NCBI RefSeq assembly: GCF_000023865.1
Contig: NC_013159.1
Coordinates: 4,118,001 to 4,182,000 of the forward strand
Length of the DNA stretch: 64,000 nucleotides
Source of the DNA: Saccharomonospora viridis DSM 43017
GTDB lineage: Bacteria; Actinomycetota; Actinomycetes; Mycobacteriales; Pseudonocardiaceae
Direction of reading: 5' to 3'
In this document: piece by piece, positions 1-64,000 of the stretch
Layout: each line of letters starts with the position of its first letter
Position numbering within the stretch: position 1 is the stretch's first letter
Position numbers and translations under genes: made by a program
Notes under the pieces: model-generated
Database searches by the model: none
What the model saw: only the letters and a program-made list of their open reading frames with translations
Told to the model about the DNA's origin: nothing

Positions 1-231
1 GAGTCGGAGATGGAAGACTACGAGGAGGCCATCTCCAACGGCGAGACGTTCCATCTCACCGGGGTCGAGGAACCGAGGGTCACGACGTCCATCGACGACC
101 CGACGGAACAGGTGACGCAAGTCGACGCGATCTTCCTCAACAGCACCGGCGACAGGGAGCTGGTCCTCTTCGTCTACGACGGATCCTGCGTCTTCCTCGT
201 GAGCTACCAGGAACCGCTCAACCAGGGCTGA
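1..231 (+). CDS. 3' end of an unknown gene (truncated by window edge)
   Basis: The frame is open from the first base of the window to the stop at 229-231, so the true start lies outside. The visible 76 residues are acidic, rich in Glu, Asp and Thr, and end in a hydrophobic beta-like segment (LVLFVYDGSCVFLVSYQ). No family is recognised. The Met at position 10 could be a start but has no clear ribosome binding site visible in the nine bases before it. It is followed directly by a strong hairpin, so it is the last gene of its transcript. Confidence 0.6.
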   Translation, partial: ESEMEDYEEAISNGETFHLTGVEEPRVTTSIDDPTEQVTQVDAIFLNSTGDRELVLFVYDGSCVFLVSYQEPLNQG

Positions 232-242
232 ACGACGTCGAG

Positions 243-277
243 AAAGGCCGTGGCGGACGTCTTCCGCCACGGCCTTT
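243..277. terminator. Bidirectional hairpin terminator
   Basis: Perfect inverted repeat with 15-bp arms (243-257 and 263-277) and a 5-base loop, starting with AAAGGCCG and ending with CGGCCTTT, so both strands finish with a short T run. It lies between two genes that converge (unknown gene on +, purL on -) and probably ends transcription of both. Confidence 0.85.
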
Positions 278-304
278 CCTATCGTCCGTTTCCTACGTGT
301 TCAC

Positions 305-2605
305 TCAGCCGAACAGCGCGGGCAGGGTGCCCTCCCAGGCCTCGCGCAGCTCGTCGAGGCTGAAGGTGGCGACGTCCTGGATCTCCAACGCACCGGATTC
401 GGGGTCCACCACACCGGTCTTACGCCACGGCAGTCCCCGCGCCGAGCACATCTCGGTGAACCGCAGCTCCTCCGTCCTCGGCACCGCCACGACCACGCGG
501 CCCGCCGACTCGGAGAACAACTGCACGAACGGGTCGACGTCGGGGTCGAGCACGATCCGCGCACCACACTGGCCGATCAGGGCCATCTCGACGAGGGTCT
601 GCGCCAGACCACCGTCGGACACGTCATGGGCGGCGGAGATCATGCCGTCCCGCGAGCCCGCGACGAGGATCTCGGCGAGCAACCGCTCCCGCTCCAGGTC
701 GACCTTCGGGGGCAGACCGCCGAGGTGGTTGTGCACCACCTGCGCCCACGCCGATCCACCGAACTCGTCCCTGGTCTCGCCGAGCAACAGCAGGGTCTCC
801 CCCGGCTCGGCACCGATGCCGGTGGGGATGCGGCGGCTCACGTCGTCGATCACGCCGAGCACGCCCACCACCGGGGTCGGCAGAATCGCCTTGTCGCCGG
901 TCTGGTTGTAGAAGCTCACGTTACCGCCGGTCACGGGCACGCCGAGCTGCGCGCAACCGTCGGCGAGGCCGTGCACGGCACGCTCGAACTGCCACATGAT
1001 CCCCGGGTCCTGCGGCGAACCGAAGTTGAGGCAGTTGGTGACGGCTATCGGCGTCGCGCCACTGGTGGCGACGTTGCGGTACGCCTCGGCCAACGCCAGC
1101 TGCGTGCCCGCATACGGGTCGAGGTAGACGTACCGGCTGTTGCAGTCGGTGGACACCGCCACACCGCGCCCGGTGGACTCGTCGATCCGGATCATGCCGG
1201 CGTCCGAGGGCTGGGCCAGCACCGTGTTGCCGCGCACGTAGCGGTCGTACTGCTGCGTGACCCACTCCTTCGACGCCAGGTTCGGCGACGAGATCATCCG
1301 CAGCAGCGTCTCCCGCAATTCGTCAGGAGTGGACGGACGAGGAAGCGAATCCGGCGTGTCGGCCTGGATGTCGTCCTGCCCCTTCGGCCTCGCGTAGGGG
1401 CGGTCGTAGACCGGCCCCTGGTGCGCCACGGTGCGCGGTGGCACGTCGACGACGGTCTGCCCGTGCCAGTCGATGACCAGCCGGTCGCCGTCGGTCACCT
1501 CACCGATCACGGTGGCGGTGATGTCCCACTTCCGGCACACCTCCATGAATTCGTCCACATCGGAGGGACGAACGATCGCACACATGCGCTCCTGCGACTC
1601 ACTCGACAGAATCTCGGCGGGCGTCATCCCCTCGGCCCGCAACGGGACCCGGTCGAGGTCGATGTGCATGCCGCCGTCACCGGCCGCGGCCAGTTCCGAC
1701 GTGGCGCACGCGAGCCCCGCCCCACCGAGGTCCTGGATGCCCACGACGAGCTTCCTCGCGAACAGCTCGAGCGAACACTCGATGAGGAGCTTCTCGGTGA
1801 ACGGGTCGCCCACCTGCACGCTGGGCAGCTTCTTCCGCCCACCGGAGTTCTCGTCACCCGAGAACGAGTCGCTGGCCAGCACGGACACACCGCCGATACC
1901 GTCGAGACCCGTGCGAGCACCGAACAGGACGACCTTGTTACCGGTTCCGGACGCGTGCGCCAGATGCAGGTCCTCCACCCGCATCGCGCCCACACACAAG
2001 GCGTTGACCAGCGGGTTCCCCGCATAACTCTCGTCGAACACCACTTCGCCGCCGATGTTCGGCAGCCCCAGGCAGTTGCCGTATCCGCCGATACCGGCGA
2101 CCACCCCGGGAAGCACGCGCCGCGTGTCAGGCGCGTCCGCGGGTCCGAACCGCAGCGGGTCGGCCACCGCCAGCGGCCGAGCCCCCATCGCGAGGATGTC
2201 CCGCACGATGCCACCGACACCCGTCGCCGCGCCCTGGTAGGGCTCCACATAGGACGGGTGGTTGTGACTTTCGACCTTGAACGTGACGGCCCAGCCGTCA
2301 CCGATGTCCACCACGCCCGCGTTCTCGCCGATACCGGCGAGCATCTTGGAACGCATCTCCGGCGTGGTGGTCTCACCGAAGTAGGCCAGGTGCTTCTTGG
2401 ACGACTTGTACGAACAGTGCTCGCTCCACATCACCGAGTACATGGCGAGTTCGGCATCCGTGGGCCTACGCCCGAGGATTTCCCGGATACGCGCGTACTC
2501 GTCGTCCGCCAGCCCCAGCTCCGCATACGGCTGGGGGAGGTCCGGCGTCCGCTCGGCGTGTGCGGTGGTGTCGACGGCGGGAGTGTCCACGTGAGGTGCT
2601 GCCAC
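305..2605 (-). CDS. purL: Phosphoribosylformylglycinamidine synthase subunit II
   Basis: ATP-dependent conversion of FGAR to FGAM, step four of purine synthesis, in the cytoplasm. At 766 residues this is the small PurL type, which lacks a fused glutaminase and needs PurQ (ammonia supply) and PurS (bridging subunit). Visible family signatures are SEHCSYK (residues 61-67), the VESHNHPS motif near residue 112, and FSESAGR near the C-terminus. It is the last gene of purS-purQ-purL, separated from purQ by about 26 bp. A long open frame on the opposite strand is a codon-bias shadow. Confidence 0.97.
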
Positions 2606-2631
2606 GAGTCCAGACTAACCGCAGGCTTTCC

Positions 2632-3321
2632 TTAGGCGGACGTGACCAGCGGCTTCAGTGCGTCGAGTGCGGAGTAGAACACACCGAGCCCGTCGTCGGA
2701 CGGCCCGGTGAGGGCGTCGATGGCGTGCTCGGGGTGCGGCATGAGCCCGACGATCCGGCCATCGGCGCTGCACACGCCCGCGATGTCACGACGGGAACCG
2801 TTGGGGTTGCCGTCGACGTAGCGGAACACCACGCGCCCCTCGCCCTCCAGCTCGTCGAGCGTCGCGGGGTCGGCCACGTAACTACCCTCACCCGACTTGA
2901 GCGGGATGAGGATGTCGGCGCCCTTGTCGTACCGCGTGGTCCAGGCCGTGGTGTTGTTCTCCACCCGGATCCACTGATCCCGGCACACGAAGTGCAGGTC
3001 CTTGTTCCGCATCAACGCTCCGGGCAGCAGACCCGCCTCGCACAGGATCTGGAAGCCGTTGCAGATACCCAGCACCGGCATCCCCTTGCCCGCGGCCTCG
3101 ATGACCGAGGTCATCACGGGGGCGAACCGGGCGATCGCGCCGCACCGCAGATAGTCACCGTACGAGAACCCACCGGGGACGATCACCGCGTCGACGCCCC
3201 GGAGATCGGCGTCGCCGTGCCACAGCGACACGGCCTCGGCACCCGCACGCGTCACCGCACGGGCGGCGTCGACATCGTCGAGGGTGCCGGGGAAGGTGAT
3301 GACTCCGATTCGGGCGCTCAT
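2632..3321 (-). CDS. purQ: Phosphoribosylformylglycinamidine synthase subunit I (glutaminase)
   Basis: Class I glutamine amidotransferase that releases ammonia from glutamine for PurL. 229 residues. The nucleophile is Cys87 in GICNGFQ, and the other catalytic residues are His196 and Glu198 in MPHPEHA. The GFSYGDYLR motif at 51-59 is typical of PurQ. The start chosen gives [12 protein letters not shown]; a GGAGG lies eight bases upstream, and the ATG shares its A with the purS stop (TGATG), so translation is probably coupled. A longer frame beginning at 3345 would overlap purS more and has no supporting signal. Confidence 0.96.
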
Positions 3322-3557
3322 CAGTCGATCCTCCGAATCGTCCACTCCTCGATCACGGGGTTGGCGAGGAAGCCTTCCGCGATCTTGGCGAGCGTCTCAT
3401 CGTCGACGCTATCGTCGACCTCCAGCTCGAAATGCTTGCCCTGACGGACTTCGGTGATCCCGGAGAATCCGAGCCGATCGAGCGCACCGGCGACCGCTTG
3501 GCCTTGGGGATCGAGGATCTCGGGTTTGGGCATGACGTCGACGACTACTCGGGCCAC
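3321..3557 (-). CDS. purS: Phosphoribosylformylglycinamidine synthase subunit PurS
   Basis: 78-residue PurS, which links PurQ and PurL in the FGAM synthase complex. The sequence begins [19 protein letters not shown], characteristic of the family, and ends with EEWTIRRID. It is the first gene of the purS-purQ-purL operon. Its stop overlaps the purQ start by one base. Length and content are normal for the family. Confidence 0.96.
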
Positions 3558-3856
3558 GACAGGGTGCTCCTAGACTCTGCGCAGGTCAATGCCCCTCGAG
3601 CGTAGCTCAAGGGGCCGAGAAGCCCCCGACGCCCCTCGGCCCCTTGGCCATGTTCATCACCCGACTCCCACACCCCGCAAGACGTACGAGCGGGGAACGA
3701 CGTTGCTTGAAAAGCAGGACTCGGAGCTGATTCGCCGGATCGGCGCAAGCACGGTCGAGGGCGGTGACCGTATGCGACCAGCACATGAACGGCCTCGCAC
3801 GGTATGACACCGGGTATAGCCCGATCAGAGTAATCCCCTGACCTCGACTCCGCCGG
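3558..3856. other. Intergenic leader upstream of purS with an inverted repeat
   Basis: 299 bases without a credible gene; the short frames here have no family likeness or good start signals. It contains a perfect 12-bp inverted repeat at 3608-3619 and 3635-3646 (CAAGGGGCCGAG and its complement, 15-base loop), about 50 bases upstream of purS. This could be the terminator of the upstream membrane-protein gene (same strand) or an attenuator-like structure in the pur leader. I could not recognise a known purine riboswitch core in it. Confidence 0.45.
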
Positions 3857-4450
3857 TCAGTAACCGGGCCCGTAGCCCTGCACCGGCAGCTGCCCGTATC
3901 CGCCGGGCGGGGTGTGACGACCGAACCGCCGCATGGCCCTACCGACCGGCGGCAACATCGCGACCACGGTCGGGACGAGCCAGAGCACGAACGTCACGAG
4001 CGGCAGAATGATCAACTCCCCGAAGGAGTTGCTGAGCAGATCGATCAGCGCATAGACGTAGTAGCCGACGACGAGCAGGCCGATCACCGCGAGTATCCAA
4101 CGGATCACGTTCAGTCGGAACATCAGGCAGAACCCGAGTGCGGTCACCGTGCAGGCGGTCGTCATGGTCGTTGCGATGGCGAAGTCGACGTTGCCGGTGA
4201 CGTCCTCGCTGAACGCGAGCCCGACGAGCGAGAGAACGAGCCCGACCTCGGTCTCACTGTCGATCCCGGTGCCGCTCCAACCGACGGCGGCGGACACGAA
4301 CGCCATGATCACCGGGGGTAGGAAGAGAGCGGCTGACACATACGCCATCGCCGTACCGGACCTGCGTGGCGGTAGGGGATGAGGCGCCTGGCCGTAAGGG
4401 GCTTGTGGGGGGTATTGCTGGGGTGGATACCAGCTCTGCGGATGGCCCAT
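3857..4450 (-). CDS. Proline-rich multi-pass membrane protein of unknown function
   Basis: 197 residues. The first 35 are rich in Pro, Tyr and Gln (SWYPPQQYPPQAPYGQ) and are followed by a basic stretch and about four hydrophobic segments near residues 34-57, 70-100, 104-138 and 143-165, then a Gly/Pro/Tyr-rich tail. This architecture, a cytoplasmic Pro/Tyr-rich head followed by transmembrane segments, is common among actinobacterial membrane proteins of unknown role. The start at 4450 (MGHPQSW) was preferred to a frame 16 codons longer because it removes an unlikely Cys-rich leader. No function can be assigned. Confidence 0.7.
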   Translation of the reverse strand: MGHPQSWYPPQQYPPQAPYGQAPHPLPPRRSGTAMAYVSAALFLPPVIMAFVSAAVGWSGTGIDSETEVGLVLSLVGLAFSEDVTGNVDFAIATTMTTACTVTALGFCLMFRLNVIRWILAVIGLLVVGYYVYALIDLLSNSFGELIILPLVTFVLWLVPTVVAMLPPVGRAMRRFGRHTPPGGYGQLPVQGYGPGY

Positions 4451-4557
4451 CACCGCTCCCGCCTGCAGACATCGCGAGCAACGTGCCGTTTCTAACACGC
4501 CCGGCCGCCCCGCAAGGGCGTTTTCCCGGGAATCCGCCCGTTAAGCCCCCGTTCGGG

Positions 4558-6057
4558 TCAGCGCCTGTTCCACTTGTCACGCCCGCCGTGCCTGCCGTGC
4601 CACGTGGCGATGAGTCTGCCCACGAACTCGTCGGTCTTCGCGCTTCGGGCGAACGTGGTCAACGCCAGCGGCACCCGGAACCTCTGCCTCGCCACGGCCT
4701 TCGGCCGCGCGAACTCCCGCAACCCCTCGGGCCCGTGGATGCGACCGAACCCCGAGTCACCGACACCACCGAACGGCAGTGAGGCGATCCCCGCGAACGA
4801 CAACGGCGCGTTGACCGACGTCATCCCCGTCCGCAGGCGTCGGGCCAACTCCATGCCCCGACGCCGGGAGAAGACGGTGGCCCCCAGCCCGTAACGGGAG
4901 TCGTTGGCCTTCTCCACGGCCTCGTCCATGTCGGACACCCGCATGACGACGACGGTCGGCCCGAACGTCTCCTCGCGCACGGCCTCGGAATCCTCCGGCA
5001 CCTCGACCAACACCGTGGGCCGCACGTAGCGATCACCCACCGCGTCGGTCCCGCCCAGCAGGGCACGGCCTCCCCTGGCCAGGGCGTCGGCGATGTGTCG
5101 GCGCACGACCTCCAACTGCGAGCGCATGGTCATGGGCCCGTAATGCTCGCCCGGTCGCACCGTCCGCGCGCGCTCGGTGACCTTCCCGACGAACTCGTCG
5201 TACACGGCGGCGTGGACGTAGACCCGTTCGACGCCCACGCACGTCTGTCCCGCGTTGGAGAACGCGCCCCACACCGCGGCGTCGGCGGCGGCGTCGAGGT
5301 CGGCGTCGGCGTCCACGAGCAGCGGGTCCTTCCCGCCCGCCTCGATGATCACCGGGGTGAGCCGTTCGGCGGCCGCCGCCATGATCTTCCTGCCGGTGGC
5401 GGCCGAACCGGTGAACGCGATCTTGTCGACGTCCGCGCGGGTCAACGCCGCCCCCGTGGCGCCGAAACCGGTGACCAACTGCAGTACGGGGTGCTCCGGC
5501 ACCGCCTCGGCGAAGGCGTCCACCAACCAGGCCCCGACACCGGGTGTGTACTCACTGGGCTTGAACACCACGGCGTTGCCCGCCGCGAGCGCGTAACCGA
5601 TGGACCCCAGCGGGGTGAAGACGGGGTAGTTCCACGGGCCGATGACGCCGACCACCCCCAGCGGCTGGTACTCGACCGTGGCCGCGTGGTTGGCCAACAG
5701 GAGACCGGGCGAACGCCGTTTGGGGCCGAGCACCCTGCGCGCGTTGCGGGCGGCCCATTCGATGTGTTCGACCGCGAGCACCACCTCCAGCTGGGCGTCA
5801 CCGGCGGGTTTCCCGGTTTCGGCGCTGACCACGGCGCACAGCTCGGGCAGCCGCCTGGCGATGATCCCCTTCCACCGCCGCAGCCGTTCGGCCCGTTCCG
5901 CGAAACCGAGCGAGGCCCACCACCGGAAAGCCTCTCTCGCCTTGGCCACGGCGGTGTTCACGTCGTCGTCGGTGTGCACGGGGTACGTGCCCACGACCTC
6001 GTCGGTCGCCGGATTGAGTGAGTCGAATGTCTCGACGGCCTGCGTGGTGCTCGTCAT
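4558..6057 (-). CDS. gabD2: NAD(P)-dependent aldehyde dehydrogenase, probable succinate-semialdehyde dehydrogenase
   Basis: Oxidises an aldehyde to its acid. 499 residues with the full aldehyde dehydrogenase fold: Asn143 in PWNYP, the cofactor-loop motif FTGSAATG (215-222), the general base Glu239 in IEAGGKDP, and the nucleophile Cys273 in GQTCVGVERVYV. Overall likeness, including the C-terminal Arg/Lys-rich tail, is closest to the actinobacterial succinate-semialdehyde dehydrogenase 2 group. Substrate cannot be settled from sequence. It is divergent from the metallo-hydrolase gene at 6117 with only 59 bp between them, so the promoters must be compact or overlapping. Confidence 0.85.
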   Translation of the reverse strand: MTSTTQAVETFDSLNPATDEVVGTYPVHTDDDVNTAVAKAREAFRWWASLGFAERAERLRRWKGIIARRLPELCAVVSAETGKPAGDAQLEVVLAVEHIEWAARNARRVLGPKRRSPGLLLANHAATVEYQPLGVVGVIGPWNYPVFTPLGSIGYALAAGNAVVFKPSEYTPGVGAWLVDAFAEAVPEHPVLQLVTGFGATGAALTRADVDKIAFTGSAATGRKIMAAAAERLTPVIIEAGGKDPLLVDADADLDAAADAAVWGAFSNAGQTCVGVERVYVHAAVYDEFVGKVTERARTVRPGEHYGPMTMRSQLEVVRRHIADALARGGRALLGGTDAVGDRYVRPTVLVEVPEDSEAVREETFGPTVVVMRVSDMDEAVEKANDSRYGLGATVFSRRRGMELARRLRTGMTSVNAPLSFAGIASLPFGGVGDSGFGRIHGPEGLREFARPKAVARQRFRVPLALTTFARSAKTDEFVGRLIATWHGRHGGRDKWNRR

Positions 6058-6116
6058 GCTGTCAGCGTAGGGAAGCGACAGTTTACTGACAATTCGTCAA
6101 CAAGGGGGAAGCTCCC

Positions 6117-6752
6117 GTGAAGCTCGTCCATTTCGGCCATTCCTGCGTATTGCTGGAAACCGAACACGCCCGACTGTTGTTCGACCCCGGTGCGTTCTCC
6201 ACAGGCTTCGAATCCGTGCGGGACCTCGACGCCGTGCTCATCACCCATCAGCACTACGACCACATCGACACCGAGAAACTCCCCGCCCTGCTCGAGGCCA
6301 ACCCGTCGGCCCGCCTCATCGTGGACGCCGGCACCACCAAGACCATCGACAACTTGGGGATCGAGGTCACCACCGCGCAACCGGGCGACACCTTCGACCT
6401 CGGCGGCACCCACGTCACCGTCGTCGGCGGCCAACACGCGACGATCCACGCCGACATCCCCGTGATCCCCAACGTCGGCTACATCATCGACCACGGCGCG
6501 TTCTTCCACCCCGGCGATGCGTTCTTCGTCCCCGAACAACGCATCGACGTGCTCGCCCTGCCCACGGTGGGGCCGTGGCTCAAGGCCGCCGAGGTCATCG
6601 AATTCCTCCGGGCGGTGTCACCGAGGCTGGCCATCCCCGTCCACGAAGGCGTGCTGTCCCGCCCGGCCATGTACATCGGTCTGTACACCAACCTCGCACC
6701 CGACGGAACGGAAGTGCGCGTCGTGCCCAAGGGGGAGCCCGTCACGATCTGA
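6117..6752 (+). CDS. Metallo-beta-lactamase-fold hydrolase
   Basis: 211 residues of the UlaG-like MBL superfamily. The metal-binding motif HQHYDHID (residues 44-51) supplies His44, His46, Asp48 and His49, with further candidate ligands in GGQHA and PVHEG. Members are metal-dependent hydrolases of varied substrates; a specific reaction cannot be given. The start is GTG with a GGGGGAA ribosome binding site just upstream. It is divergent from the aldehyde dehydrogenase gene. Confidence 0.85.
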   Translation: MKLVHFGHSCVLLETEHARLLFDPGAFSTGFESVRDLDAVLITHQHYDHIDTEKLPALLEANPSARLIVDAGTTKTIDNLGIEVTTAQPGDTFDLGGTHVTVVGGQHATIHADIPVIPNVGYIIDHGAFFHPGDAFFVPEQRIDVLALPTVGPWLKAAEVIEFLRAVSPRLAIPVHEGVLSRPAMYIGLYTNLAPDGTEVRVVPKGEPVTI

Positions 6753-6933
6753 GCCGCCACGCGTCCCGACGGCCATCCCACCTCGCCGGTTTGAGCGCCG
6801 ATCCGCCTCACCGAGGCACGACGACCACGATGACCACGGCCGAGAAGACGGTCCTGCGAACAACCGGATCGACGCTCCCACCGACCCGCGCGGCGCCGGG
6901 AAGACGGTCACCGCACCGCCGGGAAGCGGTCGC

Positions 6934-8382
6934 TCACAGGATCGGCGCGGGCTGGTACGAGGCCGCCTCCGGGAACCGCCGAACGACCTCCCGCACCCGG
7001 TCGACCACCGCCGCCACCTGCGCACCCGCGGTGCCGGTGAAGGACAACTTCTCGTCCAGCAACGCCCGCAACGCCTCGGCGTCCAACGGGAGACGGTCAT
7101 CGGCGGCGAGCCGTTCGACGAGGTCGTTGTCCTGCTTGCCTTCCTCCCGCATGGCCAATGCGACGGCCACGGCGTGTTCCTTGATCACCTCGTGCGCGAC
7201 CTCCCGGCCCACTCCCGCACGGACGGCGGCCATGAGCACCTTCGTGGTGGCGAGGAACGGCAGGTACCGCGCCAGCTCCCGATCGATCACGGCGGGGAAG
7301 GCACCGAACTCGTCGAGCACGGTCGCGAACGTCTCCAACAGTCCGTCGAGCGCGAAGAACGCGTCCGGCAGCGCGACCCGACGCACCACCGAATCGGACA
7401 CATCGCCTTCGTTCCACTGGTCGCCCGCCAGCTCCCCCACCATCGACAGGTAGCCGCGCAGGATCACCGCGAACCCGTTGACGCGCTCGCAGGACCGGGT
7501 GTTCATCTTGTGCGGCATCGCCGACGACCCCACCTGCCCCGGCTTGAAGCCCTCGGTGACGAGCTCGTGGCCCGCCATCAACCGGATCGTGGTGGCCAGG
7601 CTCGACGGTGCCGCGGCGACCTGCACCAACGTCGACAGCACGTCGAAGTCCAACGACCTCGGATACACCTGGCCCACGCTGGTGAACACCCGCTCGAAAC
7701 CGAGATGCGCGGCCACCCGGCGTTCCAGTTCCGCCAACCGCGACGGATCACCCAGCAGGTCCAACATATCCTGTGCCGTTCCGACCGGCCCCTTGATCCC
7801 GCGCAACGGATAGCGGGCGATGAGGTCGTCCAGCCTCTCGAACGCCACCAACAGTTCGTCGGCGGCCGTGGCGAACCGCTTGCCGAGGGTCGTGGCCTGC
7901 GCTGCGACGTTGTGCGAACGTCCCGCCATCACCAGCTCGCTGTGCTGGGTGGCCAGATCGGCCAGGCGCGCCAGGACGGCGACCACCCGTTCCCGGACGT
8001 GCTCCAACGAACGCCGCACCTGCAGCTGTTCGACGTTCTCGGTGAGGTCCCGCGACGTCATGCCCTTGTGCACGTGCTCGTGCCCGGCCAGCGCGTTGAA
8101 CTCCTCGATCCGCGCCTTGACGTCGTGGCGGGTGATGCGTTCCCGCTCGGCGATGGAGTCGAGGTCGACCTGGTCGATGACCCGTTCGTAATCGGCCACC
8201 ACCCCGTCCGGCACGTCGACCCCGAGTTCGTGCTGCGCTTTCAACACCGCCAGCCACAGGTCACGTTCCAGCCTGACCTTGTACTCCGGTGACCACAGCC
8301 GTGCCAGTTCGGCCGAGGCGTACCGGTTGGCGAGCACATTCGGGATTCGGGGCTTGTCCGTCACACGGCCAAGGCTAGTCAC
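6934..8382 (-). CDS. purB: Adenylosuccinate lyase
   Basis: Cleaves SAICAR to AICAR and adenylosuccinate to AMP, each with release of fumarate. 482 residues. The fumarase/aspartase superfamily signature is clear (GSSAMPHKMNTRSCER), as is the N-terminal PRIPNVLANRY typical of actinobacterial PurB. The start at GTG 8382 is supported by GGGGAG six bases upstream; an internal GTG at 8364 would give the more usual VTDKPRIPN beginning but has no such signal. It lies alone here, about 4 kb from purSQL. Confidence 0.95.
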   Translation of the reverse strand: MTSLGRVTDKPRIPNVLANRYASAELARLWSPEYKVRLERDLWLAVLKAQHELGVDVPDGVVADYERVIDQVDLDSIAERERITRHDVKARIEEFNALAGHEHVHKGMTSRDLTENVEQLQVRRSLEHVRERVVAVLARLADLATQHSELVMAGRSHNVAAQATTLGKRFATAADELLVAFERLDDLIARYPLRGIKGPVGTAQDMLDLLGDPSRLAELERRVAAHLGFERVFTSVGQVYPRSLDFDVLSTLVQVAAAPSSLATTIRLMAGHELVTEGFKPGQVGSSAMPHKMNTRSCERVNGFAVILRGYLSMVGELAGDQWNEGDVSDSVVRRVALPDAFFALDGLLETFATVLDEFGAFPAVIDRELARYLPFLATTKVLMAAVRAGVGREVAHEVIKEHAVAVALAMREEGKQDNDLVERLAADDRLPLDAEALRALLDEKLSFTGTAGAQVAAVVDRVREVVRRFPEAASYQPAPIL

Positions 8383-8429
8383 GCCGCACTCCCCGTCCCC
8401 GGCTCAGGGTCCGGTGAACGTGTCCCCGC

Positions 8430-9056
8430 TCAACCCCGCTCGGGACCGGACACGGCCGAGTCGGACGGTCCCGCTTCGAGCAGCGCCTCACGCAGCACCC
8501 GCGCGGCGACCGCTCGAGGGTCGGGGTTGACCTCGATGAGCGCGTTGACGACCGCACCGTCCACCAACGTGATGAGCCGCTCCAACCACTCGGCGTCGAC
8601 GTCACCGAAACCCGAACGCTCGAAGATCTCGGAGAGCAGCTCCCGCAGCTCGGCCGCCAGGGTCCGCATCAGCGGACGCAGATAGGGCCGCCGCGCCGTG
8701 CCGACGAACCGCTCGTACCGCAACACCACCGCCTCGAGCCGAGGATCGGGCCCCAACAACAGGTCGAGCACCAGCTCCACCACCGCGTCCACGTTCCGGT
8801 CCTCGGTGGTCAACTCGTCCAGCCTGGCGCGCCCGGCGGCGAGTTCGACCCGTCCGCGATGCTCCATCGCAGCGCAGAGCAGCTCGTCGAGGGAGTCGAA
8901 GTAGTAGGTGGTCGAGGCCAACGGCAACCCGGCACGTTCGGCGACGGCACGGTGCCGCACGGCGTCGAACCCGCCCTCCGCCAATAACTCGGCCGCGGCC
9001 GCGACGAGAGCGGCACGCCTGCGCTCGCCCTTCGGCGTACTGGCTGCTGAGGTCAT
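8430..9056 (-). CDS. TetR-family transcriptional regulator
   Basis: About 208 residues. An N-terminal helix-turn-helix is visible (FDAVRHRAVAERAGL, then ASTTYYFDSLDEL), followed by an all-helical ligand-binding domain without recognisable specificity. It lies just upstream of purB on the same strand, but nothing links it to purine control. The ATG at 9056 was chosen; a GTG six codons earlier is possible. Neither has a strong ribosome binding site, so a leaderless transcript is possible. Confidence 0.85.
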   Translation of the reverse strand: MTSAASTPKGERRRAALVAAAAELLAEGGFDAVRHRAVAERAGLPLASTTYYFDSLDELLCAAMEHRGRVELAAGRARLDELTTEDRNVDAVVELVLDLLLGPDPRLEAVVLRYERFVGTARRPYLRPLMRTLAAELRELLSEIFERSGFGDVDAEWLERLITLVDGAVVNALIEVNPDPRAVAARVLREALLEAGPSDSAVSGPERG

Positions 9057-9172
9057 GGCGGGATAGTGTGCCACCCCTCATCCGAAAACGGACATGTCCT
9101 CGTTGTCGAAGCCACCTGGAAGGCAGTCGAAGCCGCAGGGAGTCGGATGAGGGGGTCCCCACGCTTCCCGAG

Positions 9173-9916
9173 TCACCGACCGGCGAAACTTCGGGCGAGC
9201 GCCGTCGCGACGTCGTCGACCGTGTCGGCCAGCGGAGCGGTTCCGCCGTCACCGGCCGGGACGCTGATCACCAACACGGTTTCCTCCCCCGCCGTGTGCG
9301 CGTTCCCGACCACGCTGCCCTCGGGCCAGATCGCCGGCTGAACAGCCACACCCCGTGGCAGCACCAGCACAGACACCGTCCCGCCTTCCACGGGGAACGC
9401 GGCCGAACGTGCCACCGAAACGCAGTGTGGACTGGGCTTGGCGTCGCCGATCGGACGGATCGGGAGCTCGCCAGCGAGGGCAGTGGCGAGCTCCCGATCC
9501 ACCATGTCGCACCCGGGGGTGCCTTCGGCCCACGGGCCGTCCTCTCCGGAGGTTCCGCCGCCCTGCTTCGGCGGTCCCTCGGAGAAGGTCTGGGCGCCGG
9601 GTCCCCCCGGCGCACTATGGTCACGCTCCGGGTCGCCGTCAGGTTGCCCCTCGGGAGAAGTTTTTTCTGAAATCCGTCCCGACGCCTCCTCCGGGGCGAG
9701 TGCCGTGGACATCGGGGGCTCCCCACCCGTGACGGAGGCCACCACCCCCACCGCCGAGCCGGCGAGTACCACGGCCGCCGCCACACCGGCCACGAGCGCC
9801 CGTCGTCTCGCAGTGACACGACGTGACGCCGCCGTGACGTCGTCCACGGTGAACGACGGTTCGGGCGGATCGCCCACCGCATCGCGCAGCAGCCGTTCGA
9901 GCCGACGCTCATCCAC
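9173..9916 (-). CDS. Probable anti-sigma factor / sigma-associated membrane protein
   Basis: 247 residues: a cytoplasmic N-terminal region (about 1-38) that could bind sigma, a single transmembrane segment near residues 40-62 after an Arg-rich stop, a Pro/Gly/Glu-rich linker and an extracytoplasmic C-terminal domain. No zinc-binding HxxxCxxC anti-sigma motif is present. The role is inferred from the gene order: its GTG start overlaps the end of the SigE-family sigma gene by 8 bp and uses an AGGAGG inside it, implying coupled translation. The longer GTG start at 9934 is less likely. Confidence 0.7.
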   Translation of the reverse strand: MDERRLERLLRDAVGDPPEPSFTVDDVTAASRRVTARRRALVAGVAAAVVLAGSAVGVVASVTGGEPPMSTALAPEEASGRISEKTSPEGQPDGDPERDHSAPGGPGAQTFSEGPPKQGGGTSGEDGPWAEGTPGCDMVDRELATALAGELPIRPIGDAKPSPHCVSVARSAAFPVEGGTVSVLVLPRGVAVQPAIWPEGSVVGNAHTAGEETVLVISVPAGDGGTAPLADTVDDVATALARSFAGR

Positions 9917-10430
9917 GTGTGTCCACCTCCTCACCCAGCACGGCCCGCAGATTCGCCAACCCCCGCGACGTCTGGCTTTTCACGTTGCCTTCGCTACAGC
10001 CGAGGACCCGCGCCACACTGGCCACGTCGAGCCCTTCGAAGTAGCGCAGCACCAGCACGGCACGTTGCTTCGGCGGCACCCGGGCGAGTCCGGCGAGCAG
10101 GTCGGCGCGTGTGCTGACGGCCTCGGCCAACGAGTCCCCGCCGCCCGTGCCCGGCACCGCGGTTTCGGGGACCTCGTCGGTGTGCCGCTCCCTCCGCCAC
10201 GGTCGCCGTGACTCGTCGATGGCCGCGCGCACCAGTGTCTTCCGCACGTACGCGTCCACGGCCCCGCGGTCGCGGATCTTGCGCCACTTGCGGTGCAGCG
10301 CCACGAACGCCGTCTGCGCGAGGTCGTCGGCACGGTGCCAGTCCCCACACAGCAGATAAGCCGTCCGGCGCACGGAGTCCCGCTTCGCGGTGAAGTACTC
10401 CGTGAACTCCTGATCGTCATGGTGGGCCAC
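9909..10430 (-). CDS. ECF RNA polymerase sigma factor, SigE family
   Basis: 173 residues with sigma region 2 (AYLLCGDWHRADDLAQTAF) and a region 4 helix-turn-helix (VLRYFEGLDVASVARVLG followed by SEGNVKSQTSRG). This is the common actinobacterial SigE-family ECF type with a transmembrane partner, here the next gene. The GTG start at 10430 has GGAGA about nine bases upstream and gives VAHHDDQEFTEYFTAKRD, the usual beginning of this family; an upstream frame extends 22 more Gly/Pro-rich codons and is rejected. Confidence 0.88.
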   Translation of the reverse strand: MAHHDDQEFTEYFTAKRDSVRRTAYLLCGDWHRADDLAQTAFVALHRKWRKIRDRGAVDAYVRKTLVRAAIDESRRPWRRERHTDEVPETAVPGTGGGDSLAEAVSTRADLLAGLARVPPKQRAVLVLRYFEGLDVASVARVLGCSEGNVKSQTSRGLANLRAVLGEEVDTRG

Positions 10431-10527
10431 GCGGATTTCTCCGGTCGGTCGTGTTGTCGACGGTGGAGACGGGAATCCCCCGCCCCACGGTTGCATGCGA
10501 GAACAATCTCACCCGTTCGTAGCCCCT

Positions 10528-10550
10528 CGATCACGCGTGTGATGTGATCG
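10528..10550. promoter_or_regulatory. Imperfect palindrome upstream of threonine aldolase
   Basis: CGATCAC at 10528-10534 is mirrored by GTGATCG at 10544-10550, with a second overlapping pair ATCAC/GTGAT at 10530-10543. It ends five bases before the GTG start of the aldolase gene and lies between that gene and the divergent sigma factor gene, so it could be an operator. No cognate regulator is identified. Confidence 0.4.
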
Positions 10551-10554
10551 AGCC

Positions 10555-11610
10555 GTGACCTTCGATGCCACCGTCTCCGCTCGACGCCCCCTGGACTTCC
10601 GCTCGGACACCCTCACTCGACCGGACGAACACATGCGGTCGGTGATGGCGAAAGCGGAGGTCGGCGACAACGTCATCGACGTCGACCCCACCATCCGCCG
10701 GCTCGAGGAACGTGCCGCCGACGTGCTGGGCATGCCCGCCGCGTTGTGGACACCCAGCGGGACCATGGCCAATCTCATCGCCTTGTCGACACATCTGCGA
10801 CGGGGCGATCGTTTCCTCGCCCCGCGCGGCGCCCACGTGCTGGTCAACGAACTCGGTTCGGCCGCGTGGCTCGCCGGTGGCATGCCCGACCCGCTCGAGC
10901 ACGACGCCGGTCCCGGCCGACCCACACCGCAGACACTGCGCGCCGCGGTGGGCGGTAGCGGCCCCTATTACACGCTGCGCACCACACTGCTGTCCCTGGA
11001 GAACACCCACAACGCCTCAGGCGGCGCCGTGATCCCGCCCGAGGAACACGACCAGCTCGTCGCCACCGCACACGAGGCCGGACTGCGGGTCCACCTCGAC
11101 GGCGCCCGTATCTGGAACGCGGCCGTCGCGCTCGGCGTCCCACCCGCCACGTTGACGGCCGGGGTGGACAGCGTGTCCGCATGTTTCAGCAAAGGACTCG
11201 GCGCCCCCGTCGGCTCGGTGGTGGCAGGCAGCGAGGAGTTCGTCGAACAGGCCCGCCGGATGCGGCAGATGCTCGGCGGCGGCGTTCGACAGGGCGGGAT
11301 CCTGGCGGCGGCCTGCCTGCTGGCCCTCGACCGCATCGACGACCTCGCCGCCGACCACGCCAAGGCCGCCAGGCTCGCGGCCGGACTACGGGAACGCGGC
11401 TGGGACGTCACCGAACCTCGGACCAACATCGTGCTGGCCGGGGTCGCCGACGTGGCGGCCACCCTGGAGACGCTGCGCGGACTCGGCATCCTGACCCTGC
11501 CCATGGCGGGCAAAGTGCGGTTCGTGCTGCACCGCGACGTCACGGAGGACGACGTCACCGAGGCACTGCGCCGCATCGAATCCGGGCCTTTCGACAAGAT
11601 GGGACAGTGA
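10555..11610 (+). CDS. ltaE: Low-specificity L-threonine aldolase
   Basis: PLP enzyme that cleaves threonine or allo-threonine to glycine and acetaldehyde. 351 residues. Family features are DFRSDTLTRP at 14-23, the GDNVIDVDP segment, DGARIWNAA (182-190) contacting the cofactor, and the Schiff-base Lys213 in CFSKGLGAPVGS. The start is GTG. The gene after it begins one base beyond its stop, so the two form an operon. Confidence 0.9.
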   Translation: MTFDATVSARRPLDFRSDTLTRPDEHMRSVMAKAEVGDNVIDVDPTIRRLEERAADVLGMPAALWTPSGTMANLIALSTHLRRGDRFLAPRGAHVLVNELGSAAWLAGGMPDPLEHDAGPGRPTPQTLRAAVGGSGPYYTLRTTLLSLENTHNASGGAVIPPEEHDQLVATAHEAGLRVHLDGARIWNAAVALGVPPATLTAGVDSVSACFSKGLGAPVGSVVAGSEEFVEQARRMRQMLGGGVRQGGILAAACLLALDRIDDLAADHAKAARLAAGLRERGWDVTEPRTNIVLAGVADVAATLETLRGLGILTLPMAGKVRFVLHRDVTEDDVTEALRRIESGPFDKMGQ

Positions 11611-11611
11611 G

Positions 11612-12196
11612 ATGACCTGGGTGGTTTTCGACTACGGCGAAGTGATCTGCACCCGCACAGAGGCTCTGCCGGAGCTGGCGGCTCGACTCGGCGTGCCCCC
11701 GACCGACTTCGAATCCGCCTACTGGGAACACCGGGACGCCTACGACCGCGGCATCTCCGATGCGACCTACTGGAAGGCCGTGGCGGACACCCTCGGTGTC
11801 GACATCGACGCCGACACGGTGGCGGAGCTCACCCGCATCGACGTCACGGGCTGGGCGCGGCTCCACCCGGACTCCGCCGCCCTGCTCGAGGAACTCGCCC
11901 ACGCCGGGACGCGCCTGGCCCTGCTGTCCAACGCGCCCGCGTCCTTCGCCCGTTTCGCCGAGCAACAGCCGTGGGCACAGCACTTCCACACCCGGGTGTT
12001 CTCCGCCGACGTGGGGTGCGCCAAACCGGACGCGAAGATCTACGAACTGTTGGTGTCACGCCTGGACGCCCGGCCACAGGACTGTGTGTTCTTCGACGAC
12101 CGGTCCAGCAACATCGAAGGCGCCCGTGCCGTGGGACTGCGCGCCTACCTCTGGCAGGGGGCCGACCACGCACGACAGGTGCTGACCGAACGCTGA
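11612..12196 (+). CDS. HAD-superfamily hydrolase, subfamily IA
   Basis: 194 residues. Motif I is FDYGEV (6-11), with Asp7 as nucleophile; the usual second Asp is replaced by Gly9, as in the YihX-like branch (FDxGxV). Motif II is LLSNAP, motif III Lys is in GCAKPDAKIY, and motif IV is FFDDRSSN. The protein is probably a small-molecule phosphatase; the substrate is unknown. It is co-transcribed with the threonine aldolase, which may suggest a linked metabolite, but this is only inference. Confidence 0.85.
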   Translation: MTWVVFDYGEVICTRTEALPELAARLGVPPTDFESAYWEHRDAYDRGISDATYWKAVADTLGVDIDADTVAELTRIDVTGWARLHPDSAALLEELAHAGTRLALLSNAPASFARFAEQQPWAQHFHTRVFSADVGCAKPDAKIYELLVSRLDARPQDCVFFDDRSSNIEGARAVGLRAYLWQGADHARQVLTER

Positions 12197-12202
12197 TCCG
12201 CG

Positions 12203-12385
12203 TCAAGGGCGCAGCTGCTTCTGCTTGCTGTTCTTCAACGCCCCGTAGGCCGCGGCACCGACGAACACACCGCCTCCGATCACGGCGATCCAGAACACGG
12301 CCTTCGCCAGAAAGCCGACGACGGTTCCGATCACCATGAACGCGACCCACGCCAAGAGCAGGCCACCGACGATCTTCCAGAACAT
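12203..12385 (-). CDS. Small two-helix membrane protein
   Basis: 60 residues (MFWKIVGG at the start), almost wholly hydrophobic from 4 to 50, forming two transmembrane segments with a Gly-rich turn, then a basic tail (KNSKQKQLRP). The ATG at 12385 has GGAGGGG immediately upstream. The same frame stays open far upstream through repeat array A, but that part is not thought to be translated. Function unknown. It converges with the HAD gene, with six bases between their stop codons. Confidence 0.7.
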   Translation of the reverse strand: MFWKIVGGLLLAWVAFMVIGTVVGFLAKAVFWIAVIGGGVFVGAAAYGALKNSKQKQLRP

Positions 12386-12517
12386 GGTCCCCTCCATGGT
12401 TTGTCGCTTCGTTGGTGCTCGCTCCAGCGTGTCACGACGACAGGGTCCGGCGCCGCAATCCCCACGAACATTCAGGGAGATCTCGGGGTCAGCCCCGACC
12501 CACGTATAGCCCGGGAA

Positions 12518-12580
12518 GTCGTGTCCGCAGCCTGCGTAGTCGTGTCCGCAGGTTAGGTAGCTGTGTCCGCAGCCTGCGCA
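12518..12580. repeat. Tandem 21-bp repeat array A (three units)
   Basis: Three 21-bp units at 12518-12538, 12539-12559 and 12560-12580. The shared core read on the + strand is GTGTCCGCAGCCTGCG; the middle unit diverges after GTGTCCGCAG. Units one and three contain the small palindrome CGCAG-C-CTGCG. The same unit, reverse-complemented, forms array B at 21142-21240. The array lies in a 232-bp gap between two minus-strand genes. On the minus strand the repeats read as heptapeptides around AGCGHDY, but no start supports translation. Confidence 0.8.
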
Positions 12581-12617
12581 CCCCGGTCGACGCCCCCGCA
12601 TCGACCGGTGACCGAGA

Positions 12618-13796
12618 TCACGTCCGCTGTGCTCGCAGCCACGCGCCCATGCGCTCGACGGCCTCGCTGAGCTCGGCCTCCGACCCCGCGAACGACAGCC
12701 GCACGAACTTCCCACCGTGGACGGGATCGAAATCGATGCCCGGCGTGATGGCCACCCCCGTGTCATCCAACAACCTGCGACACCACGTGAGGCTGTCATC
12801 GGTGTGCTCGGCGACGTCAACATAGGCGTAGAACGCGCCGTCCACCGGCGCCACCTTGCCGAAACCGATGTCGGCCAGCCCCTTCAACAACACGTCCCGA
12901 TTGGTCCGGTAACGCGCCACGTTCGCGTCCAGCTCGGCATAGGAGTCGTCGGTGAACGCCGCCACCGCCGCTCTCTGCGCCAGCGTGGGCGCGCAGATGT
13001 TGTAATTGCCGGTCAACACGTCGACAGCACGGTGCAACCGCCGAGGCACGAGCATCCACCCCAGCCGCCACCCCGTCATCGCGAAGTACTTCGAGAACGA
13101 ACCCAGCACCACGGCCTCGGTGGAGAACCGCCACGCGCAGCCGACCTCGGTCCCGTACGAGATCCCGTGATAGATCTCGTCACTGATCAATTGCACGCCG
13201 CGTTCCTCGCACCAACGCGCGATCGCCTCCAACTCCTCAGGCGGCAACACCGTACCCGTCGGGTTGCTCGGGCTCGCGACGATCACGCCGTCCAACTCAC
13301 CGAGCTGTTCCAACAACGCCGTCGTCGGCTGGAACCGTGTACCTGCGTCGGTGTCGAACTCCACCACCTCGCATCCCAGCGACGACAGCAGATTGCGATA
13401 CGCCGGGTAGCCGGGCCGGGCCATCGCCACCCGAGCACCCGCGTCGAACGCTGCTAGGAACGACAGCAGGAACCCGCCTGACGACCCCGTCGTGACGATG
13501 ACGTCCTCCGCCGACACCGCCAGGCCGTACGTCCGCTCGTAGTGACCGGCGATCGCCTCCCGCAGCTCAGGGATACCGAGCTGTCCCGTGTAGCCGAGGT
13601 CCTCCTCATGCAGGGCCCGCTGCGCCGCCTCCACGACAGGGCGCGGCGCACCCGCCGTCGGTTGCCCGGCACACAACGCGATCACGTCACCGTGTGTGCG
13701 TTGCCGCTCCTTGGCGGCGGACAACACCTCCATGACGTGGAACGGTGCCACGGCACTTCGACGTGACGGTCCCGGAAACGGTGCGGAATCGAACAT
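12618..13796 (-). CDS. PLP-dependent aminotransferase, class I/II
   Basis: 392 residues of fold type I. SPSNPTG (175-181) and the Schiff-base Lys236 in GSFSKYFAMTGWR are the family signatures, and SDEIYHG carries the cofactor-binding Asp and Tyr. Likely to transfer an amino group between an amino acid and a 2-oxo acid; the exact substrate (aspartate, aromatic or alanine group) is not decided by sequence. AGGTGG four bases before the ATG supports this start. No obvious operon partner. Confidence 0.88.
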   Translation of the reverse strand: MFDSAPFPGPSRRSAVAPFHVMEVLSAAKERQRTHGDVIALCAGQPTAGAPRPVVEAAQRALHEEDLGYTGQLGIPELREAIAGHYERTYGLAVSAEDVIVTTGSSGGFLLSFLAAFDAGARVAMARPGYPAYRNLLSSLGCEVVEFDTDAGTRFQPTTALLEQLGELDGVIVASPSNPTGTVLPPEELEAIARWCEERGVQLISDEIYHGISYGTEVGCAWRFSTEAVVLGSFSKYFAMTGWRLGWMLVPRRLHRAVDVLTGNYNICAPTLAQRAAVAAFTDDSYAELDANVARYRTNRDVLLKGLADIGFGKVAPVDGAFYAYVDVAEHTDDSLTWCRRLLDDTGVAITPGIDFDPVHGGKFVRLSFAGSEAELSEAVERMGAWLRAQRT

Positions 13797-13842
13797 GCCG
13801 CCACCTTAGGTGGCATCGCCCACCGCAGGGACCGCCCGGTCG

Positions 13843-14973
13843 TCAATAACCCTGGTAGGCACCGCCCTGCGCCATCGACTTCAAACCCGGATGTCCTTCG
13901 AACCCGCCGTAGCGGTCGAAGATGTACCGCACCCCGGCGATGATGTTGTCGACCGGGTTCCAGATGTCATCGTGACCCGGCAGCTTGTACGCCTGGAACG
14001 TCGGGTCGATGCACTGCATGAGCCCCTTCGACGGCGTACCCCTGGCCGCGTTGGAGTCCCAGTCGTTCAGGGCGTGCGGATTACCTCCGGACTCCTTCTC
14101 GATGATCGTCCAGATCTCGTCGATGTTCTCCTCGGTGACCGGTATGCCGTTGGCCTGCAGGATCCTGATGGCTTCCCGGATCCACTGCTCGACGTTGCCG
14201 GGTGGTGGACCACTGGTGGGCGGGGGACCGCTCGGACCGTATCCGGCCAAACCGCCGCCGGATCCGCCACCGCCGCCACCGCCGCCACCGGCGCCGCCCG
14301 AACCACCGGTGATACCGCCTGTGGCGGTCTGCTTAGACTGCGCCGAACCGGGCTCCGGAACACTGGAGAAGCCGTCCCCCACCTCGGTCTTCATCAGCTC
14401 CTGAGCCCGTTTGATGGCTTCATTCGACTGCTGCAGCAGATCGTCGATCCGCTTGGCCGCCTCCTTCGCGGTGCGACTGTTGTCCTCGCCCGCCGCTTTG
14501 ATGATCTCCTCGGCCGTCGGGGAAGGCGGCGCATCACGGTTGCCGCTCTCGTACTCCTGCATGGCGGCGGCCGCCGCGTCCGCCTGCTGCTGCGCCTCGG
14601 CGTTACGGTCGTCGATCGCCTTCTTCGCGTCCTCCTTGACGCTTTCGATCTCCCGTTTGATCTCGGTCAGGGTCTCCTGCAACGAGGTCAGCTCCGCGGC
14701 GACCTCGTCGAGTTTGTCCCGGACCCGGTTGCCCGCCTCGGCGATCTTGTTGACGTAGTCGAAGAACGCATCGGCCGCCGGACCCGACCACACCCCACCG
14801 TCCTGCAGCGGGGCAGCGGCGTTGGTCAGATCACTCGTGTGATCGCTCGCGTTACGGGACGCCTCCTCGAACTGACGTGCCACTTCCTGGATCTCACCGG
14901 GGTCGACCCTCTCGACCCGCGCGGCCTTGGTCTCGACCTCGGCCCACTCCGCCGGGATGCCCGCACCTGTCAT
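13843..14973 (-). CDS. WXG100-like/lytic transglycosylase fusion protein
   Basis: 376 residues. Residues 1-140 form a helical hairpin of WXG100 type (W62-S-G64 at the turn) with a long coiled-coil extension to about 195. A Gly-rich linker (219-260) follows, then an SLT lytic transglycosylase domain from 262: catalytic Glu294 in EKESGGNPH, then SKGLMQC and NIIAGVRYIFDRYGG. It has no Sec signal, so export by a type VII system is implied. It would cleave peptidoglycan after export. Its ATG directly follows the TAG of the upstream gene. It is the last gene of the ESX module. Confidence 0.88.
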   Translation of the reverse strand: MTGAGIPAEWAEVETKAARVERVDPGEIQEVARQFEEASRNASDHTSDLTNAAAPLQDGGVWSGPAADAFFDYVNKIAEAGNRVRDKLDEVAAELTSLQETLTEIKREIESVKEDAKKAIDDRNAEAQQQADAAAAAMQEYESGNRDAPPSPTAEEIIKAAGEDNSRTAKEAAKRIDDLLQQSNEAIKRAQELMKTEVGDGFSSVPEPGSAQSKQTATGGITGGSGGAGGGGGGGGGSGGGLAGYGPSGPPPTSGPPPGNVEQWIREAIRILQANGIPVTEENIDEIWTIIEKESGGNPHALNDWDSNAARGTPSKGLMQCIDPTFQAYKLPGHDDIWNPVDNIIAGVRYIFDRYGGFEGHPGLKSMAQGGAYQGY

Positions 14974-15285
14974 CTACAGATCCCTCGCCGTCAGGTTCTC
15001 AGCCGCGACCGCATCGGCCTCCGTCATCGCGTTCACCGCGTCACGCAACGCCGCACTCGCCGCACTCACCCGCCGCGCCGCGGCGTCGAACTCCGAACGC
15101 ATACCCTCGGTGAACGCACTGACCGTGCGCTCCGCCTTCTCCGGGCTGTCCGGATCCTCCACCTCGCCGAACGGGTTCCGCCCCTGGATTCCCTTGAGCT
15201 TTTCCATGGACGAGAGGAAATCCTCGGCGATACGGTCTACTCGCCGCGCCGTGATCTCCATCGACTCGGCGTCGTACACCGGCAT
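14974..15285 (-). CDS. Small ESX-associated protein, EspC/DUF2580-like
   Basis: 103 residues, wholly helical by composition, starting MPVYDAESMEITARRVDRIA. Length, the Ala/Arg-rich heptads and position suggest an EspC-like (DUF2580) partner or small ESX substrate; no WXG motif is seen, so family membership is inferred. The ATG at 15285 has GGGAGGG and GAGG upstream. The frame runs 38 codons further up but without signals. The stop abuts the start of the transglycosylase fusion gene (TAGATG), so the two products are probably made together. Confidence 0.7.
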   Translation of the reverse strand: MPVYDAESMEITARRVDRIAEDFLSSMEKLKGIQGRNPFGEVEDPDSPEKAERTVSAFTEGMRSEFDAAARRVSAASAALRDAVNAMTEADAVAAENLTARDL

Positions 15286-15374
15286 GTTCCTCACCCTCCC
15301 CTTGGCCACAACCACGCACAGTAGCCAGTCACGCGTCTTTACGACGCGGTGAGACAGTCGCTGGTTCCCAGTCG

Positions 15375-16154
15375 TCAGACCTCGTCGAGCAACTCCCACA
15401 CCCGCTGAGCGAGCAACGCGTTGTCGGCCGGTGTCACCGTCGCCCAGTCACGTCCATCCCCGCCCGGGGCGACTTGGAACAGGTATCGACCGGCATCGGT
15501 GTCGTAGAACGCCACCACCCTTCCGGCCCGACGAGTCCGGCCGTCGCGAGCAAGCCGTTGCGCACCGAACTGGCCACGCGTGACCGTGCCGAACAGCATC
15601 CCGGCCAGCTCCTGGGCCTGCCACAGCTCGACGCCCCGGTCCTCCAACGCCGTGGCGAGTGCTTTCGCGTCCCCGCGGGCCTCGGCGTCGGCGGCCACCA
15701 GAACGTCGTGCGGCAGACTCACCGAGCGCCCCACGCCAGGCCCGAGTTCCCCCGCCACGGACACGGCCGACGCCGCGAGCGCCGAATCCCGGGCGGGGAT
15801 GAGCCACACCTCATCGCCGTCGACGACACCGAGCACGGCCTGCTGCCCCGTACAGGCGGCGAGGCCGGAGATCTGCCTGTCCGTCCACACCCACACATCG
15901 ACACTCAGCTGCGGCCTGGCCAGCAGATGCAACAGGTCGCCGAGTTCCACCGTCGTCTCGCGACCCTGGACGAGTCCGCGCGCAGCGAGTGAATCCCACG
16001 CCTGTTCGACGAATCGGGCGCGTTCGGTGTACGTGACCCCAGGGCTTGGCACGTCAAGGGCCACATGACGTTGCGGCAACCCCAGGTGTTCCCACAGCAC
16101 GTCGAACTCCAACGTGGACAACACCACGCCGCCGCCCGGCATCGTGCTCACCAC
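15375..16154 (-). CDS. EspG-family chaperone for PPE-type substrates
   Basis: 259 residues with features of the ESX secretion-associated EspG family: the N-terminal LSTLEFDVLWEHLGL and the C-terminal RGQFGAQRLARDGRTRRAG followed by VAFYDTDAGRYL. EspG proteins bind the tip of PPE proteins in the cytosol and bring them to a type VII machine. The start overlaps the end of the PPE-like gene by 7 bp (GTG at 16154; a second GTG follows at once), matching the usual PE-PPE-EspG order. Confidence 0.87.
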   Translation of the reverse strand: MVSTMPGGGVVLSTLEFDVLWEHLGLPQRHVALDVPSPGVTYTERARFVEQAWDSLAARGLVQGRETTVELGDLLHLLARPQLSVDVWVWTDRQISGLAACTGQQAVLGVVDGDEVWLIPARDSALAASAVSVAGELGPGVGRSVSLPHDVLVAADAEARGDAKALATALEDRGVELWQAQELAGMLFGTVTRGQFGAQRLARDGRTRRAGRVVAFYDTDAGRYLFQVAPGGDGRDWATVTPADNALLAQRVWELLDEV

Positions 16155-17836
16155 TGACCGTCCGAACTGTCCTCGCCGATCACGTCAGGCGCCACCATAC
16201 GTTGATCGGTGAACAGGTCGTTGTCGTCGACCCCGAACCGGCGCACGTGCTCGTCGTCCTCCTCGCCGGGCACCGCTTTCTCCAGGAACGCGTTCCGCCG
16301 TCCCGTACCGTCGGGGTTCAGTCGTTCGGAACTGCGCTGCACTCGGGCTTCCTCCTCCGGCAGGTCGCCGACGGAGAGCGGATGCGGTGATCGTGCGGCC
16401 CCGGGGGCACTGCGTCCGACACCGCGACCCGAACGGTCGCCACCGCTCAGCGCACCGGCGATACCACCGGCTCCCAGCGCCGCGATTCCCCCACCGACGT
16501 CGTTCAAAGACGGTCCACTGTGCGCCGTGGTTTCCGAAGTCTCACCCACGGCGCCGCCGGACACGGGATTCGGTGGAGGCTGTACCGCTCCGGTGGACAT
16601 GCCGCGACCGAGGAGCGCCTCCGGCCCGTCGGGCGCGGGTTTTCCAAGCGATGTTCCGCCCGGCCCACCCGACACGGGTTTCCCAGACACACCACCGCCG
16701 GTGTGTGGTGCCGAACCGACCGATCCCGCCGAAGCACCGCCCACACCGGCCGGGGACTTCGCCATTCGGTCCGAACCAGCGGCACGCATGTCCTGACCAC
16801 CTGGGACGGCCGGATTACCGACGCCCTGTTGGCTCGCGGGAGCACGCTGCGAACGGGAGGCGTCCTCGGGACCACGCACACCACCCGCATATCCGATCGG
16901 GGCGCCACCGGTCGCTCCAGCCGCTCCGGACACCGACGACGGACCCGTGGCACTGTTCGAAGCAGCCCCGGGGGCCGAAGTCCCCGGGGACGGCGGCGTC
17001 ACGGCACGCGCGCCGCTGCTCGGCACCGACGTTCCCGCCCCCGGCAAGGGAGCACCGGTCACGGGGGCCGCCGCGGACGAGGGAGCGACCGCACTGCCGC
17101 TGCCCGTGGTACTCGACTGCGCCGCTCCAGACGACGGTGGCGCCACGGGAGCGGTCGACGTGGTCGGACCCGCGGCCTTCGACGCGCTCGCCGTCGCGGT
17201 CGCATCCCCCGGAGCACCACCCGCGTCGATCGATTCGGGGACCGGCTGGGAGATCTCGGCGATGAAGCGGTCCGGCGCCCGTAGTTCGGGGACCTCCAGC
17301 AGTTTCTCGCCGCTTTCCCTGGCGTAGGTGTCCAATGCCTGAAGCGCTTGCGCCCGCGCCTCCATCACACGCTTGAGCTTGCGAACGTGGTCGGTCTCGA
17401 AACCGAGCAGGCTGAAGGAGAAGTCAGAGACGTTGTAGTCGCCGGTCGCCCCCCGCAGTTCCTCCGGTTCGGGCAACGAGTGCAACGTCCTGTTGAACGC
17501 CTCGCCCTGCGCGAAGATCAGTTCGGCGGAGTGGTTGACCTTCTGGTTCGCCTCCTCGGAGAACTCGGCCTCCCGCTCGACGGCCGAAGCCGCCCGTTCC
17601 CCCGCGGTACTACTCCACTCCACCCCGAGTTTGGCGAGTTCGGTGCGCAACGTGTCGTCCGTCTCCGACAACGCCTGCGCCACGGCCTTCAGCGCGGCGA
17701 CCGCTTCGGACAGCCCCGCGATGCCCCGGCCGTTTTTGAACAGCTCGATCTCCTGGGCGAGCATGTTGTTGGTGTAGCCGGTGAACCGATGGTCCCGGAT
17801 CCTCTCGGCCTGGGCCACGATGTCGACGTCGTTCAT
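16148..17836 (-). CDS. PPE-like ESX substrate with Ala/Gly/Pro/Ser-rich tail
   Basis: 562 residues. The first 170 are helical with FTGYTNNMLAQEI at 18-30 and Trp74 in EWSSTAGE, the pattern of PPE-domain proteins in Pseudonocardiaceae. Residues about 200-490 are low-complexity Ala/Gly/Pro/Ser/Thr, likely disordered, followed by an acidic C-terminal segment. It is a probable type VII substrate recognised by the EspG encoded next to it. The composition of the middle part produces long false frames on the opposite strand. Confidence 0.83.
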   Translation of the reverse strand: MNDVDIVAQAERIRDHRFTGYTNNMLAQEIELFKNGRGIAGLSEAVAALKAVAQALSETDDTLRTELAKLGVEWSSTAGERAASAVEREAEFSEEANQKVNHSAELIFAQGEAFNRTLHSLPEPEELRGATGDYNVSDFSFSLLGFETDHVRKLKRVMEARAQALQALDTYARESGEKLLEVPELRAPDRFIAEISQPVPESIDAGGAPGDATATASASKAAGPTTSTAPVAPPSSGAAQSSTTGSGSAVAPSSAAAPVTGAPLPGAGTSVPSSGARAVTPPSPGTSAPGAASNSATGPSSVSGAAGATGGAPIGYAGGVRGPEDASRSQRAPASQQGVGNPAVPGGQDMRAAGSDRMAKSPAGVGGASAGSVGSAPHTGGGVSGKPVSGGPGGTSLGKPAPDGPEALLGRGMSTGAVQPPPNPVSGGAVGETSETTAHSGPSLNDVGGGIAALGAGGIAGALSGGDRSGRGVGRSAPGAARSPHPLSVGDLPEEEARVQRSSERLNPDGTGRRNAFLEKAVPGEEDDEHVRRFGVDDNDLFTDQRMVAPDVIGEDSSDGQW

Positions 17837-17925
17837 CTCGCGTCCTTGTCTGGCGACGGCTTTTCCGTTCTGACGTCCTGGGCTGCCGACACGCTCCGAC
17901 AGCGACGTAAACCCTTCCGCGGCGA

Positions 17926-18357
17926 CTAGCTGCCTCCGGCCTCGCGCACAGTCGCCGCGTTGTCCTCGTCCTCCGCGAGATACTTGCGTCCTGCGGCGCG
18001 AAGCTGTTCGGCCAGATCGTGCAGTCCGTGCACGTACGCCATGACCCGGCTGCGATACGAGTTCTCACCGCTGCTGATGACGGCGTTCCACGCCTCGGCT
18101 GCTTCCTGTGACACGATGTCGTCGGCAGGGGATTCGATGCTCAGCGCGCCCACGTGCTCGGTCACCTTACGTTCCAGGGCCTTCGCCTGTTCCTCGATCA
18201 CGTCGGCCACGGCGACGATCTTGTCGGGGGAGACCGTGATGTCCTTGACGACGGGAAGCCCCGGCACCTCGGGAACGGCCGGTGCCGCGCCTGGCACGCC
18301 CTGGTCGCTTTCCCATCCCCAGAACCCCCACGGCGACTTCGCGGGTTGTCCTGACAC
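17926..18357 (-). CDS. PE-like small ESX substrate with YxxxD signal
   Basis: 143 residues: a Trp/Pro/Gly-rich N-terminus (KSPWGFWGWES), then two long helices with Trp90 near the turn, and near the C-terminus Y126-L-A-E-D130, which matches the YxxxD/E type VII export signal. It would be the PE-type partner of the PPE-like protein encoded 89 bp downstream. The start is GTG at 18357. It is the first gene of the five-gene minus-strand module 18357-13843. Confidence 0.77.
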   Translation of the reverse strand: MSGQPAKSPWGFWGWESDQGVPGAAPAVPEVPGLPVVKDITVSPDKIVAVADVIEEQAKALERKVTEHVGALSIESPADDIVSQEAAEAWNAVISSGENSYRSRVMAYVHGLHDLAEQLRAAGRKYLAEDEDNAATVREAGGS

Positions 18358-18513
18358 TGCGCACCCCCTGCTACGAGCCGTAGTCAGCCAGCTTCTCAGT
18401 GCAGGTTATCAACCACCGAGTGATCGTGGCTTGAAATTCGAGCAGCAAAAAGTACCGTTCACCGCCCGATTCGGGAGGTAAGCACGGACTGCCCTCTTAC
18501 GGACACCCGCCCG

Positions 18514-19797
18514 CTACGCCGACTCCGTCGGCCGCGCCGGTTCCGGAACCGACAGCTCCCCTCGGACGGCGCGAGCGGCGATGTCCGAACGGTGATGCGA
18601 ACCCGGCAGGTTGATCCTGCCCACCCGCTCGTACGCCTGTTCCCGCGCGGCCGCCAGATCGGCACCGACACCCACCACCGACAGCACCCGACCACCGCTG
18701 GACACCACCGCGCCGTCCTCACGACGGCGCGTGCCCGCGTGCAGCACGCCCTCGCCCTCACTGCCCGTGATCACGTCCCCGGTGCGCGGACGACCCGGGT
18801 AGCCGTCGGCGGCCACGACGACCGTCACCGCGGCACCGTCGGCCCACTCAAGCGGCGGCTGCTCGGCCAACGTCCCCGTCGCCGTCGCATGCAGCAGCTG
18901 CGCCAGCGGCGACCGCAACAGCGCCAGCACCGCCTGCGTCTCGGGATCCCCGAACCGGCAGTTGAACTCGATCACCTGCGGGCCCGACGACGTCAGCGCC
19001 AACCCCGTGTACAGCAGCCCCGAGAACGGTGAACCCCGCCGTGCCAACTCGTCCACCACGGGACGCACGATCCCGGACACCACCGTGTCGACCAGATCGG
19101 GCGGCGCCCACGGCAACGGCGCGTACGCGCCCATACCACCGGTGTTGGGACCGGCGTCACCGTCACCGACCCGTTTGAAATCCTGCGCCGGCAGCAACGG
19201 CACGACGGTGCTCCCGTCGACGAGGCAGAACAGCGACGCCTCGGGGCCGTCCAGGAACGACTCCAACACCACCGGGTGACCGCCGTCCAACAACATCAGC
19301 GCGTGCTTCCGGGCCTGTTCCAGGTCAGGGGTGACCACCACGCCCTTGCCCGCGGCGAGACCGTCGTCCTTCACCACCCACGTCGGGCCGAACCTCGCCA
19401 GCGCCGCATCGAGGTCCGCCGGACTGTCCACCACCTCGCTGCGTGCGGTCGGCACCCCGGCCGCGGCCATGATCTCCTTGGCGAACGACTTCGACCCCTC
19501 GATCCGCGCCGCCTGCGCACTCGGCCCGAAGCACGGCACGCCTGCGGCACGCACGGCGTCGGCCGCCCCCAACACCAGCGGCACCTCGGGCCCGATCACC
19601 ACCAGATCGGCCTTCCAGGACACCGCGAGTTCGGCGATGGCCGCGGGATCGGTCTGTTCCACCCCGAGTGTCTCGGCGATCCCGGCCGTCCCGGCGTTAC
19701 CCGGCGCACAGGCGAGCGCCGTCACCGCCGGATCGTGGGACGCGGCGAGGACAAGAGCATGTTCACGGGCTCCGGAACCGATAACCAGGACGCGCAC
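18514..19797 (-). CDS. purD: Phosphoribosylamine-glycine ligase (GAR synthetase)
   Basis: Second step of purine synthesis, forming GAR from phosphoribosylamine, glycine and ATP. About 427 residues with the ATP-grasp fold: GSGAREHAL near the N-terminus, the LAAGKGVVV loop and [12 protein letters not shown] for metal binding. The GTG at 19797 gives the usual [13 protein letters not shown] start; a second GTG two codons up is equally possible and neither has a good ribosome binding site. The frame is open 22 codons further upstream without support. Confidence 0.95.
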
Positions 19798-19928
19798 GAG
19801 CACAGCGTAAGCCGCACCGATTGGCCCCCGTTCACTGGTATGTCTCCTTCCGGACAACGCCACGTCGCCGTCACGTCGTGAAGACCGACCAAGGTCGGCG
19901 GCACGGACAACAGAGAAGAGGGCAGACC

Positions 19929-21119
19929 ATGCGGAGGAAACTGGCGCTGCTGACCATGTGCGGCCTCGTCGTGCTCGGCATCACCACCACTGCACCGGCA
20001 CACGCCACAGGCGATGAGCGCTTCCCGGAAGTCGAGACCACCCGACGCGGCGGTCCCCCTGACCCTGGGGAGGACGTCCTCGTCATCGGACACCGAGGCG
20101 CATCGGGTTACCGCCCCGAACACACGCTCGCCGCCTACGAACTGGCGGCGCGCATGGGCGCCGACTACATCGAGCCCGACCTCGTCACCACCGCCGACGG
20201 CGTACTCGTCGCCCGGCACGAACCCGAGATCGGCGGCACCACCGACGTCGCCCAACGTCCCGAGTTCGCCGACCGCAAAACCACCAAGATCGTGGACGGC
20301 ACACCGGTGACCGGGTGGTTCGCCGAGGACTTCACACTCGCCGAACTCAAAACCCTGCGCGCGGTCGAACGAATCCCCGAGCTACGGCCCCACAACACCA
20401 TCTACGACGGTCGCTTCGAGATCCCGACGTTCCAGGAGGTCGTGGACCTGTCCCGACGGCTGTCCCGGGAGCTGGGGCGTCCGATCGGTCTGTACATCGA
20501 GACCAAGCACCCGACCTACTTCGCCGAACAGGGCCTTCCCCTCGAACCGGCCCTGGTCAAGGCCCTCGACCGGAACGGACTCAACCGACCCAACGCCAAG
20601 GTCTACGTGCAGTCGTTCGAGGTCGGGAACCTCAAACAGCTCGACCGCAAGCTGCGGGTGCCGCTCGTGCAGTTGGTGGGTGCGTCCGGGGCCCCGTACG
20701 ACTTCGTGCACTCCGGGGACCCGCGTACCTACGACGACCTCGTGACGCGGAAGGGGCTGGCCGAGATCGCCCGCTACGCCGACGGACTCGGCCCGGCCCT
20801 GGACCGCGTCATCCCGCGCACGGACGACGGCGGCCTCGGCGAGCCGACGGCGCTCGTCGACGACGCGCACCGAGTGGGGTTGGACGTGCACCCGTGGACG
20901 TTCCGAGCGGAGAACGAGTTCCTGCCCACCGACCTGCGATCGTCCGGCGACCCGGCGGAATGGGGTGACGTCTTCGGCCTCTACGAGGCGTTTCTGGCCA
21001 CCGGCGTCGACGGCGTGTTCGCCGACCACCCGGACATCGCCGTGGAGGCCTTGCGGAGCGCGAGAACCACGGGGACCCGGGGAGCCACGGAGACCGTGGA
21101 AGCCACCGTGGGGGGTTGA
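19929..21119 (+). CDS. glpQ: Secreted glycerophosphodiester phosphodiesterase
   Basis: Hydrolyses glycerophosphodiesters to glycerol 3-phosphate and an alcohol outside the cell. 396 residues with a Sec signal peptide (MRRKLALL, hydrophobic core, cleavage probably after AHA near residue 27). The GDPD domain is clear: [14 protein letters not shown] with the catalytic His pair, YIEPDLV for metal binding, and the second conserved His in VARHEPEI. Start chosen at the signal peptide Met. It diverges from purD and ends just before repeat array B. Confidence 0.9.
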
Positions 21120-21141
21120 CGTAGAGCGAAGCCGCGGACAC

Positions 21142-21240
21142 CGCTACGCGGACTACAGACACGGCGACGCAGGCTGCGGACACGACGACGCAGGCTGCGG
21201 ACACGACGACGCAGGCTGCGGACACGGTGCCGCAGCCTGC
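21142..21240. repeat. Tandem 21-bp repeat array B (about four to five units)
   Basis: Units at 21142-21162 (degenerate), 21163-21183, 21184-21204 and 21205-21225, with a partial unit after them. The core is GACGCAGGCTGCGGACAC, the complement of array A. The palindrome CGCAGGCTGCG (one base off perfect symmetry) recurs every 21 bp, and the last partial unit is inverted (CCGCAGCCTGCG), so the array can fold on itself. It fills the gap between the convergent ends of the phosphodiesterase gene and purA. Confidence 0.85.
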
Positions 21241-21253
21241 GCGGGCCACGGGC

Positions 21254-23292
<2,039 letters not shown>

Positions 23293-23434
23293 GCGCGGAA
23301 CCGTCCCGGTCCGGGCTCCGAAGGACGACTCACCCTCGGCGCCCGGCGTCGACGGGGTGTGTGATTTTTTGTCATCCGGTGAGCAAGACCGGCGCTCCGA
23401 TTCGTGGCTTGTGGAGCAATAGCCCCGCAACACG

Positions 23435-23462
23435 TTGACAACACCCGTTGTCGCAACAGAAT
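23435..23462 (+). promoter_or_regulatory. Probable housekeeping promoter of the lipase gene
   Basis: TTGACA at 23435-23440 (perfect -35) and CAGAAT at 23457-23462 (-10, four of six matches) with a 16-base spacer, about 40 bases before the lipase start. The spacer holds ACAAC/GTTGT inverted arms that could be an operator. Confidence 0.4.
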
Positions 23463-23504
23463 CCGACTCGGGACAGAGTTGTCGAAAATCCACAAGGAGC
23501 GCCC

Positions 23505-24752
23505 ATGCGTCCACTTGGCCGGGCCCGACGCCTCCTCGCCACCTTGGCGGCCGGTGCCACCGGACTGGCCGTGCTCACGGCCGGCGCCACCGCACACGCC
23601 GCGGAAAGCGAAGCCGACTTCTACACACCCCCGTCCCCGCTGCCCGCGGGTGCCCCCGGGGACGTCCTCCGATACGAACCCGGCGAGTTCTACCTCGACC
23701 CCATCAAACTCATCGAACCGGACGCCGACGTCTATCGACTGATGTACCTCAGCAGCGACACCCACGGCGCTCCGAACGCCGTCACCGGCACGCTGCTGGT
23801 CCCCGAACGACAGTGGCGTGGCGAAGGTGCCCGGCCGCTGGTGAGCTACGCGCCGGGAACGCAGGGCGTCGGTGACGACTGCGCCCCCTCGAAGAAGTTG
23901 GCACTGGGCCTGGAGTACGAAGGACCGTTCATCACGGGTCTGCTCGCACTCGGGTACGCGGTCGTCGTCACCGACTACGAGGGCCTGGGCACGCCGGGGA
24001 TGCACACCTACGTCAACCGGGCGGCGGAGGCGCACGCCGTACTGGACGCCGCGCGCGCGGCACAGCGGATCCCGGAGGCGGACCTGTCCCCGGACAGCCC
24101 GGTGGTGCTCGCCGGGTACTCGCAGGGCGGCGGGGCCTCAGCGGCGGCGGCCGAACTCATCGACGAATACGCCCCCGAGCTCGACGTCAAGGGCGCCTAC
24201 GCCGGTGCGCCGCCGGCGAACCTCGCCGAGGTCGCACCCGTGTTGGACGGTCACTACGCCGCCGGTTTCCTCGGCTTCTCGTTGCTGAGCCTGGAAGCCG
24301 CCTACGAGGAGATCGACCTCGACGAGGTGGTGAACGACAAGGGCCGGCGGATGCTGGACGAGATCGCCGAAGCGTGCACCGAGGACGCCATCCTGAAGTA
24401 CGCCTTCATGCGGACCTCGAAGCTGACCAAGGACGGTAGGGCGCTGAAGGAGTACCTCGACGAGGAACCGTACGCCTCGGCGGTCGCGGAACAGCGCATC
24501 GGTGAACGCGCACCCGACGTCCCCGTGTTCGTGCTGCACAGCAAGCTGGACGACATCGTCCCCTATGCCCAGGGCAGGCAGATGGCCGTGGACTGGTGCG
24601 AAAAGGGCGGCACCGTGCAGTTCACCACCTCGTACGTCCCGTCGCACATCGGGGGCATGCTGCGGGCCTATCCGCAGGCGGTCAGCTGGCTGAATGACCG
24701 CATCAACGGCAAAGAGCCGCGGAACAACTGCAGCAGCCTGCTCGGCTCCTGA
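23505..24752 (+). CDS. Secreted lipase, LIP family
   Basis: 415 residues. Sec signal peptide (RRLLATLAAG, cleavage near AHAA, residues 29-33). The alpha/beta hydrolase nucleophile is Ser206 in GYSQGGG; the acid is probably the Asp in SKLDDIVPY and the base the His in PSHIGG. The layout matches the secretory lipase (LIP) family first known from Candida and common in actinomycetes. Four Cys residues (126, EACTED, DWCEKG, NNCSS) may form two disulfides. The ATG has AGGAG upstream. A strong terminator follows. Confidence 0.88.
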   Translation: MRPLGRARRLLATLAAGATGLAVLTAGATAHAAESEADFYTPPSPLPAGAPGDVLRYEPGEFYLDPIKLIEPDADVYRLMYLSSDTHGAPNAVTGTLLVPERQWRGEGARPLVSYAPGTQGVGDDCAPSKKLALGLEYEGPFITGLLALGYAVVVTDYEGLGTPGMHTYVNRAAEAHAVLDAARAAQRIPEADLSPDSPVVLAGYSQGGGASAAAAELIDEYAPELDVKGAYAGAPPANLAEVAPVLDGHYAAGFLGFSLLSLEAAYEEIDLDEVVNDKGRRMLDEIAEACTEDAILKYAFMRTSKLTKDGRALKEYLDEEPYASAVAEQRIGERAPDVPVFVLHSKLDDIVPYAQGRQMAVDWCEKGGTVQFTTSYVPSHIGGMLRAYPQAVSWLNDRINGKEPRNNCSSLLGS

Positions 24753-24822
24753 CGACCGAGACGATCACGCCGGTCGACCGACCAATCGAGACTGAACAGG
24801 ACCGAATAAGACCGATCGGGAC

Positions 24823-24860
24823 CACGTGGGGCCGTCCGACCGACCGGACGGCCCCACGTG
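24823..24860. terminator. Hairpin terminator after the lipase gene
   Basis: Perfect 16-bp arms (24823-24838 and 24845-24860) around a 6-base loop, beginning CACGTGGGGCCG and followed by a weakly T-rich stretch (CGTCTCTTCG). It lies 70 bases after the lipase stop. Confidence 0.8.
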
Positions 24861-24925
24861 CGTCTCTTCGTGTGCCATCACACGAAAGTATTGCTGCGTT
24901 CCCCTCGATCCGTCACAGTCGAAGC

Positions 24926-25612
24926 GTGACACAGTCGCTCACTCTCCGTATCGGTATAATCACTGCAAGTTTTGCGTTACTCGCCGGGTGTGCTGCACAG
25001 AAAGACGCCGAGGCCGGAAGCCCGACGTCGAACGCGGGCGGTTCGACAGCGCCCGCCGGTAGTTCCGCCCCCGATAACGCCGACGAGGAAGCGGCACGCA
25101 AACAACTCGCCGATCTCACCGTTGCCCCCGAGGGGAGCCTCGACGGCTACGACCGCGACCGGTTCCCGCACTGGAGCAACCAGGGCGAAGGCTGCAACAC
25201 CCGCGAGGTCGTCCTCAAGCGGGACGGTGACGGCGTGAAGGTGGACGACAAGTGTCGCCCGACGTCGGGTTCGTGGACGAGCCCGTACGACGGAAAGACG
25301 TGGACCGATCCCTCCGATGTGGACATCGACCACGTGGTGCCGTTGGCGGAGGCGTGGCGCACCGGAGCCGACGCCTGGACCGACGAGGAACGGGAACGAT
25401 TCGCCAACGACCTGGAGGGCGAGAACCTGCTCGCCGTGACCGACAGCGTCAACCAGGCCAAAGGTGACAAAGGACCCGAGGAGTGGAGACCGCCGCTGGA
25501 AAGCTACTGGTGCACCTACGCGATCAAATGGATCGACGTGAAGCACACCTGGGACCTGACGGTCGAGCAGGACGAGGTGGCCGCCCTGGAGGACATGCTC
25601 GATCGCTGCTGA
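24926..25612 (+). CDS. HNH-nuclease lipoprotein (DUF1524/GmrSD C-terminal type)
   Basis: 228 residues. Lipoprotein signal peptide with lipobox LLAGC (18-22), then a Ser/Gly/Ala-rich linker and an HNH-type domain with DIDHVVPLAEAW (catalytic His), NLLAV and NQAKGDKGPEEW. The family resembles secreted DUF1524 nucleases of actinomycetes. It should sit on the outer face of the membrane and cleave DNA there, perhaps for nutrient scavenging. The GTG at 24926 was chosen so the signal peptide starts at the membrane segment. It converges with the DUF3151 gene. Confidence 0.85.
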   Translation: MTQSLTLRIGIITASFALLAGCAAQKDAEAGSPTSNAGGSTAPAGSSAPDNADEEAARKQLADLTVAPEGSLDGYDRDRFPHWSNQGEGCNTREVVLKRDGDGVKVDDKCRPTSGSWTSPYDGKTWTDPSDVDIDHVVPLAEAWRTGADAWTDEERERFANDLEGENLLAVTDSVNQAKGDKGPEEWRPPLESYWCTYAIKWIDVKHTWDLTVEQDEVAALEDMLDRC

Positions 25613-25642
25613 TCAGCCCGCCCACGCAGGCGGCCTGGTCCT

Positions 25643-26056
25643 TCACGCCAGCCCGGTCGCCTTCGCCGCCTCGGGATCGGATTCGGTGATGAACTTCGTG
25701 CAACGCTCGTACTCGTCGGTCTCACCGATGCGTTGCGCCGCCCGCGCCAGCGCCGCCAGGGAACGCAGGAAGCCCTGGTTGGGGCGGTGGGACCACGGCA
25801 CCGGACCGAATCCCTTCCAACCGGCCCTGCGCAACTGATCCAGCCCGCGGTGATAGCCGGTGCGCGCGTAGGCGTAGGCGGCGATGTCGTCGCCGTCGGC
25901 CAAGGCCCGCTCGGCCAGTGCGGCCCAGGCCTCACTGAAGTCGGGGTACTTGGCGGCGACCTCCGCCGGATCGGTGGCCGCGTCGAGAGCGGACTGCGCG
26001 TCGGGACGTTCCGGGAGTCGTGTGGGATCGGGTTCGAGGAGGTTGCCGTGCGTCAT
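25643..26056 (-). CDS. DUF3151 family protein
   Basis: 137 residues (MTHGNLLEPDPTRLPERP). The helical, TPR-like sequence with DPAEVAAKYPDFSEAWAAL and GWKGFGPVPWSHRPNQGFL is typical of the actinobacterial DUF3151 family, which has no known function. It lies just downstream of fba, in the same order as Rv0360c and fba (Rv0363c) in M. tuberculosis. The start could also be the ATG at 26074; the two ATGs lie inside copies of the same 13-bp sequence. Confidence 0.8.
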   Translation of the reverse strand: MTHGNLLEPDPTRLPERPDAQSALDAATDPAEVAAKYPDFSEAWAALAERALADGDDIAAYAYARTGYHRGLDQLRRAGWKGFGPVPWSHRPNQGFLRSLAALARAAQRIGETDEYERCTKFITESDPEAAKATGLA

Positions 26057-26081
26057 GACGTCATTGTGCGTCATGACGCAC
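26048..26081. promoter_or_regulatory. Perfect 16-bp palindrome plus direct repeat at the DUF3151 start
   Basis: GTGCGTCATGACGCAC at 26066-26081 is its own reverse complement. Thirteen of its bases recur at 26048-26060, 18 bp away, overlapping the chosen ATG. Two half-turn-spaced copies of GTGCGTCATGACG in the fba-DUF3151 gap look like an operator, though a tandem duplication of the start region could also explain them. Confidence 0.5.
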
Positions 26082-26097
26082 GGCCCGGCTCACGGCG

Positions 26098-27126
<1,029 letters not shown>

Positions 27127-27252
27127 CGTTGTCCTCCTCATGCGGGCGCTTGCCGGACGTGGTCCCGGCCGCGACGGTCAGCGGCCGGAACACCTCCTCT
27201 GCCCGCATCCTACGAGTCGTCGCGTTTTCGCGCGGTGACACGGATTACCAGA

Positions 27253-28095
27253 TCACACCGCCGTGCTCAGCCCCACAGCTTCGGCGATCGCCCGGTAGGA
27301 CGGGAGAGGGTCGACGTCCATGGGCAACACCTGGACGCACACGTGATCGGCTCCCGCGTCGAGGTGGGCCCGGACATTTCGCACGACGGTGTCGGCGTCA
27401 CCGTGTACGGCGAGCGCGTCGACGAGCGCGTCGCTGCCACCGTCGGCGAGGTCGGCATCGGTCCAACCGAGTCTGCGGAGGTTGTTGGCGTAGTTGGCGA
27501 GACCGAGGTAGCCGGAGACCACGGGACGGGCTTTCCGCCGGGCCCGTTCGGGATCGGGGTCGAGGACCACCTTCTGTTCCGGCGCGAGGAGGACACCGTC
27601 GCCCAGGATCTCGCGAGCCCGACGGGTGTGTTCGGGCGTGGTGAGGTACGGATGCGCCCCGGCGGTGCGTTCGGCCGACAACCGGAGCACCTTCGGACCG
27701 AGCGCGGCCAGTACGGTGGCCGAACCCGGCACCCCCGCCGCGGCCAATGCGTCCAGGTAGGACACGATCTTGTCGTAGGGCTTCCGGTACTCCTGGGTGG
27801 CCTCACGGTGTCCGACACCCACACCCAACAGGAAACGGCCGGGGTGTTTGGCCTCGATCCGGTGGTAGGAACGGGCGAGCGCCTCCGGGTCGGCTTGCCA
27901 CATGTTGACGACGCCCGTGGCCACGGCGATGCGCTCGGTCGCGTCGAGCAGGGTCTCGACGATCCCCAGATCCTCCGACGGGGAGCCACCGACCCAGATG
28001 GCGCCGTAGCCGAGTCTCTCCACTTCGTACGCGAGGTCGGCGTTGAGCTGGAACGCCGGACGCCAGACACCGATCGAGCCGAGGTCTACTGTCAT
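27253..28095 (-). CDS. LLM-class (F420-type) flavin-dependent oxidoreductase
   Basis: 280 residues of the luciferase-like monooxygenase fold: an N-terminal strand (GSIGVWRPAF), ERLGYGAIWVGGSP, GRFLLGVGVGHRE and a C-terminal helix set. In actinomycetes this group (TIGR03620-like) mostly uses F420 rather than FMN, but the cofactor is not provable here. The start is uncertain: ATG 28095 gives MTVDLGSIG, while ATG 28128 adds eleven residues; neither has a strong ribosome binding site. It diverges from the SDR gene. Confidence 0.8.
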   Translation of the reverse strand: MTVDLGSIGVWRPAFQLNADLAYEVERLGYGAIWVGGSPSEDLGIVETLLDATERIAVATGVVNMWQADPEALARSYHRIEAKHPGRFLLGVGVGHREATQEYRKPYDKIVSYLDALAAAGVPGSATVLAALGPKVLRLSAERTAGAHPYLTTPEHTRRAREILGDGVLLAPEQKVVLDPDPERARRKARPVVSGYLGLANYANNLRRLGWTDADLADGGSDALVDALAVHGDADTVVRNVRAHLDAGADHVCVQVLPMDVDPLPSYRAIAEAVGLSTAV

Positions 28096-28213
28096 GACCG
28101 AAGCAACACCGTGACGTGGAGTGAACATTCCCAACTTCACCCTACCGCGGAGTAGCCTACTTCGAGTAAGTTCTGGTGGCGTCCGACCACACCGCAAGCG
28201 AGGAGGCATTCCG

Positions 28214-29131
28214 ATGGCGCTGATGCCCACGTTCTCGGCCAACAGGACCGTGCGGAACAAGGTCGTGCTCATCACCGGCGCGGCACGGGGTATCGGCGCG
28301 GGGCTCGCGGAAAGACTCGCCGCCGACGGCGCCAAGGTCGCACTCGTGGGCATCGAGGCCGACGAACAGCGGAAAGTCGCCGACCGCATCGGCCCGGCCG
28401 CCAAGTCCTGGGAAGCCGACGTCACCGACTGGGAGGCCCTGGAGAAAGCCGTCGCCGGTGTGGTGGACCACTTCGGCGGCATCGACATCGTGGTCGCCAA
28501 CGCCGGGATCGCCACCACCGGTTTCGTTCGTTCGGTGGACCCGGTCGCGTTCGAACGGGTCTTCGAGGTCGACCTGCTCGGCGTGTGGCGCACCTTCCGC
28601 GTCACCCTGCCCCACGTGATCGCGCGCAAGGGCTACCTGCTGGCCATCTCGTCGTTCGCCGCCGTCGTCCACGCACCCGGCATGGCGAACTACGCCTCCG
28701 CCAAGGCCGGGGTCGAGGCGTTCTGCAACAGTCTGCGCGCGGAAGTGGCACATCTCGGCGTCAAAGTCGGTGTCGCCCACCCGACGTGGATCAAAACCGA
28801 CCTCGTGGAAAGCGCCGACGCCCACCCCGTGTTCGGTAAGCTCCGCAGTTCCGTACCGGGCCCCCTCGGCAAGACGTATCCACTCGACGTGGCACTCGAC
28901 CAGCTGCACGACGGCATCAGGCGCCGGGCGCGCACGATCCACATCCCCCGTTGGGTCGGCGCGATGAAACTGATCCGGGCGTTCCTGCCGCCGTTCGTCG
29001 AGGCCGTGTCCCGACTGCGGGTGCCCCGTGCGGACAAGGCGGCCCTGGAGGACATCGCCCGGCGCGGCGCGCGGGAGGCCGCCATCACGGGCCGCTCCGG
29101 CCGCGCCGCCACGGAGATCGCACGCGAGTAG
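28214..29131 (+). CDS. Short-chain dehydrogenase/reductase
   Basis: 305 residues. NAD(P)-binding TGAARGIGAGL, the NAGIA motif, the catalytic Ser in AISSFAAV and Tyr-x3-Lys in YASAKAG are all present. A C-terminal extension (HIPRWVGAMKLIRAFLPPF) is typical of SDRs from the actinobacterial lipid or sterol group. The substrate is unknown. The ATG has GAGGAGG upstream. An 8-bp gap to the PPOX gene indicates an operon. Confidence 0.88.
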   Translation: MALMPTFSANRTVRNKVVLITGAARGIGAGLAERLAADGAKVALVGIEADEQRKVADRIGPAAKSWEADVTDWEALEKAVAGVVDHFGGIDIVVANAGIATTGFVRSVDPVAFERVFEVDLLGVWRTFRVTLPHVIARKGYLLAISSFAAVVHAPGMANYASAKAGVEAFCNSLRAEVAHLGVKVGVAHPTWIKTDLVESADAHPVFGKLRSSVPGPLGKTYPLDVALDQLHDGIRRRARTIHIPRWVGAMKLIRAFLPPFVEAVSRLRVPRADKAALEDIARRGAREAAITGRSGRAATEIARE

Positions 29132-29139
29132 GTGACGAC

Positions 29140-29625
29140 ATGTCCCGACGTGACGAGACCCGGATGAGCCCGGAGGAGCTCGTGCGCTATGTCACCGAGC
29201 GCACCGTGATCACCCTGGCCACCCTCGGCCCGAACGGCCGACCGCACCTGACACCGCTGTGGTACGTCCCCCGCGACCTCGACCCGGACGCCGACCCACC
29301 GCTGCGGCTGACCACCTGGACCTACGGGAAGTCACAGAAGGCCGTGAACCTGCGGCGCGACCCGCGGGCGACCCTGCTGATCGAGTCCGGCGACTCCTAC
29401 GACCAGCTCCGCGGTGTGTCGATGGAGTGCGACGTCGAACTCGTCACCGACACCGACGCCGTAGCCGCCATCGGACTCGACCTCGCCCGCCGCTACACCC
29501 CGGAGGGCGAGGTCGACGCACTCCGACAAGCGGTGACCGCGCAGGCACCGAAGCGGGTCGGGTTGGTCTGCACCCCCACGAAGATCGTCAGCTGGGACCA
29601 CACGAAGCTCGGCGCGGGTTACTGA
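29140..29625 (+). CDS. PPOX-class F420/FMN-binding oxidoreductase
   Basis: 161 residues with a split-barrel flavin fold: TVITLATLGPNGRPHLTPLW, the LRLTTWTYGKSQKAVNLRRD segment contacting the cofactor phosphate, and a C-terminal TKIVSWDHTKLG. Such small proteins in actinomycetes bind F420, FMN or haem. It is the second gene of an operon with the SDR, so both may act on one substrate. A hairpin follows it. Confidence 0.82.
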   Translation: MSRRDETRMSPEELVRYVTERTVITLATLGPNGRPHLTPLWYVPRDLDPDADPPLRLTTWTYGKSQKAVNLRRDPRATLLIESGDSYDQLRGVSMECDVELVTDTDAVAAIGLDLARRYTPEGEVDALRQAVTAQAPKRVGLVCTPTKIVSWDHTKLGAGY

Positions 29626-29686
29626 CCGTACAGGCCGGGCGACCGACCGCATGACCAGGTCGTATGACGGGCGCACACCTCCACAC

Positions 29687-29710
29687 GGGGCGCTCGGAGT
29701 CGAGTGCCCC
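29687..29710. terminator. Hairpin after the SDR-PPOX operon
   Basis: GGGGCGCTCG (29687-29696) pairs with CGAGTGCCCC (29701-29710), one G-T pair, with a 4-base loop. There is no T run, as is usual in high-GC actinomycetes. Confidence 0.6.
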
Positions 29711-29776
29711 GCCCGGCTGTTGGGTCGGCGGACCGGCAGCGGATACGCTCTCCGCACAGAGAGCTAACCGTCGAGG

Positions 29777-30415
29777 ATGGGCAGGTTTCGGATGCACGGC
29801 AGCGCCGAGCCGACACGCCACCGCAATGCCACGCGCAGAGTGGAACGCGACGTCGAGCAGACGCTATCCCACCTGCGCACGTTGGACGCGCCTGTGCAGC
29901 GGACCCAACCCTCGGGGCCGCTCACGCTCGAGGATCTCTACCGGCAGCATCGAATGCGGTTGGTGCGGCTGGCGATCCTGCTGGTCGACGAGCCGGCCAC
30001 GGCCGAGGACGTGGTACAGGAGGCGTTCACGGGTCTGCACCGCAACTGGGGGAAGCTGCGCGACGCCGCCGCAGCCGTGTCGTATCTGCGGACGGCGGTG
30101 GTGAACGGCTCGCGTAGCGTGTTGCGCAGACGTAAGACCGCTCGTGACTACGTGCCCCCGCACGCGGTCAACGCGAGGTCGGCCGAGAGCCTGGCCATGC
30201 TGTCCACCGAGCATCAGGCCGTCGTACAGGCACTGTCGAAGCTGCCGCCCCGGCAGCGGGAAGTACTGGTACTGCGGTACTACGGCGGATTGTCCGAGGC
30301 GGAGATCTCCGAGGCCGCGGGCATCTCGCGGGGCACCGTGAAGTCCACGGCGAGCCGCGCCCTGGAGGCGTTGCAGCGGGCGATGAACAACGAACGTCGC
30401 TCGGCCTCTCGGTGA
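29777..30415 (+). CDS. ECF RNA polymerase sigma factor, SigE family
   Basis: 212 residues. Region 2 is visible in LEDLYRQHRMRLVRLAILLV and TAEDVVQEAFTGL, and region 4 in LPPRQREVLVLRYYGGL and ISEAAGISRGTVKSTASRAL. A basic N-terminal extension of about 50 residues precedes it. No anti-sigma gene is adjacent, unlike the sigma gene at 9909. The start is tentative: ATG 29777 or 29792. It lies just upstream of nagA but is not clearly co-transcribed with it. Confidence 0.83.
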   Translation: MGRFRMHGSAEPTRHRNATRRVERDVEQTLSHLRTLDAPVQRTQPSGPLTLEDLYRQHRMRLVRLAILLVDEPATAEDVVQEAFTGLHRNWGKLRDAAAAVSYLRTAVVNGSRSVLRRRKTARDYVPPHAVNARSAESLAMLSTEHQAVVQALSKLPPRQREVLVLRYYGGLSEAEISEAAGISRGTVKSTASRALEALQRAMNNERRSASR

Positions 30416-30454
30416 CCGACCGCGAGCGGCATCACTCCTCGCTCGTTACCACTA

Positions 30455-30470
30455 TCTGGTCTGGACCAAT
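30455..30470. promoter_or_regulatory. DasR-type operator (dre) upstream of nagA
   Basis: TCTGGTCTGGACCAAT closely matches the known DasR responsive element, roughly ACTGGTCTAGACCAGT, with a perfect TGGTC-TG-GACCA core. It ends six bases before the first possible nagA start codon, where DasR binding would block transcription until glucosamine 6-phosphate accumulates. DasR itself is not in the window. Confidence 0.8.
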
Positions 30471-30475
30471 AAGAT

Positions 30476-31648
30476 GTGGTCGTGAACGGCAGTGACGACC
30501 TGGTCCTCACCGGCGGCCGCATCCACTGTCCTGACGGGATGCTCGCCGACGGTTGGCTCTCCGTGTCCGGGGAACGAATCAGCGGCGTGGGCACCGGTAA
30601 CCCCCCACAGGGCAAGCACATCGACCTCAACGGGGCACACGTCGTGCCCGGATTCGTGGACATCCACTGCCACGGCGGTGGCGGCGGCTCGTTCACCAGC
30701 GCCGACCCCGCCGAAGCGCACACGGCCGTGAGAACCCACCGCAGACACGGCACCACCACGCTCATGGCGAGCCTGGTGTCCGCACCCCCGAACGAGCTCA
30801 TCGACCAGATGGCCGCCCTGGCCGAACTGGTCACCGACGGCGAGCTGGTGGGCATCCACCTGGAAGGCCCCTTCATCTCCGAGGCCCGCTGCGGCGCGCA
30901 CGACCCGGCGGTGCTGCGCGACCCCGACGCGGAGGTCGTCGAAGAGCTGCTGAAGGCGGGCCGTGGGAACATCCGCATGGTGACGCTCGCCCCCGAACTC
31001 GCCGGTGGCATCGAAGCGGTACACCGCTTCAGCCAGGACGGGGTGATCGCCGCCGTCGGACACACCGACGCGGTGGCCGACCAGGTCCGGGCGGCCGTGG
31101 ACGCGGGCGCGACCGTGGCGACACACCTGTTCAACGGCATGCGCCCCCTGCACCACCGCGAACCCGGCCCCGTAGGGGCGTTGCTCGACGACGACCGGGT
31201 GACCGTCGAGCTGATCTGCGACCTCGTGCACCTCCACCCCGACGTGGTGCGGTTCGCCGCCCGCCACGCGGGACCGTCGAGGACCGTACTCGTCACCGAC
31301 GCCATGTCGGCCACCGACGTCGCGGACGGCACGTACCGGCTCGGCGGGCTCGACGTCGAGGTGAAGAACGGCGTGGCCACGTTGCCGGACAGCGGGTCGC
31401 TCGCGGGCAGCACCCTCACCATGGACGCCGCGTTCCGCAACCTCGTCCACGGCGCGGGGCTCGACATCGCCGACGCCGTGGCCGCGACCGCCACCCAGCC
31501 CGCCCGGCTGCTGGGCATCGACGGTGACACGGGCGCGTTGCGGACCGGCCTGCTGGCCGACGCGGTCGTGCTGGACGACGATCTGCGGACGCTCGGGGTA
31601 CTGCGGCGGGGGGCGTGGGTCGACGACCGCGTCCCGAAGACCGCCTGA
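30476..31648 (+). CDS. nagA: N-acetylglucosamine-6-phosphate deacetylase
   Basis: Removes acetate from GlcNAc-6-phosphate in chitin and cell-wall sugar use. 390 residues, amidohydrolase fold: DIHCHGGGGGSF (HxH), the metal ligand Glu in HLEGPFIS, His in GHTDA, HLFNGMRPL, and the catalytic Asp in VTDAMSATD. The start is GTG at 30476 or 30482; no ribosome binding site fits between these and the dre site, so a near-leaderless mRNA is likely. Confidence 0.93.
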   Translation: MVVNGSDDLVLTGGRIHCPDGMLADGWLSVSGERISGVGTGNPPQGKHIDLNGAHVVPGFVDIHCHGGGGGSFTSADPAEAHTAVRTHRRHGTTTLMASLVSAPPNELIDQMAALAELVTDGELVGIHLEGPFISEARCGAHDPAVLRDPDAEVVEELLKAGRGNIRMVTLAPELAGGIEAVHRFSQDGVIAAVGHTDAVADQVRAAVDAGATVATHLFNGMRPLHHREPGPVGALLDDDRVTVELICDLVHLHPDVVRFAARHAGPSRTVLVTDAMSATDVADGTYRLGGLDVEVKNGVATLPDSGSLAGSTLTMDAAFRNLVHGAGLDIADAVAATATQPARLLGIDGDTGALRTGLLADAVVLDDDLRTLGVLRRGAWVDDRVPKTA

Positions 31649-31705
31649 CGGGACTCCCCGACAGGCGTCGGCCCCCACGGCATCGGCGGACTACGCTGGA
31701 CGTCG

Positions 31706-32086
31706 ATGAGCAACGACCCGGAGCGCCTTCTGGCGGAGGCGTTGCGTGCGCAGGCGAGGTATGCACCTTCCTCCCGGCCGCCCCGATCGGCCACGCCCGC
31801 GCAGCAGACGCCGTCCGCCGATTCCGGCACGCCCGGGCACCAACGCCCCTCGGTGCCGGCGGTGGATCTCTCCGGCTACGGCCTGCTGTCCGGGGCCGGG
31901 GAGGAGTCGCTGACGCTGCGACGCGCGGCGCTGGACGCCGACGAACGGTCGGCGGCCGTGTCGACGCCCCCGCGAGGAGGTCACCGACGCAGAACCGTCA
32001 CGCTGCCCACCCACTGGGTGCTTATCCTCGCGGCCTCCCTCGGCATGGCCGTCGGCTCGGTCGTCGGCCTGCTGACCCTGTTGTGA
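31706..32086 (+). CDS. Small protein with one C-terminal membrane segment
   Basis: 126 residues. The N-terminal 90 are polar and rich in Ala, Pro, Ser and Arg; residues about 103-125 form one transmembrane helix (WVLILAASLGMAVGSVVGLL) ending at the C-terminus, so the protein is probably tail-anchored with its bulk in the cytoplasm. No family recognised. It follows nagA by 57 bp and may share its transcript. Confidence 0.6.
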   Translation: MSNDPERLLAEALRAQARYAPSSRPPRSATPAQQTPSADSGTPGHQRPSVPAVDLSGYGLLSGAGEESLTLRRAALDADERSAAVSTPPRGGHRRRTVTLPTHWVLILAASLGMAVGSVVGLLTLL

Positions 32087-32168
32087 CGCACGGGCCGTAC
32101 GCCGAGCACGGACCGCCGGGTAGGCAGGCCGAGCGGATGGGACGGTGAAGCGGCGAAGTCACGTCGCG

Positions 32169-33551
32169 TCACAGCGAGAACATCGACCCGGGGTTGAACA
32201 GGTTCTGCGGGTCGAGCGCCCGTTTGATACGGCGGTGCACGTCGAGCCCCACCGGACCGATCTCGCGGGCCAGCCACTCCTGCTTGAACTTGCCGACGCC
32301 GTGCTCGCCCGTCACCGTGCCCCCGAGGGACAACCCCAACTCCAGGATCGCGTCGAACGCCCGCTTCGCGCGTTCGAACTCACCTTCCGACGACGCGTCG
32401 TAGACCACCGTGGGGTGCATGTTGCCGTCGCCGGCGTGTCCCACCACGGCCACGGTGAGTCCCACCTCCTCCGCGATGCGTTCACACCCGGTGATCAGGT
32501 CGGCGATGCGGGTCCTGGGCACACACACGTCGTCGGTCATGCAGGAACCCATGCTCTCCAGCGCGAGGAGCGTCACGCGTCGGGCCCGCATGAGCAGATC
32601 GCCTTCCGCGAGGTCGTCGGTGTGGTAGGTCATCTCCGCGCCCGCCTCCGAGCAGATCCGCTCGACGGCCGACAGCTCGGCGCTCGCCCGTTCACCGCCG
32701 GTGTCGGACTGGCAGAGCAACAGCGTCCCCCGCTCGGTGCCCAGATCGGTGCGTAGGTAGTTGCTCACCGCGTCGACCGTCGCGGTGTCCATGATCTCCA
32801 TCAGCGAGGGCACGAGCCCTTCGCGGACGATCCGACTCACCGCCACTCCGGCCGCGGGAGCCGAGGGGAACGCCGCGACCAGCGTGGCGGGCGCCTGCGG
32901 CAACGGACGCAGCGCGAGTGTCGCCTCGGTGATGACCCCGAGGGTGCCCTCGCTGCCCACGAACAACTTGGTGAGGTCGTAACCCGCCACACCCTTCACC
33001 GTGCGCCGTCCGGTGCGCAACAGTGATCCGTCGGCGAGCACCACCTCCAGCCCGAGCACGAAATCGGACGTGACGCCGTACTTGACGCAGCACAGACCGC
33101 CCGCGTTGGTGGCCAGGTTGCCGCCGATGGTGCACCAGTCGTAGCTCGACGGGTCGGGTGGATAGAACAGTCCGTGCTTCGCCACCGCGTCGCGCAGGTC
33201 CTGGTTCACCACCCCCGGCTGCACGACGGCGAGCCTGTTGTCGGGGTCGATCTCGACGATCTCGTCGAGTTTCGTGGTCACGAGGACGACGCAACCGTCC
33301 ACGGCGTTGGCCCCGCCACTGAGCCCACTGCCCGCCCCTCGCGGCACCACGGGCACCCTCGCCGCCGCGCACGCGCGAACCGTGGCCCGCACTCCGTCGA
33401 CGTCCTCGGGCAACACCACGGCCAGCGGCGTACCCGCGGGCGCGAGCGGCATCTGGTCGCGGGAGTAGGTCGCCATGACATCGACGTCCGTCACCACGGC
33501 GTCGGCACCGAGTTCGGAGCGCAACCGGTCCAGCAGGGTCTCGTTGCTCAT
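32169..33551 (-). CDS. FAD-linked oxidase, GlcD/D-lactate dehydrogenase type
   Basis: 460 residues. FAD-binding type 4 domain (VVPRGAGSGLSGGAN; YDWCTIGGNLATNAGG; TVKGVAGYDLTKLFVGSEGTLG) and a C-terminal FAD-oxidase domain with VVGHAGDGNMHP and GTVTGEHGVGKFK. It oxidises a 2-hydroxy acid such as glycolate or D-lactate to the keto acid; the partner subunits GlcE and GlcF are absent here, so a single-subunit D-lactate or D-2-hydroxyacid dehydrogenase is likelier. It diverges from the DedA gene. Confidence 0.88.
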   Translation of the reverse strand: MSNETLLDRLRSELGADAVVTDVDVMATYSRDQMPLAPAGTPLAVVLPEDVDGVRATVRACAAARVPVVPRGAGSGLSGGANAVDGCVVLVTTKLDEIVEIDPDNRLAVVQPGVVNQDLRDAVAKHGLFYPPDPSSYDWCTIGGNLATNAGGLCCVKYGVTSDFVLGLEVVLADGSLLRTGRRTVKGVAGYDLTKLFVGSEGTLGVITEATLALRPLPQAPATLVAAFPSAPAAGVAVSRIVREGLVPSLMEIMDTATVDAVSNYLRTDLGTERGTLLLCQSDTGGERASAELSAVERICSEAGAEMTYHTDDLAEGDLLMRARRVTLLALESMGSCMTDDVCVPRTRIADLITGCERIAEEVGLTVAVVGHAGDGNMHPTVVYDASSEGEFERAKRAFDAILELGLSLGGTVTGEHGVGKFKQEWLAREIGPVGLDVHRRIKRALDPQNLFNPGSMFSL

Positions 33552-33651
33552 ACACCAACACTAACGGGTGAGTAGCAAATCATTGACATCGTGATGACCA
33601 GCGTCCCCGGCTCTCGATCAGGACCCGATCGTGTCAGTGCGTGACGGTTGA

Positions 33652-33665
33652 ACACAGCTCTGTGT
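33652..33665. promoter_or_regulatory. 14-bp palindrome upstream of the DedA gene
   Basis: ACACAG-CT-CTGTGT is a perfect inverted repeat 52 bases before the DedA start, in the 166-bp divergent gap with the GlcD-like gene. It could be an operator; the regulator is unknown. Confidence 0.35.
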
Positions 33666-33717
33666 CGATCTAGCCGGGCATGACCGCGGCGGGAGAGCGG
33701 CCACGTACGCTGCCCGC

Positions 33718-34389
33718 GTGGACGAAGTAAACGCCGAGGCCGCAACGGCCGGACTCGACTGGCTCTCGACGGCGGGCCCACTGTTGGTGTGGGTCATTGT
33801 CCTCAGCTTCGTGTTCATCGAATGCGCTCTGATCGTCGGACTCTTCCTGCCCGGTGACTCACTTCTGTTCGCGGCCGGTGTCGTACTCGCCCAACACGAC
33901 GTGGAAGGACAGGCGTGGGCCCTGTCGGCCGTGGCACTGGCGACCGCCATCGTCGGCAACCAAGTCGGCTACTACATAGGCAGACAGACGGGTACCCGGT
34001 TCGTCGCGCGTCGAGGCGGCAGGGTGCTGAACCAACAGAACCTCGACAGGGCACGCGCGTTCCTCGACCACCGGGGATTCCTGGCGATCGTGGCGGCACG
34101 GTGGATCCCGTGGATACGCACACTCGCCCCGCTCATCGCGGGTGCCGCGGGCATGAACGCGCGACGCTTCCTGGTCGCCACCACGGTGGGCGCGATCCTG
34201 TGGGTGCCGACACTCGTCCTCATCGGCTACTACGCCGCCGGTCTGCTGTCCGCCATCCCGTGGCTTGGCACCATCCTGGTCTGGGGAGCGGTGGCCTTCC
34301 TCGTGCTCGGCACCGGCTACGGCGTGTGGCGCTACCGCCAGGACATCCGGCGCCCGGTGGACGACGAACCCGAGGCCGCCGCCACCTGA
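33718..34389 (+). CDS. DedA-family membrane protein
   Basis: 223 residues with several membrane segments. The family signatures are GLFLPGDSLLFAAGVVL near residues 41-57 and RWIPWIRTLAPLIAGAAGM near 126-144 (essential Arg and Gly in DedA proteins). Members are thought to be lipid flippases or proton-dependent transporters that maintain membrane lipid balance. The start is GTG. Its nearness to fba matches the order Rv0363c-Rv0364 of M. tuberculosis, though other genes have been inserted between them here. Confidence 0.88.
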   Translation: MDEVNAEAATAGLDWLSTAGPLLVWVIVLSFVFIECALIVGLFLPGDSLLFAAGVVLAQHDVEGQAWALSAVALATAIVGNQVGYYIGRQTGTRFVARRGGRVLNQQNLDRARAFLDHRGFLAIVAARWIPWIRTLAPLIAGAAGMNARRFLVATTVGAILWVPTLVLIGYYAAGLLSAIPWLGTILVWGAVAFLVLGTGYGVWRYRQDIRRPVDDEPEAAAT

Positions 34390-34438
34390 CGCCGCCGAAC
34401 CCGTGGGGCTTTTCCGATCGCTTGCGGCCCGTCGCGGC

Positions 34439-35074
34439 TCACACTGCGAACTGCGGCAGCTCCATGTCCTCGATGATCAGGTCGGCGCGATCCGCCGTGC
34501 GCATGATGAGGTCGGCGTTGCGCTGGTCGGAGCCACGCGCCCGCTGCTGAGCCTCCACCAACGACCGGCCGAACTTACGGTGCCGCGTCACGAGCCTGGC
34601 CAGGCGGTCGTCCTCGTCCGGCTGGAGGAACCACACCTCGTCGAGCAGGGAACGCAGCTCGTTCCACGGCTCGGTGTCCAGCAACAGGTAGTTGCCCTCG
34701 GTGATCACCAGGCGCACGCTCGGCGGCACGGGGACGGCACCCGCGATGGGCTCCTCGATCTCCCTGCGGAACTCCGGCGCGTACACCAGTTCGTCCCCCG
34801 CCGCGAGCCTTCTGATCAGGTGCACGTAACCGTAGGCGTCGAACGTGTCGGGCGCGCCCTTGCGGTCGGCCTTGCCCAGCCGGTTCAGCTCCACCTGCGC
34901 GAGGTGGAAGCCGTCCATCCCCACCACGGCCGCGTGCGCACCGAGCGCATCGGCCAACTGCCACGCCAACGACGTCTTACCCGCGGCCGGCGCTCCCGCG
35001 ATGCCCAGCAACGCCCGCTCGTTACGGTCCACGAGCCGTTGTGCGCGTGTCAGCAGTTCGTCGAACGACGTCAT
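34439..35074 (-). CDS. P-loop nucleoside/sugar kinase (uridine kinase-like)
   Basis: 211 residues. Walker A is GIAGAPAAGKTSLA near 24-37; MDGFHL is the conserved substrate-binding motif of the uridine kinase/pantothenate kinase superfamily, and ITEGNYLLLD is the Walker B region. The acceptor could be a nucleoside or a sugar. Its ATG overlaps the stop of the PfkB kinase gene by four bases (ATGA), so the two kinases are made together. Confidence 0.83.
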   Translation of the reverse strand: MTSFDELLTRAQRLVDRNERALLGIAGAPAAGKTSLAWQLADALGAHAAVVGMDGFHLAQVELNRLGKADRKGAPDTFDAYGYVHLIRRLAAGDELVYAPEFRREIEEPIAGAVPVPPSVRLVITEGNYLLLDTEPWNELRSLLDEVWFLQPDEDDRLARLVTRHRKFGRSLVEAQQRARGSDQRNADLIMRTADRADLIIEDMELPQFAV

Positions 35075-35937
35075 GTCACTCCCATCATCGCCCTGATCGG
35101 GCCGATCCAGCTCCGAGGTCCCACGTGCCGCACCCGTTCGGAAGCCACGGCGTTGGCGAACTCGATCGCCTCTTCGATGCCGACGGTCCCGACCTTGGAC
35201 ACGAAAGCACCGTGCCACACGTCGCCTGCCCCGAGGGTGTCACGCGCCTCCACCGCCGGCACGGCGACCTCGCCCGAACCGTTCCGGCCACGCCAACGCA
35301 CCGGGTCCGGTCCCGCGGTGGTGACGACGACGGGAACGTCGGCGAGTGCATTCTCCGGGGCCGTGAACTGGGCCGAACACGCCACCACGTCGGCCAGGCC
35401 GAACACGTCCCTGAACACGGGTTTCCAGCTTCCGGCGTCCACCACGACCGGCCGTCCGTGCGCCTTCGCCCATCGTGCCGCGGTGCGGGCGAGCACCGGG
35501 TGGTGTCCGTCGACGAGCACCGTGTCCGGCGGGGTTTCGGGCAGCATCCCGGCGAGGGTCTCGGTGTCGAAGTAGGACAACGCTTCGGGTTCCACCGCGG
35601 CCGCGTTGTGCGAGACCACGGTGCGCTCGCCGTCCTGTTCGCGAACGGTGACGGCACTGACCGCCGGGGGTTCGTCCCGCCGGGGCAGCGCGTCGAGGAT
35701 CGTGACACCGCATTCCGTGAGGTCGGCACGCACGAGGTCGGCGAGAGGGTGGCGTCCGAGCACGGTGAGCAGAAAAGCCTCCGCCCCGAGCGCGGCGACG
35801 GTGACGGCCGCGTTGGTGGCTGGGCCTCCCGCGGCGACGGACACGTCGGTGGACTGCACCTTGTGGCCCGGTTCGGGTAGGTCCGGCACGCGCTGCACGA
35901 CGTCGACGGTGCACAGGCCCGCCAACAGCACCCTCAC
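35071..35937 (-). CDS. PfkB-family (ribokinase-like) carbohydrate kinase
   Basis: 288 residues. The N-terminal GLCTVDVVQRVP and AAGGPATNAAV motif, and the C-terminal DTLGAGDVWHGAF with the catalytic Asp and anion hole, are diagnostic of PfkB. Substrate is unknown: ribose, an adenosine-like nucleoside or another sugar. It is the first gene of a two-kinase operon divergent from a LacI regulator, with a perfect palindrome between them. No transporter is present in the locus. Confidence 0.87.
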   Translation of the reverse strand: MRVLLAGLCTVDVVQRVPDLPEPGHKVQSTDVSVAAGGPATNAAVTVAALGAEAFLLTVLGRHPLADLVRADLTECGVTILDALPRRDEPPAVSAVTVREQDGERTVVSHNAAAVEPEALSYFDTETLAGMLPETPPDTVLVDGHHPVLARTAARWAKAHGRPVVVDAGSWKPVFRDVFGLADVVACSAQFTAPENALADVPVVVTTAGPDPVRWRGRNGSGEVAVPAVEARDTLGAGDVWHGAFVSKVGTVGIEEAIEFANAVASERVRHVGPRSWIGPIRAMMGVT

Positions 35938-35995
35938 GTCGCGACCTCCCGCCTGAACTCCTGACGGAAAGCTAAGCAGGGGCTATTCTCCACTG

Positions 35996-36017
35996 CAAGC
36001 GTTTGCGCAAACGCTTG
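35996..36017. promoter_or_regulatory. Perfect 22-bp LacI-type operator
   Basis: The half-site CAAGCGTTTGC is followed at once by its exact complement, with the central CG typical of LacI-family operators. It lies 58 bp before the PfkB start and 45 bp before the LacI start, so one site can control both directions. Confidence 0.85.
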
Positions 36018-36062
36018 TCAGGAGTCGACGCAGCCGACGCGACACGTGCGAAGAAGGAAGCC

Positions 36063-37094
36063 ATGCCGCCGTCCCGAGCGAGCAGACCCACGCAGCGCGA
36101 CATCGCTGAACTCGCCGGAGTCTCCATCACCACGGTCTCGCATGTGGTGAACGGAACCCGTCCGGTGGCGCCGGAGACCCGGGCCGCCGTACTCGAGGCC
36201 ATCGAACGCACCGGCTACACGGGCGACGTCATCGCGCGCTCACTCGTCACGGGCGGCACCCGAACACTCGGCGTGGCGATCTCCCTGTTGGCCAACCCCT
36301 ACTTCGCCACGCTCATCCAAGCCATCGAGCAAGAGGCCGCGGCCGCGGGCTACACCGTGTTGCTGTCCGACACCCACGACACCGTGGCGACCGAACAGGA
36401 CATCGTCCGGGCACTGCGGGCCCGGCGCGTGGAGGGACTGCTGCTCACCCCCGTGCCCGGGGACAAGGCGGTCATCTCGGAACTGAAATCGGTGGGCATG
36501 CCGACCGTGCTCGTCGATCGACTGAGCCCCAAAGGAGAACTCGATCAGATCGGGGCGGAGAACATCCAGGCCACCTCGGCGCTCACCGAACACCTCGCCG
36601 CGCACGGCCACCGCAGGATCGGCTTGATCAGCGGCGCCGAAGGCCTCGCGACCAGCGAGGAACGGACTTTGGGCTATCGCCTCGGCCTCGGCCGGGCCGG
36701 ACTGCCGTGGAACCCCGACCTGGTGGCCTGCGGGCATTCGGAACGGGAGCTCGGGGCCTACGCCCTGGCACGGCTGCTCGACCACTCCGATCCGGTGACG
36801 GCCGTGGTCGTGGCGAACGACGCCATGCTCGTCGGGGTGCTCCACGAGGCCCGACGGCGTCGGCTTCGCATCGGCACCGACCTCGCCATCGCGGCCTACG
36901 ACGACCCGGAATGGGCCGACCTCGTCGAACCGCCGATCACCACGATGGCGCAACCGGTGGCCGAGATCGGCAGGCGGGCCGTGCAACTACTGCTGGCCCG
37001 CCTGCGCGATCCCGACCGTCCTTTCGAAACCGTTCGACTGCCGCCGACATTGCGCCACCGGCAATCGTGCGGCTGTCCCCCGGGGACCGGCTGA
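36063..37094 (+). CDS. LacI-family transcriptional regulator
   Basis: 343 residues. N-terminal helix-turn-helix (DIAELAGVSITTVSHVVNG, about residues 12-30) and hinge helix, then a periplasmic-binding-protein-like effector domain (TLGVAISLLANPYFATLIQ onward). The C-terminal end RQSCGCPPG is typical of sugar-responsive LacI proteins. The ATG at 36063 has GAAGGA upstream; a frame 20 codons longer would begin inside the operator and is rejected. It probably represses itself and the divergent kinase operon. Confidence 0.9.
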   Translation: MPPSRASRPTQRDIAELAGVSITTVSHVVNGTRPVAPETRAAVLEAIERTGYTGDVIARSLVTGGTRTLGVAISLLANPYFATLIQAIEQEAAAAGYTVLLSDTHDTVATEQDIVRALRARRVEGLLLTPVPGDKAVISELKSVGMPTVLVDRLSPKGELDQIGAENIQATSALTEHLAAHGHRRIGLISGAEGLATSEERTLGYRLGLGRAGLPWNPDLVACGHSERELGAYALARLLDHSDPVTAVVVANDAMLVGVLHEARRRRLRIGTDLAIAAYDDPEWADLVEPPITTMAQPVAEIGRRAVQLLLARLRDPDRPFETVRLPPTLRHRQSCGCPPGTG

Positions 37095-37099
37095 GCCGG

Positions 37100-37951
37100 T
37101 CAGCTCTCCGCCCGGTTGTCGAACAGCGCCAGCGCGGCGGCGGTGTTCGACGCGGGAACGTGGTAGACGTCGTGGATCCGCGTGATCTGCTCGTTCAGCG
37201 CACCACGCATGGTCAACCACATGACCAGCTCGAAGCCTTCCGAACCCGCGTCCCGGATGTAGTCCTCCCGGGTCAGCCCGGCCAGGTACTCGGGGTCGGT
37301 CTGGATCTTGTCGAGGAACATGCGGTCGAACTCGGGGTTGATGAGTCCGGCACGTTCACCCGCGAGCTGGTGGGACATGCCACCGGTACCGAACACCGCC
37401 ACCTTCACGTCACGCTCGTACGAGCGGATCGCCTCGCCGAGGGCCTTGCCCAGCTCGTAGCAACGCGCGGCGGTCGGCTGCGGGTACTGGAGGACGTTGA
37501 CCAGCAGCGGCACCACGGCACACGGCCACGCGTCCCCGGGCTCGGGGCAGTACACCGACAGGGGCACGGTGAGGCCGTGGTCGACGTCGAGGTTCTGGAT
37601 CGCCGTCATGTCGAACCCGGCGTCCACCAACTGCTGGAGCAGGTGGAACGACAGGTCGGGGTCACCCACGACATCGGGAACCGGACGCGGGCCGAAACCC
37701 TCGTCGGCGACCCGGTACTTGTCGGCCATGCCGATGGCGAACGTCGGCACCATGTCGATGTCGAGCGCGTTGGCATGGTCGTTGTAGACGATGATCGCGA
37801 CGTCGGGGCGGTGCTGGGCCATCCACTCCCGCGCCGGCCGGTAGCCGTCGAACAACGGCTTCCAGTACTCGTTGTCCGTCTTCCCGTTGTCCATCGCAGC
37901 GCCGATGGAGGGCACGTGCGAGGTCGCCAGACCCCAAATCACCTCAGCCAT
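37100..37951 (-). CDS. ligB: Class III extradiol ring-cleavage dioxygenase, beta (catalytic) subunit
   Basis: Fe(II)-dependent meta-cleavage of protocatechuate or gallate. 283 residues. All LigB metal and catalytic residues line up: His12 (TSHVPS), His59 (NDHAN), His194 (GGMSHQ) and Glu241 (GFELVMW), matching His12/His61/His195/Glu242 of Sphingobium LigB. It is the last gene of a six-gene operon; its ATG overlaps the ligA end by 8 bp. The rest of the operon points to gallate (or 4-oxalomesaconate-forming) use. Confidence 0.93.
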   Translation of the reverse strand: MAEVIWGLATSHVPSIGAAMDNGKTDNEYWKPLFDGYRPAREWMAQHRPDVAIIVYNDHANALDIDMVPTFAIGMADKYRVADEGFGPRPVPDVVGDPDLSFHLLQQLVDAGFDMTAIQNLDVDHGLTVPLSVYCPEPGDAWPCAVVPLLVNVLQYPQPTAARCYELGKALGEAIRSYERDVKVAVFGTGGMSHQLAGERAGLINPEFDRMFLDKIQTDPEYLAGLTREDYIRDAGSEGFELVMWLTMRGALNEQITRIHDVYHVPASNTAAALALFDNRAES

Positions 37952-38294
37952 TGGTCCGCCCTCCCGCTCGCATCATCGCGACGAATTCCTCTTCGGTCAT
38001 CCCGGTGAACACGCCACCGAGATACTGCATCGACTTCTTGTCGATCATCGCCAGCTTCAGGACGTAGAAGATGCTGCTGCCCAGATCGAGCATCTTCTTC
38101 CAGTCCCTGTCCAGCACGGCTTGCTTCTGTTCGGGGGTCAGTCCGAACTCGTCGCAGTAACCCGCCTCGTCGGCGCTGAACCGCTCCCGCGCGGCGGGGT
38201 CCCGCAACGACATGAACATCTTGTTGAGCTTGTAGCTACGCCGACTCGACTCGGCGTCGAACACGTGCGTACCCGGGACATTCACCCTGCTCAT
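37944..38294 (-). CDS. ligA: Extradiol dioxygenase alpha (small) subunit
   Basis: 116 residues (MSRVNVPGTHVFDAESSRRS). Helical LigA fold with SYKLNKMFMSL and DWKKMLDLGSSIFYVLKLA, which cap the LigB active site. It starts within the end of the upstream gene (ATGA overlap) and overlaps ligB by 8 bp, so the subunits are produced in step. A longer open frame upstream to 38447 is a shadow of the isomerase-like gene. Confidence 0.9.
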   Translation of the reverse strand: MSRVNVPGTHVFDAESSRRSYKLNKMFMSLRDPAARERFSADEAGYCDEFGLTPEQKQAVLDRDWKKMLDLGSSIFYVLKLAMIDKKSMQYLGGVFTGMTEEEFVAMMRAGGRTNG

Positions 38295-38575
38295 GAGGTG
38301 CCCCTCTCCTGCGGATGAGTCGCCAGCGGCTCCACTGTGATGTCCAGCCACGGCGCCATCGGCAGCGACATCAAAGCGTCGTGTAGCTGGGTCGCGTCGT
38401 CGGCCTCGTAAAGACCGATCGTGGCGTTGCGGCCGGGGACTCGCCACAGCCGCTTCAACACGCCCTGAGCACGAAGCTCCATGGCCCGCTCGCGTTCAGC
38501 GGCCCGGAGCCGTTCCCGCTCCTCCGGCGGTGTCGTCGGAGGCAACCGGTTCTCCGACCTGACCAAAAACTCCAT
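38291..38575 (-). CDS. Muconolactone delta-isomerase-like protein
   Basis: 94 residues of the small ferredoxin-like MIase family: MEFLVRSENRLP, AQGVLKRLWRVPGRNATIGLYEADD and the C-terminal MSLPMAPWLDITVEPLATHP. True CatC converts muconolactone in the ortho-cleavage pathway, which is not encoded here. In this operon it sits where a tautomerase of 4-oxalomesaconate (the GalD step) would be expected, so it may act on a ring-fission product instead. The operon context is clear; the reaction is inference. Confidence 0.8.
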   Translation of the reverse strand: MEFLVRSENRLPPTTPPEERERLRAAERERAMELRAQGVLKRLWRVPGRNATIGLYEADDATQLHDALMSLPMAPWLDITVEPLATHPQERGTS

Positions 38576-38608
38576 ATCGCCTCCTCGGCTCGTGCTACGG
38601 CGGGGCCG

Positions 38609-39316
38609 TCACTTCCCGGCGCACTCCAGCAAGAGGTCGGCGAGCGCCTTGGGCGCCGTCACCATCGCCTCGTGCCCGGTGTTCAACTCGTGGACCGGCC
38701 AGCCCTGCTCCCGGGCACGGTCGGCCTGGGCTCGGAACACCCGCATCCAGTCGACGCACTCGATGAACGTCGCGGGCACCTCGGTGCCCGCTCCGGTGAG
38801 GCGCAACGGATCGGTGTAGGTCTTCCACGGATGCGGGGTCAGCTTGGGCTGCAGCCAGTCGACGTCCGCCTGGTCGGTCACCCCGAGCACGGACAGCTTG
38901 CGGACGGGCACCAGCCATCCGAAGCCCTGTTCCTCCGCCGACGACGCCCAGTGGTGGGCGACCTCCTCGGGCAGCAGGTCCCGTGCCCGCTCGCCGTCGT
39001 CACCGACGAACGCGTCGAGGTACACGCGTCGGGCGATCGCGTCGGGGCACCGGTCGGCGACCCCGCTGATCACCTGGCCCGCGTAGCTGTGCCCGACCAA
39101 CACCACGTCCCGAAGTCCGAGCACGGTGATCAGCCGCACCACGTCCTCGATGTGGGTGTCGAGCCCCACGAGCGGGGAGAGCAGATGGCTCCGCTCGGAC
39201 AGCCCCGTGAGGGTGGGCGTGTACACGTCGTGCCCCGCCTCACGCAAGAACGGCGTGACCCTGTCCCAGCACCAGCCGCCGTGCCAGGCGCCGTGAACGA
39301 GAACGAAGGTACTCAT
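38609..39316 (-). CDS. Alpha/beta hydrolase in the ring-cleavage operon
   Basis: 235 residues. The oxyanion motif is VLVHGAWHGGWCWD; the nucleophile is Ser77 in GHSYAG; the base is probably the His in NTGHEAM. It belongs to the plant-type salicylate/jasmonate methylesterase-like group (HNL/EstC-like). Possible jobs here are release of gallate or protocatechuate from a methyl or other ester, or opening a lactone formed from the ring-fission product. It has no signal peptide, so it acts in the cytoplasm. Confidence 0.85.
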   Translation of the reverse strand: MSTFVLVHGAWHGGWCWDRVTPFLREAGHDVYTPTLTGLSERSHLLSPLVGLDTHIEDVVRLITVLGLRDVVLVGHSYAGQVISGVADRCPDAIARRVYLDAFVGDDGERARDLLPEEVAHHWASSAEEQGFGWLVPVRKLSVLGVTDQADVDWLQPKLTPHPWKTYTDPLRLTGAGTEVPATFIECVDWMRVFRAQADRAREQGWPVHELNTGHEAMVTAPKALADLLLECAGK

Positions 39317-39352
39317 GCGACCACCACCGTGACACGCTCGCGCATCCCGCGC

Positions 39353-40054
39353 TCACTCCTCATCGTCGTCATCGTCCACATAGGTCACACCAAGCTGCTC
39401 GAGCTTCTTCCGCATGCCGTAGAGGTCAAGGCCGAGCACACCGGCGCGGAACTGCTCACGTTTAGCCTGTTCGTTGGCCTCGCGTTCCTTCGCCTTGGCC
39501 GCGACCTCCGGTGCCTCCAATCGAGGCACGCACAACACGCCGTCGTCGTCGGCCACGATGACGTCCCCCGGCCTCACCTGGACACCCGCCAGCACGACGG
39601 GGACGTTCACGGAACCGGGGGTCGCCTTGACCGTGCCCTGCGCCGACACCGCCTTCGACCACACCGGGAAGCCCATCTCGGTCAGCTCGGCCACGTCCCG
39701 CACCCCGGCTTCGATCACCAGGCCACGTACGCCCCGGGCGGCGAGCTGAGTGGCGAACAACTCGCCGAACATGCCGTCCACCGACGGGGACGTCGTGGTC
39801 ACGACGAGCACGTCGCCGGGCCCGCACTGCTCGATGCAGGCGTGGATCATGAGGTTGTCGCCGGGATGGCTGAGCACCGTGACGGCCCGGCCCGCGATGC
39901 GGGCCCCCGGGTAGATCGGGCGCAGCACCGGCTCGGTCAGACCACGCCGTCCCATGGCCTCGTGCACGGTGGCCACACCGAGCCGCTGCAATTCGGCGAC
40001 CGCGTCCGGGTCCGGGCGCTTGTTCGTCCGGACGATGACGTTCCGGCTCACCAC
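39353..40054 (-). CDS. ligK: 4-carboxy-4-hydroxy-2-oxoadipate aldolase
   Basis: 233 residues of the RraA-like class II aldolase family (GalC/LigK/ProA). It splits 4-carboxy-4-hydroxy-2-oxoadipate into pyruvate and oxaloacetate, the last step of gallate and protocatechuate 4,5-cleavage, and may also decarboxylate oxaloacetate. Signatures are ATVHEAMGRRG, the active-site GVRDVAELTEMGFPVW (Arg and Asp) and VIVADDDGVLCVP. The tail is highly acidic (DDDDDEE). The GTG start overlaps the stop of the galB-like gene. Confidence 0.9.
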   Translation of the reverse strand: MVSRNVIVRTNKRPDPDAVAELQRLGVATVHEAMGRRGLTEPVLRPIYPGARIAGRAVTVLSHPGDNLMIHACIEQCGPGDVLVVTTTSPSVDGMFGELFATQLAARGVRGLVIEAGVRDVAELTEMGFPVWSKAVSAQGTVKATPGSVNVPVVLAGVQVRPGDVIVADDDGVLCVPRLEAPEVAAKAKEREANEQAKREQFRAGVLGLDLYGMRKKLEQLGVTYVDDDDDEE

Positions 40055-40788
40055 AGCTGCGCTCCCACGGTCGGGAAGGTCCGCTTGTAGGCCTCCGCGT
40101 ACTGCACCGAGCTCGGCGCCCCGTTACGCACGGCCTGCACACCACGCCGCATGCCGAGGTCGATGTAGTAGCGGACGAGGTGTTCCTGCGCGGTCATGCA
40201 CTTCATCGCCTCGACCTTCCGGTCGAACACAGGCGTGATGTCGAGCAGCAGTTCGGGGTAGAAACCGCACACCTCGGGCTGGTGCGGCTCGAACTGCAAC
40301 ACCTGCGGCGCGCCCAGCGCCGGCGTGCTCGGGTCGGCGCCGTGGGCCTGGGCGATCATGCGGGCGGTCAGCGTCGTCTCGTGCGCCTGGTTGTGGTCCC
40401 GGTTGTACGGGTCATTGGCCACGTGCGTCAGCAGCACGTCGGGCTTGCGTTCCCGGATGATGCCGGCGATCCGGTCGACCACCTCGGGTTCCACCCGCAG
40501 CGGGTAGTCACCGAGATCGAGGAACTCGATCGTGGCGCCGAGTACCTCCGCGGCCTTGGCCGCCTCCTCGTGGCGGGCCTGCTTGACCCGCTCCACGGTC
40601 ATGCCTTCCTGCTTCCACAGCCCCCGCGACTCGCCGCGCTCTCCGTACGACAGACACAGCACGTGCACGGGGGAGCCGTGATGCGCGGTCAGCGCGATGG
40701 CACCACCCGCCCGCCACACGAAGTCACCGGAGTGGGCACTGATCACCAACACCGACGGAGCGGCCGAATTCTGAGACGTCGTGCTCAC
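40048..40788 (-). CDS. galB: 4-oxalomesaconate hydratase, PIG-L (GalB) type
   Basis: Hydrates 4-oxalomesaconate to 4-carboxy-4-hydroxy-2-oxoadipate. 246 residues of the metal-dependent PIG-L superfamily, whose AHPDD motif appears here as AHSGD (18-22), as in the Pseudomonas GalB group; DHNQAHE is the second metal site. This type replaces the amidohydrolase LigJ. It is the first gene of the operon, and a PIG-L hydratase next to the aldolase and LigAB is strong evidence for a 4-oxalomesaconate route. Confidence 0.85.
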   Translation of the reverse strand: MSTTSQNSAAPSVLVISAHSGDFVWRAGGAIALTAHHGSPVHVLCLSYGERGESRGLWKQEGMTVERVKQARHEEAAKAAEVLGATIEFLDLGDYPLRVEPEVVDRIAGIIRERKPDVLLTHVANDPYNRDHNQAHETTLTARMIAQAHGADPSTPALGAPQVLQFEPHQPEVCGFYPELLLDITPVFDRKVEAMKCMTAQEHLVRYYIDLGMRRGVQAVRNGAPSSVQYAEAYKRTFPTVGAQLW

Positions 40789-40965
40789 GGCTTTCAGAGA
40801 CCTCCCTTGGTCGGTTCCGCGGCGCGCCTAGTGGAGCGACTGCGCCTACCTCGCCTACCTCCGAACCTAGGAGTGGCCGACTCCGGAAGAATCGGAGCGA
40901 TGACGCGACGGTACCGGCCGATGGGGCGCTTCGTGGCTACGTCATCCGTCTCGGTCGCCGTCTTC
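40789..40965 (-). promoter_or_regulatory. Control region of the ring-cleavage operon
   Basis: 177 bp between the response regulator gene and galB, same strand. It contains a tandem 9-bp direct repeat, CGCCTACCT at 40843-40851 and 40852-40860, and an inverted repeat CTCCG/CGGAG at 40881-40885 and 40893-40897. These are candidate binding sites for the adjacent NarL-type regulator; no clear sigma-A promoter was found. Confidence 0.4.
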
Positions 40966-41646
40966 TCAGCCGGGCGGGGAGACGAGGCCTTCCCTGATGG
41001 CCAACAACGCGGCCTGGGTGCGGGAGGACAACTGGAGCTTGCTCAGCACGTTGCTCACGTGGGTGCGGGCGGTCCGCTCGCTGATCACCAGCCGGTCGGC
41101 GATCTCCCGATTGGACAGTCCCTGCCCCACGAGGACGAGGATGTCGCGTTCCCGCGCCGTCAACGACGTCACCCCCACCTGCGGTGACGCCATCCTGCGC
41201 GCGAGCAGCCTCGCCACGGCGGCGTCCAGGTGCACCTCGCCCTTCACGGCCGCCCGGACCGCTGTGGCGACCTCCTCGGGTTCGGCGTCCTTGAGCACGT
41301 ACCCCGCCGCGCCCGCCGAGAGTGCGGCATGTACGCGTTCGGCCTCGCTGAAGCTGGTGAGCACGACGACTTTCACATCGGGGTACGAGGCGAGGATGGA
41401 CCGCGTGGCCTCGATGCCGTCCAACCGCGGCATCTGGAGGTCCATCAACACGACGTGCGGCATGGGGTCACCGACGACGTGCCGTTCGTTCAACAGGTCC
41501 ACCGCTTCCTGACCGTCGGCCGCCTCGCTGACGAGTCGGAGATCCGGCACCGTCTCCAGATAGGCACGCAATCCACGGCGGACGATCGCGTGGTCGTCGA
41601 CCACCATCACGCGCACGGTCTCGGGCGCTGTGCTCCGCTCGGCCAT
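40966..41646 (-). CDS. Two-component response regulator, NarL/FixJ family
   Basis: 226 residues. Receiver domain with the acidic pocket VVDDH and phospho-acceptor Asp69 (VLMDLQMP), Thr/Ser at VVVLTSFSE and Lys at YVLKDA. C-terminal LuxR-type DNA-binding domain (LTARERDILVLVGQGLSNREI). The ATG shares its A with the stop of the histidine kinase gene (TGATG). It lies directly upstream of the ring-cleavage operon and probably controls it or the transporter. Confidence 0.92.
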   Translation of the reverse strand: MAERSTAPETVRVMVVDDHAIVRRGLRAYLETVPDLRLVSEAADGQEAVDLLNERHVVGDPMPHVVLMDLQMPRLDGIEATRSILASYPDVKVVVLTSFSEAERVHAALSAGAAGYVLKDAEPEEVATAVRAAVKGEVHLDAAVARLLARRMASPQVGVTSLTARERDILVLVGQGLSNREIADRLVISERTARTHVSNVLSKLQLSSRTQAALLAIREGLVSPPG

Positions 41647-43199
41647 CAGGACGCCTCCTTCATCGCGTAGGAGCCCTGCGCGGGCAGGCTCACCGCCACC
41701 GTCCAACCACCCGAGGGACGCGGTCCCGCGACCAACCGTCCCCGCCATCGTTCGGCACGTTCCCGCATGGACTGAAGGCCGAGACTCTCTCGTCGGAAGG
41801 CGGTACGGTCACGTGGCTTCTGCCCTTTGCCACGTCCGTTGTCGGATATCTTCACCAGCAACCCCCGATGATCGTGCTCCGGGGTCGTGATCGTGACCTC
41901 GGCCTTGGTCGCGTTGGCGTGCTTGATCACGTTGTGCAGGGCCTCCTGCACGATGCGGTAGACGTCCTCGGCCACTTCGAGATCCAGGTCGAGGGCATCG
42001 CCCACGGGGGCACGCACGTCGATCGTCAGTCCCGTGCGCGCCTGCAGGCTCGCGGCATGCGACCGCACGGCGTCCACGAGGCCGCGTTCGGCCAACTCCA
42101 TCGGACGTAGCTCGAACACGAGGCCACGCAGATCGGCGAGCGCGTTCTGGGACAGTTCCGCCAATTCCTGTGCCCCACCGCGCAGTTGGCTCAGATCGGC
42201 GTCCGGGCGTTCCAGTTGGGCCCGCAACGCCTTGGCCTGCATCCCCATCGAGAACAGGTGCTGCACCACGGAATCGTGCAGGTCCCGGGCGAGTTTGCGC
42301 CGTTCGTCGAGCTGGGCGCGCGACCGGGTACGGGTGAGCAAAGCCGCCGTCTCGATGGCGACCGCGGCGTGGTCGGCCATCGCGGAGAGGAACGTCAGCG
42401 AGCTCGGCCCCGGGTCCTCGCCCGGCGCGTAGTAGGCGTTGATGATCCCGACCGTGCGTCCTCGCACCACGAGCGGCATCGACACGAAGCTGTCCCAGTC
42501 GGGCCAGTCCATGATCACGTGCAGTGGTTCCCACGCGGGGTCCGCCATGATGACCGGCTTGCGGTGGAGCACGACCACCGGTTCACCGTGTTCGAGCACT
42601 TCCAAAAAGCGGATGTCCGCGCCGCGCCGCCTGCACTCGGCGAGCCGCTCCACGAAGTCGGTCGTCTCGCCGAATCCCGCCATACCGAGCAGTCGCAGTT
42701 CGTCGCGCGGGTCGTCGACGGCGAGGATCTGGGCCGCGGAGATGGCGGTGGTGGTGCACACTTCCCGTGCCATCGCATCGAGCGTCGCGCGCAACGACCC
42801 CGAATCGGCCACGCTCGACGCCGCGCGTGTGATGGCCGTGAGCCGCTCCTGTTGAAGCAGGATCTCGGTGATGTCGGTGAACCAGACCGCCACACCCCCG
42901 TTAGCCAGCTCGGACACGCGGTACTCCAGGTACCGCCTGCGTCCATCGGGCGCCGTCCACTCGGCGCGCTCCATCTCGTCCGAGCCCGAAGTCACGTTCC
43001 GCCGCGAGACGTCGAAGGGGGAGCGAGTGCCGAGCAGTCGGTCTTCCGGAACCCCGAGGATGCGCACACCTGCCGGATTGACCGTCACGAAATGACCGCG
43101 GTCGTCGAGCACTGCGAGTCCGTCACCGGACAACTCCACCAGCTCGCGCAACACCGCGGTGTCGAACGTGGTCTCGCTCCGGGCAGCGGTATGGCTCAT
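41646..43199 (-). CDS. Sensor histidine kinase with PAS and GAF domains
   Basis: 517 residues: PAS (about 15-115), GAF (about 120-285), HisKA_3 dimerisation domain with phospho-acceptor His308 (ARDLHDSVVQHLF), and an HATPase domain (EALHNVIKHANATKA; ISDNGRGKG). There are no membrane segments, so it senses a cytoplasmic signal, perhaps an aromatic acid, or redox state. The ATG has GGAGG seven bases upstream. It pairs with the response regulator that follows. Confidence 0.92.
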   Translation of the reverse strand: MSHTAARSETTFDTAVLRELVELSGDGLAVLDDRGHFVTVNPAGVRILGVPEDRLLGTRSPFDVSRRNVTSGSDEMERAEWTAPDGRRRYLEYRVSELANGGVAVWFTDITEILLQQERLTAITRAASSVADSGSLRATLDAMAREVCTTTAISAAQILAVDDPRDELRLLGMAGFGETTDFVERLAECRRRGADIRFLEVLEHGEPVVVLHRKPVIMADPAWEPLHVIMDWPDWDSFVSMPLVVRGRTVGIINAYYAPGEDPGPSSLTFLSAMADHAAVAIETAALLTRTRSRAQLDERRKLARDLHDSVVQHLFSMGMQAKALRAQLERPDADLSQLRGGAQELAELSQNALADLRGLVFELRPMELAERGLVDAVRSHAASLQARTGLTIDVRAPVGDALDLDLEVAEDVYRIVQEALHNVIKHANATKAEVTITTPEHDHRGLLVKISDNGRGKGQKPRDRTAFRRESLGLQSMRERAERWRGRLVAGPRPSGGWTVAVSLPAQGSYAMKEAS

Positions 43200-43311
43200 G
43201 GTCACACCTCCCGCCTCGCTCACCTGGCGTCCGTGCGCGGGACTTTCGCGCGTGACGCCACTCTCAACATATGTGAGGAACGCCGTGTCGAGCACACTCG
43301 CCACCCGGAGC

Positions 43312-43347
43312 GAACCGGCCCGTCACATTCCGCGAACGGGCCGGTTC
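43312..43347. terminator. Hairpin between the transporter and the two-component genes
   Basis: GAACCGGCCCGT (43312-43323) pairs perfectly with ACGGGCCGGTTC (43336-43347), 12-base loop. It lies 32 bases after the transporter stop on the minus strand and separates it from the kinase gene. Confidence 0.75.
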
Positions 43348-43378
43348 TTTCCGGAATCGGTTCGATCGAGGAACGTGG

Positions 43379-44707
43379 TCAGTTCTTCACGGAAGCGGAT
43401 TCCGGCGTCGAATCGGAACCACGGTTGACCTTCAGACCGATCACGGTGAGCAGGCTGACCAGTGACAGCCCGGTGACGTACAGTGCCAGTGGGGTCGACG
43501 AGCCGTACGCCCCGAAGAGCGCCGTCGCGACGATCGGCGTGAGCGCACCACCGAACATGCCGCCGATCTGGTAGGCGATGGAGATCCCGCTGTAACGCAC
43601 CCGGACGTCGAAGATCTCGGTGAACAGGCCACCCTGGGCACCCGCCATGATGCCCTGCACCACGGCGGCGACCGCGAACGCGAGGAACGCCAGCTCCACC
43701 TTGCCCGTGTTGACCAGCGCGAACATGGGGAACGGCCACACGACCGCCGTGAGGGCCCCGATGGCGTAGATGAGCTTGGAGCCGAACCGGTCGGACAGCA
43801 GCGCCGCGATGACGATCGTGACCATCCACACGACCGTGGAGGACATGATCAACGCCAGCAGCGTGCTGCGCTCGTAGCCGACCTCCGTGGTCCCGTACGT
43901 GAGCATGTACACGGTGACCGTGTAACCGACCGCGGGCGGGGCGATCGCGGCGAGACTGCCCAGCACGAGGTTGCGGGGATGCTGCTTCACCAGCTCCACC
44001 AGCGGAACCTTGCTGACCTTGTCCTGCTTCTTGACCTTCTCGAAGGCGGGCGCGTCCTCCAGCTTGCTGCGCACGATGAAGCCGAGGATCACGAGCAGGA
44101 AGCTGATCAGGAACGGGATGCGCCAACCCCAGGACAGAAAGTCCTCGTCGGTCAGACCGGACACGGCGAGGAACGCGAGGTTGGAGGTCAACACACCCAT
44201 CGGCACGCCGAACTGGGCGAAACTGCCGTAGATCGCACGCCGCTTCGGGGTCGCGTGTTCGGTGGCGATGAGAACCGCACCGCCCCACTCACCACCGACA
44301 CCGAAGCCCTGCGCGAGTCGGAGGATGACGAGCAGCAACGGTGCGGCGACACCGATGGCGGCGTACGTCGGCAACAGGCCGATCAAGAACGTCGACCCAC
44401 CTGTGAGCACCAACGTCAGCACCAACATCGGCTTACGGCCGAGTCGGTCACCGAAGTGTCCGAACAGCGCCGCACCCAGTGGCCGGGCGATGAATCCCAC
44501 CGCGAATGTCCCGAACGCGGCGAGAGTTCCCGCGACCGGCGAGAACTCCGGGTAGAACAACGTTCCGAACGCCAGCGCCGCGGCGGTACCGAAGATGTAG
44601 TAGTCGTACCACTCGATCGAAGTGCCGACGAAACTCGCCGCGAAGATGCCCTTCTTCGGTGGTCCGCCCTTCGCCTGAGCGCTCGAGCTTGTAGTAGATG
44701 TCTGCAC
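43379..44707 (-). CDS. MFS transporter, metabolite:H+ symporter (MHS) family
   Basis: 442 residues, about twelve membrane segments. MHS signatures: FVGTSIEWYDYYIFGTAAAL, GHFGDRLGRKPML and RLAQGFGVGGEWGGAVL, with TPKRRAIYGSFAQFG. This family (ShiA, KgtP, ProP, PcaT) imports organic and aromatic acids or osmolytes. Next to a ring-cleavage operon, import of gallate, protocatechuate or a related acid is likely. The GTG at 44707 has GAGGAG nine bases upstream; a frame starting 22 codons earlier is rejected. Confidence 0.9.
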   Translation of the reverse strand: MQTSTTSSSAQAKGGPPKKGIFAASFVGTSIEWYDYYIFGTAAALAFGTLFYPEFSPVAGTLAAFGTFAVGFIARPLGAALFGHFGDRLGRKPMLVLTLVLTGGSTFLIGLLPTYAAIGVAAPLLLVILRLAQGFGVGGEWGGAVLIATEHATPKRRAIYGSFAQFGVPMGVLTSNLAFLAVSGLTDEDFLSWGWRIPFLISFLLVILGFIVRSKLEDAPAFEKVKKQDKVSKVPLVELVKQHPRNLVLGSLAAIAPPAVGYTVTVYMLTYGTTEVGYERSTLLALIMSSTVVWMVTIVIAALLSDRFGSKLIYAIGALTAVVWPFPMFALVNTGKVELAFLAFAVAAVVQGIMAGAQGGLFTEIFDVRVRYSGISIAYQIGGMFGGALTPIVATALFGAYGSSTPLALYVTGLSLVSLLTVIGLKVNRGSDSTPESASVKN

Positions 44708-45115
44708 GGCTGCGTACTCCTCTGGACGCCAAGAACTGCGCGCTAGGCATGGACGCGGTCCGACAACCGGCACCTGTGTGGCCGCCGACTTCGGACCGCT
44801 GTGCCCGTACGGCTGCCAGTCCCAGACCTGTGCTGTCTGTGGCCGCCGGTCCCAGACCCGCGTCTACGTGTGGTCTGCCGGTCCTCGATATCCAAACCGC
44901 TGCATGCTCGAAAAACGCGAGTCCACTGACGTGCCTGAATGAGGTCTTCGGTGGTACCGCCGCTACGTCATATGTCGCGCACGCCCCCAACGCCCCGGTC
45001 AGAGAAAACGGGTTGGAAGTCACAAGTGGGCTCGCGAGCGCGCTGATTAACGTGGATCTCAACAGCATTCCACCGTGGGGGAAGGGTGGACCCTTCGACC
45101 GTGCAGGGAAGAACA
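44708..45115. promoter_or_regulatory. 408-bp divergent gap with four degenerate ~31-bp-spaced repeats
   Basis: No gene is seen. Related 14-mers begin at 44784 (GCCGACTTCGGACC), 44815 (GCCAGTCCCAGACC), 44845 (GCCGGTCCCAGACC) and 44877 (GCCGGTCCTCGATA), spaced 31, 30 and 32 bp, which places them on nearly the same face of the DNA three turns apart. They lie just upstream of the transporter gene (minus strand) and could bind the nearby response regulator. The half nearer 45115 shows nothing notable. Confidence 0.45.
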
Positions 45116-46576
45116 ATGACGTCTTTCACCGAGATCAAAACCGACCTGTTCGTCGACGGTGAGATACGCACCGCCGACGACACGCTCACGGTGATCGATC
45201 CCGCCGACGGCGAAACCGTCGTCGGCTACGCCGCCGCGGCGAGTGCCCAGCAGGCTTCCGACGCCGTCGCCGCCGCACACCGGGCCTTCCCCGAGTGGGC
45301 GGCGCTGTCACCGCAGCAGCGGGCGGAGCTCATCACGGCGGCACTGCCGTCCTTGGAGGCCGATCGGCAGGCCACGGCCGAGATCCTCACCCGCGAGAAC
45401 GGCAAGATCCTGTCCGAGTCGGTGGTCGACTCGATCGTGTTCGCCCACCGCTTCAAGCTGGCGACCGACCTCGTCGACGAAGTGGAGGCGGCACGGGAAC
45501 TCCCGGCCCCGCCCTACCGCACCCGCATCAGCCACCGCCCCCTCGGTGTCGTCACGATCATCGTGCCGTTCAACTGGCCACTGGCCATCCTCGCCGCGTC
45601 GCTGCCGTACGCGCTGCTCGCGGGCAACACCGTGGTGGTGAAGCCGCCACCGACCGCGCCGCTGGCCACCGTCCGCACGGTTCAGCTCGTCGCGCAGTCG
45701 CTTCCGCCGGGCGTGCTGAACGTCGTGACGGGGACCGACGCGGAGATCGGTCCGGCGCTCATCCAGGACGACCGGGTGAAGAAGATCTGCTTCACCGGAA
45801 GTCCCGGGGGCGGTAAGAAGATCATGTCGATGGCGGCGAACTCACTGACCCGCGTGGCACTGGAGCTGGGCGGTAACGACCCGGCCATCGTGCTCGACGA
45901 CGCCGAACTCGACGCCGAGGCCATGAAGCGGCTCTACTCCGGCATCTTCGACTCCACCGGGCAGATCTGCATGGCCGTCAAGCGCCTCTACGTGCACCGC
46001 TCCCGGTACGACGAGGTCGTGGAGGGGCTGTCGGAGCTGCTCGCCACCGCCCGCCTGGGCCACGGCCTGCGCGAGGACGTCACCATGGGTCCGCTGCACA
46101 GTGCCCGGCAGAAGGAGTACGTGCAGGAGCTCCTCGCCGACGCCGTCAAGGTGGGCGCCCGAATCGAGGAGTTCGGACAACCCGCCTCGGGCGCGGACCT
46201 GTCCCGCGGCAACTTCCTGCGGCCGTCGCTCGTCCTCGACCCGCCCGAGAAGTCCCGGGTGGTGCAGGAGGAGCAGTTCGGACCGACCGTGCCGATCCTG
46301 CCGTTCGACTCCGAGGACGACGTCGTGGCACGGGCCAACGACAACTGGTCGGGTCTGGCGTCGTCGGTGTGGACCCGCGATCTCGACCGCGCCGCCGCGC
46401 TCGCCGACCGACTGCACACCGGATACACGTTCATCAACGCCCACAGCGCCGCGAACCTCGACGAACGCGCGCCGTTCGGCGGGTTCAACCACAGCGGCAT
46501 GGGTCGAGAGATGGGTGTCGAGGGACTGCGGGAGTTCATGGACACCCACGCCGTCGGATTCCCGGTGTCGGAGTAA
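45116..46576 (+). CDS. NAD(P)-dependent aldehyde dehydrogenase of the aromatic island
   Basis: 486 residues. Asn153 (PFNWP), cofactor motif FTGSPGGG, general base Glu250 (LELGGNDP) and nucleophile Cys285 (TGQICMAVKR). Substrate is unknown. The position, divergent from an aromatic-acid-type transporter, suggests oxidation of an aromatic aldehyde such as vanillin, protocatechualdehyde or syringaldehyde, but this is inference. The ATG at 45116 with AGGGAAG upstream is preferred to one ten codons earlier. Confidence 0.87.
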   Translation: MTSFTEIKTDLFVDGEIRTADDTLTVIDPADGETVVGYAAAASAQQASDAVAAAHRAFPEWAALSPQQRAELITAALPSLEADRQATAEILTRENGKILSESVVDSIVFAHRFKLATDLVDEVEAARELPAPPYRTRISHRPLGVVTIIVPFNWPLAILAASLPYALLAGNTVVVKPPPTAPLATVRTVQLVAQSLPPGVLNVVTGTDAEIGPALIQDDRVKKICFTGSPGGGKKIMSMAANSLTRVALELGGNDPAIVLDDAELDAEAMKRLYSGIFDSTGQICMAVKRLYVHRSRYDEVVEGLSELLATARLGHGLREDVTMGPLHSARQKEYVQELLADAVKVGARIEEFGQPASGADLSRGNFLRPSLVLDPPEKSRVVQEEQFGPTVPILPFDSEDDVVARANDNWSGLASSVWTRDLDRAAALADRLHTGYTFINAHSAANLDERAPFGGFNHSGMGREMGVEGLREFMDTHAVGFPVSE

Positions 46577-46616
46577 GACGGCGCGACGGACGCGAGCCGG
46601 GCCCGGCGGCCCGAAG

Positions 46617-47465
46617 TCAGGGTTTGCGCGCCACGATGCAGCCGAAGAAGTGCTCCGTCGCGGTGCGCGGCCGCAGCTTCGGGCCGTCCGGCCACCACTC
46701 GTCACACAACGCCGCCCGGGGAGCCTCGTTCGGCCCCGGCGGCACGATCTCCCAGCCTTCGACGACGCGCTCCATCTCCTTGCGGGTACGGAACGTTCCC
46801 GACCCCATCGAGCTGTTCAACGCCACCTGCTCCAACTGGCGGGCCGTGGGGGTCAGCTCGGGTGTCTCCGGGTCCAGCAGGTGGGAGAACACGAAGTAGG
46901 AACCGGGCGCCAGCGCGTCGAGATAGCCGCGCATCATGTCGGCCAGATCGCCCGTGTAGTGGTGCAACGTGCTGACCTGGAGCAGCGCTATGGGGCGGTC
47001 GAAGTCGAGGTGTTCGGTCACCGTGCTGTGGCCGAGCACCTGAGCCGGCTCGAAGATGTCCGCATCCACCATGTGCGTGGAGTCGTTGTCGGCCAGCAGC
47101 GCGTTGCCGTGCGCGAGCACCACCGGGTCGTTGTCGACGTACACCACCTCGGCCGAGGGGTGGTACCGCTGCACGATCTGGTGGGTGTTCTCGGCGGTCG
47201 GCAGACCTGAACCGCAGTCGAGGTACTGCGTGATCCCGGCGTGGATCGCAAGGAACCGCACGGCTCTGACGAGGAAGTTCCGGTTGGCCCAAGCCAATTC
47301 CTCGATCGCCGGTGTCACGGCGCGCGCCTGCTCGAGGACTTCTCTGTCTACGGCGTAATTGTCCTTGCCGCCGAGCGCTGCGTCGTAGACCCGGGCGATG
47401 CTGGCTTTGGTCTGGTCAACTTCAACAGGGACGGATCGCTTTCCGAGCACCTGTTCCTCAGCCAT
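46617..47465 (-). CDS. SAM-dependent methyltransferase, PF04672 (DUF574) family
   Basis: 282 residues. The family pattern is clear: SIARVYDAALGGKDNYAVDR, NRNFLVRAVRFLA, YLDCGSGLPTAENTHQ and VYVDNDPVVLAHG, the last two forming the SAM site. This actinomycete family is greatly expanded in many genomes and its targets are unknown. The ATG at 47465 has GAGGAG upstream; the upstream open frame is a shadow of the RNA methyltransferase gene. Confidence 0.88.
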   Translation of the reverse strand: MAEEQVLGKRSVPVEVDQTKASIARVYDAALGGKDNYAVDREVLEQARAVTPAIEELAWANRNFLVRAVRFLAIHAGITQYLDCGSGLPTAENTHQIVQRYHPSAEVVYVDNDPVVLAHGNALLADNDSTHMVDADIFEPAQVLGHSTVTEHLDFDRPIALLQVSTLHHYTGDLADMMRGYLDALAPGSYFVFSHLLDPETPELTPTARQLEQVALNSSMGSGTFRTRKEMERVVEGWEIVPPGPNEAPRAALCDEWWPDGPKLRPRTATEHFFGCIVARKP

Positions 47466-47533
47466 GTGGGCTCCTCGACCTGATCTTGCTCCCGATTGGC
47501 TACACCGTAGTAGGTCGGCAGGAGCCCACGCAT

Positions 47534-48250
47534 TCAACTGTCCGATGGAATCGACGAGTGGGCGCCCCACGCCGCCGAAAGGTCGGCGTGCTGCCTCACC
47601 CAGGTGTGCATCACGATGCCGGCCGCCACCCCCGCGTTGATCGAACGCGTGCTGCCGAACTGCGCGATCGACACCACCAGCTCCGCCGCCTGTTGCGCGT
47701 CCTCGGACAGTCCGGGCCCCTCCTGCCCGAACAGCAGCACGCATTCCCTCGGCAGCCGCACCGTCTCCACCGGCTGCGCGCCGGGGGTGTTGTCCACGGC
47801 GACGATCGTGAGTCCGCGTTCGGTGGCGTAGTCGACGAGCCCCGACACCTGCGGATGGTGGTGCAGGTGTTGATAGCGGTCGGTCACCATCGCGCCCCGC
47901 CGGTTCCACCGGCGTTTGCCCACGATGTGCACGGCGGCCGCCGCGAAGGCGTTGGCGGTGCGCACCACCGTGCCGATGTTGTGGTCGTGCTGGAAGTTCT
48001 CGATCGCGACGTGGAACGGGTGCCTGCGCTCGTCCAAATCCGCCACGATCGCCTCCCGACGCCAATAGCGATACGCGTCGACCACGTTCCGGCGATCGCC
48101 GTGCTCCAGCAGTTCGGGGTCGTACCGGTCGTCCGTGGGCCACGGCCCCTCCCACGGCCCCACCCCGACCTCGTTCCGGTAGGTCCACTCGGTCGGCCCC
48201 ACCACCTCGGTCGTCCCCTCCGAGGTCTCCTGATCCATCCGACCGTTCAC
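47534..48250 (-). CDS. TrmH/SpoU-family RNA 2'-O-methyltransferase
   Basis: 238 residues with the three SPOUT motifs: NIGTVVRTANAF (1), LLFGQEGPGLS (2) and STRSINAGVAAGIVMHTW (3), which form the knotted SAM site. It methylates ribose in tRNA or rRNA; the target is unknown. A 65-residue N-terminal extension precedes the domain. The start is GTG 48250 (overlapping the DUF2784 stop) or ATG 48238. Position matches Rv0380c of M. tuberculosis. Confidence 0.88.
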   Translation of the reverse strand: MNGRMDQETSEGTTEVVGPTEWTYRNEVGVGPWEGPWPTDDRYDPELLEHGDRRNVVDAYRYWRREAIVADLDERRHPFHVAIENFQHDHNIGTVVRTANAFAAAAVHIVGKRRWNRRGAMVTDRYQHLHHHPQVSGLVDYATERGLTIVAVDNTPGAQPVETVRLPRECVLLFGQEGPGLSEDAQQAAELVVSIAQFGSTRSINAGVAAGIVMHTWVRQHADLSAAWGAHSSIPSDS

Positions 48251-48645
48251 CCCGCTATCGTCCTCCCGTCGGAAGTCACGGATTCATGCCGAGCGTGCCA
48301 ACGTACGTAGGCCCCCACGTACGAGGACACCACGAGCGCCAGCGCTCCCGTCCCGACGACGGGAAGCAGCTCACGGGGGAACACCGTGTCGTAGATGTAG
48401 TACTCGTTGAACCCGCCCGGCAACGGCTCGAGTCCCCGCAGCTTTCGTAACCGGTCCTCCAACTCCGTCAACGGACACGACAGCGGCAGCACGTTGACCG
48501 CCACGCCCCACAGCGCGAAGAAGATGTGCACGAAGATGGACTTCGGCCAACGCCACGCCAGGAACCCACCGAGGCCGATGTACAGCAGGGCCAGGAAATG
48601 AACTCCCGTCGTCAGAAACGTCAGCGCCGTCAGCAATCCCTGCAT
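48247..48645 (-). CDS. DUF2784 membrane protein
   Basis: 132 residues with three to four membrane segments. The conserved core LSCPLTELEDRLRKL is diagnostic of DUF2784. N-terminal MQGLLTALTFLTTGVHFLALLY is the first helix, and a long C-terminal helix (VVGTGALALVVSSYVGAY) ends in a basic tail. Function is unknown. Its stop overlaps the TrmH-like start, and a 85-bp gap separates it from pyrE. Confidence 0.8.
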   Translation of the reverse strand: MQGLLTALTFLTTGVHFLALLYIGLGGFLAWRWPKSIFVHIFFALWGVAVNVLPLSCPLTELEDRLRKLRGLEPLPGGFNEYYIYDTVFPRELLPVVGTGALALVVSSYVGAYVRWHARHESVTSDGRTIAG

Positions 48646-48730
48646 CGTCCACCTGCCCGTGTCCGCTCCCCTTCGAACAGGGAAAACGGTACTCCGCCAC
48701 AGAGGTCCGATGCCCGGAAATTGACGAAGG

Positions 48731-49300
48731 TCAGATGAGTCCCAGATCGTCCAGGTCGAGGAGGTACCGGTAGGGCAGGCCACGGGCCTCGATGGTCTCC
48801 TTGGCTCCCGTCGCCCTGTCCACCACCGTGGCCACGCCGACCACGGTCGCCCCGGCCTCCCGCAACGCGTCGACGGCCGTGAGCACACTGCCACCCGTCG
48901 TGGAGGTGTCCTCCACCGCGAGCACCCGCTGTCCGGCCACTTCCATGCCCTCGATGCGCCGCTGCATACCGTGCTCCTTGAACGACTTGCGCACCACGAA
49001 GGCGTCCAGCACGACGCCGTCGGCCGCGGCGGAGTGCAACATGGCGGTGGCCACGGGGTCGGCACCGAGGGTGAGCCCTCCCACGGCCACGTAGTCCCAG
49101 TCGGCGGTGAGCTGCCGCATCAACTTGCCGATCAACGGGGCCGCCCCGTGATGCAACGTGGCCCTGCGCAAATCGATGTAGTAGTCGGCCTCGGCACCGG
49201 AAGCCAGAGTGACCTTGCCGTGCACCACACAAAGCTCAGTGACCAACCGAGCCAGTTCGATCTTCGCTGCCTGGTCGAGGGAAGGGGAAGGTGTCACCAC
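48731..49300 (-). CDS. pyrE: Orotate phosphoribosyltransferase
   Basis: Converts orotate and PRPP to OMP in pyrimidine synthesis. 189 residues. The PRPP-binding loop is VLAVEDTSTTGGSVL, with VVRKSFKEHG as the flexible catalytic loop and YYIDLRRATLHHGAAPLIG near the N-terminus. The start is probably GTG 49300 or the GTG immediately after; no clear ribosome binding site is seen. The longer open frame upstream to 49834 is a shadow of the SDR gene. Confidence 0.93.
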   Translation of the reverse strand: MVTPSPSLDQAAKIELARLVTELCVVHGKVTLASGAEADYYIDLRRATLHHGAAPLIGKLMRQLTADWDYVAVGGLTLGADPVATAMLHSAAADGVVLDAFVVRKSFKEHGMQRRIEGMEVAGQRVLAVEDTSTTGGSVLTAVDALREAGATVVGVATVVDRATGAKETIEARGLPYRYLLDLDDLGLI

Positions 49301-49344
49301 AGAAACCAAGTCTGACACGACCACCTTCGTGACACGGGTCCGCC

Positions 49345-50112
49345 TCAGGTTCGATCGCGTCCCGCGACCCGGCCACCGAGCCTGCGCACCAACTCCCTCG
49401 GCAACAGCCGCCCGATGGCGACCACCGCCTTGTAGCGCTTGCTCGGCACCGAGATCACCCGGCCTCGCCGCAGATCGGCCAACGCCTCGTCCACCACACG
49501 CTCCGGCGACAACCAGAACGCCTTCGGGCCCGTCTTCTCCAGCCCCGCGCGGTCGTGGAACTCGGTGTGCGTGAACCCCGGACACAGCGCCATCACGCGC
49601 ACACCCGAGCCGTGCAGCGCCGAGGCCAACCCGTCGGAGAACGACGTCACCCACGCCTTGGCCGCCGTGTACGTCGACCCGCGGCCGGAGAAGAACGCGG
49701 CCACGCTCGACACGTTGATGATCGCGCCGGAACGGCGTTCGCGCATGACCGGCAAAGCGGCCCTCGTCAGCCGCAGCACCGCCGTCACATTGACGTCGAG
49801 CTGGTACTGCAACCGGTCCACGGACACGCTCCACAGCTCACCCGCGAGCCCCAACCCGGCATTGTTGATCAGCAGGTCCACCCCGGGGTCGGCCAGTCGC
49901 CGCTCGACCACCGCCATACCGTCCCGGCTCGACAAGTCGGCGGGCAGCACCTCGACCTCCACCCGGTGCCGGGCGCGGAGACGTTCGGCGCGTTCGGTGA
50001 GTCCGTTCTCGTTCCGTGCGACCAGCACCAGGTCGTACCCCTCGGCGGCGAGCCTGTCCGCGAACGCTGCCCCGATTCCGGCGGTCGCTCCGGTGATCAA
50101 TGCCACTGGCAT
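49345..50112 (-). CDS. Short-chain dehydrogenase/reductase
   Basis: 255 residues. [15 protein letters not shown] (cofactor site), LINNAGLG, catalytic Ser in NVSSVAAFF and Tyr-x3-Lys in YTAAKAW. The C-terminal part ([28 protein letters not shown]) resembles the DltE/YqjQ-like subgroup. Substrate unknown. It is 44 bp upstream of pyrE. Confidence 0.87.
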
Positions 50113-50237
50113 GGCCCCACGGTACCGTCCTTACGATCAACTCACGGGGCGGGCAGTATCTTCCCGAGGGGAATCACCACGGGTTATCTTTCGGACGGGA
50201 GTTACCGCGGGCCCATTCGACCGGGAAACGAAGCCAC

Positions 50238-50636
50238 ATGGAGCACGGTGCCATCGACTATCTGTCGTTCGTTCGCGGCTTCACAGCGGCGTTGGACGCC
50301 CAGGAAGCCGATCTCCCCGGCGACTCCCCGGACACCGTCGCTGCCCAATCAGGTGTGGACCCTGATTCCTACGCCAGGGGTTTCGAAGCGGGCTCCCAAC
50401 TGGTGCCCCAAACCCTGATCTACCGAGAACTGTCGATTCAGGACGGAGGACGGTTCACGGGCACACTCGACCTCCCCGACGACGAGTCCTCCACCGACAT
50501 CCCGGAGATTGATGACGGCGGCCCCTGGCACGAACCGCTCGGACAGTCCCGCACCGAGACCGCACCGAGCACGCACCATCCCGAGCCGCCGTTCGACGAA
50601 CCGGTTCAGCTGTCGGGCACCCTCGAACTCGGCTGA
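50238..50636 (+). CDS. Acidic hypothetical protein
   Basis: 132 residues, starting MEHGAIDYLSFVRGF. It is strongly acidic and rich in Asp, Pro and Thr, with a short helical region at 1-60 (FTAALDAQEADLPGD, DSYARGFEAGSQ) and a probably disordered C-terminal half. No family or function is recognised. It is the only plus-strand gene in a run of minus-strand genes between pyrE and clpB, which argues for its own promoter. The start codon has only a weak upstream signal. Confidence 0.55.
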   Translation: MEHGAIDYLSFVRGFTAALDAQEADLPGDSPDTVAAQSGVDPDSYARGFEAGSQLVPQTLIYRELSIQDGGRFTGTLDLPDDESSTDIPEIDDGGPWHEPLGQSRTETAPSTHHPEPPFDEPVQLSGTLELG

Positions 50637-50710
50637 ACGCCCGATCGCATCCGAAAAGACCGTTCGAAGACAAGCCCTGTGGGACCGCCGGCCGCAACCG
50701 ACGTCGCCGA

Positions 50711-51409
50711 CTAGGCCTTCCCCGTGTCGTCGGTGCCGGATTCGACGACGGACAACCGCGGAGGCGCATCCTCCTCCTCGAACGGGTCCACGATGTCGGC
50801 GATCTCACCCAGATCCCGCAGCAGACGCTCCAATCGCGACGGGCCCACGTTCGGCGCGACGCTCGCTAAGACCCACTCGTCCTCCAGCCACGCGACACCC
50901 ACGTCCCCGCCCAACGAATCGGCGGCGTCCACCAGGTCCTGATTGATCAGGGCACGGGCCGTGGTCAGGTCGTCGGCGAAGGCGTAACGCTGCCCCACCG
51001 GCCCCAGCAGCTCCGGCATCTCCGCCCGCTGGAACGGCACACTCGCCAACCACAGTTCCAACAGCACCGGGTGCACGCGATTGCAGCGCACGGCGACGAT
51101 GACGGCCGGGATCACGTTGTCGGCCTCGATGTCGAACACGAACACCGGTCGCCGACCGTCGGTGGTGAACGTGGACCCGGCTACGACGTTCACCGCGCTT
51201 TGCGCACCGAAGTAACCGATCGCACCGCCCGTCCACTTGTGGGGCAGCCGTTCGTCCTCCTCGACGTACTGCCAGCCGCGCAGCTCGGCCCAGCGTGCCC
51301 TCTCTCGATTACGGGAGCTCTCCCTGGCCCGGTCGGCGGTGAGCAAGACGAGCCCGGCCACCGCGGCGACGGCGGCGATGACGAACCAGATCCACGCTGG
51401 AATACCCAC
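50711..51409 (-). CDS. Membrane-anchored conserved protein (Rv0383c-like position)
   Basis: 232 residues. One N-terminal membrane anchor (IWFVIAAVAAVAGLVLLTA, about 6-24), then a basic stop (RARESSRNRERAR), so the bulk is in the cytoplasm by the positive-inside rule. The body contains FVFDIEADNVIPAVIVAVR and WLEDEWVLASV. No known function. It sits between pyrE and clpB, as does Rv0383c in M. tuberculosis. The GTG at 51409 is used because the upstream extension starts with TTG and encodes an unlikely Cys/Pro stretch. Confidence 0.7.
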   Translation of the reverse strand: MGIPAWIWFVIAAVAAVAGLVLLTADRARESSRNRERARWAELRGWQYVEEDERLPHKWTGGAIGYFGAQSAVNVVAGSTFTTDGRRPVFVFDIEADNVIPAVIVAVRCNRVHPVLLELWLASVPFQRAEMPELLGPVGQRYAFADDLTTARALINQDLVDAADSLGGDVGVAWLEDEWVLASVAPNVGPSRLERLLRDLGEIADIVDPFEEEDAPPRLSVVESGTDDTGKA

Positions 51410-51490
51410 GGCGATACAGGGTAGCCCGCACGGGCCGCCGACCAAGATCAGCGGGCCGTGTCGGGCCTACCCGTTTGGAGCATTCTCCGA

Positions 51491-54112
51491 TCATTCGGCC
51501 CGCGAGATCCGCAGCGTCTTGGCCCCGGTGTCGGATTCCGGCACGTCGACCCGCACGGTGTCCCCGTCCTTGATCTCTCCGGCCAGCAGTTTCTTGGCCA
51601 GCTCGTCCCCGATGGCCGACTGCACCAGCCGACGCAACGGACGGGCCCCGTAGATCGGGTCGTAGCCGTTCATCGCCAGCCACTCGCGGGCCGCCGGAGT
51701 GACGTCGAGAGTCAACCTGCGCTGCGCCAACCGCTTCGCCAACCGGCCGACCTGGATGTCCACGATCGCGCCGAGGTGCTCGGTGTCGAGCGCGTGGAAC
51801 ACCACGATGTCGTCGAGCCGGTTGAGGAACTCCGGCTTGAAGTGCTGCTGCACGACCGACATCACCGAGTCCTTGCGCTGTTGTTCGGACAGCGTGGGAT
51901 CGGCGATGACCTGCGAACCGAGGTTGGAGGTGAGCACCAGGATCGTGTTGCGGAAGTCGACCGTACGGCCCTGGCCGTCGGTGAGCCTGCCGTCGTCGAG
52001 CACCTGCAGCAACACGTCGAAGACATCCGGGTGCGCCTTCTCCACCTCGTCCAGCAACACCACCGAGTACGGCCGCCTGCGCACCGACTCGGTGAGCTGG
52101 CCACCCTGGTCGTAACCGACGTAACCGGGGGGCGCGCCCACGAGCCTGGCCACCGAGTGCTTCTCGCTGTACTCGCTCATGTCGATGCGCAGCATCGCGC
52201 GCTCGTCGTCGAACAGGAACTCGGCCAGCGCCTTCGCCAACTCGGTCTTACCGACACCCGTGGGGCCGAGGAAGAGGAACGAACCCGTGGGCCGGTCCGG
52301 GTCGGCGACCCCGGCGCGTGCCCTGCGCACCGCGTCGGAGACCACCTTCACGGCGTCGCTTTGGCCGACGACCCGCTTGCCGAGTTCCTCCTCCATCCGC
52401 AGGAGCTTGCCGGTCTCGCCTTCCAGCAGTCGGCCCGCCGGGATCCCCGTCCACGCGCTCACCACGTCGGCGACGTCGTCCGCGCCGACCTCCTCCTTCA
52501 GCATCACGTCGGCCATGTTCTCGCCGGAGGGGTCCGACTCGGTGTCGCGGATGGCCTTCTCCAGCTCCTTCTCCAGCGCGGGGATACGGCCGTACCGCAG
52601 CTCGGCCGCCCGACCCAGGTCGGCGTCCCGTTCGGCCCGTTCCGCCTCTCCGCGCAACTGCTCGAGCTGCTCCTTCAGTCCGCGGACACGTTCGATGGCG
52701 CTCTTCTCGTTCTGCCACCGGGCCATGAGCGCGTTCAGCTTCTCCCGCCTCTCGGCCAGCTCAGCGCGCAACGCCTCCAGCCGCTCCTTCGAGGCCGGAT
52801 CGTCCTCCTTGGACAGCGCCATCTCCTCGATCTCCATGCGGCGCACGGCCCGCTCCACCTCGTCGATCTCGACGGGGCGTGAGTCGATCTCCATGCGCAG
52901 CCGGGACGCGGCCTCGTCCACCAGGTCGATGGCCTTGTCGGGCAGGAAGCGGGCGGTGATGTAGCGGTCGGACAGCGTCGCCGCCGCCACCAACGCGGCG
53001 TCGGTGATGCGCACACCGTGGTGCACTTCGTACCGCTCCTTGAGCCCGCGCAGGATACCGACGGTGTCCTCCACCGACGGCTCCCCGACGAACACCTGCT
53101 GGAACCGCCGTTCCAGTGCGGCGTCCTTCTCGATGTGCTCGCGGTACTCGTCGAGCGTCGTCGCGCCGACCATGCGCAGCTCGCCCCGCGCCAACATCGG
53201 CTTGATCATGTTGCCCGCGTCGAGCGAGGAGTCCCCGGAACCGGTCGCGCCGGCACCGACGATCGTGTGCAGCTCGTCGATGAACGTGACGACCTGTCCG
53301 TCGGATTCCTTGATCTCCTTCAGCACGGCCTTGAGCCGCTCCTCGAACTCCCCGCGGTACTTCGCGCCCGCCACCATCGAACCGACGTCGAGCGCCACCA
53401 CGCGCTTGCCCCGCAGCGATTCGGGCACGTCACCGGCCACGATGCGCTGCGCGAGCCCCTCCACGATGGCGGTCTTGCCGACACCGGGCTCACCGATGAG
53501 CACGGGGTTGTTCTTGGTGCGCCGGGACAACACCTGCACGACCCGGCGGATCTCGCTGTCCCTGCCGATCACCGGGTCCAGCTCACCGGCCCGGGCCCGT
53601 TCCGTCAGGTCGACACCGTACTTCTCCAGGGCCTGATACGTCCCTTCCGGATCCGGGGTGGTGACCCGCGCCGAACCCCGGACCTTGGTGAACGCATCCC
53701 GGAGCGTCTCCGGCGTGGCTCCCTGACGCTTGAGCAGGTCCGCGACCGGACCGCCCTCGGCGGCCAGTCCGACGAGGACGTGTTCGGTGGAGACGTACTC
53801 GTCGCCCATCTCCGTCGCCAACTTCTGGGCGTGGGTCAACGACTTCACCGCGTACGTGTCGAACTGCGGCGACGAGACGGTGGCTCCCGTGGCCGAGGGC
53901 AGAGTCGAGATGACCGACTCCAGTTCCTTGCGGACGGCGCCGGGATCGGCCCCGGCCGCGGTGAGCAGCGGCGCGGCCAATCCGTCGCTTTGGGACAGCA
54001 ACGCGCCCAGCAGATGCGCGGGCGAGATCTCCGGGTTACCCGCCATGGTGGCGGCCTGCGCCGCCGATGAGATCGCTTGCTGCGTTTTCGTGGTCGGGTT
54101 GAAAGCGTCCAT
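51491..54112 (-). CDS. clpB: ATP-dependent disaggregase ClpB
   Basis: AAA+ hexamer that extracts proteins from aggregates with DnaK/DnaJ/GrpE. 873 residues: tandem Clp N repeats (1-150), first AAA domain with Walker A GEPGVGKT (207-214) and Walker B TFIDELH, the middle coiled-coil domain (about 410-530, [20 protein letters not shown]), and second AAA domain with [10 protein letters not shown] and [10 protein letters not shown]. It is preceded by a HAIR element, so HspR represses it. Confidence 0.97.
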
Positions 54113-54167
54113 CCCTCACCTTCCGCCGTACGCGAAGACCCTCTTCGATATGGACAACGTCAGAAAA

Positions 54168-54188
54168 GTTGAGCGTGTTCCACTCAAC
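54168..54188. promoter_or_regulatory. HAIR element (HspR operator) at clpB
   Basis: GTTGAGC at 54168-54174 and ACTCAAC at 54182-54188 with a 7-base spacer, fitting CTTGAGT-N7-ACTCAAG with changes at the outer bases and one inner base. It lies 56 bp before the clpB start. Confidence 0.85.
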
Positions 54189-54703
54189 CTCAGCGGGACC
54201 GGCGCGGTCGGGAACACCGACGCGGCCATCGCCCGGTACATACGACACTCCTCTGAACTCCCTTCCGGTCCCCCACCCGCCCCTGACGCCCCACGACCCG
54301 CACGGACCCGTACGGACACACCCATACGACACCGTCCGGTCCCCATCCGCACGTTCCGCCGGCGGCGAGAGAAGCGCCCCTCGGGGCAGGCCCCGCTTCG
54401 GAGGGGAAACCACGGCGAGGGACTCGAAGCCCGAGCGGACCACGGCGACCGGCCGTACCGCGGGGCACGGTGTCTGACCGACCATCCCGGCCCCGTCCTC
54501 CGGCCCACCTCGCGACCCGTCCCGCGCCACGGCCGACCCGCAGGTCGCTTCCCCCCTTCCCCGCCGCTCACGATCTATCGTGCTTACAACGGTCAGGAAT
54601 TCATTCACGACAAGGGAGCCAAGGTGTTGCGTGGCAGTGCGTGCTACTTGGCGTGCCCCGTGCATCCGACACGGGCAGGGCGCGAACACTGTGAGGCGGC
54701 CTG
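54189..54703. other. Gene-poor region between clpB and the flavohemoglobin-like gene
   Basis: No gene with support is seen in 515 bp. It holds a GC-rich nested hairpin at 54371-54399 (outer arms GAAGC/GCTTC, inner GCCCC/GGGGC) and, at 54569-54582, the perfect palindrome CACGAT-CT-ATCGTG about 120 bp before the flavohemoglobin-like start, which may be an operator. Both are unassigned. Confidence 0.4.
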
Positions 54704-55891
54704 ATGGCAGACACGAGGATCAGCCCCATTCCTCTGCTCGCCCCACCCCGTGCAACGCCACCGGCCGTCACCGCCTTGGTGGAGCACATCGAGAACAGCT
54801 GGCACCTCGCCCGCCCCTACCTCGACGAGATCACGCAGCAGTTCTACCGGCTGCTGTTCACACTCGCCCCGTCCGCCCGGGATTTCTTCCCGGTGACCCT
54901 GCAGGCGGAGAACGGGCGTGTGGTCCGAGCGCTGATACGCGTATTGCGACTGGTGAACCGGCCGGACGATCTGATCCCCGTACTCCAACAGCTCGGCCGG
55001 GACCACCGGAAATTCGGACTGCAGGCGGCGCACTACGAAGCCGTGGGCACCGCCTTGCTCGGGGCACTCAAACACTGCCTCGGACCCGCGTGGACACCCG
55101 AAGTGGAACGAGCGTGGGCGGAAGCCTACACACTCGTGGCCCGGTCGATGCAGGAAGCCGCGGCGGACGCCGAGGCCGAGGCCGTCGAACCGCCGTACTG
55201 GGTCGGCACGGTCACCGAACACCACAGGCTCAGCTGGGACCTGGCCCTGGTACGGGTGGAACCGGAGGAGGAGATCCCGTATCACGCCGGACAGTACCTC
55301 AGCGTCGCGGTGCCCCAACGACCACGACTGTGGCGTGACCTGTCACCGGCCAACGCCCCGAGACCGGACGGTTCGCTGGAGTTCCACGTACGCGCCATCG
55401 ACGGAGGATGGGTGTCCCGGGCCATCGTCGGCCACACACAGCCCGGTGACGTGTGGACGTTCGGGGCCCCGATGGGGCGGCTCCGGGTCGACAGGGAGTC
55501 GGGACGACCGGTGCTGATGATCGCGGGCGGCACCGGTGTGGCCCCTCTACAGGCCATTGTGGACGATTTGGGACGGTGGACGGACAACCCCGAGGTCACG
55601 CTGTTCTACGGCGACCACTACTGGGACGACCTCTACGCGCTCGACCAGCTGCAATCGTTCGCGGCCAGCAACCCGTGGCTGACCGTGTGGCCCGTCGTGG
55701 AGGAACCGGGGTCCGTACCGGGGGTCGAGGAGGGCACACTCGCCGAAGCCGTGACACGCAGGGGCCCCTGGCAGGAGCACGACATCCTGGTGTCCGGACC
55801 GCCCGCCATGATCGAAGCGACGGTGGCCGCCCTCATCCGCACGGGCGTTCACCCGAGCCAGATCAACTACGACCCGTTCCTGGCGATGTGA
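54704..55891 (+). CDS. Flavohemoglobin-like protein (type II-like)
   Basis: 395 residues: a globin domain (about 20-155) with Tyr48 (QFYRLLF, the B10 position) and probable proximal His101 (GRDHRKFG), then a ferredoxin-reductase-like FAD domain and an NAD(P) domain (IAGGTGVAPLQ; DILVSGPPAMIEA). Classical members detoxify nitric oxide. Here the usual FAD motif RxYS is altered (WRDLSPAN), a feature of the divergent type II group that includes Rv0385 of M. tuberculosis. It converges with hspR and sits between the two heat-shock loci. Confidence 0.85.
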   Translation: MADTRISPIPLLAPPRATPPAVTALVEHIENSWHLARPYLDEITQQFYRLLFTLAPSARDFFPVTLQAENGRVVRALIRVLRLVNRPDDLIPVLQQLGRDHRKFGLQAAHYEAVGTALLGALKHCLGPAWTPEVERAWAEAYTLVARSMQEAAADAEAEAVEPPYWVGTVTEHHRLSWDLALVRVEPEEEIPYHAGQYLSVAVPQRPRLWRDLSPANAPRPDGSLEFHVRAIDGGWVSRAIVGHTQPGDVWTFGAPMGRLRVDRESGRPVLMIAGGTGVAPLQAIVDDLGRWTDNPEVTLFYGDHYWDDLYALDQLQSFAASNPWLTVWPVVEEPGSVPGVEEGTLAEAVTRRGPWQEHDILVSGPPAMIEATVAALIRTGVHPSQINYDPFLAM

Positions 55892-55941
55892 TCGTCGCCG
55901 GGATGCCCGGTCTCGGACACGTCCCCCAGCGTCGATCGGCC

Positions 55942-56382
55942 TCAGCGTCGATTGGGACGCCACACCACCAAGGCGTTCTGCCTGCGGACCGGGACGAGCT
56001 CCCTGCGGTAGGAGGCGTGGACGGCGGCGGCCGCCTGCTCCGCCGCCGCGTACGCCGCGGCGAGTTCCTCGGTCAGCTCGTCAACCCGCTGCTGCAACTC
56101 GCTGACCTGGTTCTCCAACTCGAGGATCCGCTTGATACCCGCGAGGTTGACGCCCTCCTCCTGCGACAACCGCTGCACCTCACGCAGCTGCGCGATGTCA
56201 CGCATGGAGTAACGCCGTCCACCGCCGGGTGTCCGGCCCGGGCTCACCAGTCCCAGCCTGTCGTACGACCGCAACGTCTGCGCGTGCAGTCCGGACAGCT
56301 GCGCCGCCACCGAGATCACGAAGACCGGCGTGTCCTCGTCAGCTCCGTGGGGCAGTCCGCCGGGTGGGCTCGAACCGAACAT
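55942..56382 (-). CDS. hspR: Heat-shock repressor HspR, MerR family
   Basis: 146 residues. MerR-type winged helix (FVISVAAQLSGLHAQTLRSYDRLGLVSPGR) with GGGRRYSMRDIAQL, then a coiled coil (ILELENQVSELQQRVDELTEEL) and a basic tail. It binds HAIR sites with DnaK as co-repressor. It is the last gene of dnaK-grpE-dnaJ-hspR, so the loop is autoregulatory. ATG 56382 has GAGG six bases upstream; GTG 56394, overlapping the dnaJ stop, is possible. Confidence 0.93.
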   Translation of the reverse strand: MFGSSPPGGLPHGADEDTPVFVISVAAQLSGLHAQTLRSYDRLGLVSPGRTPGGGRRYSMRDIAQLREVQRLSQEEGVNLAGIKRILELENQVSELQQRVDELTEELAAAYAAAEQAAAAVHASYRRELVPVRRQNALVVWRPNRR

Positions 56383-56390
56383 CGCCAGCC

Positions 56391-57554
56391 TCACTCCCTC
56401 TCTCGCAACAGCGCGGTGATCTCCGGCCGCGGGTCGTGCGTTGCGACCAAGTCGGCGTAGTTCCGCAGCGCCTGCGCAGCCTTTTCGTCCAGCTTAGAAG
56501 GCACCGCAACCTGCAGTTTGACTAGAAGATCCCCTTGGGTGCCGTCCCGCTTGGTGATGCCCTTGCCGCGCACCCGCAGCACCCGACCGTTCGCCGTGCC
56601 GGGCGGGATCTTCACCGTCACCTTGTCCTCGAGCGTCGGCACCGTGACGGTCGCGCCCAGGGCGAGCTCGGAGAACTCCACCGGCAACGTGAGGGTCAGG
56701 TCGTTGCCGGAGCGACCGAACACCGGATGCGGCTCGACGTGCACCCGCACGTACAGATCGCCCGCGGGCGCGCCGCCCCGGCCCGGCTCGCCCTGACCGG
56801 CCAACCGGATGCGCTGGTTGTCGTCCACCCCGGCGGGGATGCGCACCGTCAGCGTCCTCGTGCGCGTACTGACGCCCTCGCCCCCGCACTCGGGGCACGG
56901 GTCGTCGATCCGCACCCCTTGGCCACGGCAGTCACGGCACGGTTCCGTGAACGCGAACGCGCCCTGGCTACGGCTCACCAGGCCCGCCCCACCGCACGTC
57001 GGACACGGGCGCGGGCGCGTTCCCGGCCGCGCGCCGTTACCGCCGCACGTGCCACAGGTGGCGGGACTCGACAGCCGCAACGGCAACGTCGCGCCCCGTA
57101 CGGCCTCGACGAAGTCGATGCGGACGTCGGTCTCGACGTCCGCCCCACGCTGTCCGCGCATGGTCGACGTCGCGGTTCCGCCCCGGCGGCCGAACAGGTT
57201 GCCGAGCATGTCCCCGAGGCCGCCGAAGCCGCCGCCCGCGGTCTGGCCGAACAGGTCGCTGAAGTCGAAGCCACCGCTCCCGCCTCCGGGGAAGTTGAAA
57301 CCACCGGCGCCACCGGAGCCGAACAGCCTACGGGTCTCGTCGTACTCCTTGCGTTTCTCCGGGTCCGACAACACGCCGTAGGCTTCCGACACGGCCTTGA
57401 ACTTCTTCTCGGCCTCGGGGTTGCCCGGATTGGCGTCCGGATGGTTCTCCCTGGCGAGCTTGCGATACGCCTTCTTGATCTCCTCGGCGGAGGCGTCGGG
57501 GGAGACGCCCAATTCGCGGTAATAGTCCTTTCCGATCCATTCCCTCGCGTTCAT
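56391..57554 (-). CDS. dnaJ: Co-chaperone DnaJ
   Basis: 387 residues: J domain with the HPD motif ([10 protein letters not shown]), a long Gly/Phe-rich linker (about 75-135), a zinc-binding domain with four Cys repeats ([32 protein letters not shown]), and the C-terminal substrate-binding domains. It stimulates the DnaK ATPase and delivers clients. Located between grpE (27-bp gap) and hspR. Confidence 0.96.
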
Positions 57555-57581
57555 CGGGCGTCCCCTCCTCTCCTCGACTCG

Positions 57582-58363
57582 TCAGTGCTTGTTCTCATCG
57601 GTGTCGACCGACGCGTTCTCGGACGAAGCGGCCGACTCCCGGGCAGCACCTGTATCGCCTTCCTCGGAAGCGGTGTCCGAGGTGGCCGCACCGGACTCAG
57701 CGGATTCGGCGTTCTCGTCGGAAGCGGCCGCCGGTTCGTGGTCGGTCACCCCCACGAGCGCCTCACGCAGCACGCGCTCACCGAACCGATAACCCCGCCG
57801 CAGCACCGTGGTGACGGTGGGTCCGTCCACATCGGGCGAGGTGCTGTGCTGCACGGCCTCGTGCACGCTCGGGTCGAAGGCATCACCCTCCTTGCCGAAC
57901 GGCTCGAGCCCGATCCTCTCCAGCGTTCCGACCAACTTGTCGGCCACGGCCTTGAACGCACCGGTGAGGTCGCCGTGCGCCTCGGCACGTTCCAGGTCGT
58001 CCAGGAGAGGGAGCAGCTCGTTCAGCACGGCCGCCTTGCCGCCCTCGGCCATCTCCTCGCGCTCCCGGTCGACACGGCGGCGGTAGTTGTTGTACTCGGC
58101 CTGCACCCGCTGCAGGTCAGCGGTGCGTTCGTCGAGCTGCTTCTGCAACTCCTGAACGGCAGCCGCGACCTCGGCGTCCTGGTCGGCCTTGCCGCCCTCG
58201 GCGGCCTCGGCCTCCTTGGCCTCGGCCGCCTGCTGGGACTCCTGCGCGTCCACGGCGCCGTTGCGCTCCTGCCGAAGTTCGCCCGTCTCCGGGTCGATCT
58301 TCCGACGATCGCGCACGACTACCGGCTCCTCCTGCTTCTCGTCTCGCTCAGCCTGGTGCTCGG

Positions 58364-58367
<4 letters not shown>
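57582..58367 (-). CDS. grpE: Nucleotide exchange factor GrpE
   Basis: 261 residues. Core GrpE coiled coil and beta domain in the middle ([59 protein letters not shown]) flanked by long acidic, Ala/Glu-rich tails that look disordered, making it longer than E. coli GrpE. It releases ADP from DnaK. The start overlaps the dnaK stop by four bases. Confidence 0.95.
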
Positions 58368-60223
<1,856 letters not shown>

Positions 60224-60335
60224 AGTTGTCTATCCCTCCTGCTTACCTGCCTTGTGACTGGCCGGGGATTCGGCTCCCGCCAGCAAGTGCGTTCACGTCC
60301 GTACCGGGTGGGGCGTACAGCACCTCACACCCAAA

Positions 60336-60356
60336 GTTGAGTAACCCTCACTCAAG
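60336..60356. promoter_or_regulatory. HAIR element 1 (HspR operator) at dnaK
   Basis: GTTGAGT at 60336-60342, 7-base spacer, ACTCAAG at 60350-60356: a near-perfect HAIR site covering the expected transcription start just downstream of the -10. Confidence 0.92.
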
Positions 60357-60357
60357 T

Positions 60358-60385
60358 TTTATCCGGATCGGCCCTCAGCCGTCAA
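60358..60385 (-). promoter_or_regulatory. Probable dnaK operon promoter
   Basis: On the minus strand, TTGACG (60385-60380) and GATAAA (60363-60358) with a 16-base spacer. It is framed on each side by a HAIR element, the arrangement expected for tight HspR repression. Confidence 0.55.
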
Positions 60386-60391
60386 ACCGGA

Positions 60392-60412
60392 GTTGAGCGA
60401 GACACACTCAAG
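60392..60412. promoter_or_regulatory. HAIR element 2 (HspR operator) at dnaK
   Basis: GTTGAGC at 60392-60398, 7-base spacer, ACTCAAG at 60406-60412. It lies just upstream of the putative -35. Its centre is 56 bp from HAIR element 1. Confidence 0.9.
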
Positions 60413-60478
60413 GTTTCTGCCAGTCCCAACGAAAACCCCTCGCCGGTTGTTCCCGCCCGGCGCCGACCGCCAGGGGAT

Positions 60479-61198
60479 TCAGCTGTCCGACACGGTGATG
60501 TCGCCGCTGGCCGTCGTCAGCTCGAGCACTCGATCCGCGTTCGGGTCGTCCCCCCTGACATTCCGATCACCACTGTTCGTCGAAGCCTCCACCCGGTACT
60601 CCCCCTCGGGCACCGTGACCGTGATGTCACCGCTTCTGGCCTCGGCCCGAACGACGTCGACCCCCTTCAGATCGAGGTCCATGCTCCCCGAACGCGTGTT
60701 GGCGTCGACCTTCGCGACCCCGTCGAGATCGGCGCTCACGTTGCCGGACTTCGCCTCCACCGACACGTTGTTCGCATCGCGCAGCCGCAGCTTTACGTCA
60801 CCGGAGGAGGCACGCACGTCCACGTCGGCGGTGCCCTCGACGACGACGTCCCCCGACGACACCTCCCCTCGCACGGTGGTCCCGACCGGCACCGTCACCT
60901 CGTAGTCCACCGAGCAGAAACTGCCGCAGCCGTGGAGCAACAACGTGGAACCGGCCACCTCGAAAGCCCGTTCCGGATCACCACCGCGATAACTGAAACG
61001 CTGTTTGACCACCGTGTGGGACACGTCGGCCGACCGGACGATCACATCGCCGGAGCCGTTGTCGATCTCCACCTGTCGGACGGCGGTGTCCACCGTGTCG
61101 GTGTGCTCGGACTTCTTCGGCCAGACCCAGCCGGCCGCCACAGCGACCCCCAAAGCCACCAGCACGACACCACCGATCGCCAACCCTGCGCTTCTCAT
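60479..61198 (-). CDS. DUF4097-family beta-repeat protein with N-terminal anchor
   Basis: 239 residues. An N-terminal signal anchor (about 4-24, LAIGGVVLVALGVAVAAGW) is followed by an extracytoplasmic beta-helix-like domain with repeated S-G-D-V or S-G-N-V turns (VSSGDVVVEG, ASSGDVKLRL, AKSGNVSADL, ARSGDITVTV), the hallmark of DUF4097. Two Cys (HGCGSFCS) may form a disulfide. Function unknown. The ATG at 61198 has AAGGA upstream. Confidence 0.82.
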   Translation of the reverse strand: MRSAGLAIGGVVLVALGVAVAAGWVWPKKSEHTDTVDTAVRQVEIDNGSGDVIVRSADVSHTVVKQRFSYRGGDPERAFEVAGSTLLLHGCGSFCSVDYEVTVPVGTTVRGEVSSGDVVVEGTADVDVRASSGDVKLRLRDANNVSVEAKSGNVSADLDGVAKVDANTRSGSMDLDLKGVDVVRAEARSGDITVTVPEGEYRVEASTNSGDRNVRGDDPNADRVLELTTASGDITVSDS

Positions 61199-61433
61199 AC
61201 GTTCGGTCCTTCGGGCCAACTCGCCTACGGCACTTCACGTTAGGAGCCACAGGGCCGTGGGAACATCGGGGAAACCCCCCAACCCGACCCTGGGGTAGCC
61301 CTTACTCGAGTCAATAACCTCGAGACCTCATCGCCACGTCGGTTCGCAGGTTTACGGACTCTGCAGAACCTTGCGGAGGCCCTCGAGCCGACTCGATGGG
61401 TTGGAAGAACCGGCTTCGAGAACTGGAGGACAC

Positions 61434-61982
61434 ATGACCCAAGCGGGCTCAGCTCCGAACCCGTACGACTCGCTGCCACCGGTGCCGTCGTTCACGCTGC
61501 GCAGTGACGACATCGCGGACGGCGAGACCCTGCCCGTTCCGCAGCGCAGCGGTCTGTTGGGCGCGGGTGGCGAGGACCGCTCACCGCACCTGGCGTGGGA
61601 GGGTTTCCCGGAGGGCACGAAGAGCTTCGCGGTGACCTGCTTCGACCCCGACGCCCCCACCGGCAGCGGTTTCTGGCACTGGGCCGTGTTCAACATCCCC
61701 GCGTCGGTGACGGAGCTGCCCGCGGGCGCCGGTGACGCCACCGGTTCCGGACTGCCGGAAGGCGCCAAGACCCTCAAGGGCGACAGCGGCCACGCACAGT
61801 ACATCGGTGCCGCCCCGCCGCCGGGACACGGCCCGCACCGTTACATCTTCGCCGTGCACGCCCTCGACGTGGAGTCGCTGGACGTCGGTGAGGACGCCAC
61901 CCCCGCGTTCCTCGGGTTCAACATGTTCGGGCGCACCCTCGCCCGCGCGACGCTCACCCCGATCTACGAGAACAAGGGCTGA
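61434..61982 (+). CDS. YbhB/YbcL-type Raf-kinase-inhibitor-like (PEBP) protein
   Basis: 182 residues. PEBP core: [19 protein letters not shown], the anion-binding [21 protein letters not shown], and [18 protein letters not shown]. Bacterial members are small soluble proteins with no settled role. The ATG has GGAGG four bases upstream. A possible hairpin follows it. Confidence 0.88.
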
Positions 61983-61991
61983 CGTCGGCCC

Positions 61992-62057
61992 CCACGGGCG
62001 GAGTCACCGTTTTCGACTGCATCGAGATCGAGGAATTTCTCCCGGCTCCGCCCGTGG
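61992..62057. terminator. Long-range inverted repeat after the PEBP gene
   Basis: CCACGGGCGGAG (61992-62003) is exactly complementary to CTCCGCCCGTGG (62046-62057), loop 42 bases. It may end the PEBP transcript or form part of the leader of the IclR gene on the same strand. Confidence 0.45.
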
Positions 62058-62110
62058 AGTCCGTATGCTTAGCGACCTAGCGAGCGGCCTCAGCAGCTGG
62101 AGGTAGGTCG

Positions 62111-62917
62111 GTGAGCAGCACGCAGCCTCGTGGGCTGATCGGCTCGGCCAGACGCGCCCTGCGGGTACTGGAGATCGTCGCAAGCGAGGGGGACGGCGTC
62201 AGCGCGAAGGCCGTCGCACGCAAAGGAGGATTCACCCTCTCCACGACCTACCACCTGCTCAACACGCTCGTATACGAGGGTTATCTCGTCCGTCTCGGTC
62301 ACGGCCGCGGGTTCGGCCTCGGTTACAAACTCGGCCCCCTCTACCACTCCCTGTGCGAGGCACTCGACGTCGACGAGGCGGTACGGGAAGAGCTCAACGC
62401 CCTGCACAGGCAGGCCAGGGCCGCCGCGTACTACACGGTGCTGCGCGACACCGACGTCGTCGTGGCCGCCGTCGCCGACTCGCCGCGGTATCCCCGCGCC
62501 CAACCGCTCGATTTCGGTTTCCACGAGGCCGCGCACGCCACCGCGTTCGGCAAGGTGCTGCTGTCGGCACTGACCCCCAAACAACGCCGCGACTACCTCA
62601 CGAACACGGGGATGCCGAAACTGACCGAGCGCACACGGGTGCGGATCTCGGATCTGAACCGCGAGTTGAGCCAGGTCAGACGTTCCGGGGTGGCCAGGGA
62701 CATCGAGGAGTTCCGCCCCGAGTTGGCGTGTGTGTCGGCCCCGGTGCGCGATGCCGACGACCGCGTGACGGCCGCGGTGGCGTTCTCCGTCCCCGTCGCC
62801 GAGTTCGCCGTCAGGTACGCGGAACTGGAACGGCACGTCCGCGCGGGGGCCGCCCGCCTGTCCCGGGTACTGGCCGGTGACCTTCCGTCGGAGCCGCCGC
62901 GGTTCAGCGCGGTTTGA
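62111..62917 (+). CDS. IclR-family transcriptional regulator
   Basis: 268 residues. N-terminal winged helix (LRVLEIVASEGDGVSAKAVA; FTLSTTYHLLNTLVYEGYL) and a C-terminal GAF-like effector domain (AHATAFGKVLLSALTP; ELACVSAPVRDADDRVTAAV). The GTG has GGAGG upstream. The target is unknown; no catabolic operon adjoins it here. Its 3' end overlaps that of the convergent TetR gene by 14 bp. Confidence 0.9.
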   Translation: MSSTQPRGLIGSARRALRVLEIVASEGDGVSAKAVARKGGFTLSTTYHLLNTLVYEGYLVRLGHGRGFGLGYKLGPLYHSLCEALDVDEAVREELNALHRQARAAAYYTVLRDTDVVVAAVADSPRYPRAQPLDFGFHEAAHATAFGKVLLSALTPKQRRDYLTNTGMPKLTERTRVRISDLNRELSQVRRSGVARDIEEFRPELACVSAPVRDADDRVTAAVAFSVPVAEFAVRYAELERHVRAGAARLSRVLAGDLPSEPPRFSAV

Positions 62918-63464
62918 GCAGGTAGTCCACCACGGGCCGCAGCTCCTCGGCGGTGGGTGGTTCGTCGTCGATGAGCCCCTGGATGAGCAGTCCGTCGATA
63001 CCCGCGAGGAACACGCGGAACGCCACCTCGTCGTCGTGCCGCACCATCGAGGTCAACACATCGAGCCAGCGTCGCGCGGCCGGACGCAGCTCGGGTCGGC
63101 GCGCCGCCAGCAGGTACAGCTCGTACTCGGCCATCGTACGCCCCCGGCGCGGCCCGATCGCCTCGGCGAGCAGGTTGGCGACCTCGTCGGCCCCCCTGCT
63201 GCCGCGCGACCGCGCCCTGTCGATCATCCAGTAGACCTCGGTGGCCATGTCGCGGGCGCAACTGATGAGCGTGGCGATCAGCAGGTCGTCGAGTGAGGAG
63301 AAGTGGTACGTGGTCGACGTGGTCGGGACACCGGCCTCCTTGGCCACCGTCCGGTGGGTGACACCCGCGACACCGTCACGTTCGATGACCCGCAACGTGG
63401 CCTCGATGATCTCCTGGCGGCGTTTCTCCCCCCTGGCCTTACGCCCGTCGACACGTTGTCTCAA
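62904..63464 (-). CDS. TetR-family regulator coupled to an SMR efflux gene
   Basis: 186 residues. Helix-turn-helix VAGVTHRTVAKEAGVPTTST then YHFSSLDDLL. The likely start is TTG at 63464, preceded by GGAGG at good distance; the TTGA overlaps the stop of the SMR gene, so the two are translated together. A GTG at 63452 is the alternative. It probably controls the efflux gene ahead of it. Confidence 0.88.
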   Translation of the reverse strand: MRQRVDGRKARGEKRRQEIIEATLRVIERDGVAGVTHRTVAKEAGVPTTSTTYHFSSLDDLLIATLISCARDMATEVYWMIDRARSRGSRGADEVANLLAEAIGPRRGRTMAEYELYLLAARRPELRPAARRWLDVLTSMVRHDDEVAFRVFLAGIDGLLIQGLIDDEPPTAEELRPVVDYLLKPR

Positions 63465-63787
63465 TGCTCCCCTCCCAGTTCCAGGAGAACCACTCCACTG
63501 ATGACGAGGATGAGCCCGAGGATCATGGTCGGGTTCATCCGCTCACCGAGGAACAGAGTCCCGATCAGGGCCACCAACGCGACACCGGCGGCCGACCAGA
63601 TGGCGTAGACGACGCCGACCGGCATCCCCAGTTTCAGGATGCGCGACATCAGGTAGAAGGCCGTCCCGTAGCTGACGATCACCAAAGCCGAGGGCAGCAG
63701 CTTGGTGAAACCGTCGGTGTACTTCAGCGACACCGTGCCGGTCACCTCGACGGCGATCGCGGCCGCCAACAGGACGTAAACGTTCAT
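63461..63787 (-). CDS. Small multidrug resistance (SMR/EmrE-type) efflux protein
   Basis: 108 residues, four membrane helices. The essential Glu14 (AIAVEVTGTVSLK) in helix 1, GVVYAIWSAAGVALVAL in helix 3 and LFLGERMNPTMILGLILVISGVVLL are typical of Qac/SugE-like SMR pumps, which exchange protons for cationic drugs or guanidinium compounds. First gene of a two-gene operon with a TetR regulator. The ATG at 63787 is chosen over a longer frame. Confidence 0.9.
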   Translation of the reverse strand: MNVYVLLAAAIAVEVTGTVSLKYTDGFTKLLPSALVIVSYGTAFYLMSRILKLGMPVGVVYAIWSAAGVALVALIGTLFLGERMNPTMILGLILVISGVVLLELGGEH

Positions 63788-63940
63788 GACTGATACACTA
63801 CCTGAACGAACGTCCCAATACTTTGAGAGTTGTGCGCCACATCTGTGGGACGCGAGAAAGGGCAATAGATTACTCATCAGTAGGAGAATCAGCTCTTCTC
63901 GAACCCACCGCGAAGTTTCCGATCCCGAAAGGCCCCGAAC

Positions 63941-64000
63941 ATGGGTGCACTGCAGATCACGATGGGCGTCATAGGCGTCGTCGTCAGCGTCGTCGCCTGG
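63941..64000 (+). CDS. 5' end of a membrane protein (truncated by window edge)
   Basis: Twenty codons from an ATG with AAAGG upstream, still open at the window end. They encode MGALQITMGVIGVVVSVVAW, the first membrane helix. The beginning resembles that of actinobacterial membrane-bound Fe-S oxidoreductases (heterodisulfide-reductase-like, near dnaK in several genomes), but too little is visible to be sure. Confidence 0.45.
   Translation, partial: MGALQITMGVIGVVVSVVAW

Follow-up and report, generated by a model that had tools for sequence, protein, structure and literature searches.

Within the window, the 64,000-nucleotide stretch of the Saccharomonospora viridis DSM 43017 genome that was analysed, positions 37100–40788 carry a six-gene operon, all on the minus strand. 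The genes encode a galB-like hydratase of the PIG-L family (40048..40788), the ligK/galC aldolase (4-carboxy-4-hydroxy-2-oxoadipate aldolase; 39353..40054), an alpha/beta hydrolase (38609..39316), a 94-residue protein of the muconolactone isomerase (MIase) family (38291..38575), and the small (ligA, 37944..38294) and catalytic (ligB, 37100..37951) subunits of an extradiol dioxygenase. This composition, given in a preliminary description, was confirmed by Pfam scores well over the cut-offs for LigB (PF02900, 232 bits), LigA (PF07746, 130 bits, for a scan begun at 38297, a single codon ahead of the ATG at 38294), MIase (PF02426, 114.1 bits, cut-off 26.7), RraA-like (158 bits), PIG-L (PF02585, 86 bits) and Abhydrolase_6 (PF12697, 75 bits). 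Neighbouring genes overlap at three of the five junctions (7 nt at galB/ligK, 4 nt at MIase/ligA and 8 nt at ligA/ligB), the others being gaps of 36 and 33 nt, and a promoter scan gave no signal over chance level. The top PDB match of the galB-like protein was 5cgz, a 4-oxalmesaconate hydratase (E 3e-75), and LigK cleared two NCBIfam equivalog cut-offs, NF006731 (350 bits, cut-off 179) and TIGR02798 (327 bits, cut-off 304.5). LigB exceeded the cut-off of NF009903 (393 bits against 317) and LigA that of the protocatechuate LigA model TIGR02792 (124 bits against 108.6). LigB fell short of the gallate dioxygenase equivalog NF009904 (319 bits, cut-off 412), a model that spans a fused protein, so that a two-subunit enzyme scores at a disadvantage. 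In the LigB tree, the LigB of the window belongs to a clade of 16 rows (support 99/99), none of them near ligC or ligI, and this clade is separate from the ligC/ligI-linked LigB.

The first gene upstream of the operon encodes a NarL-type response regulator with Response_reg and GerE domains (40966..41748, minus strand), which probably regulates the operon. It is followed by a sensor histidine kinase (41646..43304, minus strand), named as its partner from sequence and position, and the pair was found in 14 of 21 related loci. Next come an MFS transporter of the metabolite/H+ symporter type (43379..44773, minus strand; TIGR00883, 402 bits, below the cut-off of 443), which matches the MFS protein of the R. 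opacus cluster at 48% and is probably involved in aromatic-acid uptake, and an aldehyde dehydrogenase (45086..46576, plus strand; PF00171, 449 bits), with homologues of 53–68% in related clusters and 91% in locus L008, which possibly acts on syringaldehyde or vanillin.

The MIase-like protein shares with CatC and ClcF the Pfam family and the conserved residues Glu27, W44, R45 and H87, but differs from them in lacking a cat operon, in forming its own clade (support 97/88) and in its score against the CatC equivalog TIGR03221, which at 80.1 bits lies well below the cut-off of 130.6. The same model was passed by the second MIase of the genome (154.3) and by Comamonas CatC (151.9), with ClcF (127.5) just short. 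Glu27 is a catalytic residue in the MIase family; it was invariant in all 31 aligned sequences, and PDB entry 3zo7 carries Ala at this position. Neither muconate cycloisomerase nor catechol 1,2-dioxygenase was found within the operon, and the other MIase gene of the genome adjoins an intradiol dioxygenase at 2.045 Mb. The equivalog score and this separate gene led to the rejection of a second CatC and bear out the non-CatC role proposed earlier. The R. opacus record annotates a member of the clade merely as "muconolactone Delta-isomerase family protein".

In 20 of the 21 related loci, the MIase-like gene has the hydrolase gene as its immediate upstream neighbour. S77 and H215 of the hydrolase were invariant (22/22), with no clear candidate for the acid residue of the triad. 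The hydrolase was matched by 48 PDB sequences, including salicylic acid-binding protein 2, polyneuridine-aldehyde esterase and hydroxynitrile lyases; methyl-ester hydrolases are among these matches. With a hydrolase from a proteobacterium whose gene adjoins ligAB and LigM-like genes (L142), similarity was weak (22% over 85 aa, hhalign probability 48%), and among 217 plasmid relatives of the hydrolase, the neighbours of the three examined besides R. opacus were uninformative. In one genome (G152), the MIase and hydrolase genes are on separate contigs.

A search of the whole genome gave no match to LigI and no close LigC, the best candidate reaching 31% identity across 140 residues of the N-terminal part, with two weaker matches besides; as a control, the LigI and LigC queries retrieved homologues of 73–76% and 55–57% by tblastn in four Demequina genomes. 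Similarly, a family search of the genome gave no match to GalD/LigU of the PrpF family, whereas it did detect PrpF in 2 of 14 genomes used as controls and in 14 of the 21 related ones. Both the absences of ligI, galD and a close ligC, put forward from the operon alone, and the proposed extradiol route to 4-oxalomesaconate-type acids are supported. Unlinked to the operon, the genome encodes LigM (937 bits, equivalog cut-off 580), beside metF, purU and folD, and a DesA-like protein (576 bits, below the syringate-specific DesA cut-off of 800). Additionally, a Rieske protein matches VanA of cluster L018 at 74%, with no match to a vanillate model in NCBIfam. Two Dioxygenase_C genes at 1.338–1.340 Mb, away from the catA-catC-type locus, resemble pcaGH, so that an ortho route for protocatechuate is probable.

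The 21 related loci (L008–L028) had been found via the MIase, and the test of co-occurrence was therefore repeated in 394 genomes of the class drawn by LigB. Eight sampled genomes have a ligB that is not a fused galA and has no ligC/ligI beside it; all eight carry the MIase clade, against none of five others (Fisher p 0.0008). The eight include the genome of the window and two, G336 and G411, that appear to be those of L024 and L017, and in one negative genome, G132, 150 of 197 candidates were scored; by genus, the split was five with the clade and four without. Folate C1 or O-demethylase genes were near in six of the eight positive genomes within the fetched stretch. Among the 21 MIase loci, O-demethylase genes (LigM/DesA family or VanA) were found in 12 and were absent from the stretch examined in nine, including the closest relative, L008, and likewise in G220. 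On the R. opacus plasmid, a LigM/DesA-family O-demethylase, whose PDB list has LigM as its sole O-demethylase (E 4e-133), stands in a row with metF, purU, folD, ligA, ligB, the hydrolase and the MIase, and in Microtetraspora (L015) VanB, galB, ligK, ligB', VanA, the hydrolase and the MIase share one strand.

From the observed gene content, absences, co-occurrence and linkage, we infer that the operon is likely to be the ring-opening part of a syringate/3-O-methylgallate pathway. Syringate would first be O-demethylated by the DesA-like protein and LigM, folate-dependent enzymes whose genes lie away from the operon. LigAB would then cleave 3-O-methylgallate to the methyl ester CHMOD, from which the hydrolase, as a methyl esterase, would release methanol and 4-carboxy-2-hydroxymuconate (CHMA). 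The MIase-family protein would convert CHMA to the downstream keto acid, with Glu27 as the putative proton shuttle, GalB would hydrate the keto acid and LigK would split the product to pyruvate and oxaloacetate. The available text on Pseudomonas sp. NGC7 (PMC12314914) describes a comparable system, mgaABCD with galBCD, in which a two-subunit LigAB-type dioxygenase (MgaAB), a methyl-ester alpha/beta hydrolase (MgaC) and a small isomerase (MgaD) are followed by GalB and GalC; its isomerase, however, is SnoaL-like rather than an MIase, GalD is present and the O-demethylase VanAB lies in the operon. In Novosphingobium aromaticivorans, with LigAB, LigM and DesA, an alpha/beta hydrolase (DesC) is likewise paired with an isomerase and the O-demethylases are folate-dependent, but the isomerase, DesD, is a glutathione-S-transferase (PMC12997858, PMC6888825 and PMC8091115, as far as accessible). 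The accessible texts report MgaD and DesD as non-essential. The window operon resembles both systems in linking a LigAB-type dioxygenase to an alpha/beta hydrolase and an isomerase, of a family other than DesD or MgaD, and its genome encodes a syringate/3-O-methylgallate O-demethylase by the LigM equivalog, with the DesA model falling short.

More tentatively, the MIase-family protein may convert the CHMA dienol directly to the substrate of the hydratase, 2-keto-4-carboxy-3-hexenedioate (KCH), through a vinylogous proton shift of the kind that muconolactone isomerase performs, covering both the CHMA and the GalD steps. This would explain the missing PrpF in the genome of the window and in the galB-bearing genomes of Nonomuraea, Microtetraspora and L008; the galB-bearing genome of L022 is a counter-case, having PrpF.

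The preliminary description had favoured gallate or a similar trihydroxybenzoate, with LigAB cleaving gallate and the MIase-like protein performing the GalD tautomerisation; the hydrolase would then be accessory. The galB and ligK homologues, shared with the gal cluster (GalA, GalB, GalC, GalD), and the lack of PrpF in the genome agree with such a route, and gallate may also be made, since the encoded LigM is able to turn 3-O-methylgallate into gallate. Nevertheless, the operon differs from the gal cluster in lacking fused GalA and GalD and in its additional hydrolase and MIase-like protein, and gallate cleavage would leave the tightly linked hydrolase without a job. Both of the loci from actinomycetes that encode a GalA-type fusion dioxygenase, one of the two enzymes having been checked against its curated cut-off, have ligU, ligK and galB, and the clade MIase was not found in their genomes (in G132, among 150 of 197 candidates scored). 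Together with the O-demethylase and folate C1 neighbours and the presence of PrpF in 14 of the 21 MIase carriers, this makes the gallate reading rather unlikely, and the main substrate is probably another compound. The wider wording and the earlier suggestion to test 3-O-methylgallate come close to the syringate/3-O-methylgallate reading. The co-occurrence with PrpF also speaks against the proposed replacement of GalD as the general role of the MIase-like protein across its clade, although in S. viridis it could cover that step.

Lactone chemistry, in which the hydrolase would open PDC or another lactone instead of LigI and the MIase-like protein would shift the lactone double bond, was considered quite improbable. 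In the beta-ketoadipate pathway, the substrate of CatC is a lactone and the enzyme paired with it, the enol-lactone hydrolase PcaD, is an alpha/beta hydrolase, a parallel which, like the missing LigI, favours this reading. The cyclisation of CHMOD to PDC, for which the accessible text of PMC12314914 gives a half-life of about 70 min, would also fit, but the PDB matches of the hydrolase include methyl-ester hydrolases and hydroxynitrile lyases, and four Demequina genomes keep the hydrolase-MIase pair despite having LigI. Protocatechuate 4,5-cleavage in which unlinked or unrelated enzymes would supply the dehydrogenase and lactonase steps, such as the nearby aldehyde dehydrogenase by oxidising CHMS directly, agrees with the LigA score and with the LigA, LigB and LigK shared with the lig/pcm operons. 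However, the window operon lacks LigC, LigI, LigJ and LigU, and the reading was rejected as highly improbable on account of the missing LigI and close LigC and the two unlinked pcaGH-like genes, with the separate LigB clade also against it.

The syringate/3-O-methylgallate reading would provide a concrete gene set for actinomycete growth on syringyl lignin acids, a route for which the literature search found no gene-level account in actinomycetes in the texts accessible, and would propose a pathway role for a clade so far named by family alone. Three families with no relation to one another (GST, SnoaL-like and MIase) would then occupy the isomerase slot, plausibly because actinomycetes are not known to contain glutathione. 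Were the MIase to perform both the CHMA and GalD steps, a third unrelated fold in this slot would come with a new reaction for its family. Blocking the hydrolase should build up PDC, a polymer building block, as the available text reports for the mgaC mutant (PMC12314914). Four Demequina loci and one of Conexibacter also carry the MIase but have no LigAB within 10 kb of it; in Demequina, the hydrolase-MIase pair adjoins a BphC-type dioxygenase, so that its range of reactions may extend beyond CHMOD.

The operon at 37100–40788 on the minus strand was found to contain all six genes named in the preliminary description, those for a GalB-like protein, LigK, an alpha/beta hydrolase, a muconolactone isomerase (MIase) family protein, LigA and LigB, with three of the five junctions overlapping and the remaining gaps being 36 and 33 nt. 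Genes for a response regulator, a putative histidine kinase and an MFS transporter lie upstream on the same (minus) strand, and an aldehyde dehydrogenase gene lies nearby, divergently. A LacI-type gene, convergent with the operon and ending 5 nt from ligB, is probably not its regulator, since it is divergent to a putative sugar-kinase-like gene. Elsewhere in the genome, a second, similar kinase/response-regulator pair adjoins an MFS gene and a DesA-like gene (locus L078, 153–2557), and a second PF02900 protein is encoded at 4271678–4272313 (locus L083 of the source genome, G000).

In Pseudomonas NGC7, as reported in PMC12314914, 3-O-methylgallate is opened by MgaAB to the methyl ester CHMOD, which the alpha/beta hydrolase MgaC hydrolyses to 4-carboxy-2-hydroxymuconate (CHMA); CHMA is isomerised by the SnoaL-like MgaD, followed by GalD, GalB and GalC. 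The same paper describes accumulation of the lactone PDC in an mgaC mutant and about half density for an mgaD mutant. DesC and DesD of N. aromaticivorans, an alpha/beta hydrolase and a glutathione-S-transferase, have been proposed to carry out the demethylation of CHMOD and its cis-trans isomerisation (PMC12997858, PMC6888825, PMC8091115). The window operon has the corresponding slots, with an MIase-family protein as probable isomerase in place of a SnoaL-like protein or a glutathione-S-transferase. By analogy for every reaction, the operon probably works as an mga/des-type route with an MIase-family isomerase, in which a LigAB-type dioxygenase would open the ring, the hydrolase would act on CHMOD and the MIase-like protein would isomerise the product. 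The 48 PDB matches of the hydrolase include SABP2, polyneuridine-aldehyde esterase, hydroxynitrile lyases, haloalkane dehalogenases and others; SABP2 and polyneuridine-aldehyde esterase act on methyl esters.

The S. viridis genome (one contig, 4.3 Mb) has the DEMETHYLASES: it carries homologues (82% and 83%) of the two LigM/DesA-family genes of the Rhodococcus opacus cluster, unlinked to the operon. One exceeds the curated cut-off for LigM, a vanillate/3-O-methylgallate O-demethylase (937 versus 580 bits), and adjoins metF, purU and folD; the other best fits the DesA (syringate) model, but at 576 bits, under the cut-off of 800. A Rieske protein shares 74% identity with VanA of the MIase-found cluster L018, though NCBIfam assigned no vanillate model to this protein. 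In Rhodococcus ruber R1, VanAB was reported to convert syringate to 3-O-methylgallate and no further (PMC9867520), and actinomycete VanAB can therefore feed such a route. A second MIase gene of the genome adjoins an intradiol dioxygenase gene, an arrangement of the catA–catC type. Another two Dioxygenase_C genes, located at 1.34 Mb, look like pcaGH.

One scan of genome contigs with the MIase-like protein, which can detect no more than close relatives, yielded 21 loci; by record title, every one belongs to Actinomycetota. The alpha/beta hydrolase gene lies directly upstream of the MIase gene in 20 of them, the exception being Conexibacter L028. Fifteen of the 21 encode LigA and LigB, belonging either to the window type or to a 54% type, and Microtetraspora L015 encodes a divergent LigB (30%); neither was found in four Demequina loci or in L028. 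Twelve loci contain an O-demethylase gene, either for VanA or for a member of the LigM/DesA family, and none was seen within the stretch examined in nine, including L008, the window's closest relative. Consecutive genes in Blastococcus L010 encode a P450-like protein (named by eye), a LigM/DesA-family protein, hydrolase, MIase, LigA, LigB and MetF, and those on an R. opacus plasmid, found by LigB, a LigM/DesA-family protein, MetF, PurU, FolD, LigA, LigB, hydrolase and MIase; a single strand of L015 carries VanB, galB, ligK, ligB', VanA, hydrolase and MIase. In Demequina L011 (7046–12085), the hydrolase–MIase pair adjoins a BphC-type extradiol dioxygenase gene and an FMO-like gene, with ligC, ligI, ligA, ligB, ligJ, ligU and ligK elsewhere in that genome.

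As a test not biased by searching with the MIase, 394 class genomes were sampled through LigB; 13 had a LigB match at E ≤ 1e-40, and their ligB loci were classed by neighbours other than MIase. ligB lies beside ligC and ligI in three and a fused gallate dioxygenase (GalA) occurs with ligU in two, while eight, S. viridis included, have neither ligC/ligI nor fused GalA within the sequence inspected (1.5 kb on either side of ligB; about 10 kb for seven of the eight, one shortened by a contig end). The MIase clade was present in all eight and in none of the other five (Fisher p 0.0008). These numbers are not independent, because several genomes share a genus; counted by genus, they become 5 and 4. 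Of the eight, two appear to repeat genomes of the MIase-found set, and in one negative genome, G132, the scoring covered 150 of 197 candidates. Folate C1 or O-demethylase genes lie in the stretch seen in six of the eight, none being found there in S. viridis and G220. The hydrolase–MIase pair is about 15 kb from ligB in G123 and 12 kb in G230; the hydrolase follows ligB, and does not precede MIase, in G220, and the hydrolase and MIase genes are on separate contigs in G152. The window LigB falls within a 16-row clade (support 99/99) with hydrolase and MIase within 6 kb in 16/16 rows and ligC/ligI in 0/16, labels that are biased because 15 rows are the window or MIase-found loci, R. opacus being the sole LigB-found row. 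The MIase tree gave a clade of 23 (support 97/88), with several long branches, apart from CatC and ClcF, and Glu27, W44, R45 and H87 are invariant in 31/31 aligned sequences.

Whole-genome searches of S. viridis gave no match for LigI or the PrpF family (GalD/LigU tautomerases) and no close homologue of LigC (best match 31% over 140 residues), in agreement with the earlier reading of a locus lacking LigC and LigI. The LigI and LigC queries work in actinomycetes, since they found homologues of 73–76% and 55–57%, respectively, in four Demequina genomes. The further claim, that the MIase-like protein replaces GalD, did not hold as a general role: PrpF is also present in 14 of the 21 MIase carriers. 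A LigU gene lies inside the locus examined in L016, L019 and L022, and all six Blastococcus have it on the contig that carries ligB, at a distance of 11–20 kb. In general, therefore, the MIase must act at a step additional to that of GalD. PrpF gave no match in S. viridis or in seven of the 21 carriers; all seven are draft assemblies for which no completeness is given, and two bear the title MAG. galB is carried by the window and five of the seven PrpF-less loci, and occurs together with PrpF in L022. In PrpF-less genomes the MIase-like protein may cover both the isomerase and the GalD steps, and there the claim could apply.

A literature search, with most subscription journals outside its scope, found no published account of an MIase-family protein in this pathway; the NGC7 authors had already predicted by homology that some Actinomycetes are able to use syringate (PMC12314914). 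The pathway is therefore already known in kind, and what is new is the family to which the isomerase belongs, together with the gene set in actinomycetes.

Several loci contain a gene for a glyoxalase-fold protein resembling catechol 2,3-dioxygenase. It is flanked by ligU and ligJ in Nocardioides L016, Kineococcus L019 and three loci of Blastococcus, and by ligU and the hydrolase gene in L022; on a Roseomonas plasmid it follows ligAB and a hydrolase gene (coordinates: L132, 9832–10806; L133, 8359–9270; L134, 7763–8701; L016, 1170–2108; L019, 6817–7761; L022, 8291–9241). In Rhodococcus WB1 a thiamine-pyrophosphate enzyme gene adjoins that of a 564-residue protein with an MIase-family domain, and in Streptomyces chartreusis such an enzyme gene adjoins an MIase gene that stands alone (L091, 2387–4081; L093, 397–2674). 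The Novosphingobium plasmid cluster L142 (11084–17746), in which no MIase match was found, carries ligAB, folD, purU, a metF-like gene, an alpha/beta hydrolase gene and a LigM-like gene, and is a proteobacterial parallel.
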